Positions 1-64,000 of a stretch of DNA of 64,000 nucleotides are shown here, piece after piece. The stretch spans positions 186,803 through 250,802 of the forward strand of contig NZ_BBPP01000009.1 in the NCBI RefSeq assembly GCF_000787835.1, given 5' to 3'. The position numbers and the translations under genes are program-made. How positions within the stretch are numbered: the first letter of the stretch is position 1; every line of letters starts with the position of its first letter. The notes beneath the pieces were generated by a model. That model did not search any database. It had not been told where the DNA came from and was given only the letters and a program-made list of their open reading frames with translations. Source of the stretch: Streptacidiphilus melanogenes. GTDB taxonomy: Bacteria; Actinomycetota; Actinomycetes; Streptomycetales; Streptomycetaceae.

Positions 1-24
1 CCGCCCCCGGGCGCAGGACACCGC

Positions 25-53
25 GGACGGCGGCCCCGGGAGGGCCGCCGTCC
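25..53 (-). terminator. Rho-independent-type hairpin after the chitinase gene
   Basis: A perfect 12-bp inverted repeat (ggacggcggccc / gggccgccgtcc) with a 5-nt loop lies 15 nt beyond the chitinase stop codon on the minus strand. There is no clear U tract, as is usual for terminators of GC-rich actinomycetes. Confidence 0.7.
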
Positions 54-68
54 TTGCCGTCCGTGTCG

Positions 69-1172
69 TCAGCAGGTGAGGTTGGAGCCTGCCGGGACGC
101 CGAGGATGGAGGTGAAGGACACGTAGTCGTTGACGCGGTCCTGCATCTCGGCGGTGTTGGCGCCGTTGCACTCGACGCTGCCGTTGATGCTGCGGATGGT
201 CTCGCCGAAGCCCGCGCCGTTGACCATGGCGTTGTGGGCCGTCATCGTGCCGGGGCCGGTCTGGGTGTTCCAGTACCACAGACCGGTCTTCCAGGAGGTC
301 GCCGGATCGGACGCGACCAGACCGGGGTTGTCCAGCAGGTCGATGCCGAGGGCGTCACCGGCGGCCTTGTAGTTGAAGTTCCAGCTGAGCTGCATCGGAC
401 CGCGACCGTAGTAGGCGTAGGTGCCGGCAGGGCAGCCGTAGGGCTCACTCGCGCAGTAGTTCCCGGACTGGTCGACCTCGTTGATGTAGACGAGGCCGCC
501 GGTCTCGTGGTCCACATTGGCCAGGAAGGCCGCGGCCTCCTGCTTCTGCACGGTGGCGCTGCCGGTGGTGGCGAAGCCGGGGTACGCGCTCAGCGCGGCC
601 ACCAGGCCGCTGTAGGTGTAGAAGGAGTTCCGGTTCGGGAACATCTGGTCGAACTGGGCCTCGCTGACCACGAATCCGCCGGAGCCGCCGGTACCTCCCC
701 CGGAACCGCCGGAGCCGCCGGTGCAGCTGTAGGGGGACCAGTACCAGGTGCTGATGGTGGGGTCGTATCCCGGGTTGTCATGGGTGGCGATGTAGTACTG
801 GCCGTTGGGGGTGTACTGCACGATGGCACCGGTCGCGTAGGACTGCCCGGCCACCCAGGCCGGGTAGGTGCAGCCGCCGCCGGTGCTCCCGCCGCCGCCC
901 GAGCCGCCGCAGGCGCCCTGGTCGGCCCAGACGTCGGCGACGCCGGGCGTCTCGCCCTGCGTCCACCACTTCGCCTGCCAGTTGTCGCCGTTGTAGGAGG
1001 CGGTCATCCCGCCGGTGTAGACCGCGCTGGAACTCCAGGGCGCTGCGCAGTCCGCCGCCATCGCGGGGCTTGCCGCGCCGAGGACGGTGAGCGTGCCGAG
1101 GATGCCGACCAGGACGGCCAGCAGCGCCGCGACGCGCCTGCCACGATGGCGCGTTGAGGACATGGGTCGCAT
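69..1172 (-). CDS. Secreted family 19 chitinase with two carbohydrate-binding modules
   Basis: This is an extracellular endochitinase that should cleave beta-1,4-linked N-acetylglucosamine chains. The ATG at 1172 follows GGAG at a 6-nt spacing. A signal peptide with a hydrophobic core (VAALLAVLVGILGTLTVLG) ends near AMA-AD. Two aromatic-rich CBM5/12-like modules follow, the first with NWQAKWWTQGETPG and the second ending in WYWSPYSC. They are joined by Gly/Ser linkers. The C-terminal half is a GH19 catalytic domain: FVVSEAQFDQMFP, then FLANVDHETGG carrying the catalytic Glu of the HETGG motif, then YYGRGPMQLSWNFNY. The gene is monocistronic, with a dre operator upstream and a hairpin downstream, so control by N-acetylglucosamine through DasR is expected. 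An ATG at 1163 is an alternative start. Confidence 0.95.
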   Translation of the reverse strand: MRPMSSTRHRGRRVAALLAVLVGILGTLTVLGAASPAMAADCAAPWSSSAVYTGGMTASYNGDNWQAKWWTQGETPGVADVWADQGACGGSGGGGSTGGGCTYPAWVAGQSYATGAIVQYTPNGQYYIATHDNPGYDPTISTWYWSPYSCTGGSGGSGGGTGGSGGFVVSEAQFDQMFPNRNSFYTYSGLVAALSAYPGFATTGSATVQKQEAAAFLANVDHETGGLVYINEVDQSGNYCASEPYGCPAGTYAYYGRGPMQLSWNFNYKAAGDALGIDLLDNPGLVASDPATSWKTGLWYWNTQTGPGTMTAHNAMVNGAGFGETIRSINGSVECNGANTAEMQDRVNDYVSFTSILGVPAGSNLTC

Positions 1173-1222
1173 GTGCCACTCCAGAGGTGGGGGTGAGTGG
1201 GGACCCACAGCAGCAAAGCGTC

Positions 1223-1238
1223 ATTGGTCCAGACCAGT
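1223..1238. promoter_or_regulatory. DasR-responsive element (dre) upstream of the chitinase gene
   Basis: The sequence attggtccagaccagt matches the known Streptomyces dre palindrome ACTGGTCTAGACCAGT at 14 of 16 positions. It lies 50 bp upstream of the chitinase start. DasR is the GntR-family regulator of chitin and N-acetylglucosamine use, so site and target fit. DasR binding itself is inferred. Confidence 0.8.
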
Positions 1239-1279
1239 CAAGAGCCGGGAGGCATTTTCTGGCAGAACATGACCAACAA

Positions 1280-2272
1280 TCAGTTCCCGACTCCGGCAGG
1301 CAGGTCGTCGAGCCAGTCGACGAGGATGCGGTTGACCTCGGCGGGGCGCTCCTGCTGGATCCAGTGACCGCAGTCGTCGAGGAGATGCGAGGAGACCAGC
1401 CCGGGCAGCGTGGCGGGGAAGGCGTCGATCGCGTCGGCCAGCCACACGGTGGAGGCGTCGAGCCGGCCGCCGACGAACAGCGACGGCTGCGTCACGGGCG
1501 CGCCGTCGTACGCGGCGAGGTCCTCCCAGTCGCGGTCCATGCTGCGGTACCGGTTCAACGCGCCGGTGAAGCCGGTCCGTTCGAACTCTCCCGCACAGAC
1601 GTCGAGGTCGCCCTCGCCGAGCCAGGCCGGAAGCCGCCCGGCGGGGAACCGGTCGCGCAGGGTGCCGCCCCGGCCGACGAAGTGCGGGTCCGGAGCCTGC
1701 GGCCCGGGCATGGTGTCGCCGGACAGGGCCGCGTAGAAGCCCGCGAGCCAGCCGCGCACGTCGGGCTCGATCTCCCCCTCGGCCCGGCCCGGCTGCTGGA
1801 AGTAGGAGACGTAGAACTCCTCGTCGCCGCCCATCCGCGCGAAGACCTCGCTGGGCCGCGGTCCGCCACGAGGCGTGTAGGGGACGCTGAGCAGCCCGAC
1901 CGCACGGAAGACGTCCGGTCGCAACAGAGCCGAGTCGGCCGCGATCGTCGCACCCCAGTCGTGGCCGACGACCACGGCGGTCTCCTCACCCAGGGCGTGC
2001 ACCACCTGGACGTTGTCCTCCACCAGGTCGACCATCCCGTACGCGGCAGGGTCGGCGGGCTTCGAGGAGCGGCCGTAGCCGCGGACATCCACCGCGACCG
2101 CGCGGTATCCCGCCGCGGCGAGCACCGGAAGCTGGTTGCGCCAGGAGTACCAGGACTCCGGGAACCCGTGCACGAGCAGCACGAGCGGCCCGCTTCCCTG
2201 CTCCACCAGGTGGATCCGCCCCGCCGGCGAGGGGACGAGGCGGTGGGTGACGCTCTTGGTGTGCGCGGGCAT
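1280..2272 (-). CDS. Alpha/beta hydrolase, epoxide hydrolase-like
   Basis: This 330-aa cytoplasmic hydrolase has epoxide-hydrolase hallmarks. HGFPESWYSWR forms the oxyanion-hole HGxP motif, DVRGYGRSSKP follows, and VVGHDWGA holds the nucleophilic Asp, which distinguishes it from Ser-type esterases. The C-terminal DDCGHWIQQERP supplies the catalytic His. The substrate cannot be read from the sequence. The ATG at 2272 follows GGAGAG at 5-6 nt, so longer readings to 2344 are not needed. The gene stands alone, with the frameshifted gene upstream on the same strand. Confidence 0.88.
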   Translation of the reverse strand: MPAHTKSVTHRLVPSPAGRIHLVEQGSGPLVLLVHGFPESWYSWRNQLPVLAAAGYRAVAVDVRGYGRSSKPADPAAYGMVDLVEDNVQVVHALGEETAVVVGHDWGATIAADSALLRPDVFRAVGLLSVPYTPRGGPRPSEVFARMGGDEEFYVSYFQQPGRAEGEIEPDVRGWLAGFYAALSGDTMPGPQAPDPHFVGRGGTLRDRFPAGRLPAWLGEGDLDVCAGEFERTGFTGALNRYRSMDRDWEDLAAYDGAPVTQPSLFVGGRLDASTVWLADAIDAFPATLPGLVSSHLLDDCGHWIQQERPAEVNRILVDWLDDLPAGVGN

Positions 2273-2383
2273 GAGCTCTCCGAATCCGTGGGCGTGCGGG
2301 CGCCGCGACGACCGTCGACCGGCCCGCGGCTCGGCGCCCAGCATGACCTCGACACCGGCGCGGCAACGACTCCTGTTGCCGTT

Positions 2384-3094
2384 TCAGCAAACCACGCCCC
2401 TGCGGGGACCCCTCGTCAGCTCCCCGTCCGGCCGCCCAACTCCGCCCAGCTGTCGCTGTCCATGCGGTCGCGGGGGCCGACTCGGGCGAGTTCCGAACCG
2501 TCGCGTCCCACGGCCACGATGAGAGGCCGCCCCCCCTGTGTGGTCTCCGGACGGGGACCTCCAGACCACGACGAGCCTGCCGTGCGCGGGCACCTCGATC
2601 CGTCGGGCGCCGAGAAGCAGGTGATCCACTTCGGCCGCCACCTGGAGTTGCTGGGACCCGACCCACGGAACCGGCCCGGTGCGGCCACGATGACGATGCT
2701 GCAGGCGGTAGGCACAGCTCTGGCTGCCTGAACTCCCCAGAAGTTCGATCATGCCGATCTGCCCCGTCCGGCCCGCTGCCAGTCTCTCCCAGGGCTGGTG
2801 ATCGTTCGACACGCTGCCGCCGCCCATGTCCTGCCATGTCTCGCCGCAGCGCTCGAACAGCGTGGTGTACGTCTCCGCCTTCGCGGACCCGGGACGCCAG
2901 ACGAGCCAGACCACGCCGACCCCGGCATCCCGGTCGACATCGGCCGACATCAGGGCCAGCCACCGTCGAGGCAGCCAACCTGGCTGCGTTACCTTGCCGT
3001 TGACCACCTGGCGGATCACCCTCGGCAGAATGATCCCCATCCAGCGGTCCATACGGCGCATCCGTCGCAGCTCCGTGCGAGTGAGCATGTCCAC
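2384..3094 (-). pseudogene. Hypothetical protein gene broken by a one-base shift in a G7 run
   Basis: I do not recognise the family. Read from a GTG at 3094 (or ATG at 3088), the frame looks like a soluble protein rich in Trp and hydrophobic strands (WLALMSADVDRD, GVVWLVWRPG, RLVVVWRSPSGDHTGG). It then hits a run of seven G (C7 on the plus strand at 2530-2536) and continues as low-quality Arg-rich sequence to 2384. Dropping one G restores GDHTGGRPLIVAVGRDGSEL and a tidy end with a stop at 2416, about 226 aa in total. The hydrophobic RPLIVAV strand and acidic tail look like the genuine C terminus. This is either a true frameshift or a homopolymer sequencing error. The gene is divergent from the GNAT. 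Confidence 0.6.
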
Positions 3095-3132
3095 ACGGTA
3101 CCCAACGGGGAGGCCCGGATGTGGCCGGGCGG

Positions 3133-3146
3133 TAGCGTACTGCGGG
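3133..3146 (+). promoter_or_regulatory. Probable leaderless promoter (-10 TAGCGT) of the GNAT gene
   Basis: TAGCGT at 3133-3138 is followed by 7 nt and then GTG at 3146, so transcription would begin at the start codon. The same geometry occurs before mutA in this window. No convincing -35 hexamer is visible. Confidence 0.45.
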
Positions 3147-3880
3147 TGATGGTTGGGGAGTGCGAGCGCGTCCAGACCTCCTGGTTCCGGGCGCAGGCAG
3201 AGGTGCTCGGCGGCCGGTCGTGGGAGGACGGTGCGTTGAGCTGGACGGACGGTCCCGAGGGCCTGAACCTGATGTTCCCCGGCGAGCTCGACGCAGCGGC
3301 GGTGCGGCGCGGGGTCCAGCAGGCGCTGAGCCGCGGGCGGGCGTCCGTCGGGGCCTGGCTCAGTACTGACGTCGATCCGTCAGCACTGCGGGAGTGCGGT
3401 TTCGATCGCGGCTGGACGATCCGGTGGATGGCGGCGCCGCTGTCCGCGGTCGCAGCCGGCGGAGACGACGGGGACGGCCGCATCGAGCTCCAGGCCGACA
3501 GCCTCGACTACGACGGTGAACACGCCGACTACCGCGACCGGCTGACGATGACCCGGCAGGAGCCGCAGACGGCCTGGTATGCAGCCGCCTATACCGGTCC
3601 GGCATCGCCGGACGGGCCGCGGCGGTTCGCCGGGCGTGCGTGGTCGTACTACGACGGCGGCCCGCAGGGCACCGCTGGGGTGTTCGACATGGAGGTCTGG
3701 CCCCGGTTCCGCCGTCGGGGACTGGGAACCGGCCTGCTGCGGACCGTGTGTTCCGCCGCGCGGGACGCCGGCGCGTCGCAGGTCGTGCTGAACGCGACGG
3801 ACGAGGGCAGCCTGCTCTACCGCACGTGCGGGTTCACCACCATCGGCGAAGGCATCACCTGGTGGCTCCACCTGCGGTGA
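3146..3880 (+). CDS. GNAT-family N-acetyltransferase
   Basis: The C-terminal half carries a GNAT fold. FDMEVWPRFRRRGLGTGLLR contains the acetyl-CoA pyrophosphate-binding R/Q-x-x-G-x-G/A pattern, and VVLNATDEGSLLYRTCGF is the usual beta6-alpha4 segment ending at the Y-x-x-x-GF motif. The first 110 residues resemble a second, degenerate GNAT-like half without the CoA motif. The substrate is unknown. A GTG (3146) or the next codon ATG (3149) is the likely start. Frames extending further upstream would run through the divergent gene. The stop lies 1 bp from the stop of the convergent kinase gene. Confidence 0.8.
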   Translation: MMVGECERVQTSWFRAQAEVLGGRSWEDGALSWTDGPEGLNLMFPGELDAAAVRRGVQQALSRGRASVGAWLSTDVDPSALRECGFDRGWTIRWMAAPLSAVAAGGDDGDGRIELQADSLDYDGEHADYRDRLTMTRQEPQTAWYAAAYTGPASPDGPRRFAGRAWSYYDGGPQGTAGVFDMEVWPRFRRRGLGTGLLRTVCSAARDAGASQVVLNATDEGSLLYRTCGFTTIGEGITWWLHLR

Positions 3881-3881
3881 C

Positions 3882-4412
3882 TCAGCTGATACCGGTCCGG
3901 CCGAGGGTGCGGATCGCATCGGCGAGCTCCGCCGGAGGGCGGGTGCCGTCGAGGACGGTCGCGCCGAAGCGTCGGTAGGTGGACTCCGTGCCCGCGTTCC
4001 ATCCCAGTGCTGCCGCCAGCTCCTCCGGATGCTTGCCGTAGGCGTTCGTGGCGCGGGTCAGCAGACGGTGTCGGAGCGTCAGGTCGTCGACCACCAGGCA
4101 GACGACGACGTCGAACAGATCCCAGACCTCCGCCTCGTTCTCGACGGAGCCGAAAAGGAACGTGGCCTTCTCCTCCGATCCTGCCGCGAGTGCCTCGACC
4201 CGGGTGCGGCTGATCTTCCACGCGAAGCGATCGGACCAGCCGGCCGGCACCGGATACGGAGGATCGACGACGATCCGTCCGCTCGTCCGGTCCACCCAGT
4301 GGTTGCAGCCCTCCCAGTCGGCGTCGACCGCGTGTTCCCCTCTGCTCTTCAGCACCTCGCAGACCGTCGACTTGCCGACCCCGGCGTTGCCGGTCACCCA
4401 CACCAACGGCAT
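3882..4412 (-). CDS. Small P-loop nucleoside/adenylate-kinase-like protein
   Basis: This 176-aa ATPase/kinase begins MPLVWVTGNAGVGKSTVCEV, a Walker A motif at the extreme N terminus. DVVVCLVVDD is a hydrophobic strand and RHRLLTRATNAYGKHPEEL is a probable lid. It resembles the broad AAA_17/shikimate-kinase-like family of uncharacterised P-loop kinases, and no substrate can be assigned. The ATG sits one base after the ligase TGA (TGAcATG), so it is translationally coupled to and co-transcribed with the ligase gene. The residues upstream in the same frame overlap ligA and are not coding. Confidence 0.75.
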   Translation of the reverse strand: MPLVWVTGNAGVGKSTVCEVLKSRGEHAVDADWEGCNHWVDRTSGRIVVDPPYPVPAGWSDRFAWKISRTRVEALAAGSEEKATFLFGSVENEAEVWDLFDVVVCLVVDDLTLRHRLLTRATNAYGKHPEELAAALGWNAGTESTYRRFGATVLDGTRPPAELADAIRTLGRTGIS

Positions 4413-4413
4413 G

Positions 4414-6576
<2,163 letters not shown>

Positions 6577-6742
6577 TCACCCGAAGGGCCCCGATTCACG
6601 CGGGCATCCGAGTGGCGACCTGCTGCGCCCGCATGCCTGTTCCCCCGGCCTGCGCAAGGCTGGACAGGCCCGGCACCCCGGCCCGGCCGCTCGATCTGCT
6701 CCCCAACCGACCCGGAGCACAAGCAACCCCGGAGAGCCTCCC

Positions 6743-6919
6743 TTGTTGATCGTCGTCGTTCTGGCCGTCCTGCTCGTCCCGCTGTTCCTCCTGCTCGGGT
6801 GGATGACCGTCGAAAGCTGGGCGACCCGCAGACGCGCGCGGCTCGCCGCGCAGCCGGTCCCCGTGGCGGGCGAGCCGCCGCACGTGCAGGAGCGCCCGGC
6901 CCCCTCCTCCGCGGCGTGA
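6743..6919 (+). CDS. Small single-span membrane protein, 58 aa
   Basis: This is a short gene with a TTG start. GGAGAG at 6731-6736 lies 6 nt before TTG at 6743. The product opens with a hydrophobic segment (LLIVVVLAVLLVPLFLLLGW), then a basic stretch (TRRRARLAAQ) and a proline-rich tail, giving an N-out/C-in membrane miniprotein by the positive-inside rule. A strong hairpin follows the stop by 16 nt, which supports a real transcription unit. The function is unknown. Confidence 0.55.
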   Translation: MLIVVVLAVLLVPLFLLLGWMTVESWATRRRARLAAQPVPVAGEPPHVQERPAPSSAA

Positions 6920-6934
6920 CTCCCCCGGCCGACT

Positions 6935-6964
6935 CGAGCGGGCCCGCCCGGCCGGGCCCGCTCG
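6935..6964 (+). terminator. Strong hairpin terminator after the 58-aa gene
   Basis: A perfect 12-bp stem (cgagcgggcccg / cgggcccgctcg) encloses a 6-nt loop. It separates the small membrane protein gene from the DUF2252 gene. Confidence 0.75.
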
Positions 6965-7064
6965 CTCTGTCCGCTGATCGGACGACATGCGGGATCGGCG
7001 GCATGCGTCCGCCCTCCGGGCCGGGTCTAATGACGGGAACAGCGGCGAGGAGCGGAGGCAGGCG

Positions 7065-7091
7065 ATGGGTGACAGAGGCGTGACGTCATGA
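7065..7091 (+). CDS. Possible 8-codon leader peptide overlapping the DUF2252 start
   Basis: ATG at 7065 follows a good GGAGG at about 7 nt and encodes MGDRGVTS. Its TGA overlaps the ATG of the next gene (ATGA at 7088). This could be a translational-coupling leader for the DUF2252 gene, or simply chance. Nothing else supports it. Confidence 0.25.
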   Translation: MGDRGVTS

Positions 7092-8584
7092 GCGGGACCT
7101 CCGCCAGGAAGACGGCGGCGGCCGCCCGCAAGCGGACCACCCCCGTCAAGCGGGCCGCCTCCGCCAAGAAGACCGCGTCGCCCCAGCCGCGGCCGCACCT
7201 GACTCCGGCTCAGCGCGCCGAGCTGGGCCTGCGGGCGCGGGCCAAGGCGCCGCTCACGGAACACGAGCAGTTCGGCGTCGGCTCCGGCCGGGAGGATCCG
7301 GTGGCGATCCTGGAGCGCCAGGCCGAGTCGCGTGTGCAGGAGCTCGTGCCGGTGCGCTACGGCCGGATGCTGGTGTCCCCGTTCACCTTCTACCGCGGCG
7401 CCGCCGCGGTCATGGCCGCGGACCTCGCCGGAACGCCGGACTCAGGCCTCACCGCCCAGCTGTGCGGCGACGCCCATCTGTCGAACTTCGGGCTCTTCGC
7501 CTCCCCGGAGCGGCGCCTGATGTTCGACGTCAACGACTTCGACGAGACCTACCCGGGGCCGTGGGAGTGGGACGTCAAGCGGCTGGCGGCCAGTCTGGAG
7601 ATCGCCGGGCGGGAGAACTCCTTCTCCCGCAAGGAGCGCCGGAAGATCGTGGTGGCGGCGGTCCGCGGCTACCAGAAGGCCATGGCCGGTTTCGCCGGCC
7701 TGGGCAACCTCGACGTCTGGTATGCGAGCGCCGATCTCGAGGAGGTACGCGGCATGCTCGCCGCGCACCTGAACAAGACCCGCAAGAGCATGCTCAAGAA
7801 GGGCGTGGCCAAGGCACGCGCGCACGACAGCCTGCGCGCCTTCCGCAAGCTCACCGAGACGGTCGACGGGCGTCCGCGGATCATCGCCGACCCGCCGCTG
7901 ATCGTGCCGGTCGCCGACCTGCTGTCCGGGCAACAGCGGGGCGCCTTCCACGAGATCATGGAGTCGCTGGTCGGGCGGTACCGGTCCACCCTGCAGTCGG
8001 ACCGCCGAGTGCTGATGGAGTCCTTCCAGCTGGTCGACGTGGCGCGCAAGGTGGTCGGGGTCGGCAGCGTGGGGACGCGCTGCTGGATCATCCTGTTCAC
8101 CGGGCGCGACTCGGACGACCCGTTGTTCCTGCAGGTCAAGGAGGCCCAGCGCTCTGTGCTGGCGGACTTCGTCGCCAAGGGCCCCGGCTACGCGAACGAA
8201 GGCGAACGGGTCGTCAGCGGCCAGCGGCTGATGCAGGCCGCGAGCGACATCTTCCTCGGATGGGAGTCGGCGGACGGGATCGACGGTCGGCGCCGGGACT
8301 TCTACGTCCGCCAACTCGCCGACTGGAAGGGCTCCGTGGCCATCGAGCAGTTGGTGCCGAGCGGGCTGGCCATCTACGGGCGGCTGTGCGGCTGGACTCT
8401 GGCCCGCGCGCACGCCCGCTCCGGCGACCCGATCGCCATCGCCTCGTACCTGGGCGACGACAAGGTCTTCGCCCAGGCGATCGCCGAGTTCTCGACCCTG
8501 TACGCCGACCAGAACGAGCTGGACTTCGCGGCGCTCCAGCAGGCCGACCGCGAGAACCGGATCACCGTCGAGTTCGGGCTCTAG
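7088..8584 (+). CDS. DUF2252 family protein (kinase-like fold, function unknown)
   Basis: This 498-aa cytoplasmic protein belongs to the widespread actinobacterial DUF2252 family. Diagnostic motifs are PFTFYRGAAAVMAADL, QLCGDAHLSNFGLF and MFDVNDFDETYPGPWEWD. The latter two resemble the catalytic HxD and metal-binding loops of aminoglycoside-kinase-like folds, though no reaction is established to my knowledge. The first 40 residues are Lys/Ala/Arg-rich and probably disordered, somewhat like histone-like tails. The ATG is preceded by GAGG at 10 nt and overlaps the small leader frame. The aquaporin gene follows 30 bp downstream on the same strand, so the two are likely co-transcribed. Confidence 0.88.
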   Translation: MSGTSARKTAAAARKRTTPVKRAASAKKTASPQPRPHLTPAQRAELGLRARAKAPLTEHEQFGVGSGREDPVAILERQAESRVQELVPVRYGRMLVSPFTFYRGAAAVMAADLAGTPDSGLTAQLCGDAHLSNFGLFASPERRLMFDVNDFDETYPGPWEWDVKRLAASLEIAGRENSFSRKERRKIVVAAVRGYQKAMAGFAGLGNLDVWYASADLEEVRGMLAAHLNKTRKSMLKKGVAKARAHDSLRAFRKLTETVDGRPRIIADPPLIVPVADLLSGQQRGAFHEIMESLVGRYRSTLQSDRRVLMESFQLVDVARKVVGVGSVGTRCWIILFTGRDSDDPLFLQVKEAQRSVLADFVAKGPGYANEGERVVSGQRLMQAASDIFLGWESADGIDGRRRDFYVRQLADWKGSVAIEQLVPSGLAIYGRLCGWTLARAHARSGDPIAIASYLGDDKVFAQAIAEFSTLYADQNELDFAALQQADRENRITVEFGL

Positions 8585-8614
8585 CCTCCCCCGTCCCAGC
8601 CAAGAGGGGGCACC

Positions 8615-9463
8615 ATGACCGAGCAACCACCGCCGCCACGACCGGAGCCGGAGCCGCAGGCCGCCCGCGTGCTGGGCCCGATCGCGCGCTACGAGCAGAG
8701 CGTCCTGACGCGCATCCAGGACTTCCAGGATCCGCACCAGGAGTGGCGACGGCTCTTCGCCGAGCTGTTCGGCACCTTTCTGCTGGTGCTGGTGGCCGCC
8801 GGCGGCGGGATGATGGGCCGGGCCTTCCCCGGCGCGATCAGCAACTCCGCAGCGGTCGCCTCCCCCGGCCTCATGGTCATGGCGATCATCCTGGCCATGG
8901 GCAAGGTCTCCGGCGCCCATCTGAACCCGGCGGTGAGCGTCGCCTTCGCCCTGCGTCAGGACTTCCCGTGGCGGCGCGTGCCCGGCTATGTGGCGGTGCA
9001 GCTCGTCGGCGCCACGCTCGCGGCGCTGTTCCTGCGCGCGGTGGTCGACGTGTCGGCCCGCTACGGGGCCAACCATCCCGCGCACGGCTACTCCGCCGTG
9101 GCCGCCTTCTGGATGGAGCTGGCGCTGACCACGGGCCTGGTGAGCGTCATCCTGGGCACCGCCTCCGGAGCGCAGAACGTGGGCATCGTCGGCGCCTTCG
9201 GCGTCGGCGGGTACATCGCGCTGGCGGGGCTGTGGGGCTTCCCGCTCTCGGGCGCGTCCATGAACCCCGCCCGCACCTTCGGCCCCGACCTGGTCGCGAC
9301 CACCTTCACCGACTACTGGGTCTACGTGGCCGGGCCGCTGGCCGGCGCCGCCCTCGCCGTTGTCCTGGCCTACGTGCTGCGCGGCGGGGGCGGCGGCGCC
9401 TCAGGCGCCGCCGCCGCCCAGGGAGACCTCTTCACCGACGTGCACGACCCCGGCAAGCCGTGA
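8615..9463 (+). CDS. MIP-family aquaporin / glycerol facilitator
   Basis: This is a six-helix channel of the major intrinsic protein family. Both pore half-helix motifs are intact: GAHLNPAVSV after helix 2 and GASMNPARTFGPDL after helix 5. The N terminus is a 45-residue Pro/Glu-rich cytoplasmic extension. The C terminus ends in a Gly/Ala stretch. Whether it passes water, glycerol or another small solute cannot be told without the selectivity-filter alignment. The ATG follows an AG-rich ribosome site (gagggggcacc). The gene is probably in an operon with the DUF2252 gene. Confidence 0.93.
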   Translation: MTEQPPPPRPEPEPQAARVLGPIARYEQSVLTRIQDFQDPHQEWRRLFAELFGTFLLVLVAAGGGMMGRAFPGAISNSAAVASPGLMVMAIILAMGKVSGAHLNPAVSVAFALRQDFPWRRVPGYVAVQLVGATLAALFLRAVVDVSARYGANHPAHGYSAVAAFWMELALTTGLVSVILGTASGAQNVGIVGAFGVGGYIALAGLWGFPLSGASMNPARTFGPDLVATTFTDYWVYVAGPLAGAALAVVLAYVLRGGGGGASGAAAAQGDLFTDVHDPGKP

Positions 9464-9479
9464 GGTCCTGCCTCACGGC
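9457..9479. terminator. Bidirectional terminator formed from two overlapping stop regions
   Basis: A 9-bp perfect stem (gccgtgagg / cctcacggc) with a 5-nt loop contains the aquaporin TGA in its left arm and the convergent SUMF1-like gene's TGA in its right arm. It therefore serves both strands. Confidence 0.7.
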
Positions 9480-10771
9480 GAACACGGTGTCAGGTCGCCG
9501 ACGACCCCGATCCGCATGCCCAGCCACGGGTAGGTGTGGCTGAAGAACACGTTGTCCTGGGGTTGGAGTCCGACCGCCGAGGGCCACATCTGGTAGGCCG
9601 ACGCGTTGGAGATCCCGCCGTGCAGCCTCCGCCACACCCGCACCGAGCTGCTTCCGAGCGGGGGCGGCGTGATCGTGTCGGTCCACTCGACGGCGTTGCC
9701 GCCCTGGTCGAAGGTGCCCCACGGCGAGGTTGAGCGCGCCTGGCCGACCGTGCTGAGGCTGCCCTGGTAGAGCGCGGCGTACGCGATCGGGTCCAGCCCC
9801 AGCGGGTTGACCGTCGCGCAGTCCGCGCGCGAGACCTCGCCGGGGCACCAGCTCGGCGCCGGCTGGCCGTCGGCGTGGTAGGAGGCCAGCGGCTGGGTCG
9901 ACCCGTTGGTGACGTGGCCCGTCAGCGGGTTGAGGACCGTGGAGTGGGGCGCGGTCGCGTCCCCGTCGCCGAAGACGCCGGGATTCGTCGGGTACTTCCA
10001 GTAGTCGTAGGTGCCGCCCCCGCGGGGGTCGTAGTAGGCCGCCTTGATCCACTCGTCCTGGCTCGGCACCACGAACCCGGTGTTGTGCGCCCGGACGGCC
10101 TTCGGGTCGGCCATGTCGTACATGCCGGTCTCGGTACGCGGCGAGAGCTGGACGCGGTAGCTGACGTACCGGAAGTCGCCGCTCTGGCTGGTGCTCTTGG
10201 AGATCACGCGCCCGTTGTAGAGGGAGTTGACGAAGCGCGCGGCCCGCAGGAACGTCGCGAAGCCGTAAGGCTTGTCGGCCCACTCGGGAAAGGCCACCGA
10301 GTAGTGCCGGCCGGGCCGGGCGCCCGCGGAGAAGTTGATCTGCCCGTACTTCGGCCACGCGGACGAGCTCTCCGTGTCGTCGTAGAGCCCGTGCGGATCG
10401 CTGCCGGTCGGGTCGGCGGTGTTCAGGAACGCCACCCACTGGTCGACCGTGACCTCGTACTCGCCGATCTGATAGGGCTTGGCGACACCGCCGACCATCA
10501 GACAGCCCCGCGCGCCCGACGGTGCGTCAGCGCACGAGCGGTAGACCGCGTCCGTGAACGGGACGACGCCGACCGCCCGGTTCCCCGGCGCCCCGACCTC
10601 GGCGGTCGTCACGGTGATGACCGCGCCCGCGCCGCCTGCCACGTCCGGCGAGGAGGGCGCGGCGGCGGCGAACGAACCGCCCGCGAGGCAGGGAGCGAGT
10701 ACGGCGGCCGTGCCGCACGCCGCCGCCATCAGGGCCCTGGTACGAGAGAGACGTCCGGAAACGAACCGCAT
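9473..10771 (-). CDS. Secreted SUMF1/FGE-fold protein, probably not a formylglycine enzyme
   Basis: This 432-aa exported protein has a signal peptide (MRFVSGRLSRTRALMAAACG onward, cleaved near SFA-AAA) followed by an FGE-sulfatase (SUMF1) fold. The fold shows IGEYEVTVDQWVAFLN, VPSQDEWIKAAYYDP and WGTFDQGGNAVEWTD. In true formylglycine-generating enzymes the segment after RGG carries the copper-binding Cys pair. Here it reads RRLHGGISNASAYQMW with no Cys, so sulfatase activation is unlikely and a binding or lectin-like role is more plausible. The ATG at 10771 has AAGGG at 8 nt. The gene lies just downstream of the GH16 lipoprotein gene on the same strand. Confidence 0.85.
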   Translation of the reverse strand: MRFVSGRLSRTRALMAAACGTAAVLAPCLAGGSFAAAAPSSPDVAGGAGAVITVTTAEVGAPGNRAVGVVPFTDAVYRSCADAPSGARGCLMVGGVAKPYQIGEYEVTVDQWVAFLNTADPTGSDPHGLYDDTESSSAWPKYGQINFSAGARPGRHYSVAFPEWADKPYGFATFLRAARFVNSLYNGRVISKSTSQSGDFRYVSYRVQLSPRTETGMYDMADPKAVRAHNTGFVVPSQDEWIKAAYYDPRGGGTYDYWKYPTNPGVFGDGDATAPHSTVLNPLTGHVTNGSTQPLASYHADGQPAPSWCPGEVSRADCATVNPLGLDPIAYAALYQGSLSTVGQARSTSPWGTFDQGGNAVEWTDTITPPPLGSSSVRVWRRLHGGISNASAYQMWPSAVGLQPQDNVFFSHTYPWLGMRIGVVGDLTPCSP

Positions 10772-10924
10772 GAGCACACCCTTGGGATCGACCATCACCA
10801 TTCGTGTGCACAACGTAAACGGGGCCGATCCTTCCGCAGTCACCGGCACGCGCGAGGGTCAGCCGGGTGGCGGCAGCCTGCGGCGGACGCGGCACAAGCC
10901 GGACACGCCGTCGGTGTCGGTGCG

Positions 10925-11797
10925 TCAGTGCTGCCAGACCCGCACCCAGTTCACGACCATCTGTCCCGAGTCGACGTCGGCCGGGGGTGCCTGGGGGTAG
11001 CCGACGGCGAGGGTCAGCAGCACCTCCATCGGCGTGTCGGGGATCACCTTGGGGTTGGTGATCCGGAAGCGCTGGACGCCGTCGATGTACCAGGTCAGCG
11101 AGGACGGTTCCCAGTCGACGGCGTAGGTGTGGAAGCCGCTGGTGAAGTCCCGCGGTCCGAACTGCGTGTACTGGGCCAGGTCGGTCTGGTTGGGGCCGGG
11201 GTAGTGCAGCGTCATCCGGACCGTGCGCGCGTCGCCGAACTGTTCGGCGATGTCGATCTCGGGTGGGACGAACCGGGTCTGCGGCATCATCCAGAACGCG
11301 GGGAACATGCCCGGCTCCGCGGGGAACCGGATCGAGGCCTCGACGTAACCGTACGTCAGCGTGAAGCGCGGGGTCGCGTACCAGTTGCTGCGGCCCGTGG
11401 AGACCATGCCGGACGTCCAGGGGTAGGTGTGTCCGTCGGTGCCCTTGACGGTCTTCCGCCCGGCGGTCAGGGTCAGCGAGCCGTCGGCGACGGTGGCCTG
11501 GCCGGGCTGGTACCACTCGAGTTCGTGGTTGGCCTCGTTGGTGCAGCCGTTCTGGTTCCAGTCGTAGCAGGTGGTCCAGCGTGAGGTGTCCAGCGACGAG
11601 CCCTGGAACTCGTCGGAGAAGGCCAGATGCCAGTTCCCGGGGGCGGCCGGGGGCGTGGCGGGCGCCGGGTCGGTGAGCCCGGCCGTGGTGCGGGACGGCG
11701 ACGAGGTGCACGCGGCCAGGAGCAGGGCCGCGGCGAGCGCGAGGGCCGAGGCCCCCTTCCAGGTCGGCGCCCTGCGGGAGCCGGCCTTCCAGGGCAC
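10925..11797 (-). CDS. GH16 family glycoside hydrolase, lipoprotein
   Basis: This 290-aa surface-anchored beta-glucan-type hydrolase starts with a basic n-region, a long Ala/Leu h-region and the lipobox LLLAAC. The catalytic beta-jellyroll contains PPEIDIAEQFGD, the GH16 E-x-D-x-x-E signature with nucleophile and acid/base Glu. Trp-rich strands (FHTYAVDWEPSSLTWYIDG) are typical of the family. Substrate specificity (laminarin, lichenan, galactan) is not decidable by eye. It starts with GTG at 11797, two bases after the TGA of the FAD oxidoreductase gene, so the two are translationally coupled. It probably trims or remodels the glycan made by the divergent cluster. Confidence 0.9.
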   Translation of the reverse strand: MPWKAGSRRAPTWKGASALALAAALLLAACTSSPSRTTAGLTDPAPATPPAAPGNWHLAFSDEFQGSSLDTSRWTTCYDWNQNGCTNEANHELEWYQPGQATVADGSLTLTAGRKTVKGTDGHTYPWTSGMVSTGRSNWYATPRFTLTYGYVEASIRFPAEPGMFPAFWMMPQTRFVPPEIDIAEQFGDARTVRMTLHYPGPNQTDLAQYTQFGPRDFTSGFHTYAVDWEPSSLTWYIDGVQRFRITNPKVIPDTPMEVLLTLAVGYPQAPPADVDSGQMVVNWVRVWQH

Positions 11798-11799
11798 GG

Positions 11800-13005
11800 T
11801 CAGGCCCCGTTCCCGGCCGCGATGGCGCTGCTGATCCGCCGGGCGGTGAAGCCGGTTCCGGCGACGAAGCGCATCAGCGGTCCGAAGCTGTCGGCGGCCG
11901 AGAGCCCCGTGAAGTACAGGTCGGGAACCGAGGACTGGAAGTTCCGGTCCAGCCGGGGCGACCCCGAGGGGCTGCGGCGCAGCGCACCGCGCACCGCGCC
12001 GTCGAGCTCCGGGATGCGGTCCACGTCCACCCGGTAGCCGGTCGCGGTCAGGACGTGATCGGCTTCCAGCACCTCCGGCGCACCGTTCAGGCGCAGCCGG
12101 AGGACGCCGTCGGCGGACTCCACGGCTTGCACGGACTGCCCGAGCAGCACCGGGAACCGGCCTTCGACGCGGTCGCGCAGCCACCACGCGCCCGACGGCC
12201 CGAGAACGGTGCGCACCAGGTGCTCCCTGGTCGGGTCGGGCAGGTGCCGGAAGGCCGCGGGGACGCGGCTGAAGGCCAGGTGGGACCAGCCGGGGCCGAG
12301 GACCGTGCCCGGCTTGGCCGCGCGGACCGGCAGCGGCCGGTCCTGGCAGCGGTCGCTGGTGGGGGGAACGGCGAACAGCAGGCTCGCGCACCGGGCGATC
12401 ACGGTCGGGTGCGCACGGCTCTCGTGGAGCAGGGCGGCGCTCTCCAGCGCCGACTGCCCGGCTCCGATCACCGCGACACGCCGGTCGGCGAAGCAGGACA
12501 GGTCGGCGTGGGCGGAGGGATGCGAGGCGAGCCCCTGGCCCACCAGGTCGGCGAGCTCCGGTGGCACGCGGGCGAAGGGCTGCAAGCCGGTCGCCACGAC
12601 CACGGCACGGGCCTCCAGCTCCTCCCCGGTGTCCAGGGTGACCGAGAACCCGCCGCCGCCGTCGGCGGCGGCGACCCGGGTCACCCGCGAGGTCTCGAGC
12701 TCGGGAACGAGGTTCTGCTGGAACCACTCGCCGTACTCGATGAACTCGGCGATGTCGATCGGATGCAGGTCCCCGCCCGGCGGTACTCCGCGCGCCCTGC
12801 GGAAGGCCCACAGGCTGCCGCGGCCCGCAGGGTCGGAGATGGAGGACGCGGAGGGCGTGGACTTGAGGAACATTCCCTTCGGCATCCGCAGCCGCCAGCT
12901 GTCCATCGGCTGGCCGAAGACCCGCAGGGGCACCTCTCGGGCGCTCAGGTGAGCCGCCGCCGCCAGGCCGTAGGGCCCCGCGCCAATGATGACTACTGGT
13001 CTCAT
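11800..13005 (-). CDS. FAD/NAD(P)-dependent oxidoreductase, flavin monooxygenase-like
   Basis: This 401-aa protein opens with a Rossmann FAD-binding motif (VVIIGAGPYGLAAAAHL) and has a second dinucleotide-binding motif in the middle (RRVAVIGAGQSALESAALL) for NADPH. ATGYRVD is the common late motif of class B flavoprotein monooxygenases and N-hydroxylases. The substrate is unknown. The start is firm: ATG at 13005 with GGAGGA 5 nt upstream. It leads the minus-strand transcript FAD oxidoreductase-GH16, possibly continuing into the SUMF1-like gene. It is divergent from the glycosyltransferase across a 287-bp promoter region. Confidence 0.88.
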   Translation of the reverse strand: MRPVVIIGAGPYGLAAAAHLSAREVPLRVFGQPMDSWRLRMPKGMFLKSTPSASSISDPAGRGSLWAFRRARGVPPGGDLHPIDIAEFIEYGEWFQQNLVPELETSRVTRVAAADGGGGFSVTLDTGEELEARAVVVATGLQPFARVPPELADLVGQGLASHPSAHADLSCFADRRVAVIGAGQSALESAALLHESRAHPTVIARCASLLFAVPPTSDRCQDRPLPVRAAKPGTVLGPGWSHLAFSRVPAAFRHLPDPTREHLVRTVLGPSGAWWLRDRVEGRFPVLLGQSVQAVESADGVLRLRLNGAPEVLEADHVLTATGYRVDVDRIPELDGAVRGALRRSPSGSPRLDRNFQSSVPDLYFTGLSAADSFGPLMRFVAGTGFTARRISSAIAAGNGA

Positions 13006-13292
13006 AGCGCTCCTCCGGCCCGTGTTCGCGCTCACGCCGACGCCTGCGGCCGGTCGCGCCCGGCAGCGGGTGCCGGCGCCTTCGCCACGGATCCGCCCGC
13101 CTGCGGGTGAGGGGACGGTCGCAGCCGTCCAGACATCCAGAATGCGTCGCAATCCCGGCCGCGGCATCCGGTCACCGTCACCCCATGTCCCGGATGGGTG
13201 TTTCATTGGTATATGTCCGCTCCGAGCTTCGTGCTGTGCGCCGGGACCAGAGGCCCGTGCGCCGGGAGTCACCGCCCAGGGGGAGGTCGGAC

Positions 13293-14594
13293 ATGACGCC
13301 GCCCACCCAGCCCACGGCCACGACCGGGTCAGTCGACGGCGAGGAAGAGCCTGCGGGGGCGCCGGTTCACGTCCTCGAACTGGATCTCGCCGTCCCCGGA
13401 TCCCTGCGCTTCCCCGGGGAGACCGAACCGCGCTCCCCCCAGGGACGCCTCCAGGTGCTCGTGCGCCTGCACGGGCATCCGGTCGGCTGGGTCCGCGCAA
13501 CGGCGAACGGGGACGATCCGGACACGCTGTACGAGTCGCTGGCCGAGTCCGCCCGCAAGGTCCTGTCCGTCCCCGCGCGGCCTCCGCGGGCACCCGAGAC
13601 CCGGCCCTCGGAGCAGGGGCCCCTGGTCAGCGTCATCGTCTGCACCCGGGACCGGACCGCGATGCTTCCCGCCTGCCTGGACTCCCTGCTGCGCCTCTCC
13701 TACCCCCGGCTCGAGATCCTGCTCGTCGACAACGCGCCCTCGGACGACACCACACGGGAGTTGGTCCTGACGCGCTACGGCGACCGGATCCGGTACCTGC
13801 GCGAGCCTGCGCCGGGTCTCTCCTGGGCGCGCAACTGCGGGCTCGCGGAGGCGCGGGGGGAGATCTGCGCGTTCACCGACGACGACGTCATCGTGGACGA
13901 CGAGTGGATCAGCGCCCTGACGGACGTCTTCGAGGCCGACCACCGCGTCGCCTGCGTGACCGGGTTCATCGCCCCGGCCGAGCTGGACACCGAGGCGCAG
14001 CTGGTGATCGAGGCGTACGCGCCCGCGGGGCGCGGATTCGCCCCGCAGACGTGGTCGCTGCGCGGCGCGCAGGAGGACCCGATGGTCCAGTTCTCGGCGG
14101 GCCGCTTCGGCTGCGGGGCCAACATGGCGTTCCGGACCGAGGTGCTCCGCGGGTTCCGCGGCTTCGACCGCGCGACCGGCACCGGCAGCCCCGCCCGCGG
14201 TGGTGAGGACCTGCTGGCCTTCCAGCAGGTCCTCACCGCGGGCCACACGATCGCCTACCAGCCCGACGCCGTCGTCTGGCACCGCCACCGGCGCAGCATG
14301 GACGCGCTCGTGCGGCAGGTCGGGGGTTTCGGCATCGGCTTCAGCGCCTACCTGACCGCCGCGGTGGTCCGCCGGCCCCGGCTGCTGCTGGTGCTGCTGC
14401 GCCGGCTCCCCACCGGCGCGTGGCGCTGGCACCAGGCCAGCCAGGGGCGGGCGCAGGCGGCCGCCTCCGGCTACCAGGAGATCTTCCGTCTGCTCAAGCG
14501 GCGCGAGCGGCGCGGCTTCCTGCTGGGACCGATCTGCTACCTGGAGAGCGTCCGCAGGCAGCGCAGCGTCGCCCGGGCGGGAGGCCGCGAGTGA
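13293..14594 (+). CDS. Family 2 glycosyltransferase
   Basis: This 433-aa glycosyltransferase has a GT-A fold from about residue 115: PLVSVIVCTRDRTAMLPACL, then EILLVDNAPSDD, then the metal/nucleotide-sugar DxD region ICAFTDDDVIVDDEW, and a later GGEDLLAFQQ acceptor-loop motif. A 110-residue N-terminal extension precedes the catalytic domain. The C-terminal part has amphipathic and hydrophobic helices (RRPRLLLVLLRR) that may associate with the membrane. The ATG at 13293 has GGGAGG at 6 nt, so upstream in-frame codons back to 13107 are not used. It is the first gene of the plus-strand glycan operon, with the flippase 84 bp downstream. Confidence 0.92.
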   Translation: MTPPTQPTATTGSVDGEEEPAGAPVHVLELDLAVPGSLRFPGETEPRSPQGRLQVLVRLHGHPVGWVRATANGDDPDTLYESLAESARKVLSVPARPPRAPETRPSEQGPLVSVIVCTRDRTAMLPACLDSLLRLSYPRLEILLVDNAPSDDTTRELVLTRYGDRIRYLREPAPGLSWARNCGLAEARGEICAFTDDDVIVDDEWISALTDVFEADHRVACVTGFIAPAELDTEAQLVIEAYAPAGRGFAPQTWSLRGAQEDPMVQFSAGRFGCGANMAFRTEVLRGFRGFDRATGTGSPARGGEDLLAFQQVLTAGHTIAYQPDAVVWHRHRRSMDALVRQVGGFGIGFSAYLTAAVVRRPRLLLVLLRRLPTGAWRWHQASQGRAQAAASGYQEIFRLLKRRERRGFLLGPICYLESVRRQRSVARAGGRE

Positions 14595-14674
14595 TGCGCA
14601 GGGCCGGGCCACCGGTGCCCCAGACCGCCCGCCGCAAGGCCGGGGCCGCACCACGGCCCGGGCCGGAGCGCTGA
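14594..14674 (+). CDS. Possible 26-aa ORF between glycosyltransferase and flippase
   Basis: The frame starts with TGATG overlap with the glycosyltransferase stop and ends just before the flippase start. The predicted peptide is only Arg, Pro and Ala rich (MRRAGPPVPQTARRK...). It may serve only to carry ribosomes to the next gene, or be chance. No family is recognised. Confidence 0.15.
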   Translation: MRRAGPPVPQTARRKAGAAPRPGPER

Positions 14675-14678
14675 TGCC

Positions 14679-16178
14679 ATGGCTCCGGACCGCGACCCCC
14701 GACCCCCGACACCCCCGAACGACGGGGGAACGGGGTCGTCTCCGCTGGGGGCCGCGGACGCGAGGACCGGAGCCCGTGCGCCCACCCACCGAGCCCGGCT
14801 CCGCCACCGGCTCGGAGCCTCCCGAAAGCGCTCGCGCGGCGAGCAACTGCTGCGCAACGGACACATCCTGGCGGCCAGCGCGGTGGTCTCCGCGGGTCTC
14901 GGATCGCTGTTCTGGATGCTGGCGACCCGTCACTACGACGCGGCGACGGTCGGACGCTACTCGGCGGTGCTGGCGGCGGCCACGTTCCTGTCCACGCTCG
15001 GCAGTCTGAACCTCGGCGACGCCCTGATCCGCTTCGTGCCCACCGCGGGCGCCGGGACCAGGCGCCTGGTGGTCCGCTGGTACGCCATCAGCGCGGTGTG
15101 CAGCGCGCTGGCGGCCGTGCTGTTCCTGCTGCTGATCCCCGTCGTCAGTCCCAAGCTGGACTTCCTGCGCACACCCGGTCTGGCGGCCTCCTTCATCGCC
15201 GCCACCGCCGGGTACTCCATCTTCGTCCTCCAGGACGGCGCGCTGACCGGGGTGCGCCGGACCGGATGGGTCCTCGGCGAGAACACCGTCTTCGCCGTGG
15301 CCAAGGCCGCGTTCCTCGCCGTGTGCATCGCGCTGGACCTGGCGACCGGCATCCTGGTCTCCTGGGCCGCCGCGATGGTGGTGTCGATCGTCCTGACCAA
15401 CGTCGTCCTGTTCCGCTGGGCCGTGCCCGCGGCCCCGCGCGAGGCGCCCGCCCGCACCCCGCCACGGGAGCGCAGGACCCGCTGGGCGGCGGCCGACTAC
15501 GTGGGCAACCTGTTCAGCTTCGCCACCTCCGCCGTGCTGCCGCTGATGGTCCTCAACCGCGTCGGCGCACAGGACAACGCGTACTACTCTCTGGCCTACG
15601 TGATCGCCTCGACGCTCTACGTCGCGGCGTTCAGCATGGGCTCCTCCCTGGTGGTCGAGGGCGCGCGGGCCCCCGAACGGCTGGCCGAGCACGCCTACCG
15701 GCTGCTGCGCCACTCCGGCATGCTGCTGGCGGCCGCGGCGGGGGTCATCGTGATCGTCGCTCCCTGGGCGCTGCGACTGTTCGGACCTGAGTACGCCGCG
15801 CACGGCACCACCGTGCTGCGCCTGATGGCGCTGTCCGCCGTCCCCAACGTCGTGGTCAACGTCGCGATCCAGGTGGCACGCGTGCGGCAGTCACTGCTGT
15901 GGATGATCCTGGTCAGGGCGGCTGTCGCGGTCCTCGTCATCGGACTGACGGCCGCGCTGCTGCCGCCCTTCGGCCTCGTGGGGGTCGGGGTCGCCTGGCT
16001 GGCGACCGAATGCGCCCTGGCACTCCCCCTGCTGGCGCTGCTGCGGGCCTGGCTCTCGCCACGCCACGCGCAGGCGGGCGCGGCGGGCGGCACCAGCCCT
16101 TCGGCCGTGCCGACCGGCATGAAGCACAGATCTGCTCGCCTGCTCGCCAGGCGGGCGGGCGACGGGCCTTCGACCTAG
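14679..16178 (+). CDS. Polysaccharide flippase, Wzx/MOP superfamily
   Basis: This is a 499-aa integral membrane protein with about 12 hydrophobic helices after a 60-residue Pro/Arg-rich cytoplasmic N terminus. Helices such as ILAASAVVSAGLGSLFWML, and the MOP-type pattern of paired helices with Gly/Asn (NLGDALIRFVP) and Tyr-rich loops, place it with lipid-linked oligosaccharide exporters. It should move a lipid-linked glycan or glycolipid across the membrane. It sits between the GT2 and the polytopic membrane protein, all on the plus strand. GGAG lies 11 nt before the ATG. Confidence 0.85.
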   Translation: MAPDRDPRPPTPPNDGGTGSSPLGAADARTGARAPTHRARLRHRLGASRKRSRGEQLLRNGHILAASAVVSAGLGSLFWMLATRHYDAATVGRYSAVLAAATFLSTLGSLNLGDALIRFVPTAGAGTRRLVVRWYAISAVCSALAAVLFLLLIPVVSPKLDFLRTPGLAASFIAATAGYSIFVLQDGALTGVRRTGWVLGENTVFAVAKAAFLAVCIALDLATGILVSWAAAMVVSIVLTNVVLFRWAVPAAPREAPARTPPRERRTRWAAADYVGNLFSFATSAVLPLMVLNRVGAQDNAYYSLAYVIASTLYVAAFSMGSSLVVEGARAPERLAEHAYRLLRHSGMLLAAAAGVIVIVAPWALRLFGPEYAAHGTTVLRLMALSAVPNVVVNVAIQVARVRQSLLWMILVRAAVAVLVIGLTAALLPPFGLVGVGVAWLATECALALPLLALLRAWLSPRHAQAGAAGGTSPSAVPTGMKHRSARLLARRAGDGPST

Positions 16179-16210
16179 GGTGGCCATGACGCTTCCGGAG
16201 GGTTTTGTCC

Positions 16211-18184
16211 ATGCACGGCGTTGAGCAGCCGGAGCCCCGGGCGTCGGACCGCCGACGCCGGCCCGCAGGAGGTGGCCGGGGCGACCTTCCCCCCGCTCGC
16301 CGTGCCTCCCTTCGGCCCGACGCGGCCCTGGTCGCACGCGCCGCGCCGGTGCTGGCCGTGGTCCTGTGGCTGCTCTCGCTCCGTCACGTCGACCTCGCGG
16401 GCATGAGGGACCTCGGACTGCTGCAGGTGCTCCCCTGGACCTACTGGGCGGCTGCGGCCGTCCTGACGATCGGCTTCGTGTGCGCCGTCCGCGACCGGCG
16501 GATCACCCAGCGATGGCTCGCCGGATACGTCATCGTCCTCATCGCGATCATCCATGCGACCCCCACCCTGCTGTACCCGACGCTGCGCTACTCGTGGGCC
16601 TGGAAGCACGTCGCCATCATCGACGCCCTGCTGCGCTACGGCTGGCCCGTGCCCCGCGCCGGGGACCTGAGCATCTACAACCAGTGGCCGGGGTTCTTCG
16701 CGGCCAACGCCGCGTTCCTGCGGGTCACCGGGATCCATTCGGCGCTGTCCTACGCCTCCTGGGCCCCGCCGGTGTTCAACGCGCTGCTGCTGATCCCGCT
16801 GCTGCTGCTCTACCGCAGCGTCACCACCGACCGCACCCTGGTCTGGGGCGGGGTGTGGATCTACTACTGCGCGTCCTGGGTCGGCCAGGACTACTTCGCC
16901 CCGCAGGCCACGGCCTTCGTGCTGTACGTCGCGGTGCTGGCGCTGGTCTTCCGCCGCCTGCCGTTCCACGGCACGCACCGAGCCCGCGTGCGCCACCGGT
17001 GGTGGCACGCGCTCGTGGCCGGGGAGAGCCCTGTGCCGGCACCCGGGAGCCGGTCGGAGCGGCGCGGGCGCAGGGCGACGGTGCTCTGGTTCGTGCTCGT
17101 GGTGGCGGCCGAGGCCGCGATCATCGTGGTGCACCCGCTCACCCCGCTCATGCTCATCAGCGCCCTGCTGCTGCTCTGCCTTCCGCGCAGGAACCGCAGG
17201 GTCGTCCTGCCGGTGTTCCTGGCCGCAGTCGCCCTCACGCTGCTCTGGGACGCGACCGTGGCCCGCCCGTACATCTCGGCGAACCTGGGCAGCTTCATCC
17301 AGGCGCTCACCACGCCCGACGCGAACGCCACCTCGGGCCTGGCCAACACCGGCACGGCGGCGGCCGGGCAGGTCCTGGTGGACTGGGTGGACCGGCTGCT
17401 GACGGCCGGAGTCCTGCTGTTGGCCGTCCTCGGCACGGCACGCCGCCCCTGGGCGCGCCGCAGCGGCATGCCGCTGCTCCTGCTCTCGCCCTTCCTGCTG
17501 GTGCTCGTCAACAGCTACGGCGGGGAGATCCTCTTCCGCGTCTACCTGTTCGCGCTGCCCGCCGCCGCGTTCCTCGCCTCGGCCCTGCTGTTCGGTCCCC
17601 GGCCCGAGCGGGCGGGCCGGGCCCCGGCCCCGGGCGCAGCCCCGGACGCGGTCCCGGCTCCGAGCGCGGTCCCGAGAGGTCGCACCCGGGAGCGGCTGCA
17701 CACGCTCACGGTCGGCGTGATCCTGCTCGGCCTGCTCGGCGGGCTGTTCTTCGCCTACGACAGCAAGGAGGCGATGAACTACTTCACCCCCCAGGAGGTC
17801 GCCGCCTCCCAGTTCCTCACCAGCCGACCGGCCGGGTCGACCCTGGTGGCGGTGACGGGATCGGTGCCCGGCATCGAGGAGAACTACCCCGACCACACCG
17901 AGATCGTCATGGCCAACACGAACCCCAGCATCAAGAAGCTCTTCACCCTCGATCCCGTCGCCGGAGTGAACGAGGCGGTCGCCGAGGCCGCCCCGAACAC
18001 CCCCGCGTATCTGATCGTCAGCCGCGCCCAGGCAGCCGAGTGCCTGCTGACCGGCGTGTTCCCGGTGGACACGATCTCCAGGCTGCGGGCGGACGCGACA
18101 CAGGCGTCCGGGTACACGCTCGTGTACCAGAACGCCGACGCGGAGGTGTTCCGGTTCACCGTGATCACCGGCGCCCGCCCCTGA
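16211..18184 (+). CDS. Polytopic membrane protein, glycosyltransferase (GT-C-like) or polymerase candidate
   Basis: This 657-aa protein has roughly 12 hydrophobic segments and an extracytoplasmic C-terminal domain of about 140 residues. It has no motif I can assign with certainty. The arrangement (helices, a large loop with the acidic/aromatic stretch RYGWPVPRAGDLSIYNQWPG, then more helices) resembles membrane glycosyltransferases of the GT-C type or Wzy-like polymerases. The neighbouring flippase and GT2 fit that idea. The start is ATG 16211 with GGAGGG at 8 nt. A TTG two codons upstream is less likely. Confidence 0.7.
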   Translation: MHGVEQPEPRASDRRRRPAGGGRGDLPPARRASLRPDAALVARAAPVLAVVLWLLSLRHVDLAGMRDLGLLQVLPWTYWAAAAVLTIGFVCAVRDRRITQRWLAGYVIVLIAIIHATPTLLYPTLRYSWAWKHVAIIDALLRYGWPVPRAGDLSIYNQWPGFFAANAAFLRVTGIHSALSYASWAPPVFNALLLIPLLLLYRSVTTDRTLVWGGVWIYYCASWVGQDYFAPQATAFVLYVAVLALVFRRLPFHGTHRARVRHRWWHALVAGESPVPAPGSRSERRGRRATVLWFVLVVAAEAAIIVVHPLTPLMLISALLLLCLPRRNRRVVLPVFLAAVALTLLWDATVARPYISANLGSFIQALTTPDANATSGLANTGTAAAGQVLVDWVDRLLTAGVLLLAVLGTARRPWARRSGMPLLLLSPFLLVLVNSYGGEILFRVYLFALPAAAFLASALLFGPRPERAGRAPAPGAAPDAVPAPSAVPRGRTRERLHTLTVGVILLGLLGGLFFAYDSKEAMNYFTPQEVAASQFLTSRPAGSTLVAVTGSVPGIEENYPDHTEIVMANTNPSIKKLFTLDPVAGVNEAVAEAAPNTPAYLIVSRAQAAECLLTGVFPVDTISRLRADATQASGYTLVYQNADAEVFRFTVITGARP

Positions 18185-18283
18185 CGGCCGTGAGCCGGGC
18201 GCCTCACACCCCCGGGCGGTCCGGGAAGCCCCTCGGCGGGGCCGCACCCATACTGGGACCAGGAGCGGAAGGAGGCCGCAGCC

Positions 18284-19573
18284 ATGTACGTCAGGCCCGC
18301 CCCCGCCGGCACCGGCCGCCGCGGATCCTCCGCCCAGCCCGCGCTGGACCGCCGGACCCCCGCTCTGTTGGTGAAGATCGGCCACTACCCCGAACACCAC
18401 GGCGGACTCGGCGTGGTGCGCACCCTCGGACGGGCCGGCGTGCCCGTCCACGCGGTGGTGGAACACCCCCTGACGCCGACGTCGCTCTCCCGCTACCTGA
18501 CCCGGCGCTTCGTGTGGCCCACCAGCGGTCTGGAGAGCCCCGACGCGCTGGTGGAGAGCCTGCGTGCCATCGGTCGGGCGATCGGCAGGCCGTGCGTCCC
18601 GGTCCCCACCGACGACGAGGCCGCGGTGCTGCTGGCCGAGCACGCGGACGAGCTCGCGGAGTACTTCGTCCTCCCGCCCGTCCCTGCGGGCCTGCCACGC
18701 CAACTGGCCAGCAAGGCGGATCTGTACACGCTCTGCCGCCGGCACGGCGTCTCCACGCCGCGCGCCTGCTCGCCCACGAGCCTGGAGGAACTCCTGGACT
18801 GCGGCCGACGCTGGGGCTTCCCCCTGGTCCTCAAGAACCGCGAGGCATGGAGCAGGCTCTCCCGGCCCGCGGTCGGCGGCACCACCGTCGTGCCCGACCA
18901 GGCCGCCCTGCGAGCCCTGATGGGGTCGCGCGCGGAACGGCCCGTCTTCGCACAGGAGTACCTCCCGCCGCAGTACTGCGAGGACTGGATCACCCACCTC
19001 TGCTGCGGGCCGGGGGGCGAACCCCTGGTGGTCTTCACGGGGCTCAAGCTCCGCTCCTGGCCTCCCGAGGCCGGTGTGACCACCCGGGCCTGCTCGCTGC
19101 CCAACCCCGAACTCGCCACCATGGCCACCGACCTGTGCCGCAAGATCGGCTTCAGCGGCGTGGCCGACCTGGACTGGCGACTGGACCGGCGCGACCGCCA
19201 GTACAAGCTCGTCGACTTCAACCCCAGGACCGGGGCGCAGTTCCGCCTGTTCGAGACCGAGTCCGGCCTCGACGTCGTCCGCGCCCTGCACATGTCGCTC
19301 ACCGGGCGGACCCCGCCGGACGGTCGGCAACTCGTCCGGGACTACGCGGTCGGCAACCTGGACTCCGCCTCCGTGGCCGCCTGGATCTGGCAGCACCGGA
19401 AGCTGCCGCGCAACGTCCGCCCGAGCGCGTCCACCGAGCGCGCCTGGATCGCCCCGGACGACCCGGCCCCTGCGCTCGTCGAACTGGGCTGGTTCGCGGG
19501 GACGGTGACCCGGCGTCTGAAGACCGCCGCCGGCAGCCGGGTGGGACGGGGCGGGCCCCGCTCCGTGTCGTAG
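18284..19573 (+). CDS. ATP-grasp protein, carboxylate-amine ligase-like
   Basis: This 429-aa protein has an ATP-grasp fold. A preATP-grasp domain (ALLVKIGHYPEHHGGLGVVR) is followed by FPLVLKNREAWSRL with the ATP-binding Lys, FAQEYLPPQY, and the metal-binding end VADLDWRL...KLVDFNPRTGAQF with the D-x-N-P-R pattern. Such enzymes make amide bonds through an acyl phosphate. In a glycan locus it might attach an amino acid or other amine to a uronic acid. The ribosome site is strong (GGAAGGAGG, 8 nt). It is the last gene of the plus-strand set, and its C-terminal 80 residues are basic. Confidence 0.85.
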   Translation: MYVRPAPAGTGRRGSSAQPALDRRTPALLVKIGHYPEHHGGLGVVRTLGRAGVPVHAVVEHPLTPTSLSRYLTRRFVWPTSGLESPDALVESLRAIGRAIGRPCVPVPTDDEAAVLLAEHADELAEYFVLPPVPAGLPRQLASKADLYTLCRRHGVSTPRACSPTSLEELLDCGRRWGFPLVLKNREAWSRLSRPAVGGTTVVPDQAALRALMGSRAERPVFAQEYLPPQYCEDWITHLCCGPGGEPLVVFTGLKLRSWPPEAGVTTRACSLPNPELATMATDLCRKIGFSGVADLDWRLDRRDRQYKLVDFNPRTGAQFRLFETESGLDVVRALHMSLTGRTPPDGRQLVRDYAVGNLDSASVAAWIWQHRKLPRNVRPSASTERAWIAPDDPAPALVELGWFAGTVTRRLKTAAGSRVGRGGPRSVS

Positions 19574-19632
19574 ACACGAGAGAAGGAGAACGCGGGAGCG
19601 GCACGCTTCTGGCGTCGCGTCGTTGCCGAGCA

Positions 19633-19651
19633 CGTCCGGGACCTCCGGACG
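19633..19651. terminator. Short hairpin between convergent ATP-grasp and HTH genes
   Basis: A 7-bp stem (cgtccgg / ccggacg) with a 5-nt loop lies in the 83-bp gap between the two convergent stops. It is modest, but it is well placed for both strands. Confidence 0.45.
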
Positions 19652-19656
19652 CCGGG

Positions 19657-19875
19657 CTAGCAGGCCAGCATCTTCTGGATGGCCTGGCGGGAGACGCCCA
19701 GTTCACGTGCGATGTCGGCCTGCGTGACGCCCTGGTCGAGCAGGCTCTGCATCAGGTCACGTCGCTCGAGGGCGAACTGGCGGGCCAGGCGGGTGTGGTG
19801 GATGGCCTGGGCGCGCGCCTCCTTGATCTGCTCGATGGTCGACCGATGCCTGGAGAGATCACTCGTGTCTGCCAT
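19657..19875 (-). CDS. Small helix-turn-helix DNA-binding protein, 72 aa
   Basis: This compact regulator has a helical, Arg/Glu-rich N-terminal half (STIEQIKEARAQAIHHTRLA) that may dimerise. Its C-terminal HTH is GVTQADIARELGVSRQAIQKML. The fold resembles Mor/Fis-type or XRE-like minimal HTH proteins. Two tandem palindromic operators overlap its own promoter, so it is very likely autorepressed. The start ATG at 19875 appears leaderless or nearly so. It is divergent from the CopD gene and could also influence that promoter. Confidence 0.8.
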   Translation of the reverse strand: MADTSDLSRHRSTIEQIKEARAQAIHHTRLARQFALERRDLMQSLLDQGVTQADIARELGVSRQAIQKMLAC

Positions 19876-19881
19876 ACCCCC

Positions 19882-19923
19882 AGGATGACAACCCCTGGTT
19901 GTCGCCGTCAACCCCTGGTTGTC
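19882..19923 (-). promoter_or_regulatory. Leaderless promoter with two tandem palindromic operators at 20-bp pitch
   Basis: Two copies of a 17-bp palindrome occur, gacaacccctggttgtc at 19887-19903 and gtcaacccctggttgtc at 19907-19923, exactly 20 bp apart. On the minus strand TTGACG (19906-19911) and CATCCT (19882-19887), 18 bp apart, form a plausible -35/-10, with the HTH start codon 6 nt after the -10. The single base by which the second copy departs from a perfect palindrome creates the -35 TTGAC. Bound protein would block the promoter. Confidence 0.7.
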
Positions 19924-19951
19924 AGTGGGGCGACCTGGTCGCACAGGCCAG

Positions 19952-19970
19952 TTAGGTAAGGCTAACCTAA
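19952..19970. promoter_or_regulatory. DmdR1/IdeR-type iron box before the CopD-family gene
   Basis: The sequence ttaggtaaggctaacctaa differs by one base from the DtxR-family consensus TTAGGTTAGGCTAACCTAA, and its halves are complementary except at one position. It contains a likely -10 (TAACCT) and ends 43 bp before the CopD start. Repression under iron sufficiency is inferred from the known family. Confidence 0.85.
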
Positions 19971-20013
19971 TGAAGCTTTCGTGACCGCACCCGCCTCCGA
20001 AGGATGGTTCCCC

Positions 20014-21249
20014 ATGCCCTTTTCCGCCCTGCCCGCACCGTCGGTCCCGCTGGCCGCGGCGCCGCCCTCGACTCCCCTCGGGCCGTTCGGGGACAGTGCA
20101 CTGGCGTGGGCGGGGTGGACGGCTGCGATGGCCTTCGCCGGTCTGGTCGCGCTCGCCCTGCTGGTCGCCGCCCCGGCGCGAAGGGGCGAAGCCGGGACGC
20201 ATGCCCGCGTCCGCACCAGGCTCTCGGCCGCAGCCGTGGTGTTCGGGCTGCTGGCAGGCCCCGCCGCGCTGGCGGGTCTGGCCCATGACGCCGCAGGCGG
20301 CCCGGGCGCGGGCTACGACTACGCCGCCGCATGGGCGGGGCTCTTCGACGGCAGCGCCGAAGGGACGCTGTCCGGACTGCAGGTGGCGCTGCCGGTGCTC
20401 GGGGCCTTCCTGCTCGCGCCGATGGCGCTGCGGCGCACCCTCGCCGACCGCACCGGCACGGCACTGCTGTGGACCGGCCTGACGGCCGGTCTGGTGGCCC
20501 TCGGCAGCGCGAGGTTCCCCACCCAGGTCCGCAACGGCCTGGGGCGCACCGTCTTCGAGACGGGCGTCTGGATGCTGCACCTCTTCGGCGCCGCGGTGTG
20601 GCTGGGCGGACTGGTCGGACTCGTGCTGCTCGCCCTGCCCGGTGCGGTGGCACCGGCCGCGCGCGGCGCCTTCTGGGCGCCGGCCGTCCGGCGCTTCTCC
20701 GTCGCGGCGATGGCCTGCGTCGCGGCGATCACCCTGTCCGGGCTGTTCCTGTACTGGGAGCACGTCGACGGTCCGGGCCAGCTGGTCAGCACCATGTACG
20801 GGCGCGTGCTCGGCGTGAAGATCCTGATATTCGGATCGGTCCTGGTGCTGGGTGCGTTCAACCAGTTCTGGCTGCACCCGCGGATCGAGGCGCTGCGCGC
20901 GGACGGTGAGGCCGGCCGTCGCGGCGGCATCGCCCTGCGCCGCTTCCCGGTGGTCGTGGCAGCCGAGGTCGCCCTGGTCCTGCTCGTGCTGTTCGTCGCG
21001 CCGTTCCTACACGGTTCGGCCCGCAACCAGGCTTTCCAGGCCGAGGCGGCCCGGCACGCGACGGTCGTCGGCGCCCCGCTGCCGAAGCTGCCGCCCAAGC
21101 AGGCGACGGCCTCGACCTGGGCCTGGGGTGCCGCCGAGACCGCGGCGGTCATCGGCGTCATGGTGATCGGCCACCGCTGCTCCGGCCGCCTCGCCCGCCG
21201 TCGGGTCCGGCTCGCCGCGGCGACCGCACCGGCCGCCGCGGCGAGCTGA
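20014..21249 (+). CDS. CopD-family integral membrane protein
   Basis: This 411-aa protein has about nine hydrophobic helices. The CopD (copper resistance D) core is visible in the middle: FETGVWMLHLFGAAVWLGGLV with the membrane His and Trp-x-Gly-Gly, then RRFSVAAMACVAAITLSGLF, and YGRVLGVKILIFG. Members of the family are linked to copper uptake across the membrane. No CopC domain or partner is present nearby. ATG 20014 with GAAGGA at 9 nt is preferred over the in-frame GTG at 19981. An iron box in its promoter predicts control by iron rather than copper. Confidence 0.85.
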   Translation: MPFSALPAPSVPLAAAPPSTPLGPFGDSALAWAGWTAAMAFAGLVALALLVAAPARRGEAGTHARVRTRLSAAAVVFGLLAGPAALAGLAHDAAGGPGAGYDYAAAWAGLFDGSAEGTLSGLQVALPVLGAFLLAPMALRRTLADRTGTALLWTGLTAGLVALGSARFPTQVRNGLGRTVFETGVWMLHLFGAAVWLGGLVGLVLLALPGAVAPAARGAFWAPAVRRFSVAAMACVAAITLSGLFLYWEHVDGPGQLVSTMYGRVLGVKILIFGSVLVLGAFNQFWLHPRIEALRADGEAGRRGGIALRRFPVVVAAEVALVLLVLFVAPFLHGSARNQAFQAEAARHATVVGAPLPKLPPKQATASTWAWGAAETAAVIGVMVIGHRCSGRLARRRVRLAAATAPAAAAS

Positions 21250-21377
21250 CCCACGGCCAGGTGCCGGTCCGGCCGCGGGACCTATCCGGGCTCTTCGAAC
21301 CTGACCGCGCTTCAGCACGTCGATCGCCCTCGGGGTCGAGCGCGGTCGGCGGCCTCAGCCGGCGGGTGCGCCCTGCA

Positions 21378-22118
21378 TCACCAGGGCACGATGCCGGCGT
21401 CATCGAAGAACCGGCCGGTCGGGCCGTCGTCGGGCAGAGTCGCCAGCTTGACGGCGATCGCCGCGCCCTGTTCGGGGCTGCGCACGCCGCGGAAGCCGTT
21501 GAGGTCGGTCGCCACATAGCCGGGGCAGCCGGCGTTGATCAGGATGTTCGTGCCGCTCAGCTCCCGGGCGTACTGGAGGGTGACGGCGTTCAGGAACGTC
21601 TTCGACGGCGCGTAGGCCACGGCCACGGGGCCCGTCGTCTGCTCCGCTCCGGGTTCTGACTGCCGGGTGAGTGAGCCGACACTGCTGGACACGTTCACGA
21701 TCCGTGGTGAGGCAGAGCGCCGCAGCAGCGGCAGCATCGCGTTGGTGACGCGGATGACGCCGATCACGTTGGTCTCCACGACCGCTCGGACGGTGGCGGG
21801 GTCGACGCTGCTGGGCTCCTGCGGCATGCCGCCGGCGATGGCGGCGTTGTTGACGAGCACGTCGAGGCGCCCGGCCTGATCCTCGATCAGCCGGGCGGCA
21901 GCGGTCGCGCTTGCGTCGTCGGTCACGTCCAGCGGTACGCCGAAGGCGTCGACGCCGGCCGCGCGCAGTCGCTCCACCGCGGCCTCGCGGCGCTGGTCGT
22001 CGCGAGCGCCGACGCCGACGCTCCAGCCGAGGGCGCCCAGGCCCGCGGCGATCTCGTAGCCGATTCCCTTGTTCGCGCCGGTGACCAGCGCAGTCGTTCG
22101 TTCACGCATAGGGACCAT
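21378..22118 (-). CDS. Short-chain dehydrogenase/reductase
   Basis: This 246-aa NAD(P)-dependent oxidoreductase is of the classical SDR type. TGANKGIGYEIA is the glycine-rich cofactor motif, LDVLVNNAAIAGG the NNAG strand, and the catalytic triad is in IVNVSSSVGS and AYAPSKTF. The Arg/Asn-rich early region (VGARDDQR) suggests NADPH. The substrate is unknown. The start is ATG 22118, with GAGGG 4-5 nt upstream, or ATG 22109. It is divergent from a LysR regulator, which probably controls it. Confidence 0.92.
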   Translation of the reverse strand: MVPMRERTTALVTGANKGIGYEIAAGLGALGWSVGVGARDDQRREAAVERLRAAGVDAFGVPLDVTDDASATAAARLIEDQAGRLDVLVNNAAIAGGMPQEPSSVDPATVRAVVETNVIGVIRVTNAMLPLLRRSASPRIVNVSSSVGSLTRQSEPGAEQTTGPVAVAYAPSKTFLNAVTLQYARELSGTNILINAGCPGYVATDLNGFRGVRSPEQGAAIAVKLATLPDDGPTGRFFDDAGIVPW

Positions 22119-22165
22119 GCTGCCCTCGGACGCCATGGGGCGTCCAAGACCGATCGGGTGGGCAA

Positions 22166-22184
22166 CGATACCGTCGGGGTATCG
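22166..22184. promoter_or_regulatory. LysR-type binding site between SDR and LysR genes
   Basis: The inverted repeat cgatacc-gtcgg-ggtatcg includes the T-N11-A core typical of LysR-type regulator boxes. It lies 21 bp before the LysR start and 48 bp before the SDR start, the usual position for joint control. Confidence 0.65.
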
Positions 22185-22204
22185 GTTCGAAGTACCGTGG
22201 CCGG

Positions 22205-23056
22205 ATGGAGACCCGGGAGCTGCGCTACTTCGTCGCCGTCGCTGAGGAGCTGCACTTCGGGCGGGCCGCACAGCGGCTCGGGATCGCGCAGCCGCCTCTG
22301 TCACGGGCGATCCGGCAGCTCGAACGCCGCCTCGGGGCAGCACTGCTGGACCGGACCAGCCGCGTCGTCACGCTGACCGAGGCCGGCTCGGTGCTGCTGG
22401 TCGAGGGCCGGGCGGCCCTCGACGCGGTCGACGCCGCCGAGCGCCGGACCCGCCGGGCCGCCCTTTCCGCGACCGGCCGTCCCGGCCTGGTCCTGGTCAC
22501 CAAGGCCAGCGCGTCCAGCGAACTGCTGGCGAGACTGCTCGACGCGTACGCCGCCGAACCCGCCGCAGTCCCCGTCGACGTCATCCTGTGCGGCCCGGCC
22601 GAGCAGGAACGACTCCTGCGCGAGGGCCGGGCCGACGTGGCGCTGCTGCACCGGCCGTTCGACTCGACGGCCGGGCTCCACACCGAAGAGCTCAGCACGG
22701 AGGGCCAGGTGGCGGTCCTCCCCGCCGGGCATCCGCTGACCGCCCGGGCCCAGGTGCGCATGGCCGACATCACCGGGCTCCCGGGCCTGCCCCTGCCACG
22801 CTGGCCCAGGCCCGACGGCAGCTACCCACCCGGCCCCGGCCCGCAGGTCCGCGACCACGCGCAGTTGCTGCAGCTCGTCGCACTCGGCCGGGCGTGCGCG
22901 GTCTCACCGGAGTCGTGCCGAGCCCAGCTGCACGGCGACCTCGCCGCCGTGCCCGTGCTGGACGCGCCGAACGTCACCACCGTGATCGCCTGGCCACCGC
23001 ACAGCCGGTCCAGAGCCGTCGCCGACCTCGTCCGGACTGCGACACGTCTCCAGTAG
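22205..23056 (+). CDS. LysR-family transcriptional regulator
   Basis: This 283-aa regulator has an N-terminal winged HTH (ELRYFVAVAEELHFGRAAQR, PPLSRAIRQLERRLGAALLDR) and a C-terminal periplasmic-binding-protein-like effector domain. The effector ligand is unknown. It is divergent from the SDR gene with an LTTR box between them, so regulation of the SDR and of itself is the natural reading. The stop codon lies in the first copy of a 15-bp tandem duplication. Confidence 0.92.
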   Translation: METRELRYFVAVAEELHFGRAAQRLGIAQPPLSRAIRQLERRLGAALLDRTSRVVTLTEAGSVLLVEGRAALDAVDAAERRTRRAALSATGRPGLVLVTKASASSELLARLLDAYAAEPAAVPVDVILCGPAEQERLLREGRADVALLHRPFDSTAGLHTEELSTEGQVAVLPAGHPLTARAQVRMADITGLPGLPLPRWPRPDGSYPPGPGPQVRDHAQLLQLVALGRACAVSPESCRAQLHGDLAAVPVLDAPNVTTVIAWPPHSRSRAVADLVRTATRLQ

Positions 23057-23081
23057 GTCCACCGTGAGTAGGTCCACCGTG
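23052..23081. repeat. Perfect 15-bp tandem duplication at the end of the lysR gene
   Basis: The unit agtaggtccaccgtg occurs twice, head to tail. The first copy contains the TAG stop of the LysR gene. The second is non-coding and has no visible role. Confidence 0.9.
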
Positions 23082-23125
23082 CCCGGCCAGGTCGACGTGC
23101 CGACTGTCCGGGCGCGGCACACGGG

Positions 23126-24988
23126 TCATGAAGCACGGTCGACTTCGAACAGCCCGGATCCGCCGACCAGGGGCAGCGTCAGCGACGACCGGGCCAGGTC
23201 GACGGTCAGCTTCGGGCGCGTGCTCGGCGGGTTGATCAGGCCGTCGTCCGTGCCGGCCACGATCAGGGCCAGTCGGTGTCCGGCCGGGATCACGTGGTCG
23301 CTCGGCGCGAGCTGCAGGGTCATCGTGTACGGCCGGTTCGGGGTGAGCCTCACCGTGTGGTCCAGCCCCGCGTAGTGTCCGAGATCGGCCCAACCGCGGC
23401 TGAAGACGGTCGCGTTGACCTTCATGGTGTCAGCGGCCGTGTCCAGGAAGCAGGCGCTGTCCCCGGCCGTGCTGTCGCCCCAGCAGGAGCGGGTGGTGAG
23501 CGTGGTGATGCCCTCACCGTCGGCCAGGTAGTCGCGGACGGTGGCCGGGCCGAGGTCGACGAGTACCGCGCTGAGGTGGGCACTGCTGGTGCTGGAGCTG
23601 ACCGTCAGGGTCAGCGAGCCGCTGCCGGACAGGTGCAGGTCCCGGCTGAGCGGACCGGTGGTGAAGGCGGTCTTCTCCGCGGTGGCCTGACCGGCCTCGG
23701 CGGCCCAGGCGTTCTCGTCCTTGCTCGGGTCGTCGGTGAAGGAGACCTTCCCGCTGTTCGAACTGCCGCCCAGCACACCGGGGCTGAGGTGCACGGCAGT
23801 CCTCGCGGTGCCGGGGGCCGGCCAGCTGGCCTCGGTGGTCCAGTGGTCGGGGGCACGCTCGATGTCGGCGACCGGCTGCTTCTGGATGCCGTTGTCCACG
23901 CCCATGAGGTAGTGGTCGAACCACTGGTGCAGGGTGTCGACCCAGGGGCCGCGCCGGTAGTCGAAGGGGTCGACGTGCCCGGTCTGGGAGAGCCAGATCT
24001 TGCGGTCCACACGGGTGCCCGCCAGCGCGTTCCACCACTGCCCGAAGTTGATGTCGCGCACGTTGAGGTCCTGCATCCCGTGCACGACGAAGACACTGGC
24101 CTTCACCTTGGCGGCGGACAGGACGTAGTCGCGCTGCTGCCAGAGCGCGGACCAGTCCCCGTCGGCCGGCGAACCGGCCGCCAGCGCCTTCTGCTCGGCG
24201 CCGCAGGTCGCCGCGTCGCCGGGATCCTCGACCTCGGCAGCCAGGTCGGCAGGGGTGCCGCTGTAGAGCGGGGCGCCCTGCGAGCGGTAGTAGTCGTACC
24301 AGGAGCTGATCGCGGAAATCGGCACGATGGTCTTCAGGCCCGCGACGCCGGTGGCGGCCACGCCGTTGGCGACGGTCCCGTCCCAGGACTTGCCGATCAT
24401 GCCGACCGAGCCGTTGCTCCAGGTCGGGCTGACCTTGCCGGACCCGCTCCGGGTGCTGTAGCCGGTGGCCCGCCCGTTCAGCCAGTCGATCACGGCCTTG
24501 GCGCTGGTCACGTCGGAGGGGCCGCCGACGTCCACGCAACCGTCGGAGCGGTTGGTGCCGGCCAGGTCCACCAGGACCACGGCGTAGCCGCGCGGGACGA
24601 AGTAGTTGTCGTAGAAGAGCGGGAACTGGACCGGGTGACCCTGTGCGTCGTAGGTCTTGACCTGGCTCTCGTTGCCGCGCCCGCAGCAGGCGTAGTACGG
24701 GCTGGCGTCCATGATCGCCGGGATCCTCGTCCCCGCCTTGGCGGGCTCGCTGGGACGGATGATGTCGGCGGCGACCCGGTCGTGCCGGCCGTCGCGGTTG
24801 CCGTCGAGACCGGTGTCGACCCAGACGGTCTCGCGGATCGCGTCGGCGTAGGAGTAGACGGGCTGGCTGGCGCCGTTCCGGACGGGACCGGCTGCGGCCG
24901 CGCCGGCGGGGGTGGCCGGCAGCACGGCGACGAGGGCGAGCAGCAGGATGGCGATCGTCGCCACCGGGCGTATGCGGTGAGGTTTCAC
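23126..24988 (-). CDS. Secreted Xaa-Pro dipeptidyl-peptidase, S15 family
   Basis: This 620-aa exported serine peptidase cleaves X-Pro dipeptides from N termini, by family. The signal peptide (VATIAILLLALVAVLPATPA) starts from GTG 24988. The alpha/beta-hydrolase domain has the nucleophile in VGMIGKSWDGTVAN, the catalytic Asp in HGMQDLNVRD and the His in SQTGHVDPFDY. A C-terminal jelly-roll (PepX_C) with LIVAGTDDGLINPPS follows. It resembles the actinobacterial SSI-target/tripeptidyl peptidase relatives. It stands alone, convergent with the LysR gene. Confidence 0.9.
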   Translation of the reverse strand: MKPHRIRPVATIAILLLALVAVLPATPAGAAAAGPVRNGASQPVYSYADAIRETVWVDTGLDGNRDGRHDRVAADIIRPSEPAKAGTRIPAIMDASPYYACCGRGNESQVKTYDAQGHPVQFPLFYDNYFVPRGYAVVLVDLAGTNRSDGCVDVGGPSDVTSAKAVIDWLNGRATGYSTRSGSGKVSPTWSNGSVGMIGKSWDGTVANGVAATGVAGLKTIVPISAISSWYDYYRSQGAPLYSGTPADLAAEVEDPGDAATCGAEQKALAAGSPADGDWSALWQQRDYVLSAAKVKASVFVVHGMQDLNVRDINFGQWWNALAGTRVDRKIWLSQTGHVDPFDYRRGPWVDTLHQWFDHYLMGVDNGIQKQPVADIERAPDHWTTEASWPAPGTARTAVHLSPGVLGGSSNSGKVSFTDDPSKDENAWAAEAGQATAEKTAFTTGPLSRDLHLSGSGSLTLTVSSSTSSAHLSAVLVDLGPATVRDYLADGEGITTLTTRSCWGDSTAGDSACFLDTAADTMKVNATVFSRGWADLGHYAGLDHTVRLTPNRPYTMTLQLAPSDHVIPAGHRLALIVAGTDDGLINPPSTRPKLTVDLARSSLTLPLVGGSGLFEVDRAS

Positions 24989-25070
24989 GAACGGGGACCT
25001 TACCCAACCATGCCCATGACAACGCATCATCATCGACGAAGTCCGGCCGACCTGGTCAGGTCGGGACTCG

Positions 25071-26510
25071 TCAAGGGGCCAGCGGCGGATGCCCTTGGCT
25101 CCGCAGGGCGTGCGCCGCGGCCTGGATCCGCACCTGCAGGTCGCTGGGCGGCCTGGCGCCGTTCGCCCGCCTGGTCGTGGGCTCCTCCGCGGCTCGCGCC
25201 TCGGCCCGACGCACCAGGGTGTCGCGGGCGGGGGCCGGTCTGGGCGTGGTGCGGGTCAGCAACTCCCCGAGATGACTCGCGCGGGCGACGCGCGTGCCTG
25301 GATACTGCGGTCCCAGCCTGGCTCCGGTGACCTTCGCGGACGGGCTCCCGCTCAGGGCGGTCGGACAGAACCGCTGCAGGATCGTCTTGATGATCGACGT
25401 GTGGTCGAAGACCGTGTGCGACACGGCGCGCGGCTCGACCCACGGCGAGACGACGATCGCCGGCACGCGCACCCCCAGCCTGCCGAACATCTCCGGATCG
25501 TCGTCGACGACCGTGGGCGGTGGCACATGGTCGTAGAAGCCGCCGTGTTCGTCGTACACGACGAGCAGCAGCGTCCGCTCCCACAACGGACCCGAGGCGA
25601 GCGCGTCGTAGGCGGCCAGGACCAGGTCCTGGCCGTCCTTGACGTCGGCCGTCGGGTGGTCGTCGTTGAGAGGAAGGCCGAGCGGGTTGAAGCTGGTGAA
25701 CGACGGGTCGATCCACGAGACCGACCGCAGCCCTCCCGCGGCGGCGTCCTCGAGGAAGCTCGGCGTCTTCGAGTCGACCCCGAGGTCGAGAGCGCTCTTC
25801 CAGGGCAGTCCGGACTTGCTGAAGTAGCCGAACTGCTGGTGGTGTCCCATCCGGTAGCGGGGGTCGGCCAGACGCAGCGTCCCCGGGTCGAAGGAGTACC
25901 AGCGCCAGCTCACCTCGTGCGCGTCCAGGTGCCGGACGAAGGAGGGCAGCCGGTACAGCGGCGGCACGTGCGGCGGGAGCTCGTCCCGGCTTCCGGCCGC
26001 CGACCCGCACAGCGCGTACAGCCGGTTGGGCCAGGTCGACCCGGGCACCGAGGCGAACCACCGGTCGCAGACCGCGAAGTGCTCCGCCAGGTGGTCGTGG
26101 ACGGGCAGATCGGCGCCGTCGTAGTAGCCCATGACCGCGGCCACCGTGCCGTCCGCGACCGCGCGCGGGGGCCGGCCGGCGGCCGCGGCGGCGACGAAGC
26201 CGCTCATCTCCCCGCCCGCGATCTGGACGTCGACCGCCGCCGCGGTGTGGTCCGGATCGATCCCGAGGGCCGTCACGTCGAGATGGTGGACCGGGTAGCC
26301 GCGCCCCTGGTACTCGTTGGCCAGCCCCGGGTGCAGACCGTCGATCTCCGGGCGGCCGCCGCCGAGGCTCAGGTGACCGAGCATGTGGTCGAACGAACGG
26401 TTCTCCAGCATCAGGACGACCACGTGGTCGATCTTGTCCAGGTTGGCCACGTCCGTGGGAGCGCCCTCGTCGAGAGCCGCCTGGTCCCTCCGTCGGCCGG
26501 GGTCCGTCAT
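25071..26510 (-). CDS. Phosphoesterase family protein (phospholipase C / acid phosphatase type)
   Basis: This 479-aa protein belongs to the PF04185-type phosphoesterases. IDHVVVLMLENRSFDHMLG holds the conserved E-N-R-S-F-D-H metal and nucleophile region, LLLVVYDEHGGFYDHVPPP is the second metal motif, and HTVFDHTSIIKTI is the third. Relatives are bacterial phospholipases C and acid phosphatases. Unlike most, no Tat or Sec signal peptide is visible from ATG 26510, so it may be cytoplasmic or exported by another route. The ribosome site is weak. It is divergent from a methyltransferase gene. Confidence 0.9.
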   Translation of the reverse strand: MTDPGRRRDQAALDEGAPTDVANLDKIDHVVVLMLENRSFDHMLGHLSLGGGRPEIDGLHPGLANEYQGRGYPVHHLDVTALGIDPDHTAAAVDVQIAGGEMSGFVAAAAAGRPPRAVADGTVAAVMGYYDGADLPVHDHLAEHFAVCDRWFASVPGSTWPNRLYALCGSAAGSRDELPPHVPPLYRLPSFVRHLDAHEVSWRWYSFDPGTLRLADPRYRMGHHQQFGYFSKSGLPWKSALDLGVDSKTPSFLEDAAAGGLRSVSWIDPSFTSFNPLGLPLNDDHPTADVKDGQDLVLAAYDALASGPLWERTLLLVVYDEHGGFYDHVPPPTVVDDDPEMFGRLGVRVPAIVVSPWVEPRAVSHTVFDHTSIIKTILQRFCPTALSGSPSAKVTGARLGPQYPGTRVARASHLGELLTRTTPRPAPARDTLVRRAEARAAEEPTTRRANGARPPSDLQVRIQAAAHALRSQGHPPLAP

Positions 26511-26778
26511 CGTTCCATTCTTGGCGAGCACGGCACGCCCTGCCATCCGTGGGTGTCGCGGGGCGAGGCGACCGGAGGGGCCGACGGCCCGGCAGGGGGC
26601 GGCGCTCGGCCCGGTCGGCGTTTGACGACAGTTCACCGCCCGGAGGCCGCCAGATGTTTGTGCGTTTCGCCGGTGCGGTGCTTCGCCGACGAGAGGAAGA
26701 CTCCCCAGTCAGTGGCCGCGGCCGTCCAGAAGGCCGACGCCGAAGGCGGAAACGCCGGCACACGAGGGGGACAGCACG

Positions 26779-27519
26779 ATGGGCGGTCAGCTGTACGACG
26801 GGATCGGCGAGGCCTTCGAGGGCTTCAAGGACCTGCCCCTGGCACGCTACGGGGAGGTCCCCGGCTTCCTCTCCCTCGTCGGCGACGTGACCGGCAGGTC
26901 CGTCCTCGACCTGGCCTCCGGGACGGGCTTCTACAGCCGGGAGTTCAAACGCCGCGGGGCCTCGCGCGTCCTCGGCGTCGACATCTCCGGCGCGATGGTC
27001 GACGTGGCACGGGCCCTGGAGGGCAGCGACCCGCTGGGCGTCGAGTACGAGGTCGGCGACGTCGCCGAGCTGCGCGCCTTCGAGCGGCGCTTCGACCTCG
27101 CGGTCGCGGTCCAGCTGTTCAACTACGCCGAAGACGTCGCCACGATCGAGCGGATGTGCCGCACCATCCACCGCAGCCTCGTCGACGGGGCCGAGTTCTT
27201 CGTCTTCGCACAGCACCCGGACTTCCGCTTCGGCGGTCCCTCCCTGGCCAAGTACGGCTTCCTGTGCGAACGGGCGGGCGAGGACACCGAGATCGGGCCC
27301 CGCACCCGGATCACCGCGCTGCTCGACCCGCCGGTCTCCTTCGTCGCGACGCCGCCGAGCCGCGCGGTCTACGAGAACTCCCTGCGCGCCGCCGGGTTCG
27401 CGGACCTCACCTGGGTCCCCCTGGAGATCTCCGCCGCGGGCGTGCACCAGTACGGCGAGGAGTTCTGGGCCGACTACCTCGCCAACCCCGCCCTGGTGAT
27501 GCTCCGCTGCCGCACCTGA
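26779..27519 (+). CDS. SAM-dependent methyltransferase
   Basis: This 246-aa class I methyltransferase has motif I as VLDLASGTGFYSREF, the acidic end of strand 2 as VLGVDISGAM, and motif II/III as FDLAVAVQLFNYAE. The acceptor is unknown; the fold is of the UbiE/ToxA-16S general type common in actinomycete secondary metabolism. A purine-rich ribosome site (agggggacagcacg) precedes the ATG. The VOC gene follows on the same strand after 93 bp. Confidence 0.88.
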   Translation: MGGQLYDGIGEAFEGFKDLPLARYGEVPGFLSLVGDVTGRSVLDLASGTGFYSREFKRRGASRVLGVDISGAMVDVARALEGSDPLGVEYEVGDVAELRAFERRFDLAVAVQLFNYAEDVATIERMCRTIHRSLVDGAEFFVFAQHPDFRFGGPSLAKYGFLCERAGEDTEIGPRTRITALLDPPVSFVATPPSRAVYENSLRAAGFADLTWVPLEISAAGVHQYGEEFWADYLANPALVMLRCRT

Positions 27520-27612
27520 TCCGCCCACCGCGTCGGACCTGACATGCCGGGCGACCGACGCCGCCCTATGCTCGCGGGGAGGAGTGCCCGGGCGTCAGGA
27601 GGCCAGGAGCCG

Positions 27613-27993
27613 ATGACCACCGTCAGCGTGCGCTACATCGTCGACGACGTGGAGGCCGCCATCGGCTTCTACCGCGACCTGCTGGGCTTCGATGTCGCGA
27701 TGCACCCCGCACCGTCGTTCGCGGCGCTGGTCCTGGGCGACCTCCGGCTGCTGCTCAACGCACCGGGCGGCCCGGGCGGGGGCGGGCAGGTCCTGGCCGA
27801 CGGGCGCCGCCCCGAACCGGGGGGCTGGAACCGGATCTCTCTGCAGGTCGCGGATCTGGAAGCCGAGGCGGAGCGCCTGCGAATGGCGGGCGCCCGCTTC
27901 CGTACCGGGGTCCTGAAGGGCATGGGCGGCGACCAGGTGCTGATCGAGGACCCCTCGGGCAATCCGGTGGAACTGTTCGAACCTCACGCCTGA
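27613..27993 (+). CDS. VOC (glyoxalase/bleomycin-resistance-like) protein
   Basis: This 126-aa protein has the beta-alpha-beta-beta-beta repeat of the vicinal-oxygen-chelate fold: VRYIVDDVEAAIGFYRDLLG at the start, LVLGDLRLLLN in the middle, and the typical ending VLIEDPSGNPVELFEP. Metal-ligand Glu and His positions are only partly identifiable, so enzyme or binding protein cannot be separated. AGGAG-type ribosome sites precede ATG 27613. It is possibly co-transcribed with the methyltransferase. Confidence 0.85.
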   Translation: MTTVSVRYIVDDVEAAIGFYRDLLGFDVAMHPAPSFAALVLGDLRLLLNAPGGPGGGGQVLADGRRPEPGGWNRISLQVADLEAEAERLRMAGARFRTGVLKGMGGDQVLIEDPSGNPVELFEPHA

Positions 27994-28039
27994 CCCACGA
28001 CGGGCCTTCCGGTCGCGGGGCCCGCCCACGGCCGCCGGA

Positions 28040-28840
28040 TCAGCGCTGCCGATCGGTTCGGCCCACCGCGGCGAAGCCGTACGACGGGGCCGTGGACGGG
28101 CGCGCACCGGCGTCGGGACGCCAGTCGGGGATGGGGACGAGGCCGGGAGCGAGCAGGTCGAGGCCGGCGAGCATGGCCGCGATCTCGGTGCGGGTGCGCA
28201 GGTGGATGGGGGCGATGTCCTTGGAGTACAGGCGGGCGGCCTGATAGGTGCCGGGCAGGCGCCGGTTGTCCTCGGCGTGGCTGAGGACGATGCAGCTGCC
28301 TGGAGCGAGGGCGTCCCGGTAGCGGGCGACGACGGCGGCCGGGTCGTCGGCGTGCGGAACGAAGTGCAGCACCGCGGTCATCAGGACCGCGACGGGCCGG
28401 GTGCGGTCGAGCAGGGCCGACTCCGGTGCGGACAGCACCGCGTCCAGGTCGCGCAGGTCGGCGTGGACGACCGCGACGCCGCGTCGCGGGACCCGCCTCC
28501 GGTTGTAGGCGGTGACGACCGGGTCGTTGTCGACGCAGACGACGCGCGCATCCACCCCCATGTCGGCGGTGATCTCGTGGACCGCGCCGTTGACGGCGAG
28601 CCCGGAGCCGAGATCGAGGAACTGCCGGATCCCGGCGTCGGCCAGGGCGCGGACCGCACGGCCGACGAAGGCACGGTTCGCGCGCAGCACGTCGGGCAGG
28701 TCGGGCATCGCCTCCGCGATCGCCCGGGCGGCCTGTCGGTCGGCGTCGATGTTGCACTTCCCGCCGAGGAAGTAGTCGTACACGCAGGCGATCCGCGGCC
28801 GCGGCGGGCCGTTCCCCGACGGCGGACCGGTGTCCTCCAC
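28040..28840 (-). CDS. SAM-dependent methyltransferase, DUF574 (Methyltransf_19) type
   Basis: This 266-aa actinobacterial protein shows the family start RIACVYDYFLGGKCNIDADR, the Rossmann motif FLDLGSGLAVNGAVHE, and VVCVDNDPVVTAYNR at the end of strand 2. VAVLMTAVLHFVPHAD is the motif-IV region. Its substrates are unknown, although the genus Streptomyces carries many copies. It starts with GTG 28840 after a G-rich ribosome site. It is convergent with the VOC gene and downstream of the SufR-like regulator. Confidence 0.88.
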   Translation of the reverse strand: MEDTGPPSGNGPPRPRIACVYDYFLGGKCNIDADRQAARAIAEAMPDLPDVLRANRAFVGRAVRALADAGIRQFLDLGSGLAVNGAVHEITADMGVDARVVCVDNDPVVTAYNRRRVPRRGVAVVHADLRDLDAVLSAPESALLDRTRPVAVLMTAVLHFVPHADDPAAVVARYRDALAPGSCIVLSHAEDNRRLPGTYQAARLYSKDIAPIHLRTRTEIAAMLAGLDLLAPGLVPIPDWRPDAGARPSTAPSYGFAAVGRTDRQR

Positions 28841-28974
28841 GCCCGCCCCCTCCCTTGCTGCTCCGGCCTCTGGATCACGATTCCAGGACCGCCTGCCGTC
28901 CGCAGGCGCACGGCCCGCGCGCTTAGCCCGAACGGGCCAGGACTCCCCCGGCCCGGGAGCGGCAGAACCCGGCG

Positions 28975-29748
28975 TCATCGGTGGCTCTCCCCCGCCGGGG
29001 CCAGGTCCGGGTCTGCGGGCGGTGTCTCCGTGTCGGTGAGGACCACGCAGCACTCGCCAGGGCGCGGGTCGAGGACCGCGTGGACGGCGGGGGCGTCCAG
29101 CCCGTCCAGGTAGCCGTCGAGGAAGGCCCGGTTCAGGCCGCAGACCAGGGCGGTGGCCTTCGCGGCGAGTGGGTGGAACGGGCAGTTGCGCAGCCGGACC
29201 TGGGTCGGGCTCTCGCGGACCGGCTCGTACCCGTAGGCGTCGAGCATCCGCTCGCACAGCGTCAGACCGCGCTCGACGCCGAGACGTCCGGGTCGGCTGC
29301 GCTCGCGTTCTCGCTGCCCCAGGCGTCGGCCCCGGTCCGCGGCGGCCTCCGCCGCGGCGTCGGCGGCGGTGCGGCCGTCGGTCTGGCCCAGCACGCCTTC
29401 CAGGAGCAGGTCCGCCAGCAGTTCGTGGCGGCGCTCGGGGATCGTGACCGCGATCTGCGCATCGGTCGGCTCGTACACCTTGGGCTGGCGGCCGACACGC
29501 CGCTGCGCGCCCGGGGAGCCGTAGCGGGCGCGCAGCAGGCCCGCGTCGACCAGCTTTTCGAGGTGGAACGCGGCCAGTTTGCGGGAGATGCCGACGCTGG
29601 CCGCGGCCTCGTCCCGGGTGACCGGGTGCCCGGCGCGGCGGATGTAGGCGAACATCCGCCGTCGTGACTCCTCCCCCAGCACGCTCACGGACTCGATCCC
29701 GTCGACGGCGGGACCGGGCTGGTGCAGGGGGGCATCCGGGTTGGTCAC
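28975..29748 (-). CDS. Winged-helix regulator with C-terminal cysteine motif (SufR/Fe-S type)
   Basis: This 257-aa regulator has an N-terminal ArsR/DeoR-like winged helix (RRRMFAYIRRAGHPVTRDEA, SRKLAAFHLEKLVDAGLLRA). Its C-terminal domain has a conserved-looking Cys pattern: NCPFH, then C after 13 residues (VCGLN), then CC after 29 (GECCV). SufR-family regulators bind an Fe-S cluster through such a domain, so redox or iron sensing is likely. It starts with GTG 29748, probably leaderless (TATCGT six nt upstream). It is divergent from folE with a palindrome in between. Confidence 0.8.
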   Translation of the reverse strand: MTNPDAPLHQPGPAVDGIESVSVLGEESRRRMFAYIRRAGHPVTRDEAAASVGISRKLAAFHLEKLVDAGLLRARYGSPGAQRRVGRQPKVYEPTDAQIAVTIPERRHELLADLLLEGVLGQTDGRTAADAAAEAAADRGRRLGQRERERSRPGRLGVERGLTLCERMLDAYGYEPVRESPTQVRLRNCPFHPLAAKATALVCGLNRAFLDGYLDGLDAPAVHAVLDPRPGECCVVLTDTETPPADPDLAPAGESHR

Positions 29749-29823
29749 CTTCCCACGATAACGCCGGCGCCACTGGTACGAATGCCGATCCTTGGCCGTG
29801 CTTGACGGACGCCTCGAATAACG

Positions 29824-29834
29824 ACAAGACTTGT
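29824..29834. promoter_or_regulatory. Palindrome ACAAGACTTGT between the SufR-like regulator and folE
   Basis: A perfect 5+1+5 palindrome sits in a locally AT-richer 144-bp divergent region, 59 bp before folE. It is a candidate operator for the regulator; no match to a named consensus is claimed. Confidence 0.4.
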
Positions 29835-29892
29835 TGGCGAAAAAGAGCGTTGCACCTCCGAGCAGCAGCGCTCGACCACGGAGGGAGCTGAG

Positions 29893-30543
29893 ATGAACGC
29901 GTGGACCAGCCCCGCGACCGAACCGGACCTGCTCGACCAGGAGGCCGTGTTCAGCCCCCTGCGCGTGGTGCGGGACACCAGCGCGATGGACCTGGACGCC
30001 GCCGAGGACGCGGCCGCGCAGTTCCTCAAGGCGCTCGGGGTGTCCACCGATTCGGAGAGCCTGCGCGGCACCCCGGGCCGGATGGCCCGCGCCTACGCCG
30101 AACTGTTCAGCCCCCGGTCGTTCGACCTGACCACGTTCCCGAACGACGAGGGCTACGACGAGCTGGTGCTCGCCCGCTCGATCCCGCTGCGTTCGGTGTG
30201 CGAGCACCACCTGCTGCCGTTCGTCGGCACCGCCCACGTCGGATACCTTCCCGGGGCCCGGATCCTCGGCCTGTCCAAGCTCGCCCGCGTCGTCGAGCAC
30301 TTCGCCTGCCGCCCCCAGGTGCAGGAGCGCCTGACCAAGCAGGTCGCCGACTGGCTTCAGGAGAACCTGGACCCCAAGGGCGTCGGGGTCGTCATCGACG
30401 CCGAGCACACCTGTATGACGCTGCGCGGCGTCCAGGCCACCGGGACCCGCACCCTCACCTCCACCCTGCTGGGCATCCTGCGCACCGACGCCCGCACCCG
30501 AGCCGAGTTCCTGGCCTGCACGGGCGTCACCGGCAAGGCCTGA
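29893..30543 (+). CDS. folE: GTP cyclohydrolase I
   Basis: This enzyme converts GTP to 7,8-dihydroneopterin triphosphate, the first step of folate and pterin synthesis. All key elements are present in 216 aa: SVCEHHLLPFVGTAHVGY with Zn-binding Cys and His, GLSKLARVVEHFACRPQVQE, and HTCMTLRGVQ with the third Zn ligand Cys. The ribosome site GGAGGGAG precedes ATG 29893. It is not inside a folate operon here; it stands alone, divergent from a redox-type regulator, so it may be an additional pathway-specific or stress copy. Confidence 0.96.
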   Translation: MNAWTSPATEPDLLDQEAVFSPLRVVRDTSAMDLDAAEDAAAQFLKALGVSTDSESLRGTPGRMARAYAELFSPRSFDLTTFPNDEGYDELVLARSIPLRSVCEHHLLPFVGTAHVGYLPGARILGLSKLARVVEHFACRPQVQERLTKQVADWLQENLDPKGVGVVIDAEHTCMTLRGVQATGTRTLTSTLLGILRTDARTRAEFLACTGVTGKA

Positions 30544-30556
30544 ACCGCAGGCCTTG
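30534..30556. terminator. Hairpin overlapping the folE stop codon
   Basis: A 9-bp stem (caaggcctg / caggccttg) with loop aaccg contains the folE TGA in its left arm. It lies between the convergent folE and PP2C genes. Confidence 0.55.
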
Positions 30557-30595
30557 ACCGCACACGCCCGCGGGCCCCGGCGAGTCCGCGCGCAG

Positions 30596-32677
30596 TCAGC
30601 CGGTCGGGACCGACTTGGCCTGGGCGATGAGGAGGGCCACGTCGTCGTGGTCGTCGGGGTGCCGGAGGGCGTCAACCAGCCACCGGCAGGACTCCCCCAG
30701 GGGCCGCCACGGGTGGTCGAGGGCGTGCAGCAGGGCGTCGAGGCGGGCGTCGATGGGATCGCGCCGGGTCTCGACGAGGCCGTCGGTGTACAGGACGAGC
30801 CGGTCTCCGGGGCGCAGGTCGAAGGTGGTCGTCGCGAACGGGACGCCGCCGACGCCGAGCGGGGCGCCCGTGGGCAGGTCCAGCAGCTCCGGTGGACCCT
30901 CGGCGGGGGCGAGCACCGGGGGCAGGTGGCCCGCGTTCGCGATCCTGCACTGGTGGCGGCCGGGATCGTAGACGGCGTACAGGCAGGTGGCGATGTAGCG
31001 CTCCAACCCGCTGGTGATCTTGTCGAGGTGGGTGAGCACCTCGTCCGGGTCCAGGTCGAGGTCGGCGAAGGCGCAGGTGGCGGTGCGCAGACGGCCCATG
31101 GTCGCCGCGGCGTCGATGCCGTTGCCCATGACGTCCCCGACGACCAGGGCGGTGCGGTCGCCCGGCAGCGGGATGATGTCGTACCAGTCGCCGCCGACCT
31201 GGTGGGCGGCCTGGGCGGGCTGGTAGTGGGAGGCGACCTCCAGGCCCGGCAGGTGGGGCGGGGATCCGGGGAGCAGGCTGCGTTGCAGGGTCTCCGCGAC
31301 GTTGCGGACGCTCTGGTGCCAGCGGGCGTTGTCGATGGCGACGGCCGCGCGGGCGGCGAGTTCACCGGCGAGGACGACGTCGTCGGCGTCGAACGGGAGC
31401 GGGTTGTGGGTCCGCAGCATGTCGAAGGCGCCCAGGACCTCGTTGCGGGCGATCAAGGGAACGGCCAGGTAGGAGTGGGCCCCGGCCGCCTGGAGCTGCG
31501 CGGCGGCCTCGCTGTCGCGGGCGATGCGCCGCAGGTCCTCGGGACCCGCGTGGGTGACCAGGACCGGTTGACCGGTGCGCACGCAGCGGGTGATCAGGCG
31601 GTCGGCGCTGTAGGCTGCCGGTTCACCGACCGTGTCGGCCGCGGAGGCGGCGTCGGTCGGGTAGGCGGCGGCGACCGCGAGCGCGCGGAACAGCTCCGGG
31701 CCGTCCTCGTCCGGGCGGCGGGCGGGCCTGAACTCGAGGACCGCGTCGAGGACGTCGACCGCGGCCAGGTCGGCGAGATCCGGGACGGCGGCGTCGGCCA
31801 GTTCCTGGGCGGTCTGCTCGACCTCCAGCGTGGTGCCCACCCGGGCCGAGGCCTTCGCGATCAGCGCCAGACGGCGTCGGGCCCGGTCCGCCTCGATGCC
31901 CGCCTGGTGCCGCTCGCTGACGTCCACCACGGAGATGGCCACCCCGATCACCCGGCCGCCCGGGCCCTCCAGCCGGTAGGAGGACACGGACCAGGCGTGG
32001 TCGTGGTCGGGATCCGAGCGCGTGCGGCCGACGGTGTACTGGTCCAGCAGCGGCGTGCCGGTGAGCAGGACGTGCCGCAGCCCGGACTCGATCGTCGTGG
32101 TGTCCAGGAGCGGCAGGACCTCGCGCGGCCGGCGGCCGACATGCTCGGCGGCGGGGATGCCGTTGATGCGCTCCAACGCCGGATTGACCATCACGTACCG
32201 CAGTTGCTCGTCCAGCAGGGCGATCCCGATGGGTGACTGGGTGACCAGGCCCTGCGAGAGGGCCAGGTCCGTCTCGACCCGCCGCAGCGTCGTGTGGTCC
32301 ACGGCGATTCCGAGCGCGAAGACCTCGCCCGCCTGGTCGGTCAGTCGCACGTTGCGGAACTCCACCAGCGGGGTGCTGCCGTCCTTGTGGCGGACCGGGA
32401 ACGCGCCCGCCCACGACGACCCCGTGGCCATGACCTCGGCGAACAACCCCGCCACGAGTCCCAGGTGGTCCTCGGGGACCAGCAGCGGGGCGGCGAAGCG
32501 CCCCAGCGCCTCGTCCGCGGTGTAGCCGAACACCTCCTCGGCCTGGGGGCTCCAGAAGACGATCCGTCCGCTGGAGTCGAGGACCACGGCGGCCACGTGC
32601 AGCAGATCCAGCAGCGAGCCCGGCGGCACCGGCCCTGCGGCCCGCGCGACGCCTGGGGAACGCCCGTCGCCACCCAT
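30596..32677 (-). CDS. PAS-PAS-GAF-PP2C (SpoIIE-type) serine phosphatase
   Basis: This 693-aa signalling protein has PAS domains near residues 20-130 (IVFWSPQAEEVFGYTADEAL) and 150-270 (ALLDEQLRYVMVNPALERIN), and a GAF at about 290-440 (GAHSYLAVPLIARNEVLGAF). The C-terminal PP2C/RsbU-like phosphatase has intact metal motifs: QVGGDWYDIIPL, VVGDVMGNGIDAA, LVLYTDGLVE and DDVALLIAQ. It should dephosphorylate an anti-anti-sigma protein in response to a sensed signal. ATG 32677 has GGAG at 7 nt. It is a close architectural relative of the protein at 56621-58684, which lacks these catalytic motifs. Confidence 0.92.
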   Translation of the reverse strand: MGGDGRSPGVARAAGPVPPGSLLDLLHVAAVVLDSSGRIVFWSPQAEEVFGYTADEALGRFAAPLLVPEDHLGLVAGLFAEVMATGSSWAGAFPVRHKDGSTPLVEFRNVRLTDQAGEVFALGIAVDHTTLRRVETDLALSQGLVTQSPIGIALLDEQLRYVMVNPALERINGIPAAEHVGRRPREVLPLLDTTTIESGLRHVLLTGTPLLDQYTVGRTRSDPDHDHAWSVSSYRLEGPGGRVIGVAISVVDVSERHQAGIEADRARRRLALIAKASARVGTTLEVEQTAQELADAAVPDLADLAAVDVLDAVLEFRPARRPDEDGPELFRALAVAAAYPTDAASAADTVGEPAAYSADRLITRCVRTGQPVLVTHAGPEDLRRIARDSEAAAQLQAAGAHSYLAVPLIARNEVLGAFDMLRTHNPLPFDADDVVLAGELAARAAVAIDNARWHQSVRNVAETLQRSLLPGSPPHLPGLEVASHYQPAQAAHQVGGDWYDIIPLPGDRTALVVGDVMGNGIDAAATMGRLRTATCAFADLDLDPDEVLTHLDKITSGLERYIATCLYAVYDPGRHQCRIANAGHLPPVLAPAEGPPELLDLPTGAPLGVGGVPFATTTFDLRPGDRLVLYTDGLVETRRDPIDARLDALLHALDHPWRPLGESCRWLVDALRHPDDHDDVALLIAQAKSVPTG

Positions 32678-32750
32678 CCGCGCTCCGTCCTCGAGGGCCT
32701 TCCCCCATGATCTCCTCCCCCGGCGAGCGCCGCACGATCGGCGGGCGGGG

Positions 32751-33689
32751 CTACGCGAACCGACTCGCGTCCTCCCAGACGATGCTTCTCCTTCGTCCGT
32801 CCGCGCGACCGGCGATGGTCTCGCGCGGCATCCCCGCAGGGAGAACGGGAGCACATGCCCGGAACACGCGAAGCACGGCTTCGTCATCGTAGGAGGAGAA
32901 GCGCTCGGTGGCCTTGGCGGCGACGGAGCCGCCCCGGAGTTCGTGCACGTCGACAAAAGCGCCTGTCCCCTCGAGTGAGGGGACTCCGCCCAGCCTGTCG
33001 ACCAGATCCCGGGGCAGGACCGTGGCCCAGGAGTATCCGCGGAGAACGGACCGCGCCGCGGCCACGGACCTGCGGCGGCCACCGCGCCAGAGGACCTCGT
33101 CGAGGGACGTGAGCCCGTGGTAGCCGGCGTCGTCACAGACATGACCGAATGAGGCCTCGGCGACCGTCGCCGTGCGTTTCACGAGTCCGAGCAGCGCCTC
33201 TGCCGTGGAATCCCGTGGGGCCGACGATGAGTGGTCGTCAAGCGTCGTCGAGGCCAACAGAGTCGGGCATGGTTGCGGGACGCCGGTCAAGGCAGTGTCC
33301 CAGACGGCCTCCAGGCGCAGCGACCGGCTCTTCTCACGGTCGACAGCGCCCCGGGAGTCGAGGCGGAAGACCGACGCTCCCACATTCAACGGACGCTCGG
33401 ACATGCGAGCAGCGATCCAGTCTTCGGGTTCGGCCGCTCCCGACATCATGACGATCTCGTCGGGCCGGCCGGGCATCCGGGCCGTGATGGCGACGGCGTA
33501 GCCCTCGGGCGGACCGCAGGTCTCGTCATCGGGGGTGAAGCGGCCGTGTTCGGTGATCCAGAGCCATGCCGCGGGAGAGACGGCCCGCAGTCCGTGGGTG
33601 AGCCACCTTGCTGCCGCATCGTCCGAGGCGGGGAGGTCGGGGTCGTCGACGGTGAGCATGGCACTCAGGCGAGGAGACACGGAACGCAC
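32751..33689 (-). CDS. Hypothetical protein, weakly reminiscent of DUF3396-type immunity proteins
   Basis: No firm family. The 312-aa soluble protein contains LRGYSWATVLPRDLVDRLGG and GAFVDVHELRGGSVAAKATE near its C terminus. This recalls a segment in type VI-immunity-like DUF3396 proteins, but the match is from memory and weak. It starts with GTG 33689 or ATG 33659; neither has a good ribosome site. The small gene upstream ends 12 bp before it, so the two are probably co-transcribed. No toxin gene is adjacent. Confidence 0.6.
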   Translation of the reverse strand: MRSVSPRLSAMLTVDDPDLPASDDAAARWLTHGLRAVSPAAWLWITEHGRFTPDDETCGPPEGYAVAITARMPGRPDEIVMMSGAAEPEDWIAARMSERPLNVGASVFRLDSRGAVDREKSRSLRLEAVWDTALTGVPQPCPTLLASTTLDDHSSSAPRDSTAEALLGLVKRTATVAEASFGHVCDDAGYHGLTSLDEVLWRGGRRRSVAAARSVLRGYSWATVLPRDLVDRLGGVPSLEGTGAFVDVHELRGGSVAAKATERFSSYDDEAVLRVFRACAPVLPAGMPRETIAGRADGRRRSIVWEDASRFA

Positions 33690-33701
33690 TCCGTCGAACG
33701 G

Positions 33702-33974
33702 CTAGACGCCCGGAGCCGACCGCTTGACCTGCTCCATCAGGCCCTCGACGGCGGCGCGCGTGGCGTCGTCGAGCCCGGACAGCACGATCGAGTAGTCGGA
33801 GCCGCCGCGCACCGAGACCACGGCCTTGGCCGCGTCGATCGCGACGCCGGTGATCAGCGCGACGTGGATGCGGTTTCCCTGGCGGGCGGCATGGCCGAAC
33901 AGCTCCAGCACCCGCCCGTCGAAGGAGACGACGGTGTTGCCGGCGACGATGTCGTGACCCGGGGCAGCTTCCAT
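33702..33974 (-). CDS. Small hypothetical protein, 90 aa, beta-rich
   Basis: The family is not recognised. The predicted fold is mainly beta strands followed by a C-terminal amphipathic helix (DDATRAAVEGLMEQVKRSA). This resembles small PH-like domains, as inference only. TATGCT ends 8 nt before the ATG at 33974, consistent with a leaderless transcript. It is upstream of and probably co-transcribed with the 312-aa hypothetical gene. A CebR-like palindrome lies about 146 bp upstream of its start. Confidence 0.6.
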   Translation of the reverse strand: MEAAPGHDIVAGNTVVSFDGRVLELFGHAARQGNRIHVALITGVAIDAAKAVVSVRGGSDYSIVLSGLDDATRAAVEGLMEQVKRSAPGV

Positions 33975-34119
33975 GACCCCGCAGCATAGTGGCCCCGGAG
34001 TCGACAGCCGGCGGTCGGCGCTGCCGAGCGGAGCGTGGCTTCCCGTCAACTCTCGTGAGCCGCGCGCAAAATGAGTGGGACGACCCGGTGGACAAGGAGC
34101 CGGAAGCAGGCAATCCTTT

Positions 34120-34133
34120 TGGGAGCGCTCCCG
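34120..34133. promoter_or_regulatory. CebR-like LacI-family operator without an obvious sugar gene
   Basis: The sequence tgggagcgctcccg matches the Streptomyces CebR (cellobiose-utilisation repressor) palindrome TGGGAGCGCTCCCA at 13 of 14 positions. The surrounding 314-bp gap (33975-34288) contains no gene that I can support. The nearest downstream gene in either direction is the small hypothetical at 33702-33974. Confidence 0.6.
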
Positions 34134-34227
34134 CGCACACAACCACCCCCCCTGGACGGCGCGCGGGAGCCGCACAGGCCGCTACCCCGGTGGGCCCGGT
34201 GCGGCGGGGAACGCACGGCCCCGGAGC

Positions 34228-34265
34228 GTGGCGGGAGACCCGGCTGCTGCTGGGGCTCCCGCCAC
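34228..34265 (-). terminator. Hairpin terminator after the hemerythrin gene
   Basis: A perfect 10-bp stem (gtggcgggag / ctcccgccac), extendable past one mismatch by three more pairs, lies 24 nt beyond the hemerythrin stop on the minus strand. Confidence 0.65.
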
Positions 34266-34288
34266 GACTCGTGTGGTCGCGTACTCGC

Positions 34289-34846
34289 CTACTGGCCGCG
34301 GCCGGTGACGAAGTCGCGCGCGCGGTCGACCAGGCCCAGGCCCGGCGCGACGAGCTTGTTGCCCGGAGGGGTGTCGGGTGCGGCGGGGTGGGGACGGGTC
34401 GGCGCCCGGTCCTTGGCCTTGCGGATCCGCTCGCCCAACTCGTCGAGCCGGTCCGGGCCGCAGGCGTCGGCGAGCGCCGGGAACAGGTGCGCCTCCTCGT
34501 CCGCCACGTGGGCTTTCACCTCGGCGATCAGCACCGGGACGGTCTCGTCGAACCGGGGGTCGGTGACGTCGAGGCCCTCCAGGCGCTTCAGCAGCTTCTC
34601 CACGTGCGCGTGGCCGTCGAGCTCCGCGTCGGCCAGCGCGTCGCCGTCGGGCAGATACGTGCGGACGGCGGGATACAGGTGCAGCTCCTCCGCGACCGAG
34701 TGGCGCACCAGCTCCACGGTGAGCCGGTCCACGATCTCGCCCCGCCTGGGGTCGCCCGCCGGGAGGGACTGGATCTGCTCGAACATCGACTCGACCTCGC
34801 GGTGGTCGGTGCTCAGCTCCGCGATGACGTTGCCGCCGTGGCCCAT
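34289..34846 (-). CDS. Hemerythrin-like domain protein
   Basis: This 185-aa four-helix non-heme di-iron protein has His/Glu ligands in the expected order: STDHREVESMFEQI, LVRHSVAEELHLYPAV, DGHAHVEKLLKRL and EVKAHVADEEAHLFPALA. Such proteins bind O2, NO or iron, or sense redox state. A Pro/Ala-rich C-terminal tail (APTRPHPAAPDTPPGNK) follows the domain. ATG 34846 is preceded by GGAAGG. It is divergent from gnd. Confidence 0.92.
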   Translation of the reverse strand: MGHGGNVIAELSTDHREVESMFEQIQSLPAGDPRRGEIVDRLTVELVRHSVAEELHLYPAVRTYLPDGDALADAELDGHAHVEKLLKRLEGLDVTDPRFDETVPVLIAEVKAHVADEEAHLFPALADACGPDRLDELGERIRKAKDRAPTRPHPAAPDTPPGNKLVAPGLGLVDRARDFVTGRGQ

Positions 34847-35032
34847 CAGTCTGCCGCCTTCCTGTTCAGGTGGGATGTGGGTGGCGCCTGCCCGCTTCCC
34901 GCGTCCTGACACCCGTGGCGGGCAGCGGCCCCGGCATCCGGTGGCGGCTCCAGGGGCTGGGGGTGAGCCTGGAAAGGTCCGCCGGCGGCGCCGGGTGCGT
35001 GCGCGGGCCCACGAATCCAGGGAGGCAGGCTG

Positions 35033-36487
35033 ATGGAGGCAACGGCGCAGATCGGCGTCACCGGGCTGGCGGTGATGGGCCGCAACCTGGCCCGGAACTT
35101 CGCCCGCCACGGGTACACAGTGGCGGTGCACAACCGCACGCCGTCCCGCACGCGGGCGCTGGTCGAGAAGTTCGGCCACGAGGGGACGTTCGTCCCCGCG
35201 GAGTCGCTGGAGGACTTCGTGGCCGCGCTGGAGCGCCCACGGCGGCTGCTGATCATGGTGAAGGCCGGACAGCCCACCGACGAGGTCATCGAGGAGTTCG
35301 CGCCGCTGCTGGAGCCGGGCGACATGATCATCGACGGCGGCAACGCGCACTTCGCCGACACCCGCCGCCGCGAGCGGGCCCTGCGCGAGCGCGGCATCCA
35401 CTTCGTCGGCACCGGCGTCTCCGGCGGCGAGGAGGGCGCGCTGCACGGCCCCTCGATCATGCCCGGCGGTTCCGAGGAGTCCTACGCCGTGCTCGGCCCG
35501 ATGCTGGAGAAGATCAGCGCCCATGTGGACGGCGATCCGTGCTGCACCCACATCGGCACCGACGGGGCCGGGCACTTCGTCAAGATGGTGCACAACGGCA
35601 TCGAGTACGCCGACATGCAGCTCATCGCCGAGGCGTACCAGCTGCTGCGGGAGGTCGCCGGGTACACCCCGGCCGAGATCGCCGAGATCTTCCGCCGCTG
35701 GAACAAGGGGCGGCTGAACTCCTACCTCATCGAGATCACCGCCGAGGTGCTCGCACACACCGACCCCGAGACCGGGCAGCCCTTCGTCGACATCGTCCAG
35801 GACGCCGCGGAGCAGAAGGGCACCGGGCGCTGGACCGTGCAGACCGCCCTCGACCTCGGCTCCCCCGTCACCGCCATCGCGCAGGCCACCTTCGCCCGGG
35901 TGGCCTCCTCGCGGGCCGAGCTGCGCGCGGCCTACCGGCCCCTGGCGGGCGGCACCGAACAGGAGCTGCGCCACCACGAGGCGGAACGCTTCACCGACCA
36001 GGTCGAGCAGGCGCTGTACGCGTCGAAGATCATCGCCTACGACCAGGGCTGGACCATGATCCGCGACGGCGCGGCCGAGTACGGGTGGGACATCGACCTC
36101 GGCGCGGTGGCGCGGATCTGGCGTGGCGGCTGCATCATCCGGGCCGCCTTCCTGGACCGGATCCGGGCGGCGCACGCCGCCAACCCCGGCCTGGTCAGTC
36201 TGCTCGCCGAGGAGGGGTTCGCGGCCGAGATCGGCGACGCCCAGGTGCCCTGGCGCGAGGTCGTGGCCATCGCCGCCCACCGCGGCATCCCGGCGCCGGC
36301 CTTCACCGCCGCGCTCGCCTTCTACGACACCCTGCGCAGCGAGCGCCTGCCCGCCGCGCTGATCCAGGGCCTGCGCGACTTCTTCGGCGCCCACACCTAC
36401 CACCGCACCGACCGCGAGGGCGTCTACCACACCCGCTGGGCCGAGCCCGGCCGCCCCGAGATCCGGACGGACACCGGGACGTCGTAG
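35033..36487 (+). CDS. gnd: 6-phosphogluconate dehydrogenase, decarboxylating
   Basis: This enzyme of the oxidative pentose phosphate pathway makes ribulose 5-phosphate and NADPH. The 484 aa match the long (E. coli-type) form. The NADP fold is IGVTGLAVMGRNLARNFARH, with VAVHNRT at the end of strand 2. GDMIIDGGNAHFADT and VSGGEEGALHGPSIMPGG bind the substrate. GAGHFVKMVHNGIEYADMQL contains the catalytic Lys and the signature. GGGAGG lies before the ATG. A 12-bp stem terminator follows the stop, so it is monocistronic. Confidence 0.96.
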   Translation: MEATAQIGVTGLAVMGRNLARNFARHGYTVAVHNRTPSRTRALVEKFGHEGTFVPAESLEDFVAALERPRRLLIMVKAGQPTDEVIEEFAPLLEPGDMIIDGGNAHFADTRRRERALRERGIHFVGTGVSGGEEGALHGPSIMPGGSEESYAVLGPMLEKISAHVDGDPCCTHIGTDGAGHFVKMVHNGIEYADMQLIAEAYQLLREVAGYTPAEIAEIFRRWNKGRLNSYLIEITAEVLAHTDPETGQPFVDIVQDAAEQKGTGRWTVQTALDLGSPVTAIAQATFARVASSRAELRAAYRPLAGGTEQELRHHEAERFTDQVEQALYASKIIAYDQGWTMIRDGAAEYGWDIDLGAVARIWRGGCIIRAAFLDRIRAAHAANPGLVSLLAEEGFAAEIGDAQVPWREVVAIAAHRGIPAPAFTAALAFYDTLRSERLPAALIQGLRDFFGAHTYHRTDREGVYHTRWAEPGRPEIRTDTGTS

Positions 36488-36499
36488 GCGCCGGCGCGT

Positions 36500-36542
36500 G
36501 CGGACGACGCGACAGAAAGCAGCCCGTGCCCGCGTCGTCCGC
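36500..36542 (+). terminator. Hairpin terminator after gnd
   Basis: A perfect 12-bp inverted repeat (gcggacgacgcg / cgcgtcgtccgc) with a 19-nt loop starts 13 nt after the gnd stop codon. Confidence 0.7.
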
Positions 36543-36586
36543 CGTTGCCCCGGCCCAGCCGATCGATCCGATCAAGGAGAGGCATA

Positions 36587-36640
36587 CGTCACACTCGGTG
36601 ACGCTTAGAACCGTAAGAGGCCTGCTCTAGCATCCCAGAT
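36587..36640 (+). promoter_or_regulatory. Leaderless promoter of the mutAB operon with an adjacent inverted repeat
   Basis: TTAGAA (36605-36610) and TAGCAT (36628-36633), 17 bp apart, make a fair -35/-10 pair. Seven nt later comes the mutA ATG, with no ribosome site, so the transcript is probably leaderless. Just upstream, cgtcac-actcg-gtgacg (36587-36603) is a 6-bp inverted repeat abutting the -35 and could be an operator. Confidence 0.6.
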
Positions 36641-38517
36641 ATGACGGTCCTGCCCGATGACGGGCTCTCACTCGCTGCCGATTTCCCGGACGCCACGCAT
36701 ACCCAGTGGCAGAGTCTGGTCGCGGGCGTGCTGCGCAAGTCCGGCAAGGACGTGTCGGGTGCGGCCGCCGAGGAGGCACTGGCCACGGCGCTGGAGGACG
36801 GGCTGGTCGCCGCCCCCCTCTACGTCGCGCCGGACGCGGCCACCGGACTCGGCTACCCCGGCTTCGCCCCCTACGTACGCGGCGGCAGGCCCGCGACGAC
36901 CGGCTGGGACGTCCGCCAGCGGCACGAGCTGCCGGACCCCGAACGGGCCAACGCGGCGGTGCTCGCCGATCTGGAGAACGGCGTCAGCTCCCTGTGGCTG
37001 GCCGTCGGCGGACCGGCGCTGCCCGTGTCCGGCCTGGCCCGGGCCCTGGACGGCGTCTACCTGGACCTCGCCGCGGTCGCCCTCGACGCGGGCGACGAGA
37101 CCGGCGCGGCCGCCCGCGAGCTGCTGCGGCTGTACGACGAGCGGGGCGTCGAGCGCGCCGCCGCCCGCGGCAGCCTCGGCGCCGACCCGCTCGGCCGCGA
37201 GGCCCGCACCGGAGCCCCGGCTGCAGCCGACGACGCCGTGGAGCTGGCCCGCCTGTGCGCGCAGCAGTACCCGGGTCTGCGGGCCCTGACCGTCGACGCG
37301 CTGCCGTACCACGAGGCGGGTGCCTCGGCGGCGGAGGAGCTCGGCTGCTCGCTGGCTACCGGCGTCGCGTACCTGCGGCTGCTGACCGAGGCCGGTCTCT
37401 CCGTCGAGGAGGCCGCCCGGCAGCTGGAGTTCCGCTACGCGGCCACCGGGGACCAGTTCCTGACGGTGGCGAAGCTGCGCGCGGCCCGGCGACTGTGGTC
37501 GCGGGTCGTCGAGGTGTGCGGCTCCGGCGGGACGGCAGCGGCGGCTCAGCTCCAGCACGTGGTGACCTCGCCGGTGATGATGACCCGTCGCGACCCGTAC
37601 GTGAACATGCTGCGCACCACCATCGCCTGCCTCGCCGCCGGCGTCGGCGGCGCGGACTCGGTGACCGTGCTGCCCTTCGACCACGACCTCGGCCTGCCGG
37701 ACGCCTTCGCGCGCCGGATCGCGCGGAACACCTCCTCGATCCTGCTGGAGGAGTCCCACCTCGGCCGGGTCGCCGACCCGGCGGGCGGCTCCTGGTACGT
37801 GGATCAGCTGACCGACGAACTCGCCCACGCCGCCTGGGCGTTCTTCCAGGAGCTGGAGAGCGCTGGCGGTCAGCGGGCGGCGCTGCGCTCCGGCCTGGTC
37901 GGCGACCGCATCGCGGCCACCTGGGCGGCCCGCGGCAAGAAGCTCGCCAAGCGCGCCGAGCCGATCACCGGCGTCAGCGAGTTCCCCAACCTGGCCGAGA
38001 AGCCCGTCCTGCGCGAGGAGGCCCCGGCCGTCCGTCCTCTCGGCCGCGCCGGGAGCGGCTTGCCGGGCGGTCTGCCGCAGGTGCGCCGCGACGAGGTGTT
38101 CGAGGCGCTGCGCGCCCGCTCCGACGCCCATCTCGCGGCGACGGGTGCGCGACCCCGGGTCTTCCTGGCCGCGCTGGGCCCGGCCGCGGCGCACACCCCG
38201 CGCGCCACCTTCGCCGCCAACCTCTTCCAGGCGGGCGGCATCGAGGCGGTCCACGACCCGGTGTCGGTGGACGCCGGCTCCGCCGCCGAGGCCTTCGCGG
38301 CCAGCGGCGCCGCCCTCGCCTGCGTCTGCTCCAGCGACGCGCTGTACGCGGAGCAGGCCGAGGCCGTCGCCGCCGCGCTCAAGTCCGCCGGGGCGGCACG
38401 GGTCTACCTCGCGGGGCGTCCCGCCGAGTACGCGCACGTCGACGCCTACGTCTTCGCCGGCTGCGACGCACCGGCCGTCCTCACCTCCGCCCTCGACCTC
38501 ATCGGAGCCACGGCGTG

Positions 38518-38518
<1 letters not shown>
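36641..38518 (+). CDS. mutA: Methylmalonyl-CoA mutase small (beta) subunit
   Basis: This is the non-catalytic subunit of the heterodimeric, B12-dependent mutase that interconverts methylmalonyl-CoA and succinyl-CoA. The 625 aa follow the mutase barrel: [20 protein letters not shown] near residue 75, VRTT-like [20 protein letters not shown], and [16 protein letters not shown]. The C-terminal cobalamin-fold remnant ([20 protein letters not shown]) lacks the D-x-H-x-x-G cobalamin ligand, as expected for the small subunit. Its TGA overlaps the mutB ATG (TGATG). The product supplies or drains precursors for polyketides and propionate metabolism. Confidence 0.93.
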
Positions 38519-40737
<2,219 letters not shown>

Positions 40738-40743
40738 CCGCGG

Positions 40744-41730
40744 ATGCCAATCGACCTCGACGTCTACGTCAAGGGTGTCCTCGACGGGAAGCGGGCGGCC
40801 GTCGCCCGTGCCATCACCCTCGTCGAGTCCACCCGGGCCGACCACCGCGTGCTGGCGCAGCGGCTTCTGACGGAGCTGCTGCCGCACACCGGCAGGGCCC
40901 GGCGGATCGGCATCAGCGGCGTGCCGGGGGTGGGCAAGTCCACCTTCATCGACGCCTTCGGCACCATGCTCACCGGCATGGGCCACAAGGTGGCCGTGCT
41001 CGCCGTCGACCCGTCCTCGACCCGCACGGGCGGCTCCATCCTCGGCGACAAGACCCGGATGGAGCGCCTGGCCGTCGACCCCGCCGCCTTCGTGCGCCCC
41101 TCCCCCAGCGCCGGGACACTGGGCGGGGTGGCCAAGGCCACCCGCGAGTCGATGGTGGTCATGGAGGCGGCGGGCTACGACGTGGTGCTGGTGGAGACCG
41201 TCGGCGTCGGGCAGTCGGAGACCACCGTCGCCGACATGGTCGACTCCTTCCTGCTGCTCACCCTCGCCCGCACCGGCGACCAGCTCCAGGGCATCAAGAA
41301 GGGCGTCCTGGAGCTCGCCGACGTCATCGCCGTGAACAAGGCCGACGGCCCGCACGAGCGCGACGCCCGTGCGGCGGCGCGTGAACTCGCGGGCGCGCTG
41401 CGCCTGATGCACCCCGCCGACGCCGCGTGGACCCCGCCGGTGCTCAGCTGCAGCGCACGGGAGTCCGCGGGCCTCGACACCGTCTGGGAGCGGCTGGAGC
41501 AGCACCGCACCCTGCTCGACGGTACGGGCCGCCTGACGGCCAAGCGCCGCTCGCAACAGGTCGACTGGGCCTGGGCGATGGTGCACGACGAGCTGCTGGG
41601 CCGCCTGCACGCGAGCCCGGCCGTCCGCGCGCTCACCCCGCTGCTCGAAGAGCAGGTCCGCAGCGGGGAGTTGACCGCCTCCCTGGCCGCGGAGCGGATT
41701 CTGGACGCGTTCGACCGCCGCGAGCGGTAG
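40744..41730 (+). CDS. meaB: Methylmalonyl-CoA mutase-associated GTPase MeaB
   Basis: This G3E-family GTPase guards cofactor loading and reactivation of the mutase. The 328 aa include Walker A ([18 protein letters not shown]), [40 protein letters not shown] as the switch/Walker B region and [10 protein letters not shown] as the NKxD base motif. It is in the mutA-mutB-meaB operon, 6 bp behind mutB. After it comes a new promoter (-10 TAGCCT near 41782) and the cobalamin riboswitch. Confidence 0.96.
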
Positions 41731-41789
41731 CCGAACGGGTCAGGGTTCGACCTGGTCAGCGGGGGGAAGAGCACGACGTGCTAGCCTGC

Positions 41790-41950
41790 GACGGCCGGAT
41801 TCGAGTGCCCAGGCACGCGGATACCGGCAGCGCGTCAGGAGCGAAGTCGGTGACGCCCGCACGGCGGGCCATTCCGACGCTGTCCCGCAACTGTGACGGC
41901 CCCGTCCGGGGCCCAAGCCAGGTCGACTCCCCCGCGCGGACGACATCAAC
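41790..41950 (+). ncRNA. Cobalamin riboswitch upstream of the B12 importer operon
   Basis: The 5' leader contains conserved cobalamin-riboswitch blocks in order. The pattern gaagtcggtgac...ccattccgacgctg is the GGTG...CC core with an enlarged stem-loop. Next come tcccgcaactgtgacgg and the B12-box segment aagccagg near 41920. It lies about 100 nt before the lipoprotein start. Binding of adenosylcobalamin should shut down btuFCD-cobK-cobF. Boundaries are approximate. Confidence 0.85.
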
Positions 41951-42054
41951 CTCGTGGGAAGGCTGATCCGTCCCGGCCGCGCGTGCGCCCGCACGCCCCC
42001 TCGGCCGGCGCGATCACCCGCCTTCCCTCCACACCGACGGAGAAAGCGGCCACC

Positions 42055-43053
42055 ATGCGCGCTCGGCAGCGGAACAACCGGCGAGGACCCCTGGTCCGGA
42101 GCCTGACAGCGGCAACCACGGCTCTCGCCGTCGCGGCGGTACTCGCCGGCTGCAGCTCGGGCGGCTCGACCACCGCCACCTCCTCGTCCTCGCCCTCCGC
42201 CGCGGCCACCGCGGCGTCGTTCCCGGTCACGGTCGCGGCGTCGAACGGCAAGGTCACCGTGAAGTCCGCGCCGAAGCGGATCGTCTCGCTCTCCCCGACC
42301 GCCACCGAGGACCTCTACGCGGTGGGCGCGGGCCGGCAGGTCGTCGCGGTCGACTCGGACTCGAACTACCCGAGCAACGCCCCGGTCACCAAGCTGAGCG
42401 GCCTCACGCCGAACGTCGAGGCGATCATCAAGTACTCCCCCGACCTGGTCGTGGCCTCCGCCGACTCCGGCGGTCTGGTGGCCCAGCTGACCAAGGTCGG
42501 CGTGCCGGTGCTGATCGAGCCCGCCGTCACGAAGCTGGACGACGCCTACGACCAGATCCAGCAGATCGGCACGGCGACCGGCCACCGCGCGCAGGCGCGG
42601 CAGACGGTGACGTCCATGAAGTCCGCGATCGCCGCGGACGTCGCCAAGGCCGGCACCGCGCACAAGGGCCTGAGCTACTACTGGGAGGTCAGCGCGAACC
42701 CGTACTACTCGGTGACCTCGCAGACCTTCATCGGTCAGATCGTCTCCCTGTTCGGCCTGAAGAACATCGCGGACGCCGCGGACAAGGCCTCGGACGGCGG
42801 CTACCCGCAGCTGTCCCAGGAGTACATCGTCACCGCCAAGCCGCAGCTGATCCTGCTGTCGGACAACAGCGCCGCCGACGGCGGCCAGTCCCCGGCGGTC
42901 GTCGCCAAGCGCCCCGGCTGGTCGGGCGTCCCGGCGGTGAAGAACAGCCAGATCGTCGGCCTGGACGACGACATCGCCTCCCGCTGGGGTCCGCGTCTGC
43001 CGCAGCTGGTCGCGCAGATCGCGCAGGCGCTGGAGAAGGCTCCAGCCCAGTGA
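42055..43053 (+). CDS. ABC transporter substrate-binding lipoprotein, vitamin B12 (BtuF-like)
   Basis: This 332-aa cobalamin-binding candidate has a basic signal n-region, a hydrophobic core and the lipobox VLAGC near residue 32, then a Ser/Thr/Ala linker. The fold is a class III binding protein: KRIVSLSPTATEDLYAVGAG, VTKLSGLTPNVEAIIKYSPDLVVAS and a final VGLDDDIASRWGPRLPQLV. B12 rather than siderophore is chosen because a cobalamin riboswitch controls the operon and cob genes follow. It should deliver ligand to the permease gene that follows. Confidence 0.88.
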   Translation: MRARQRNNRRGPLVRSLTAATTALAVAAVLAGCSSGGSTTATSSSSPSAAATAASFPVTVAASNGKVTVKSAPKRIVSLSPTATEDLYAVGAGRQVVAVDSDSNYPSNAPVTKLSGLTPNVEAIIKYSPDLVVASADSGGLVAQLTKVGVPVLIEPAVTKLDDAYDQIQQIGTATGHRAQARQTVTSMKSAIAADVAKAGTAHKGLSYYWEVSANPYYSVTSQTFIGQIVSLFGLKNIADAADKASDGGYPQLSQEYIVTAKPQLILLSDNSAADGGQSPAVVAKRPGWSGVPAVKNSQIVGLDDDIASRWGPRLPQLVAQIAQALEKAPAQ

Positions 43054-43078
43054 GCCACCGCCGATCGGGCGACGGCCG

Positions 43079-44101
43079 GTGAGCGCACCGCGCCGCGTCC
43101 TTCGCGCCTACGGCACCGCGGCGGCCTTCCTGGCCGCCGCGGTGCTGCTCAGCGCCATGGTGGGCGCGGCGGACCTGAACCCCTGGGCCACGGCGTCCGC
43201 GCTGCTCGACAAGCTGCCCTTCGTGGACCTGCACTCGGGGCTCAGCCCGCTCGACCAGGCGGTGCTGTTCCAGATCCGCATGCCGCGGATCGTGCTCGGC
43301 GCGCTGGTGGGCGGGCTGCTCTCGCTCGCCGGGGCCGGCTACCAGGGCGTGTTCCGCAACCCGCTGGTCGACTCGGGCCTGCTCGGCGCCTCGGCCGGGG
43401 CGGGTCTCGGCGCGACGATCGCGATCGTCTACCTCGGCGGCAGCGGCCCGGCCACGGTGCCGGCGGCCGCCTTCGTCGGCTCGCTGGTGGGCGTCGCCGT
43501 CGCCTACCTGGCGGGCGCGGCCGCCGGGACGGGCACGGCCACCCTGCTGCTGGCCGGACTGGCCGTCGGCATGTTCCTCACGGCGATCCAGACGCTGGTG
43601 CTGCAGCGCTCGGCGCAGGACATCCAGCAGGTCTACTCCTGGCTGCTCGGCTCGCTCGCCACGGGCGACTGGCACCAGGTCGTGGAGATCCTGCCCTACG
43701 CCGCCGTCAGCACGCTGGCGATCCTGCTCCACGGCAGGCACCTGGACGTGCTCTCCGTCGGCGACGAGGAGGCCCGCACGCTCGGCATGCGCCCTGCGCG
43801 GATCCGGCTCGTGGTCGTCGCCGCCTGCGCGCTGGCCGCCGCCTCGGCCGTCGCGGTCAGCGGGCTGATCGGCTTCGTCGGCATCATCGTGCCGCACGCG
43901 GTGCGGCGGCTCGCCGGGACCTCGTACCGGCTGGTGCTGCCGCTGTCGCTGCTCTTCGGCGCCGGCTTCCTGGTGCTCGCCGACACGCTGGCCCGCACCG
44001 TCCTGGCCCCGGGCGAGCTGCCGATCGGCGTGGTCACCGCTGTGATCGGCTCGCCAGTGTTCATCTGGATCCTGCGCACCACGCGGGCGGTCCGCACATG
44101 A
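43079..44101 (+). CDS. FecCD/BtuC-family ABC transporter permease
   Basis: This 340-aa permease has about 10 membrane helices and the family signatures MPRIVLGALVGGLLSLAGAGYQGVFRNPL near the first third, ASAGAGLGATIAI, and the ATPase-contact loop GFVGIIVPHAVRRLAGTSY. It should form the dimeric B12 channel. It starts with GTG 43079, 25 bp behind the lipoprotein gene, and its TGA overlaps the ATG of the ATPase gene (ATGA). Confidence 0.92.
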   Translation: MSAPRRVLRAYGTAAAFLAAAVLLSAMVGAADLNPWATASALLDKLPFVDLHSGLSPLDQAVLFQIRMPRIVLGALVGGLLSLAGAGYQGVFRNPLVDSGLLGASAGAGLGATIAIVYLGGSGPATVPAAAFVGSLVGVAVAYLAGAAAGTGTATLLLAGLAVGMFLTAIQTLVLQRSAQDIQQVYSWLLGSLATGDWHQVVEILPYAAVSTLAILLHGRHLDVLSVGDEEARTLGMRPARIRLVVVAACALAAASAVAVSGLIGFVGIIVPHAVRRLAGTSYRLVLPLSLLFGAGFLVLADTLARTVLAPGELPIGVVTAVIGSPVFIWILRTTRAVRT

Positions 44102-44898
44102 GCGCGCTCACCGTCGACGGCGTGGACGTCGACCTCGACGGCAGGGCGGTGGTCCGCGAGGTCTCCTGTGCGGTCGACTCCGGCGGCTGGCTCGCCGTGA
44201 TCGGCCCGAACGGCGCGGGCAAGTCCACGCTGCTGCGGGCCGTGGCCGGACTGCTGCCGCGCCGGGGCCGGGTCGCCGTCGACGGCGCCGACACCCGGGG
44301 GATGCCCGGACGCGAGCTCGCCCGGCTGCTCGCCTTCGTCCCGCAGAGCCCGATCCTGCCGCCCGACATGACGGTGGCGGAGTACGTCCTGCTCGGCCGC
44401 ACCCCCTACCTCGGCTACCTCGGCGGTCCTGGCCGCCACGACCGGCTCGTCGCCGACGAGGCCGCCGAACAGCTGGACGTCGCCCGCTTCGCCGAGCGCA
44501 GGCTCGTGACGCTGTCCGGGGGTGAGCGCCAACGGGTCGTCCTCGCCCGCGCGCTGGCGCAGGAGCCGCGCCTGGTGCTGCTGGACGAGCCGACCTCCGC
44601 CCTCGACATCGGCCACCAGCAGCAGGTGCTCGACCTCGTCGACGACCTGCGCCGCGCGCAGGGCCTCACCGTCGTCACCACCCTCCACGACCTGACCACC
44701 GCCGGCCAGTACGCCGACCGGCTGGTGCTGCTCGACGAGGGCCGGGTCAAGGCGAGCGGCCCGGCGCCCGAGGTGCTCAGCGAGGCGCTGATCTCCGACG
44801 TCTACGCGGCCCGGGTGCGCGTCACCGTCGACGGGCACGGGCGGCCGGTCGTCACCCCCCTGCGGGATCGCGCCGCTGCCGAGGGCGGGCCCAGGTGA
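44098..44898 (+). CDS. ABC transporter ATP-binding protein, BtuD/FecE-like
   Basis: This 266-aa ATPase has Walker A VIGPNGAGKSTLLRAV, Q-loop FVPQSPI, signature LSGGERQRVVLARALAQEP, Walker B LVLLDEPTSALDI and H-loop VTTLHDL. It energises B12 import. It is coupled to the permease (4-bp overlap) and to cobK (GTGA overlap at 44895). Confidence 0.95.
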   Translation: MSALTVDGVDVDLDGRAVVREVSCAVDSGGWLAVIGPNGAGKSTLLRAVAGLLPRRGRVAVDGADTRGMPGRELARLLAFVPQSPILPPDMTVAEYVLLGRTPYLGYLGGPGRHDRLVADEAAEQLDVARFAERRLVTLSGGERQRVVLARALAQEPRLVLLDEPTSALDIGHQQQVLDLVDDLRRAQGLTVVTTLHDLTTAGQYADRLVLLDEGRVKASGPAPEVLSEALISDVYAARVRVTVDGHGRPVVTPLRDRAAAEGGPR

Positions 44899-45665
44899 CC
44901 CCGCCCGCGCGCCACGTGCTGGTCCTCGGCGGCACGACGGAGGCACGCCTGCTGGCCGAGGCGCTGGCCGCCGACCCCGCGTACGAGGTGACCACCTCGC
45001 TGGCCGGGCGGGTGGCCGCGCCGAGGCTGCCCTCGGGGCGGGTACGGATCGGCGGCTTCGGCGGGGCCGAGGGCCTGGCCGCGTGGCTGCGCGCCGAGTC
45101 GGTCCACGCCCTCGTCGACGCCACGCATCCCTTCGCCGCCGCCGTCAGCGCCAACGCCGCCGCGGCCGCGCACGCGACGGGCGTGCCGCTGCTGGTGCTG
45201 TGCCGCTCCGGCTGGGAGCCCGTCCCGGGCGACCGCTGGCATCATGCGGCGTCACTGGACGAGGCGGCGGCGCTCCTGCCCGACCTGGGCACGCGGGTGC
45301 TGCTGACCACCGGCCGCAACGACCTGTCCCCCTTCGCCGGCCAGGACCGCCTGCCGCGGTTGGACGCGCTGTGGTTCCTGGCCCGGTCCGTCGACCCGCC
45401 GCCCGTGCCGCTGCCCGCCAACGTCGAAGTCCTGCTGGACCGCGGTCCGTTCACCGTGGAGCGGGAGCGCGCCCTGCTGCGCGAACGGCGGATCGACGTG
45501 CTCGTGACCAAGGACAGCGGAGGGGCGGCCACCGCGCCCAAGCTCACGGCGGCACGGGACCTGGGCCTGCCGGTTCTGCTGGTCCGGCGCCCGGCCCTCC
45601 CAGCCGGGGTGGCCCGGACGTCGCACCTCTCCGGCGCGCTGGCCTGGCTCGCCGAGCGGACCTGA
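44895..45665 (+). CDS. cobK: Precorrin-6A reductase CobK/CbiJ
   Basis: This NADPH-dependent enzyme reduces precorrin-6A in corrin ring synthesis. The 256 aa open with HVLVLGGTTEARLLAEAL and include VDATHPFAAAVSANAAAAA, the family hallmark, RVLLTTGRNDLSPF and VLVTKDSGGAATAPKLTAA. It starts with GTG and overlaps the ABC ATPase gene. It is unusual, though not unique, for cobK to sit in an import operon rather than in the main cob cluster. Confidence 0.94.
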   Translation: MTPPARHVLVLGGTTEARLLAEALAADPAYEVTTSLAGRVAAPRLPSGRVRIGGFGGAEGLAAWLRAESVHALVDATHPFAAAVSANAAAAAHATGVPLLVLCRSGWEPVPGDRWHHAASLDEAAALLPDLGTRVLLTTGRNDLSPFAGQDRLPRLDALWFLARSVDPPPVPLPANVEVLLDRGPFTVERERALLRERRIDVLVTKDSGGAATAPKLTAARDLGLPVLLVRRPALPAGVARTSHLSGALAWLAERT

Positions 45666-45703
45666 TGCACAACGACCGTACGGCGGAAGGCAGAATCGGA
45701 ACC

Positions 45704-46468
45704 ATGCGGAAGATCCTCGTCATCGGAATCGGCGCGGGCGATCCCGACCACCTCACGCTCCAGGCGGTCAAGGCCATCGCGCGCACCGACGTGTTCCTCC
45801 TGCTCGACAAGAACGAGGAACGCCAGGACCTCGTCCGGCTGCGGCTGGAGATGGTCGAGGAGCACGGCCGCCCCGGCCACCGCGTCGTGCAGGTGCCCGA
45901 CGCCGAGCGCGACCGCCGCACCCAGCCCGGGTACCCGGCGGTGGTCCACAGTTGGCGCACCCGGCGCGCGGAGCTGGTGGAGCGGCTGATCGCCGAACAG
46001 GTCGGCGGCGAGGAGACCGGCGCCCTGCTGGTCTGGGGCGACCCGGGCCTGTACGACAGCGTCATCGCCGTCCTCGACGAGGTACTGGACCGCGGCGAGG
46101 TGTCCTTCGACTACGAGGTGGTGCCGGGCATCAGCAGCGTCTCGGCGCTGGCGGCGAGCCACCGGACCGTCCTCACCCGGGTCAGCCGGCCCGTGCGTAT
46201 CACCACCGGCCGCCGCCTCGCGGCGGAGGGCTTCCCCGCCGGCTCGGACGACACGGTGGTGATGCTGGACGGCAAGGCCGCGTTCGCCTCGATCGACCCG
46301 GCCGGGATCGACATCCACTACGGCGCCTACCTCGGCACCGCGGACGAGATCCTCGTCTCCGGCCCGCTGTCGGAGGCGGCACCCCGGATCGCCGAGCTGC
46401 GGCGCGAGGCGAGCGAGCGCAAGGGCTGGATCATGGACAGCTACCTGCTGCGCCGCACGGAGGACTGA
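45704..46468 (+). CDS. cobF: Precorrin-6A synthase (deacetylating) CobF
   Basis: This SAM-dependent tetrapyrrole methyltransferase acts at C-1 with loss of acetate in the aerobic B12 pathway. The 254 aa start MRKILVIGIGAGDPDHLTLQ with the family G-x-G-x-G-D-P motif. LVWGDPGLYDS and YEVVPGISSVSALAASH are the SAM and substrate motifs. The presence of cobF indicates the oxygen-dependent pathway. ATG 45704 is preferred; an in-frame ATG at 45665 overlapping the cobK stop would add 13 residues. Confidence 0.93.
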   Translation: MRKILVIGIGAGDPDHLTLQAVKAIARTDVFLLLDKNEERQDLVRLRLEMVEEHGRPGHRVVQVPDAERDRRTQPGYPAVVHSWRTRRAELVERLIAEQVGGEETGALLVWGDPGLYDSVIAVLDEVLDRGEVSFDYEVVPGISSVSALAASHRTVLTRVSRPVRITTGRRLAAEGFPAGSDDTVVMLDGKAAFASIDPAGIDIHYGAYLGTADEILVSGPLSEAAPRIAELRREASERKGWIMDSYLLRRTED

Positions 46469-46482
46469 CCCCCGTGCGGCGC
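46450..46482. terminator. Bidirectional hairpin at the cobF stop
   Basis: A perfect 11-bp stem (gcgccgcacgg / ccgtgcggcgc) with an 11-nt loop holds the cobF TGA in its loop. It sits between cobF and the convergent NiCoT gene. Confidence 0.65.
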
Positions 46483-46499
46483 CGGGTCGCCCGGTGGGC

Positions 46500-47639
46500 T
46501 CAGGCGGCGTCGGCCTGCTTCCTGCCGCCGCGGACCCACCGGTGCTCGACCTTGGCGAGGCGCCAGTAGCCGATCGCGCAGGCCCAGACGACGACGAACA
46601 GGCCGACGATGACGAAGCCGACGTTGTTCAGGTCGATGTTCGAGATCCAGCCGGTGACCGGGTCGGTCAGGTCCAGCTGGTCGTGCAGGATGCCGACCAG
46701 CTCGATCGTGCCGATCAGGAACGCGACGGCGATCGAGAGCCCGGTGATGGTGAGGTTGTAGTAGACCTTGCGGACCGGGTTCGAGAATGCCCAGTGGTAG
46801 GCGAAGTTCATGAACGTGCCGTCGAGGGTGTCGAACAGGCTCATACCGGCGGCGAACAGCAGCGGCAGGCAGACGATGGCGTACCAGGGCAGACCGGCGG
46901 CGGCGCCCGACCCGGCCATCACCATCAGCGTCACCTCGGTCGCGGTGTCGAAGCCGATGCCGAACAGCACGCCGACCGGGTACATCTGGCCGGGCCGGGT
47001 GATGGACTTCGTCAGCCGGCCCAGGATGCGGTTCATGAAGCCGCGGCTGTCCAGGTGCTTCTCCAGCTCGTGCTCGTCGAACTGGCCCGCCCGCATGGCC
47101 TTGAAGACCTTCCAGATGCCCACCAGGGCCACCAGGTTGAGCGCGGCGATCAGGTAGAGGAAGCTGCCGGAGGCCAACGTGCTGACGGTGCCCAGGTTCT
47201 GACGGGCGCTGGAGTTGTCTTTGGTCAGGTTCGTGGCGATCCGCATGCCCGCGGCGATGCCCGCCGCCAGCACGATCACGATGCTGGAGTGGCCCAGCGC
47301 GAACCAGAAGCCCACCGAGATCGGCCGCTTGCCGTCGGCCATCAGCTTGCGGGTGGTGTTGTCGATCGCCGCGATGTGGTCGGCGTCGAAGGCGTGCCGC
47401 ATGCCGAGCGTGTAGGCGGTGACGCCGAGGCCAAGGCCGAAGACCTGGGTGCCGACCTTGTAGTGGTGCGGTGCGACGAGCGCCGCGAGGATCCCGAAGG
47501 CGACCACGTGCAGGGCCACGATGACCCCCAGCAGACCGGCGCTGCGCCACCAGTCTCTTCTCTCCCACCGGACGACGGGGGTCGCGGGTATCGCACCCGC
47601 CAGGACAGCGGTCGCGGACGGGTTTTCGGGCAGCGTCAT
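46500..47639 (-). CDS. Nickel/cobalt transporter, NiCoT family (probably cobalt)
   Basis: This 379-aa membrane permease has about eight helices. The metal signature in helix II is present (GMRHAFDADHIAAIDN), with VGFWFALGHSSIVI, LFGIGFDTATEVTLM and AGMSLFDTLDGTFMNFAYHW. All are standard NiCoT motifs. A cobalamin riboswitch in its leader argues for cobalt supply to B12 synthesis rather than nickel for urease or hydrogenase. ATG 47639 follows GGAGAGG. It is convergent with cobF. Confidence 0.94.
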   Translation of the reverse strand: MTLPENPSATAVLAGAIPATPVVRWERRDWWRSAGLLGVIVALHVVAFGILAALVAPHHYKVGTQVFGLGLGVTAYTLGMRHAFDADHIAAIDNTTRKLMADGKRPISVGFWFALGHSSIVIVLAAGIAAGMRIATNLTKDNSSARQNLGTVSTLASGSFLYLIAALNLVALVGIWKVFKAMRAGQFDEHELEKHLDSRGFMNRILGRLTKSITRPGQMYPVGVLFGIGFDTATEVTLMVMAGSGAAAGLPWYAIVCLPLLFAAGMSLFDTLDGTFMNFAYHWAFSNPVRKVYYNLTITGLSIAVAFLIGTIELVGILHDQLDLTDPVTGWISNIDLNNVGFVIVGLFVVVWACAIGYWRLAKVEHRWVRGGRKQADAA

Positions 47640-47684
47640 GGAAGGCCAGCCTCTCCAGCACCTCGTGGATGGTCTCGTGCGTGC

Positions 47685-47875
47685 CGTGGCCGGTCTCCTG
47701 GCTGACGGGTACCACCGTCCCCGCCTCTGGCCTTCCCAGGCGCTGGCTGCGCCCAGTGACCTCCCGCGATCGCGTCGGCGACCGCGGGAACGAAGCAGGG
47801 ACTTCCCGATCACAGTGGCGAGGGCCGCTCCGGACTTGAACCGGTCTTCCCGAACACCACGGCCCGACCACCCTA
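47685..47875 (-). ncRNA. Cobalamin riboswitch upstream of the NiCoT gene
   Basis: On the minus strand the leader reads ggtgttcgggaagaccggtt, then caagtccggagcggccctcg, then ccactgtgat, and later gtcagccaggagaccggcc (47689-47707), the B12 box. This block order and spacing are classic for cobalamin riboswitches. It ends about 45 nt before the NiCoT ATG. Boundaries are approximate. Confidence 0.9.
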
Positions 47876-47951
47876 GGGCCGCCCGGCAGATCGCCACAAG
47901 CCTGCGCAGGTGCGCAGGTGTTGCAGATCACTCGGGGTGCACGACCACCGG

Positions 47952-48779
47952 TCAGCCCGACGGGGTCGTGAGCGGCGCCGCCGGACGCCCGGCGGTCGCC
48001 TCGTCGACCGCTTCCACGAACGCCCTTGCCCCGCAGGCCTGGTCGTCGACCGCCGCACGAACGTCCGGCAGATGACAGGAGGCCTGACGCACCGTGTGCA
48101 CCGCCGGTGGTCCCTCCGCGCGGCGTTCGCGGTCGCGCTCCGCGCCGCGACGCACGGCGCTGTGCACGGCCCGGGCGAGCCGGGAGCCCCACACCGACCG
48201 CGGCCCGCCGAAGGGATCGGGCTCGTCCCCCGGCCCCGGCGCCCGGACTGCGACGCAGACCGCGTCGGACGGGGTGCCCGAACAGGAGTACCCCGCGTCG
48301 AGGAGGGCCTGGACCTTGGCCTCGGTGGCCGTCGCCAGCAGGTTGACCAGGCCGGCGTCGGAGACCGGGGCGGGGACGACAGCCAGGATGTTGATCGTTC
48401 CCGGGCGGTACGCGCCGTCACCGGCTGACACCGCGTCGGCCGCCGCCCAGGTCGGCAGGCCGATGCCGGTCGTCACGACGGCCGTCGCACCCTCGTCCTC
48501 GGCCCAGGTGACGTCGTCGACCCTGGCGGCGGTCATCAGGCCGACACCCGGTCCGGTCAGCCCCTCCGCGCTCGCGAGGTCGGCGAGATGACGGTCCGGG
48601 TCGAGGCGGCTGTAACCCGGGCGGACCTGCGCGTTCAGCACCCACCCACGCTCCCCGACACCGCCACCGAGGATCGCGCTGCTGACCATGCGCCAGCCCG
48701 GCCCCGCCCGCCACACCAGCAGGTGCCGACACGCGCCGTCCTCGATCCGCCCGGCCCGCGCGATCCGCACCCGCCCCAT
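47952..48779 (-). CDS. cbiZ: Adenosylcobinamide amidohydrolase CbiZ
   Basis: This B12-salvage enzyme, typical of archaea and some bacteria, removes the aminopropanol side chain of (pseudo)cobinamide to give cobyric acid. The 275 aa carry MVSSAILGGGVG, WVLNAQV, EGLTGPGVGLMTAA, YRPGTINILAVVP and LLATATEAKVQALLDAGYSC with GTPSDAVCVA, all core family motifs. The C-terminal 80 residues are a variable tail. It is adjacent to the NiCoT gene on the same strand but upstream of its riboswitch. Confidence 0.9.
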   Translation of the reverse strand: MGRVRIARAGRIEDGACRHLLVWRAGPGWRMVSSAILGGGVGERGWVLNAQVRPGYSRLDPDRHLADLASAEGLTGPGVGLMTAARVDDVTWAEDEGATAVVTTGIGLPTWAAADAVSAGDGAYRPGTINILAVVPAPVSDAGLVNLLATATEAKVQALLDAGYSCSGTPSDAVCVAVRAPGPGDEPDPFGGPRSVWGSRLARAVHSAVRRGAERDRERRAEGPPAVHTVRQASCHLPDVRAAVDDQACGARAFVEAVDEATAGRPAAPLTTPSG

Positions 48780-49068
48780 CGGTCCCCCGCTCCCGCGCCC
48801 ACCCCCGCGGCGGCGCGCGGCGCCATCATCCCAGGCCGGAGCGTCGCTGTCGTCAGCAGACGGCGGGGAGCCGGTCCTTCCCGCGCGAGTCCGTGCGCGT
48901 GCGAAGGAGTACGCGACGGTATAGCGTTGTTTCTCGTACAGTCGCAGCCGTACCGGTCACGGCCGTATGAACAGCCGTATCCACCGGCCGCATCGGCATG
49001 CGGCACGGCCCACGTCACATCACACCCCACACCGCTTGGATTGGTCCACGCATGCGGGAGGTGGAGCG

Positions 49069-52000
49069 GTGACGACCGCTACCCGGTGGCGCCCAGACCT
49101 CCCGGTGACCGTCTTCTGTCTGTGGACGATCGCACTCGTCGGTCTGTACTACGCCTTCTCCGCCCAGAGAACCATCTTCGTCGCGGTCGGCCTCAGCGGC
49201 GTCGCGGGCATCCTGCTGGGGCTTGCGCGCAACCGCCCTGCCCATCCGCTGCCCTGGCTGCTGCTGGCCACCGCGAACCTGACGTTCACGCTCGGGGAGC
49301 TCGCGCAGATCGTGCTGATCCAGTACGAGCACGAGAACCCTGTCACGTCGATCGCGGACGCCTTCTACCTCGTCACGTACGTCCTGTACGCCGCGGGGCT
49401 GCTGGGCTTCATCCGCTGGCGGTCGTCACGGCAGGACCGGGCCAGTCTGGTCGACGCGCTCACTCTCACCGCGGCCCTGGCGCTGCTGTCCTGGGTCTAC
49501 GTGATCGTCCCCTACGCGCACACCCCGGGGCAGACCTGGTTCCAGCGGGCCGTCTCCATCACCTACCCCCTCGGGGACATCCTGGTGCTGGCGATGCTGC
49601 TGCGGCTGCTGGCTCCGCGCGGCGGCAAGAACCTCTCCCTGGTCCTGCTCACCGTCGGCACCGTCGGGCTGCTGGCGGCCGACGTCGCCTACGCCCAGCT
49701 CCAGTTGCACGACGTGTGGCGCACCGGCACGCCCGTGGACCTGGGGTGGGCGGTGTTCTACGGGGCGTGGGGCGCGGCGGCCCTGCACCCGTCGATGAGG
49801 GCCCTGACCGAGCCGGTGGTAGTGCGGCAGGAGAGCGTGCGGGGCTGGCGGCTCGGCCTGCTGGCCGTCGCGTCGCTGACGGCTCCGGTGATGCTGATGA
49901 TCGCCGCCGCGCGCGGGAAGACCGGCAACGCCGGCGTGATCGGGGCGTTCTCGGCGGTGCTCTTCCTGCTGGTGCTGCACCGTCTCTCCGGCGTCGCGGC
50001 CACCCACCGTCAGGCGCTCACCCGCGAGCGGGTCCTGCGGACGGCGGCCACCGGACTCGGCGACGCCGAGTCCGTGGCGGACGTCGCCGTGACCGTGACG
50101 GGCGCGGCGCGGGTGCTGCTGGACGGCGGCGCCGGGCGCAGCGTGCTGTTCGCGGTCAGGGACGAGAACGGCGACTGGTGCGTGCGGACGGAGGGGGGCA
50201 TACCACCGGACGGAACGCCCCCGTTCGACGCCGACAGCCTGGCGGTGGTCGCGAGCGGCGGCACCCGGCGGCTGAGCGTCGCCGAGCTGCCCCAACCCCT
50301 GCGGACCTGCTTCTCGGGCCGCCATCCCGTGCTGGTCTGTCCGCTCGCCGCACAGGACCCGTCGACGAAGGACCCACCGGAGACGGGCGCGCTGCTGGCC
50401 GAGACCGACGAGTGGGGCCTGGCGTCCCGTCGCGACAGCCTGGCCACGCTGGCCACCCAGGCGGCCCTGGCCACACAGCGGCTGCTGCTGAGCCGGGAGG
50501 TCGGCCGGCGCAAGAGCGAGGCCTACTTCCGGACCCTGGTGCAGAACGCCTCGGACGTGATCCTGATCCTCGGCGACGACGACACGGTCCGCTACGCGAG
50601 CCCGTCAGCCGCCCAGGTGCTGGGCTCGACGGAACTGACCGGAAGCCGGTTCCCGGATATGGTGGTACCGCAGGAGAAGCGCATCGTGCGCGACGCGCTG
50701 GCCCAGATGCGCGTGCGCGACAGCGACAGCCGGCGCGACCACTGGCGGATGCTGCGGCCGGACAAGAGCGCCGTCGAGGTCGAGGTGCGCTGTAGCGACC
50801 TGCGCACCGACCCCACCGTGGGCGGCTTGGTGCTCACCCTGCGCGATGTCACCGAGCAGCGCAACCTGGAGCGGGAACTGACGCACCGTGCCTTCCACGA
50901 CCCGCTGACGGGTCTGGCGAACCGGCTGCTCTTCCAGGAGCGGGTCTCGCACGCGCTGGCCCAGAGCCACCGCGAGGGCACGGTGGTCGGCGTGCTCTTC
51001 GTCGACGTGGACGACTTCAAGATCGTCAACGACGTGCAGGGCCACGGAGTCGGCGACGAGTTGCTGGTCGCGCTCGCGCTGCGCCTGTCGACCACGGTGC
51101 GGGCCTCGGACACCGCTGCGCGGATCGGCGGCGACGAGTTCGCGCTGCTGATCGAGGACCCGATGACGCCAGCGGACGTGGAGGCCTTCGCCGACCACGT
51201 GCTGCAGGTGTTCACCGAGCCGTTCCAGTTGAGCGTGGGCCCGGTGAGCGCCTACGTCAGCGTCGGCATCGCCACCACCGAGGACAGCTACGACTCCGTC
51301 GAGCTGCTGACCCACGCGGATCTGGCGCTGTACGAGGCGAAGACCGCCGGCAAGCGGCAGTGGCGGCACTACCACCCGTCGCTGCAGAGCGGCATGCTGG
51401 AGCGCCACGAGCTCCAGGACAGCCTCAACCGCGCCGAGGTGGACTCCTTCCAGGTGCTCTACCAGCCGATCGTGGAGCTGGCGACCGGCAGGGTGGAGGG
51501 GTTCGAGGCGCTGCTGCGCTGGCCGCACTCCACCCGCGGTGTGGTGATGCCCGAGCAGTTCATCACGCTGGCCGAGGAGAGCGGCCAGATCGTGCCGCTC
51601 GGAGGCTGGGTGCTCGACCTGGCCACCGCGGAGGCGGTGGGCTGGCACCGCCTGCTGCGGGAACGAAACGTGCGCGGCGGTGTGCCGGTGTGGCCCTACG
51701 TCAGCATCAACGTCTCACCGCGGCAGTTCCACGATCCGGGGTTCCCCGGGGTCATGCACCACGCGCTGGAACAGTCCGGGATCGCTCCCTCGTCGCTGGT
51801 ACTGGAGCTGACGGAGAGTCTGCTCATCCGCCGCGACGAGCGGATCCTGGCCGAGATGCAGAACCTGACCGACCTCGGCATCCGCATCGCCATCGACGAC
51901 TTCGGGACGGGCTACTCGTCGCTGAGCTACCTGCGCGAGTTCCCCATCTCGATTCTGAAGATCGACCGCACGTTCATCGACGAGCTCGGTCGGTCCCCCC

Positions 52001-52236
52001 AGCAGTACGCGCTGGTGGAAGGCATCACGCACCTGGCCGACACCCTGGGGGTGACGGTGATCGCCGAAGGAGTGGAGACCACCCGGCAGCAGGAACTGCT
52101 GATCGCGCTGGGCTGCCATCGCGGTCAGGGCTACCTGTTCGCGCAGCCGATGGAGGCGGAGGCCGCCCGCGAACTCCTGCTCGAATCGGCGTCCGGCGCC
52201 TTCAGGCCCAGCACGCTGCGACCCGGAGTCGCCTGA
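49069..52236 (+). CDS. Membrane GGDEF-EAL protein (diguanylate cyclase/phosphodiesterase)
   Basis: This 1055-aa c-di-GMP turnover protein has an N-terminal block of eight or nine membrane helices (residues 1-310), a GAF-like and PAS region (about 320-600, FRTLVQNASDVILILGDDDT), a GGDEF domain with intact IGGDEF at 686-691, and an EAL domain with FEALLRW at 812-818, plus IAIDDFGTGYSSL. Both active sites look complete, so net activity is undecidable. It resembles the RmdA/RmdB group of Streptomyces. GTG 49069 with GGGAGG at 7 nt is preferred over the ATG at 48967, which has no ribosome site. The next gene starts 42 bp later. Confidence 0.93.
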   Translation: MTTATRWRPDLPVTVFCLWTIALVGLYYAFSAQRTIFVAVGLSGVAGILLGLARNRPAHPLPWLLLATANLTFTLGELAQIVLIQYEHENPVTSIADAFYLVTYVLYAAGLLGFIRWRSSRQDRASLVDALTLTAALALLSWVYVIVPYAHTPGQTWFQRAVSITYPLGDILVLAMLLRLLAPRGGKNLSLVLLTVGTVGLLAADVAYAQLQLHDVWRTGTPVDLGWAVFYGAWGAAALHPSMRALTEPVVVRQESVRGWRLGLLAVASLTAPVMLMIAAARGKTGNAGVIGAFSAVLFLLVLHRLSGVAATHRQALTRERVLRTAATGLGDAESVADVAVTVTGAARVLLDGGAGRSVLFAVRDENGDWCVRTEGGIPPDGTPPFDADSLAVVASGGTRRLSVAELPQPLRTCFSGRHPVLVCPLAAQDPSTKDPPETGALLAETDEWGLASRRDSLATLATQAALATQRLLLSREVGRRKSEAYFRTLVQNASDVILILGDDDTVRYASPSAAQVLGSTELTGSRFPDMVVPQEKRIVRDALAQMRVRDSDSRRDHWRMLRPDKSAVEVEVRCSDLRTDPTVGGLVLTLRDVTEQRNLERELTHRAFHDPLTGLANRLLFQERVSHALAQSHREGTVVGVLFVDVDDFKIVNDVQGHGVGDELLVALALRLSTTVRASDTAARIGGDEFALLIEDPMTPADVEAFADHVLQVFTEPFQLSVGPVSAYVSVGIATTEDSYDSVELLTHADLALYEAKTAGKRQWRHYHPSLQSGMLERHELQDSLNRAEVDSFQVLYQPIVELATGRVEGFEALLRWPHSTRGVVMPEQFITLAEESGQIVPLGGWVLDLATAEAVGWHRLLRERNVRGGVPVWPYVSINVSPRQFHDPGFPGVMHHALEQSGIAPSSLVLELTESLLIRRDERILAEMQNLTDLGIRIAIDDFGTGYSSLSYLREFPISILKIDRTFIDELGRSPQQYALVEGITHLADTLGVTVIAEGVETTRQQELLIALGCHRGQGYLFAQPMEAEAARELLLESASGAFRPSTLRPGVA

Positions 52237-52278
52237 GCCGGCCGCCGCCCGGCTCCCGAACCCCTGGAAGGCCCCTGG

Positions 52279-55200
52279 ATGGCGATGCCACAGAGACCCT
52301 CGCCCACGCCACGGCCCGGCCGGTACCTGCTGCTCCGCAACGACCAGGAGCAGTCCGGCGTCTGGCCGGCGGAGCTCGCACCGCCGGACGGCTGGCGCCC
52401 GGCCGGGCCTCCGTCGGAGTCCGCCCACGCGTCCTCCGCCGCGCTCGCCGCAGGACGCCCGTACCTCTGGCCGAAGCTCAGTCCCGGTCACCGCAGCCCG
52501 CCGGGCGCGCCGACCGGCCGGGCCGCCGGCCGCGGAGCCCGCGGCGATCCGGTGCCGACCGTCTCCGCGCTGGTCCGCACGCAGGCACACCGCACGCCGC
52601 TCGCTCCGGCGCTGCTGTGGGCCGGCGGCCAGTTCGACTACTCCGCCTTGGACACCCGCGCCGACGTGACCGCCGCGGCGCTGCAGGAGCGCGGCTGCGT
52701 GCCCGGCACGGTGGCGGCGGTCTGCCTGGACCGCACCGCCGATCTGGTGGTCTGCCTGCTCGCCATCCTGCGCACGGGGGCGACCCTGCTGCCCCTCGAT
52801 CCCGCGATGCCCCCCGCCCGCCTGGCCCATCTGCTGGGCGACGCACGCGCCCGCCTGGTCATCACCGGGGAGGACCACCGGCGGCTGTGCGAGGCCGCCG
52901 CGACGGCCGGGTCCGTGGACGCCGGTCGCGGGGCCGCCACCACGGCGGTCGTCCCGGTCGACGAGGTGACCGGCGTGGGCAAGCCGGGGGAAGGGCCGTG
53001 GGAGCGGCCACGGCCGGACGAGCCCGACCCGGACGACGTCGCCTACCTGATCTACACCTCCGGCTCGACCGGGGCGCCGAAGGGCATCGCGGTCACCCAC
53101 CGCTCCCTGGCCGGCTCCCTGGCCGCGTCCTCCGCCTGGTACGGCTGGCATCCCGGCGACCGCGCCGTGCACCTGGCCGCGATCAGCTTCGACACCTCAC
53201 TGGAGCAGATCTTCGGCCCGCTGATCACCGGGGCCGCCACCGTCCTGACCGGCGGACCGCCCTGGGCCCCGACCGAGGTGCTGGACGCCGTCGCCCGGCA
53301 CCGGATCTCCACCCTCGACCTCACGCCCGCCTACTCCCGCCAGCTCCTCAGCCTGCTCGGGACCGGCCGGTACGCGCTCGACACGCTGCGGCTGGTGGTC
53401 GTCGGCGGGGAGATCGTCCGGGCCAAGGACTGCCGCGGCTGGCTGGAGCACGCTCCCGGGGCCAGGCTGGTCAACGCCTACGGACTGACCGAGACCACGA
53501 TCACCTCGACCACCTGCGACCTCGGCGCCTGGGCCGCCACGGCGGACGACAGCGCCCCGGCCCCGGTGGGTCGCCCGCTGCGGGGCACCCTCGTCCACGT
53601 CCTCGACCCGGACCTGCGGCCGGTGCCGTCGGGCGAACGGGGCGAGGTCTACATCGGCGGCAACCATCTGGCCGAGGGCATCTGGCGGCAACCCGACCGG
53701 ACGGCGGAGGAGTTCCTGCCGGACCCCCTGGCCGACAGCCCCGGGGGACGGATGTACCGCACGGGCGACATCGGGGTGCTGCAGCCGGACGGAACGCTGT
53801 CGGTGGTCGGCCGCGTCGACGACCAGATCAAGATCCGCGGTCACCGGATCGACCCCGCGGAGATCGAGGCCGTGCTGCGGGCCCACCCGGCCGTCGACGA
53901 CGTCGTGGTCGTCGCGCAGCAGCGCGACCAACGTGACCAACTGGACCAGCATCTGGCCGCGTTCTACCGCCCCGCGCCCGACGCCGCGCCCGACGGCGAG
54001 ACGGCGGACCAGCTGCGCCGCGCGCTCGCCCGGGCCCTGCCCGGCTACATGATGCCCGCCTCGTTCACCGCCGTGGAGAGCCTGCCGGTCACGCCGCACG
54101 GGAAGATCGACCGCCGGGCGCTGGCCCGGGCCGCGCACCAGGCCCGCTCCACGGCCGGCCACGCCCCGCCTCCCGCCCGAGCTCCTGCCACGCGCGTCCC
54201 GGCACCGGCCGTTCCCGAACCGACGGTCTCGGAGCCGACCGTCCTCCCGCCGGCCGCACCGGCTCCGGCCGCTCCACTCCGGCCCCACGCCGCCATGGCA
54301 CACCTGTGGTCGCAGATCCTCGGCGTCGGACACGTCCGCGAGGAGGACGACTTCTTCCATCTGGGCGGCAACTCACTGCTCGCCATGGAGATGCTGGCGC
54401 GGGCCCGCGTCATCTTCGGCATCGACATCACCGAGGTGCGCGAACTCTCCCGCGCGCTCCTGCACCGTCCCACCCTCGCGGCCTTCACCGAGCAGGCGAT
54501 GCTGGCCCGCCGCGGCCGACTGACCGGCGCCGACCAGCCACCGGTCGACTTCGCCGCCGAGGCGGCGCTGAACCTGACCGCCGCCGGTACGCGCGGCCCC
54601 GAGCCGAACCCCCACCGGCCCAGGGACATCCTGCTCACCGGGGCGACCGGCCTGTGCGGCGCGCACATGCTCGACGAACTCCTGCGGCGCACCGGAGCCC
54701 GGATCCACTGCCTGGTGCGCGCCGCCGACCAGGCCCAGGCCTTCGAGCGGCTGCGCGCCGCCCATCTGCGCTACCTGCGGCGGGATCTCGCCGCCGACCG
54801 GCGGCGGGACCGGATCCTGCCGACCGTGGGCGACCTCGCCGCGCCGCGGCTCGGGCTCGCCGCGGAGACCGCCGAAGCGCTGGAAGCGGAGCTCGACCTG
54901 ATCTACCACTTCGGCGCCCAGGTCAACTTCATCTACCCCTACCAGGACCTGCGGGCCGCCAATGTGAACTCCGTCCGCGCGCTGGTCGAACTGGCCGCAC
55001 CCCGGTCGGTCCCGCTGCACTACACCTCCAGCCTGGCGGTCATGGCCGGGTACGGCGCCGCGGGCGTCAAACAGGTCACCGAGAGCACTCCCCTGGGCCA
55101 CGCCGACTACCTCTCCGTCGGATACGTCGAGTCCAAGTGGGTGGCGGAGCTGCTGCTGCAGCACGCGGCCGCGGTGGGCGTCCCGGTCAGCGTCTACCGG

Positions 55201-56580
55201 CTCCAGGACGTCACCGGCTCCCTCAGCACGGGCGTCCTCAACACCGCGACGGAGATCTGCGCCCTCATCAGGTTCGTGGCCGACTCCGGCCTGTGTCCCG
55301 CCGTCGACCTGCCCCTGGACCTGCTGCCGGCCGACGACTTCGCGCACGCGGTGCACCACATCTCCACCGCCGTCCCGCACGCCGGGGGCGTCTACCACCT
55401 GACCAACCCCCGCCCCGCGTTGGTGGACGTGCTGGGCGACACCCTGCGCACGCGGGGGTGGGCGGTCCGGGAGGTTCCCTACCCCGAGTGGGTGGGCGCG
55501 CTGATCCGGTTCGCGGCCGAGCGCCCGGCCCATCCGGTGACCCCGTTCGTGCCGCTCTTCGTCGACCGCTGCAACCACGCCGACATGAGCGTCAGCGAGA
55601 TGTACCTGCAAAGCGTCTTCCCGCGCTTCAGCCGCGACCACGCGGAGGCCGCCCTGGCCGGCAGCGGCCTGCGGATCCCCCCGGTGGACCGGGACATGCT
55701 CGGCCGCTACGTGGACGCCCTGGAGGGCGAGGGCTATCTCCCGCCCCCGCACCGGAAGACCTCCCGCCCGGCGACGCCGGACGGTGCGTCCTGGCCCGCA
55801 CTCGACCTCTCCCACGCCCCCGCGGACGCGCCCGTCGCCTTCGGCGGCAGCCTCGCCCCCGACGACGTCCGTGCCGCCTACGCCGCGGGCGCCTATCCCA
55901 TGCCCGCGCCCGACGACCGCACCCGCGAGACGGCCATGGCCTCCTACGGGGCCGAGGTGCGCGCCGGGCGCATCCCCGTCGTCGGAGCGGAGGGCGACCC
56001 GTGGGCCGTCACCTGGTGGTCACCCGACCCCCGGCCGGTGATCCCCGTCGACGGGGTCCACCTCAGCCGCAGACTCGCCCGCACCCTGAACCACCGCCTG
56101 CGCTGGACCACCAGTGCCGACCGGGACTTCGAGCAGGTCCTGCACGCCTGCCGGGCCGGACGCCGGCCGGTGTGGCTCACCGACGAGCTGATGGACTGCC
56201 TGCTCGAGCTGCACGCGCGGGGCCTGGCGCACAGCGACGAGGTCTGGGAGGGCGACCAGTTGGTCGGCGGCGTGCTCGGCGTGCGGGTCGGCCGCGCCTT
56301 CAGCATGGACACGATGTTCGGTGCCCGCCCGGGGGCCGGCGCGGTCGCGGTGGCCGACCTGGCGCGGCGCTTCGCCGAGGCGGGCGGGGAACTCCTGGAC
56401 GCCCAGCGCGACAGCGCGCACGTGCGGGCGCTCGGCGCGGTGCTGATGCCGCGTCAGCAGTACCTCTCGCTGCTCCGCGGCGACGAGCGGAGCGGCGATC
56501 TCGACTCCGTGCCGCCCCTGCCTCCCTGGCCTCCCCTGCCGACGGCCGCGGCGGAGGCCCGCCGGCTCACGGCCCGCTGA
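52279..56580 (+). CDS. MbtH-A-PCP-reductase-Aat fusion megaenzyme (NRPS plus tRNA-dependent aminoacyl transferase)
   Basis: 1433 aa. Residues 14-75 resemble MbtH proteins (NDQEQSGVWP, PPDGW, YLWPKL). The adenylation domain (about 95-620) has YTSGSTGAPKG near 259, FDTS, NAYGLTE at 399, YRTGDI, GRVDDQIKIRGHRID at 511 and the A10 Lys at 609. The carrier has LGGNS with the pantetheine Ser at 699. The thioester reductase has TGATGLCG near 787 and YVESK (Tyr949, Lys953). From 1185 the sequence is Leu/Phe-tRNA-protein transferase (Aat) type: WWSPDPRP at 1246, SMDTMF, LLDAQ. It should activate one amino acid, add another from aminoacyl-tRNA, and release reductively. GGAAGG lies 7 nt before ATG 52279. 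It follows the GGDEF-EAL gene by 42 bp. The product is not known. Confidence 0.9.
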   Translation: MAMPQRPSPTPRPGRYLLLRNDQEQSGVWPAELAPPDGWRPAGPPSESAHASSAALAAGRPYLWPKLSPGHRSPPGAPTGRAAGRGARGDPVPTVSALVRTQAHRTPLAPALLWAGGQFDYSALDTRADVTAAALQERGCVPGTVAAVCLDRTADLVVCLLAILRTGATLLPLDPAMPPARLAHLLGDARARLVITGEDHRRLCEAAATAGSVDAGRGAATTAVVPVDEVTGVGKPGEGPWERPRPDEPDPDDVAYLIYTSGSTGAPKGIAVTHRSLAGSLAASSAWYGWHPGDRAVHLAAISFDTSLEQIFGPLITGAATVLTGGPPWAPTEVLDAVARHRISTLDLTPAYSRQLLSLLGTGRYALDTLRLVVVGGEIVRAKDCRGWLEHAPGARLVNAYGLTETTITSTTCDLGAWAATADDSAPAPVGRPLRGTLVHVLDPDLRPVPSGERGEVYIGGNHLAEGIWRQPDRTAEEFLPDPLADSPGGRMYRTGDIGVLQPDGTLSVVGRVDDQIKIRGHRIDPAEIEAVLRAHPAVDDVVVVAQQRDQRDQLDQHLAAFYRPAPDAAPDGETADQLRRALARALPGYMMPASFTAVESLPVTPHGKIDRRALARAAHQARSTAGHAPPPARAPATRVPAPAVPEPTVSEPTVLPPAAPAPAAPLRPHAAMAHLWSQILGVGHVREEDDFFHLGGNSLLAMEMLARARVIFGIDITEVRELSRALLHRPTLAAFTEQAMLARRGRLTGADQPPVDFAAEAALNLTAAGTRGPEPNPHRPRDILLTGATGLCGAHMLDELLRRTGARIHCLVRAADQAQAFERLRAAHLRYLRRDLAADRRRDRILPTVGDLAAPRLGLAAETAEALEAELDLIYHFGAQVNFIYPYQDLRAANVNSVRALVELAAPRSVPLHYTSSLAVMAGYGAAGVKQVTESTPLGHADYLSVGYVESKWVAELLLQHAAAVGVPVSVYRLQDVTGSLSTGVLNTATEICALIRFVADSGLCPAVDLPLDLLPADDFAHAVHHISTAVPHAGGVYHLTNPRPALVDVLGDTLRTRGWAVREVPYPEWVGALIRFAAERPAHPVTPFVPLFVDRCNHADMSVSEMYLQSVFPRFSRDHAEAALAGSGLRIPPVDRDMLGRYVDALEGEGYLPPPHRKTSRPATPDGASWPALDLSHAPADAPVAFGGSLAPDDVRAAYAAGAYPMPAPDDRTRETAMASYGAEVRAGRIPVVGAEGDPWAVTWWSPDPRPVIPVDGVHLSRRLARTLNHRLRWTTSADRDFEQVLHACRAGRRPVWLTDELMDCLLELHARGLAHSDEVWEGDQLVGGVLGVRVGRAFSMDTMFGARPGAGAVAVADLARRFAEAGGELLDAQRDSAHVRALGAVLMPRQQYLSLLRGDERSGDLDSVPPLPPWPPLPTAAAEARRLTAR

Positions 56581-56604
56581 CCACAGGCCGCTGACCGCGG
56601 GCCG
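56570..56604. terminator. Hairpin at the megaenzyme stop, between convergent genes
   Basis: An 8-bp stem (cggcccgc / gcgggccg) with a 19-nt loop that contains the TGA. The loop also holds one of two near-repeats of ggccgctgacc. Confidence 0.5.
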
Positions 56605-56620
56605 GGGTCCGGGGTCCGCC

Positions 56621-58684
56621 TCAGGCGAGTTCGGCCCAGATGGTCTTCGCGTCACGCGCGTAGCGCGTGCCCCAGTCCTGCGAGAGCCGCCCCACGATGA
56701 ACAGGCCGCGGCCGCCCTCGTCGACGGTGCGCGCATGGCGCAGATGCGGGGCCGCCAGGCTTGCGTCGCGGACCTCGCAGGTGAGCGTGCCGTCGTGGAT
56801 CAGGCGCAGCCCGATCGGGCCGCGCGCGTGGCGGATGGCGTTGGTGACCAGCTCGCTGACGATCAGTTCGGCGGCGTAGGCCTGCTCCTCGTCCAGGTCC
56901 CAAGCGGCGAGGCGGTCACGGACGTGACGCCGCGCGACGGCGGCAGCGGCGGGGTCCGCGTCCAGCTGCCAGCCCGCGACCTGGTCGGGCGGGAAGGGTT
57001 TGGTACGGGCCAGGAGCAACGCCACGTCGACCGAACCCGCCGGAGGGAGGGAGTAGACGATCTCGTCGCACAGGTCCTGCAGCGGCCGGTGCGGACGGCT
57101 CAGCGCCTCCTTGATCGCGCGCGGGCCGTGGACGTGGTCGGCGGCGTCGTTGGCGAGGGTGGACAGGGCCAGCACCCCGCCCTCCGGGACCTCCAGGCTG
57201 ACCGCGGCGAAAGGGGAACGGTCGAGCTCTCCGAGGCGTGGCCCGGCGGGGATCTCGGGGTTTTCTACGGTTCCGTCCGGGTGGGCGACGAGCAGGCCCC
57301 CGGAGCCCGACCGGGCGACGGTGCACCGCAGCGAGAGCGGGTCGTAGACGGCCACGAGGCAGTCCGCGAGCCAGGGCCCCGCGTGCTGCAGATCCGCCGC
57401 GGGCAGGTCGGCCAGCTCGCCGGCCAGCACCAGCGTGGTGTCGTGCAGGCGGGCGAGCAGCTCGTCGGGGCCCAGGTCGAAGCCCGCGAGGGAGCGGATC
57501 ACGGTACGCAGCTGCCCCATGGCGGTGGTCGCCCGGATGCCCTGCCCGGCGACGTCTCCGACGACCAGCGCGGTGCGTGCGCCGGGCAGGCCGATCACAT
57601 CGGTCCACTGTCCGCCGCCCGGGGGCAGCAACGAGGCGGGGGTGATCTCCAGGGCGGTGCGCGAGATGCGTCGGGGAGGCAGGAGGTACCGCTGGAGGGT
57701 GGCCGCGAGAGCATGCTCGCGCGCGTAGCGGCGCGCGTTGTCGATGCTCAGGGCCGCATGGTCGGCCACCTCGAGCAGCAGGGCGGTGTCGTCGTCGCCG
57801 AAGCCCTCCGAGGGCTCCTGGCGGTAGAGCGTGACCAGGCCGAGCACCGAGCCGTGCACGGTCAGCGGGACGACGAGCATCGAGTGCGCCCCGAGCTCCC
57901 GGATGGACTTCACCCGGGCCGGATCGGCCGCGACCCACGGCAGGTCGTCCAGCAGCGGCACGGTCCGGGGCCGCAGGTCCGACAGTGCCTGGGTGTACGG
58001 GGTGGGCCCGGGGATGTCGTAGACCGTGCCCACCGGATACAGCGGTTCGTGCTCCCCCGAGGTGGAGCGGAACGCCGCGCGCCGCAGAGGTGTGCTCGGC
58101 ACGAGGGCGGCGGGCGCCGGGGCGTCCCCGCGGATGACGGCGTCGACGACGTCCACGCTCACGGTGTCCGCGATGTCGGGCACCAGCACATCTACCAGCT
58201 CGCGGCAGGTGGCGAGCACGTCCAGGGTCCGCCCGACCCGCTCCCGCGCCCTGGCCAGGGTGCGCAGCCGCCGGCGGGCATTCTCCCGCTCGGTGACGTC
58301 GACCACCTGGAGCGCGACGGCGAAGACGCTGCCGTTCCGGTCCTGGAGCCGGAAGGCGGACAGGGAATACGTCCGCTCGCGCTCGGGCTTGTCCACCGCC
58401 CAGGCCCGCACGATCTGGTTGACCAGCGGCTCACCGCCGTCCAGAACGGCCCTGACCCGCTCCTCGACCTCCTGCGCGTCGACGAGGCCGTAGGCCTCCG
58501 TCAGCGGACGCCCGACGAGGTCCTCCTCCCGGAGGGTCCGCATGGCCGGGGTGGCCACGTTGACCCGGATGACGCGCAGGTCGGTGTCGAGCAGGTGCAG
58601 CCCGACCGGCGACTGCTCGAACAGCACGTCCAGCAGCGCCTCCGCCGCTCCTTCGGCGTCGTCGAGAGCGTCACCGCTGCCCAC
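56621..58684 (-). CDS. PAS-GAF-PP2C-like-HATPase protein with a degenerate phosphatase domain
   Basis: 687 aa in four parts. A PAS domain (LDVLFEQSPVGLHLLDTDLR) is followed by a GAF (GAHSMLVVPLTVHGSVLGLV), a SpoIIE/RsbU-like domain, and a C-terminal HATPase_c of anti-sigma-kinase type (VSELVTNAIRHA N-box, VDEGGRGLFIV G-box). In the PP2C part the metal motifs are altered: GGQWTD replaces GGDWYD, LALSTLAND replaces LYTDGL, and SVDVALL replaces DDVALL. It may therefore be a pseudophosphatase sensor with an active kinase end. It starts with GTG 58684 (GGAAGG at 8 nt) or 58693. It is convergent with the megaenzyme gene. Confidence 0.88.
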   Translation of the reverse strand: MGSGDALDDAEGAAEALLDVLFEQSPVGLHLLDTDLRVIRVNVATPAMRTLREEDLVGRPLTEAYGLVDAQEVEERVRAVLDGGEPLVNQIVRAWAVDKPERERTYSLSAFRLQDRNGSVFAVALQVVDVTERENARRRLRTLARARERVGRTLDVLATCRELVDVLVPDIADTVSVDVVDAVIRGDAPAPAALVPSTPLRRAAFRSTSGEHEPLYPVGTVYDIPGPTPYTQALSDLRPRTVPLLDDLPWVAADPARVKSIRELGAHSMLVVPLTVHGSVLGLVTLYRQEPSEGFGDDDTALLLEVADHAALSIDNARRYAREHALAATLQRYLLPPRRISRTALEITPASLLPPGGGQWTDVIGLPGARTALVVGDVAGQGIRATTAMGQLRTVIRSLAGFDLGPDELLARLHDTTLVLAGELADLPAADLQHAGPWLADCLVAVYDPLSLRCTVARSGSGGLLVAHPDGTVENPEIPAGPRLGELDRSPFAAVSLEVPEGGVLALSTLANDAADHVHGPRAIKEALSRPHRPLQDLCDEIVYSLPPAGSVDVALLLARTKPFPPDQVAGWQLDADPAAAAVARRHVRDRLAAWDLDEEQAYAAELIVSELVTNAIRHARGPIGLRLIHDGTLTCEVRDASLAAPHLRHARTVDEGGRGLFIVGRLSQDWGTRYARDAKTIWAELA

Positions 58685-58840
58685 ATCCGCCACCTTCCGC
58701 CACCTTCACCCTGCCCCACCGGGCACCCTGCCCGAAGCCGACACCCTTTGGCTCAGGTGTATACCGCCCGGCCGACCCCAGCCAGTCGGCCACCCGGCAT
58801 CCACCCCGCCGGGCGGACGCCGAGCGCCCGGCCGGCGGCG

Positions 58841-60031
58841 TCAGCAGCAGAAGTCCCGGACGGTGGCGGTCAGGACGTCGGTGAGCAGGTCGAGCGAGGC
58901 GAGGTCGACGTACTCGGTGGCCGCGTGCGCGCCTGCGCCGTCGACGCCGAAGAGGAGGCAGGGGATACCCGCGCGGTCGAGGAGCGCGCAGTCGGTCCAG
59001 AAGGGTTCGGCGCGCACGACCGGGGGGTGGCCGAGGGCCAGGGTGGCGTGGTGCGTGAGGGTGCGGACGACGGGGGCCTGCGGGTCGGCCTCGAAGGGCT
59101 CGCGGTGGAGGCCGCGGGTGAGTCGGTAGGCGAAGTCGGGGACCGTGGCCGTCAGGTGGTCCAGGAGGGAGGTGAGTTCCTGTTCGACGCGATCGGCATG
59201 CTCGCCGGGGACGGTGCGGCGTTCCAGGGTGATGCGGCAATGGGCCGGATAGGTGGAGGGCTCCTCGCCGCCGCGGATGACGGAGGCGTGCACGGTGCCG
59301 GTGCCGAGGAGGGGGTGCGCCGGGCCCTTTGCGAGGCGGCGGCCCAGGTCCTCCAGGGCGACCAGGAAGTGCCCGGCCTTGGCGATCGCGTCGACGCCCA
59401 GCTCGGGGCGTGATCCGTGCGCCGCGCGTCCGACGATCTCGACGTCGAACCAGGCGAAGCCCTTGTGGGCGAGGGTGACCTCGAGGTGGCTCGGTTCGAC
59501 GACGACGGCCGCGTCGGCCGTGAAGGACTCCAGCACCTCCTCGGTGCCGAAGCTGGCGTGCTCCTCGTCGGCGACCAGGGCGAGCACGACGTCGCCGCGC
59601 AGCGGCCCGTCGGCGGTGGCGCGCGCGGCGGCGACCATCATGGCCGCGAGACCGCCCTTCATGTCGAAGGTGCCGCGCCCGTGCATCCTGCCGTCGCGTA
59701 TCCGCGGTTCCAGCGGGTCGCCGTCGTAGCCCGCGAGGCTGACGGTGTCGAGGTGGCCGTTGAGCATCAGGGCCCGGCCGCCACCGGTCCCGCGGACGAG
59801 GGCCACGAGGGAGGGACGGCCCGGGTGCTGCTCCAGCCGGTGCAGTTCGAACCCGCGGGCGGCCAGCCAGCCGCCGCAGTAGTCGGCGATGGCGCTCTCG
59901 CCCGCCCCGCCGGGGACGAGGTCGGGGTTGACGGAGTCGATGGCGACCAGGCGGGCCAGTAAGCCCGTCGGCGTGACAGCGGACTCTGCGGTGGCGGAGG
60001 TCTCGGGGGCTGCGGCTGTCTCGGGGACCAT
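58841..60031 (-). CDS. M20-family metallopeptidase / deacylase (ArgE/DapE-like)
   Basis: This 396-aa di-zinc hydrolase has metal ligands in LMLNGHLDTVSLAGY and GRGTFDMKGGLAAMM, the catalytic general base in LVADEEHASFGTEEV, and a dimerisation lid with VGRAAHGSRPELGVDA. It could be an acetylornithine deacetylase, a succinyl-diaminopimelate desuccinylase or a peptidase; motifs do not separate these. ATG 60031 has GGAAGGA at 5 nt. It stands on the minus strand behind the metallophosphoesterase gene. Confidence 0.9.
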   Translation of the reverse strand: MVPETAAAPETSATAESAVTPTGLLARLVAIDSVNPDLVPGGAGESAIADYCGGWLAARGFELHRLEQHPGRPSLVALVRGTGGGRALMLNGHLDTVSLAGYDGDPLEPRIRDGRMHGRGTFDMKGGLAAMMVAAARATADGPLRGDVVLALVADEEHASFGTEEVLESFTADAAVVVEPSHLEVTLAHKGFAWFDVEIVGRAAHGSRPELGVDAIAKAGHFLVALEDLGRRLAKGPAHPLLGTGTVHASVIRGGEEPSTYPAHCRITLERRTVPGEHADRVEQELTSLLDHLTATVPDFAYRLTRGLHREPFEADPQAPVVRTLTHHATLALGHPPVVRAEPFWTDCALLDRAGIPCLLFGVDGAGAHAATEYVDLASLDLLTDVLTATVRDFCC

Positions 60032-60125
60032 GACGTCCTTCCAGGCGAGGTGACGCCGCCTCCGGAGACCGAAGGCGCGCGCTTGCCCGAGCACAGTGCC
60101 GCACCCGCGTCCCACCGGTCCAGCC

Positions 60126-61436
60126 CTACCCGGCGGGCGGCGTCCCGCCCGACCGGAGGGTCAGCAGCGTGATCTCGCTGGGCGCGAAGACCCGGAAGGG
60201 CGGTCCCCAGAAGCCCGTGCCACGGCTGGTGTAGAGCTGGGTGCGGTCCCCGTGGCGGCTCAGACCCTGCACCACCGGCTGGTCGATCCGGACAAGGAAG
60301 TTGAACGGCCAGATCTGGCCGCCGTGGGTGTGCCCGGAAACCTGGAGGTCGATGCCGGCGGCGACGGCCTGGGGGACGAACTTGGGCTGGTGGGCGACGA
60401 GCAGGACCGGCTGGTCCGGGTCCGCGCCGGCCAGCGCGCCGAGCAGGTTCGCGCGGTGCCCGGCCTCACCGGAGGACTCCGCGGTCACGTCGTCCACGCC
60501 CGCGAGGACCAGCGCGTCGCCGTCGTGCTCCACCACGACGTGCCGGTTGTGCAGCGGCTCCCAGCCCAGCTCCGCCATGCGGTCCAGCCAGCCCTGGGCC
60601 TCCCCGCCGTACTCGTGGTTCCCCGTGACGTAGACCTTGGCCAGCCGCGACCGGATCGTGCCCAGCGGCGCGGACTGCTCGCGCCGCTGGGTGGGCGTGC
60701 CGTCCGCGATGTCGCCGGCGTGGACCACGACGTCCGGGTCGAGCGCGTTGACGGCGTCGGCGACCCGCGCCGACCAGGCCGCACGGTCGATCGGCCCGTA
60801 GTGGGTGTCGGCCAGGACGACGACCCGGGTCCCGTCCAGGCCCGCGCCGAGCCGCGGCAGGTGAACGTCCAGGCGCCGCACCCGCGGCACGCGCATGGCC
60901 TCGTGGTGTCCCCAGCCCAGCAGCCCGGCGGCGACCGCGGCGACGGCCCCGGCCACGATCCTGGCCCGGTCGACGCCGCCGACGCCGAGGCCGATCAGCC
61001 CGAGCTGGACCAGGCCGCCCAGCACCGACCAGGTGAACAGGACCCAGACCACCCCGAGCGACGTGTCCGCGACGCGCGCGGCCCGGTCGTCCCGGCGTGC
61101 CCCGTGGCCCGCCACCATCAGGAAGGGGATGGAGACCATCCAGGCGACCAGGACGAGCGTCCCGGCCAGGAAGACCGGCAAGGGCCAGTCGACACCCGAG
61201 GCGAGCAGCGTCCACCACGGCGGGAGGCAGAGAAACACGAGAATGAGGAGGACGACCGTCAGGCGTCGGCGCACGGACCGCCGTGGCGTCGGGCTCTCCT
61301 CCGAAGACGCGGCATCCGGGCCTGCGGCATCCGGGCCCGGCCCGGCCTCCGGTGCGGCGACGGCGACGGCGGTCTCCGGTCCCGCGTGGTCCGTTCGAGG
61401 GCCCGGCCCCGATCCGATCGATTCGCTGTCAGCCAC
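60126..61436 (-). CDS. Membrane-anchored metallophosphoesterase
   Basis: This 436-aa protein has a disordered Ala/Pro/Gly N terminus of about 50 residues, four hydrophobic helices (VVLLILVFLCLPPWWTLL and others), and a calcineurin-like catalytic domain: VVLADTHYGPID, VVHAGDIADGTP, VYVTGNHEYG, LLVAHQPKF and SGHTHGGQIWP. All five metal-binding motifs of the family are intact. The substrate is unknown; relatives act on phospholipid-linked or UDP-linked phosphates. It starts with GTG 61436 after GAGGGG at about 8 nt; GTG 61451 is the alternative. Confidence 0.9.
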   Translation of the reverse strand: MADSESIGSGPGPRTDHAGPETAVAVAAPEAGPGPDAAGPDAASSEESPTPRRSVRRRLTVVLLILVFLCLPPWWTLLASGVDWPLPVFLAGTLVLVAWMVSIPFLMVAGHGARRDDRAARVADTSLGVVWVLFTWSVLGGLVQLGLIGLGVGGVDRARIVAGAVAAVAAGLLGWGHHEAMRVPRVRRLDVHLPRLGAGLDGTRVVVLADTHYGPIDRAAWSARVADAVNALDPDVVVHAGDIADGTPTQRREQSAPLGTIRSRLAKVYVTGNHEYGGEAQGWLDRMAELGWEPLHNRHVVVEHDGDALVLAGVDDVTAESSGEAGHRANLLGALAGADPDQPVLLVAHQPKFVPQAVAAGIDLQVSGHTHGGQIWPFNFLVRIDQPVVQGLSRHGDRTQLYTSRGTGFWGPPFRVFAPSEITLLTLRSGGTPPAG

Positions 61437-61870
61437 TGCGCCGCCCCTCACATCCGCGGTTCCACCTCTCGATCCCTATCATCCGACAGGCAGTCACCGG
61501 TGGACGCGCCCGGGTCCGCCCTCGTCGACCGGCCCGGCCGCGCAGCGCGAGAACGACGAGAGGAACGTCAAGCACTCCCAGGCGATCACGGCATACGAGC
61601 TGTTCGACGGCCGCAGCCACTAACCTGCGGCGAGGCGGACTGGGAGGCCATTGCCGACCTCGCCCTCGACTGGGCCCTCGAGCCCACGCCGGGCGTCCTC
61701 GACCAGCGCTCGTCCTGTGCCCCGGCCACTGGCGGTGATCTCCGGACCGGGGCCCGAGGGGGCCCGTGCACGAGCCGGTGTGCGGGGCCCTCCTGCGACG
61801 TCCTTCACCCGAACAGGGGGCGTCTCACCCGATTCTCGCCCGCTGAAACGGCCGCGCGGGAGGCGGCGGC
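61437..61870. other. Intergenic region without a supportable gene
   Basis: There are 434 bp between the metallophosphoesterase and LuxR-type genes. Short plus-strand stretches that translate sensibly (for example HSQAITAYELFDGRSH ending at 61623, and EADWEAIADLALDWALEPTP just after it) have no start or ribosome site. They could be relics of a lost gene or chance. No strong hairpin was found. Confidence 0.4.
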
Positions 61871-64000
61871 TCAGGGCAGGGCTTCGAGTCCGGCGCGCAG
61901 CTGGCGGCGTGAGGGGATGCCGAGCTTCGCGAAGACGTTCCCCAGGTGGTACTCGACCGTCTTGGCGCTGACGAAGACGGCAGCGGCGATCTGCTGGTTG
62001 GTCATGCCCTCCGCCGCGAGGCAGGCGATGCGGTACTGCTGCTCGGTCAGGGTCGCAGGAGCGGCGGGAGGGGCGCCGGCGGACCCTCCGGCGCCGTCGT
62101 CCGCATCGCCCGACGCGATGCCGCTCGCGGACACGCTGACGCCGGTCTCCCGCAGCTGCCGCGAGCAGCGGTCTGCAAAGGGCAGCGCGCCGAGATCGGC
62201 GAAGCGCGCCTGCGCCGACAGCAGCCAGCGGCTGGCCTCGCGTCGCCGCCGGGCCCGCAACAGCAGGCGGCCGTAGTCGAGTTCGAGCTCGGCCAGGCTG
62301 AACGGCGGGTCCGCGTCCGAGGTGCTGCCGACCGCAGCGGCCAGCTGCCCGGCTGCCGCGGCCGCGCCGCCCTCGGCCGCAGTGAGCCGGGCCTGAAGCC
62401 TGGTCAGGACGACCGTCAAGCTGGAGCCGGGCCCGGCGACGTCGCGCAGCGCGGCCAGCGCGGAGCGCGCCTCGCCGAGCCGCCCGGTGTCGATCAGGGC
62501 CTGCAGTTGGAGGGGACGCCACCACGCGTGGTGCAGCCCGAACAGGTCCGGCCGGGCGCTCACCGGAGCGAGCGCGGTGAGCACACGGCCCGGCTCCCCA
62601 CGGGCGTGGGCCAGACACGCCGCCGCCAGCGCCGGGAACACCGCGTAGTGGGCGGGGCCGTGCGCGCGCTGATCCGCCGTCACGGACCGCACCTGCTGGG
62701 CGGCCGCGCCCCACTCACCGCGCAGGGCGCAGAGGCACGCCGTGAGGGCGGCCGCCGGGATGCCGTCGCGGACGTCCCGGCGGGCCACGGCCACCCGCGT
62801 CGACTCGCCGGCTTCGCGCAGCGCCGACTGCCAGTCCCCGAGCTGGAACAGGACGAAGCCGAGGTAGGCGTGCGACAGCGCGCGCACCGCCTCGACGTCG
62901 GCGTCGCCCTCGTGCAGGAGGACCTGCCTCAGGTCGCCCACGGCCTGGGCGGGCCTGCCGCTCTGCGCCAGCCACATGCCGCGGGCCCAGCGCAGGATGC
63001 CGTGGCCGCTCCGGTCGGTCGGGCTGGTGCCGAGGTCGGGCGCGAGCAGGGCCAGCCGGCGCAGCGCCGCGTCCGGGGTCCGGTGGATCCTTCCCTGGGC
63101 GTCCGCCGCGAAGTACACCGCCCACTGCCGCGTCCCACTGCCGAGCCGGTCGCCGACCCTGTCGCCGGACCGGTTTCCGGACCGGTTTCCGAGCCGGTCG
63201 CCGAGCCCGGTGTGGGCGAGCAGGGACAGCGCGACGCGTTCCTGGGCCTCGTGGTCCGCGGTGTCGGCCAGCAGCGCCGCGGCGGCGAGCTCGACCTCAG
63301 CGCGCGCCCGGGCGGGGAGCGCCCCGGCGAGGGTCCTGGCCTGGTCGAACAGGGCGTGCGCGGTCTGGTGGCGGCCCTGGCGGGCGGCGAGCCGGCCCAG
63401 GAACAGGTTGCGCGGCACGCTCGGTGCGAGCGGGGCGAGTTGCTCCGCCAGCGCCGGTGACCATCCGGCGGCGGGCGCTGTCATGCCCCATCCGGCGGTG
63501 GTCAGCAGCCGTCGCTCCCGGTCGGGTCGGGAGGTCGACAGGTCGGCGGACCACAGCAGCAGCGTTCCGGCCCGCTCGGTGTCCCCGGCCCGGTGGTAGC
63601 GCCTCGCCTCGGTCTCCAGACGGGCGGCGAGCCGCGCGTCGGGGCAGCGGGCAGCGAGCACGGCGTGGCGGAAACCCTGGACGCCGCTGAGCTGTGCGGC
63701 CGCGGCGCGGTGGACGTCCCGGCGCAGCGCCACGGGCAGGCGGGCGTAGACGGCCTCGCGCTGGGCCTGCGAGCGGATGGCGACCGGCTCGACCAGTCCG
63801 CGGGGCTGCCAGGCCACGAATCCGGCCTTGACCAGATCGTCGAGCGCGGCCACGGGATCGGCCACGCCGGCGACGGCCGCGAGGACCGGTAGCGGTGTGG
63901 CCCCCTCCAGCACGGCCATCGCGGCCAGCAGGCGCAGACTCGACGCGGGCAGCGCGCGGAGCCCGGGCGGCGCGGGCGGCGTGCCGCGCCGCCCGGGCTC
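61871..64000 (-). CDS. LuxR-family regulator of the LAL type, N terminus beyond the window
   Basis: At least 709 aa are visible, and the frame stays open to the window edge. The start and presumably an AAA/NB-ARC ATPase domain are missing. What is seen is a winged-helix-like piece (LAAVAGVADPVAALDDLVKAGF), a long helical TPR-like middle (HTAHALFDQARTL-type repeats, LAACLAHARGEPGRVLTAL) and a C-terminal LuxR HTH (RIACLAAEGMTNQQIAAAVF, KTVEYHLGNVFAKLGI). Such large ATP-binding regulators often control secondary metabolism. A tetrapeptide repeat tract interrupts the helical region near 63143-63202. Confidence 0.9.
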   Translation of the reverse strand, partial: EPGRRGTPPAPPGLRALPASSLRLLAAMAVLEGATPLPVLAAVAGVADPVAALDDLVKAGFVAWQPRGLVEPVAIRSQAQREAVYARLPVALRRDVHRAAAAQLSGVQGFRHAVLAARCPDARLAARLETEARRYHRAGDTERAGTLLLWSADLSTSRPDRERRLLTTAGWGMTAPAAGWSPALAEQLAPLAPSVPRNLFLGRLAARQGRHQTAHALFDQARTLAGALPARARAEVELAAAALLADTADHEAQERVALSLLAHTGLGDRLGNRSGNRSGDRVGDRLGSGTRQWAVYFAADAQGRIHRTPDAALRRLALLAPDLGTSPTDRSGHGILRWARGMWLAQSGRPAQAVGDLRQVLLHEGDADVEAVRALSHAYLGFVLFQLGDWQSALREAGESTRVAVARRDVRDGIPAAALTACLCALRGEWGAAAQQVRSVTADQRAHGPAHYAVFPALAAACLAHARGEPGRVLTALAPVSARPDLFGLHHAWWRPLQLQALIDTGRLGEARSALAALRDVAGPGSSLTVVLTRLQARLTAAEGGAAAAAGQLAAAVGSTSDADPPFSLAELELDYGRLLLRARRRREASRWLLSAQARFADLGALPFADRCSRQLRETGVSVSASGIASGDADDGAGGSAGAPPAAPATLTEQQYRIACLAAEGMTNQQIAAAVFVSAKTVEYHLGNVFAKLGIPSRRQLRAGLEALP
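63143..63202. repeat. Five 12-bp tandem units inside the LuxR-type gene
   Basis: Degenerate units gagccggtcgcc / ggaccggtttcc encode GDRL-GNRS-GNRS-GDRV-GDRL on the minus strand. Two adjacent units are identical. This is probably a recent in-frame slippage expansion in a surface loop. Confidence 0.8.

What the first reader, a model, noticed from the sequence alone, without database searches (positions are those of the whole stretch)
52279..56580. One-protein peptide synthetase joining an NRPS module, a thioester reductase and a tRNA-dependent aminoacyl transferase
The 1433-aa protein carries complete motif sets for NRPS adenylation, carrier and NADPH reductase domains. After residue 1185 it has a recognisable leucyl/phenylalanyl-tRNA-protein transferase (Aat) sequence: WWSPDPRP, DELVGG-like DQLVGGVLGV, LLDAQ, SLGA-like ALGAVLMPRQQYL. 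Aat enzymes add Leu or Phe from tRNA to N-terminal Arg or Lys. A carrier-bound Arg- or Lys-like residue could therefore be the acceptor here, and the reductase would release a leupeptin-like dipeptide aldehyde or alcohol. From memory, separate Aat-like and NRPS genes were proposed as a tRNA-dependent peptide system in Streptomyces lividans; a single-chain version with this order is not something I know as described. Domain calls are seen in the sequence. The product is inference.
Basis: partly seen in the sequence, partly recalled or inferred. Interest (0 to 1): 0.95.

Follow-up and report, generated by a model that had tools for sequence, protein, structure and literature searches.

The report
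tRNA-fed peptide synthetase paired with c-di-GMP enzyme
One bacterial protein joins a peptide-synthetase module to a transferase domain that is predicted to take an amino acid from a transfer RNA, so it would make a tiny peptide, probably containing arginine, without the usual joining domain, and its relatives in the same bacterial family nearly always sit beside a gene for an enzyme predicted to make or break the signal c-di-GMP, which suggests a likely link between the product and that signal.

Summary
Window 52279-56580 is one 1433-aa frame: MbtH-like, adenylation (A), carrier (PCP), thioester reductase (R), L/F-transferase (LFT). The claim that such fusions are undescribed is wrong: Aguilar 2023 (PMC10548850) reports LFT/C-minus-NRPS fusions and RNase-sensitive activity of the separate-gene livipeptin system.

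What appears new is the subtype. Among 394 genomes of the family, 61 of 62 A-PCP-R+LFT loci have the same adjacent gene: c2, a membrane PAS-GGDEF-EAL protein, 42 bp upstream here. By genome: 61 have both, 1 c2 only, 1 synthetase only, 331 neither. Outside this draw the link is weaker: 4 of 8 further named loci. The five c2-lacking loci seen carry a putative N-acyltransferase; no c2-type Streptomycetaceae locus does, Trebonia has both. The six fusions form one clade.

Best reading: a tRNA-dependent Leu/Phe-Arg aldehyde maker whose uncapped product probably cyclises to an arglecin-type pyrazinone, tied to c-di-GMP signalling. Substrate, product and the c-di-GMP link are inferred.

The parts
48967..52236 (+). 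c2: membrane protein with PAS, GGDEF and EAL domains (predicted bifunctional diguanylate cyclase/phosphodiesterase). Start uncertain: 48967 (longest frame), about 49069 (implied by database entry P0007, 1055 aa) or 49105 (my codon-usage call)
   Evidence: Pfam EAL 9.5e-70, GGDEF 7e-42, PAS_4 4.1e-08; GGDEF, RASD and EALLR motifs intact; ten long N-terminal helices plus GAF-like and PAS-like parts in an AlphaFold2 model, pLDDT 80 (a simple hydropathy scan found eight segments); adjacent gene in 61 of 62 related loci
52266..52271 (+). GGAAGG, a likely ribosome-binding site for the fusion gene in the 42-bp gap after c2
   Evidence: read directly from the sequence; function inferred
52279..56580 (+). 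single-chain MbtH-like / A / PCP / R / LFT synthetase, 1433 aa
52318..52458 (+). MbtH-like domain (aa 14-60)
   Evidence: PF03621 aa 14-48, 29 bits over cut-off 27; precomputed in P0002, P0004, P0005, P0006, not in P0003; two strands and a helix modelled with block pLDDT 76-92
52555..54135 (+). adenylation domain (aa 93-619); code DTEAVGAITK
   Evidence: TIGR01733 4.7e-115; code and its conservation
54301..54435 (+). carrier protein (aa 675-719), GGNSLL phosphopantetheine site
   Evidence: PF00550 1e-07; motif read
54628..55737 (+). thioester reductase (aa 784-1153), GATG nucleotide motif and YVESK
   Evidence: TIGR01746 256.8 bits vs 213.35; motifs read
55831..56487 (+). L/F-transferase domain (aa 1185-1403); catalytic-type Asp1374 and Gln1376; Asp1344 where canonical Aat has Glu
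   Evidence: PF03588 9.3e-40; PDB 2z3k 1.5e-29; residue comparison

Best explanation
The protein carries all the domains expected of a one-chain, tRNA-dependent dipeptide synthetase and would make a Leu- or Phe-arginine aldehyde that, lacking a cap, likely closes to an arglecin-type pyrazinone, while the c-di-GMP enzyme gene next to it probably ties that product to cell signalling. Proposed steps: (1) the A domain, probably helped by its own MbtH-like domain, activates an amino acid, inferred to be Arg, and loads the carrier; (2) the LFT domain would transfer Leu or Phe from aminoacyl-tRNA onto the carrier-bound Arg amino group, replacing a condensation domain (supported elsewhere only as RNase sensitivity of the separate-gene livipeptin system of S. 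lividans); (3) the R domain releases the dipeptide as an aldehyde (domain shown, chemistry inferred); (4) with no N-acyltransferase in the locus, the free amine attacks the aldehyde and oxidation gives a pyrazinone (inferred from known chemistry); (5) the membrane PAS-GGDEF-EAL protein c2 makes or degrades c-di-GMP in connection with this product, either sensing it or controlling its synthesis (inferred from gene adjacency). The fusion most likely arose once, inside Streptacidiphilus, from adjacent A-PCP-R and LFT genes that overlap in their nearest unfused relatives.
For: Domains. A-domain code DTE(A/T/S/D)(V/I/L)GA(I/V)T in 60 of 62 loci; the two others are L077 (partial A) and L104 (split frame). 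Acidic residues that align with E230 and S269 of the ApnA A1 construct (recalled as the Arg/Tyr-selecting E204 and S243): Glu in 60 of 62, Asp in 62 of 62. LFT catalytic-type Asp and Gln kept in 61 of 61 aligned at those columns. tRNA dependence of the sister system: RNase abolishes the activity, all three genes needed (PMC10548850). c2: adjacent gene in 61 of 62 loci, 50 divergent and 11 same-strand; the next commonest neighbour family is in 15 of 74 loci; genome table 61/1/1/331 of 394; 61 of 61 linked c2 proteins keep GGDEF and EAL motifs; c2 and synthetase distances correlate, r = 0.92 over 60 loci. No cap gene: putative N-acyltransferase in 5 of 5 c2-lacking loci, in none of the c2-type Streptomycetaceae loci fetched, no relative in 43 of 61 such genomes. 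Arglecin and argvalin are Streptomyces Arg pyrazinones that one study attributes to aldehyde cyclisation (PMC11212599 passages; also named in PMC12144821 passages).
Against: No product, substrate or expression data. Arg is inferred from pocket residues and from the published prediction; the best solved match in the pocket region is FscH, crystallised with Ser-AMP, ahead of ApnA A1. Outside the 394-genome draw the c2 link is not general: of 12 named A-PCP-R+LFT loci 8 have c2, four of these matching genomes already counted, so 4 of 8 further loci; L131, without c2, is itself a Streptomyces. N-acyltransferase relatives exist elsewhere in 18 of 61 c2-type genomes, several at 46-54% identity, and in the window's own genome at 37% with a stop counted inside the match, so capping in trans is possible. 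Trebonia kvetii L136 has both c2 and the acyltransferase. Four c2 copies stand alone in genomes that also have a linked copy. BldD-box core upstream of c2 in only 2 of 61 (3 of 577 other upstream regions). The counts are not corrected for shared ancestry.
Confidence: 0.48

Rival explanations
1. It is a livipeptin-type protease-inhibitor maker: the Leu/Phe-arginal is acylated by an enzyme encoded elsewhere in the genome, and c2 only regulates it.
For: Same core domains and a similar A-domain pocket to the sister system; relatives of the livipeptin-type acyltransferase lie elsewhere in 18 of 61 c2-type genomes.
Against: 43 of 61 c2-type genomes have no such relative; of the five fusion genomes three have none and two have 37-38% matches with a stop counted inside. 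An unrelated acyltransferase was not looked for.
Confidence: 0.23
2. The c2 gene is only an old neighbour carried along with the synthetase, with no functional tie.
For: The c2-synthetase pair looks inherited together from one ancestor (correlated distances); four free copies exist; four named loci outside the draw have the synthetase without c2.
Against: Adjacent gene in 61 of 62 loci while the next commonest neighbour is in 15 of 74; adjacency kept through one inferred strand change (50 divergent, 11 same strand), the fusion, and two copies in this genome each with its own c2; 61 of 61 keep both catalytic motifs.
Confidence: 0.22
3. The LFT domain no longer acts on carrier-bound substrate; it is a housekeeping N-degron tagging enzyme that happens to be fused.
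For: The Aat family match and catalytic-type Asp/Gln are kept.
Against: Of 68 genomes with an LFT, 62 have it beside A-PCP-R (G061 over two contigs). NRPS-type sequences differ from 67 presumed canonical ones at fixed positions: Asp in 61 of 61 versus Glu in 67 of 67, Phe in 58 of 62 (Leu in the window) versus Tyr in 67 of 67.
Confidence: 0.05
4. The reductase makes the alcohol (four-electron reduction) rather than the aldehyde.
For: Thioester reductase domains of this family can stop at aldehyde or alcohol (general knowledge, recalled).
Against: The sister system gives protease inhibition as expected of an aldehyde (PMC10548850), though its product was not solved; no sequence test was made here.
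Confidence: 0.1

Closest known systems
Livipeptin system of Streptomyces lividans 66 (Sli0883-Sli0885; BGC0001168), Aguilar et al. 2023, PMC10548850
   Same: A-PCP-R protein without condensation domain plus LFT; Arg predicted; fusions of the two noted in other actinobacteria
   Different: There the genes are separate, an N-acyltransferase is required, followed by O-methyltransferase and acyl-CoA dehydrogenase genes; c-di-GMP, GGDEF, MbtH and pyrazin do not occur in the text (figures and supplement not seen)
Housekeeping Aat (E. coli L/F-transferase, PDB 2z3k, 2dps)
   Same: Significant sequence match and catalytic-type Asp and Gln
   Different: Fused to an NRPS module; Glu of the GES motif is Asp in all 61 NRPS-type sequences aligned there
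Dimodular pyrazinone NRPS such as aureusimine synthetase AusA (NF047350)
   Same: A domain, carrier, reductive release; NF047350 matches the A part far below its cut-off
   Different: Two A domains and a condensation domain there (recalled); here one A domain and, by inference, tRNA as the second amino-acid source
CdgF/CdgC-type 10TM-PAS-PAC-GGDEF-EAL proteins of S. venezuelae (PMC6205966)
   Same: Same domain layout as c2
   Different: NRPS and non-ribosomal do not occur in that text (passages only seen); orthology of c2 to CdgF was not tested

Membership tests
Leu/Phe-tRNA transferase family (PF03588) | Match above the curated cut-off | tested here: met
   136.3 bits vs 22.7
Leu/Phe-tRNA transferase family (PF03588) | Catalytic-type Asp and Gln (LIDCQ in E. 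coli; role recalled) | tested here: met
   LLDAQ, Asp1374 and Gln1376; 61 of 61 NRPS-type and 67 of 67 presumed canonical
Leu/Phe-tRNA transferase family (PF03588) | Transfers Leu/Phe from aminoacyl-tRNA | not testable with these tools
   needs biochemistry
Housekeeping Aat subfamily | Glu in the GES(M)F motif, stand-alone protein | tested here: not met
   Asp1344; fused protein
C-minus NRPS + LFT (tRUE) kind described in PMC10548850 | A-PCP-R without condensation or thioesterase domain, partnered with LFT | tested here: met
   no Pfam condensation or thioesterase match
C-minus NRPS + LFT (tRUE) kind described in PMC10548850 | A domain specific for Arg | tested here: inconclusive
   two acidic pocket residues conserved; no assay
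Livipeptin gene cluster proper | N-acyltransferase, O-methyltransferase and acyl-CoA dehydrogenase genes beside the core | tested here: not met
   no tblastn match in the window's locus L033 or any other c2-type Streptomycetaceae locus
MbtH-like proteins (PF03621) | Match above the curated cut-off | tested here: met
   29 bits vs 27; marginal, backed by relatives
Bifunctional GGDEF-EAL enzymes (c2) | Intact GGDEF and EAL motifs | tested here: met
   61 of 61 linked proteins
Bifunctional GGDEF-EAL enzymes (c2) | Measured cyclase or phosphodiesterase activity | not testable with these tools
   needs biochemistry

The most novel reading that the evidence does not exclude
A self-contained signal system: a tRNA-fed synthetase makes an Arg pyrazinone or Arg aldehyde signal, and its partner c2, a ten-helix membrane receptor carrying PAS, GGDEF and EAL domains, reads that signal into c-di-GMP, so that aminoacyl-tRNA supply is converted into a developmental second-messenger decision in filamentous actinobacteria.
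Probability: 0.22. Interest if true: 0.88.

Novelty: new variant of a known kind. Interest (0 to 1): 0.65.

Why it matters
The fusion itself is already reported. The pairing of a tRNA-dependent peptide synthetase with a membrane c-di-GMP enzyme was not found in print, which are narrow searches: one search did not even return Aguilar 2023, and figures and supplements were not seen. If it holds, it offers a testable route from aminoacyl-tRNA to a small molecule to c-di-GMP in bacteria whose development is governed by c-di-GMP, a plausible gene source for arginine pyrazinones such as arglecin, and a compact one-protein enzyme that would join amino acids without a condensation domain.

Tried and rejected
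BldD-box scan (consensus recalled) in 400 bp upstream of c2: 2 of 61 loci against 3 of 577 other upstream regions; too few to be a conserved site, dropped.

Plasmid search for the LFT domain: 37 records, all below 60% identity, none covering 80% of the query; of the 20 listed nine carry an Aat-type annotation and all are Gram-negative, so no Streptomyces plasmid copy was seen. Literature search for six exact A-domain codes: 0 papers; for ApnA specificity with five terms: 0 papers. First genome-contig scan with the window LFT alone confirmed nothing; an alignment query worked and was capped at 80 of 589 confirmed stretches.

Order-level search: 8 of 293 genomes with PF03588, seven of them already seen; the eighth (G398) was not examined.

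Considered and rejected: frameshift or chimeric contig as the cause of the fusion (six loci in one clade); housekeeping Aat.

Limits of counts: the 62 R-bearing loci are from 74 loci fetched from the 68 of 394 genomes with PF03588. Twelve loci without R: L059, L064, L070, L081, L094, L096, L097, L099, L101, L102, L103, and L090 (contig end; G061's A-PCP-R and c2 lie on another contig, and joining the two is inferred). L104 was left out of the synthetase tree and 60 loci entered the distance comparison. Six loci (L038, L060, L061, L065, L073, L082) end within about 1.1 kb after LFT, so a downstream cap gene could be missed; one search covers their genomes. Gene calls come from my own codon-usage caller, which clips some starts, so overlap and gap numbers are approximate. 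One search listed five fused clusters; one search showed a sixth (P0167), so five is not a full count. Searches scored only the roughly 8000 candidates sharing most words.
Full report
WHAT IS THERE. The frame 52279-56580 (+) is uninterrupted, 1433 aa. It carries an MbtH-like domain (aa 14-48 by Pfam, 29 bits against a cut-off of 27), A (100-609), PCP (675-719), R (784-1153) and an L/F-transferase domain (PF03588 at 1243-1390, 9.3e-40). The LFT part alone matches E. coli Aat crystal structures at 1.5e-29. The MbtH-like part is modelled as two strands and a helix with block pLDDT 76-92. The window is G000:C99:186803-250802.

IS IT KNOWN. Yes in kind. Aguilar et al. 2023 (PMC10548850; parts 1-4 of 5 read, part 5 being the rest of the references; figures and supplement not seen) describe the livipeptin system of S. 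lividans 66: an A-PCP-R protein without condensation domain, an L/F-transferase and an N-acyltransferase. All three genes are needed for protease-inhibitory activity, and RNase abolishes it. The same paper reports potentially translational fusions of transferase and NRPS in other actinobacteria and predicts Arg for the A domain. Livipeptin's structure was not solved. The words GGDEF, diguanylate, c-di-GMP, MbtH and pyrazin do not occur in its text.

SURVEY. PF03588 was found in 68 of 394 genomes of the family. I fetched 74 loci. Of these, 62 hold A-PCP-R next to or fused with LFT: 6 fused, 33 with overlapping genes, 23 with a gap. All six fusions are in the window's genus and form one clade (support 0.999) whose sister group is the two unfused loci of the same genus, L046 and L051, in which the called NRPS and LFT genes overlap by 11 bases. 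So the fusion most likely happened once. The window genome holds two fused copies, here and at C77 (L032). In L052 the MbtH-like part and the start of A lie in another frame than the rest. In the protein database search, fused proteins were few: five clusters and a sixth (P0167).

THE PARTNER GENE. Clustering all neighbours gave one family, c2, in 61 of 74 loci; the next commonest neighbour is in 15. c2 is the adjacent gene in 61 of the 62 A-PCP-R loci, 50 divergent and 11 on the same strand. In the window it ends 42 bp before the fusion start, and in L046 and L051 it overlaps the called NRPS gene by 4 bases. Over 394 genomes, c2 at 56% identity or more and the synthetase occur together in 61, c2 alone in 1 (G130, on a 3.6-kb contig), the synthetase alone in 1 (G012), neither in 331. 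These genomes are related, so the Fisher value is not a clean probability; the contrast with other neighbours is the better control. Apart from G130, genomes without the synthetase that pass one search's threshold (E <= 1e-180) hold a paralogue at roughly 48-54% identity; ten such loci were fetched and none shows A, PCP, R or LFT nearby.

LIMITS OF THE LINK. In the named set, 12 loci hold A-PCP-R plus LFT; 8 of 12 have c2. Four of those 8 (L129, L132, L134, L138) match contigs already counted, so the further sample is 4 of 8: Streptomyces L126-L128 and Trebonia kvetii L136 with c2; Micromonospora L130, Streptomyces L131, Actinophytocola L133 and Nocardiopsis L135 without. Linked c2 proteins and the Trebonia c2 (48% identity) group apart from the free paralogues; four free c2 copies, 64-66% identical, nest inside the linked group. 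c2 carries PAS, GGDEF and EAL domains, and all 61 linked copies keep GG[DE]EF and EAL motifs. The N-terminal model (pLDDT 80) shows ten long helices, a GAF-like and a PAS-like part (naming of parts is mine; a hydropathy scan found eight segments). This is the layout of CdgC/CdgF of S. venezuelae (PMC6205966, passages).

TWO SUBTYPES. The five loci that have A-PCP-R and LFT but no c2 (L077, L130, L131, L133, L135) all carry, right after LFT, a roughly 250-aa protein without Pfam match and, for the two tested, without NCBIfam match. In four of them O-methyltransferase and acyl-CoA dehydrogenase genes lie nearby, the gene set published for livipeptin, so I take the protein for the N-acyltransferase (inferred from order). 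None of the c2-type Streptomycetaceae loci fetched has it; Trebonia L136 has both c2 and this gene, so the two traits are not strictly exclusive. Genome-wide, 43 of 61 c2-type genomes lack any relative of it; 18 have one, none of them in the fetched neighbourhood of the synthetase, two of the 18 being very weak matches.

SUBSTRATE AND CHEMISTRY. Anchoring to motifs (GrsA numbering recalled) gives the A-domain code DTEAVGAITK. Over 62 loci it is DTE(A/T/S/D)(V/I/L)GA(I/V)T in 60, the exceptions being a partial and a split A domain; the tenth residue is K except R in L062. In the pocket region the best solved matches are FscH (with Ser-AMP by its title) and then ApnA A1, known for Arg/Tyr (recalled). 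Our Glu aligns with ApnA E230 and our Asp with S269 (construct numbering); these columns are Glu in 60 of 62 and Asp in 62 of 62. This fits Arg but is not a test. LFT keeps the Asp and Gln of the LIDCQ motif in 61 of 61; where 67 of 67 presumed canonical enzymes have Glu it has Asp (61 of 61), so the NRPS-type is a distinct subgroup. With an R domain and a free amine, Leu/Phe-arginal should cyclise; arglecin and argvalin are such Streptomyces pyrazinones, and one study assumes that they form by aldehyde cyclisation and oxidation (PMC11212599, passages).

MOST LIKELY MECHANISM. Arg loaded on the carrier; Leu or Phe added from tRNA by the LFT domain; reductive release; ring closure to an Arg pyrazinone. 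Shown: domains, residues, gene arrangement, one fusion clade. Shown elsewhere for the separate-gene relative: RNase sensitivity and need for all three genes. Inferred: Arg, Leu/Phe, aldehyde, pyrazinone, and the c-di-GMP tie. The weakest step is what c2 does: it may sense the product, control its synthesis, or only travel with it.

VERDICT. Observation confirmed; the fusion is not new, but the c-di-GMP-paired, cap-less subtype was not found in print, which are narrow. On checking, confidence in the best reading was lowered from 0.50 to 0.48, the neighbour-only rival raised from 0.20 to 0.22, the capped-in-trans rival raised from 0.22 to 0.23 and interest lowered from 0.66 to 0.65, because the further named loci split 4 of 8 on c2 and several unlinked acyltransferase relatives are fairly close.

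Noticed in passing
L032 8178-15425 (G000:C77): Second MbtH-A-PCP-R-LFT fusion in the same genome, with its own c2 copy upstream (70% identical to the window's).
   Followed up: yes
L136 2454-10744 (Trebonia kvetii): c2 divergent from A-PCP-R + LFT, plus the putative N-acyltransferase next to c2: both subtypes' marks in one locus.
   Followed up: partly
L064, L070, L081: LFT two genes from an opposite-strand A-PCP gene of 1105-1106 aa without a reductase, same neighbours in three genomes; possibly another tRNA-dependent system.
   Followed up: no
L094, L097, L099, L102, L103: A more distant LFT (35-39% identity) beside a LuxR-type AAA regulator, in four of the five also near A-PCP genes without reductase.
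   Followed up: no
L106-L109: Free-standing c2 copies 64-66% identical to the window's c2, in Kitasatospora-group genomes that also have a linked copy.
   Followed up: partly
L131 10785-11558 and homologues in L077, L130, L133, L135: Protein family of about 250 aa beside livipeptin-type loci with no Pfam match (five of five tested) and no NCBIfam match (two of two tested); probably the livipeptin-type N-acyltransferase.
   Followed up: partly
L076 6952-8514 (-) and its cluster c8, 14 loci: Protein of about 520 aa near LFT in 14 of 74 loci; the one member tested has no Pfam or NCBIfam match.
   Followed up: no
window 56621-58684 (-): PAS-GAF-SpoIIE phosphatase with an anti-sigma-type ATPase domain just downstream, convergent to the fusion gene.
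   Followed up: no
window 58841-60094 (-): M20-family peptidase gene near the synthetase.
   Followed up: no
window 46500-47639 (-): NicT-type nickel transporter upstream of c2.
   Followed up: no
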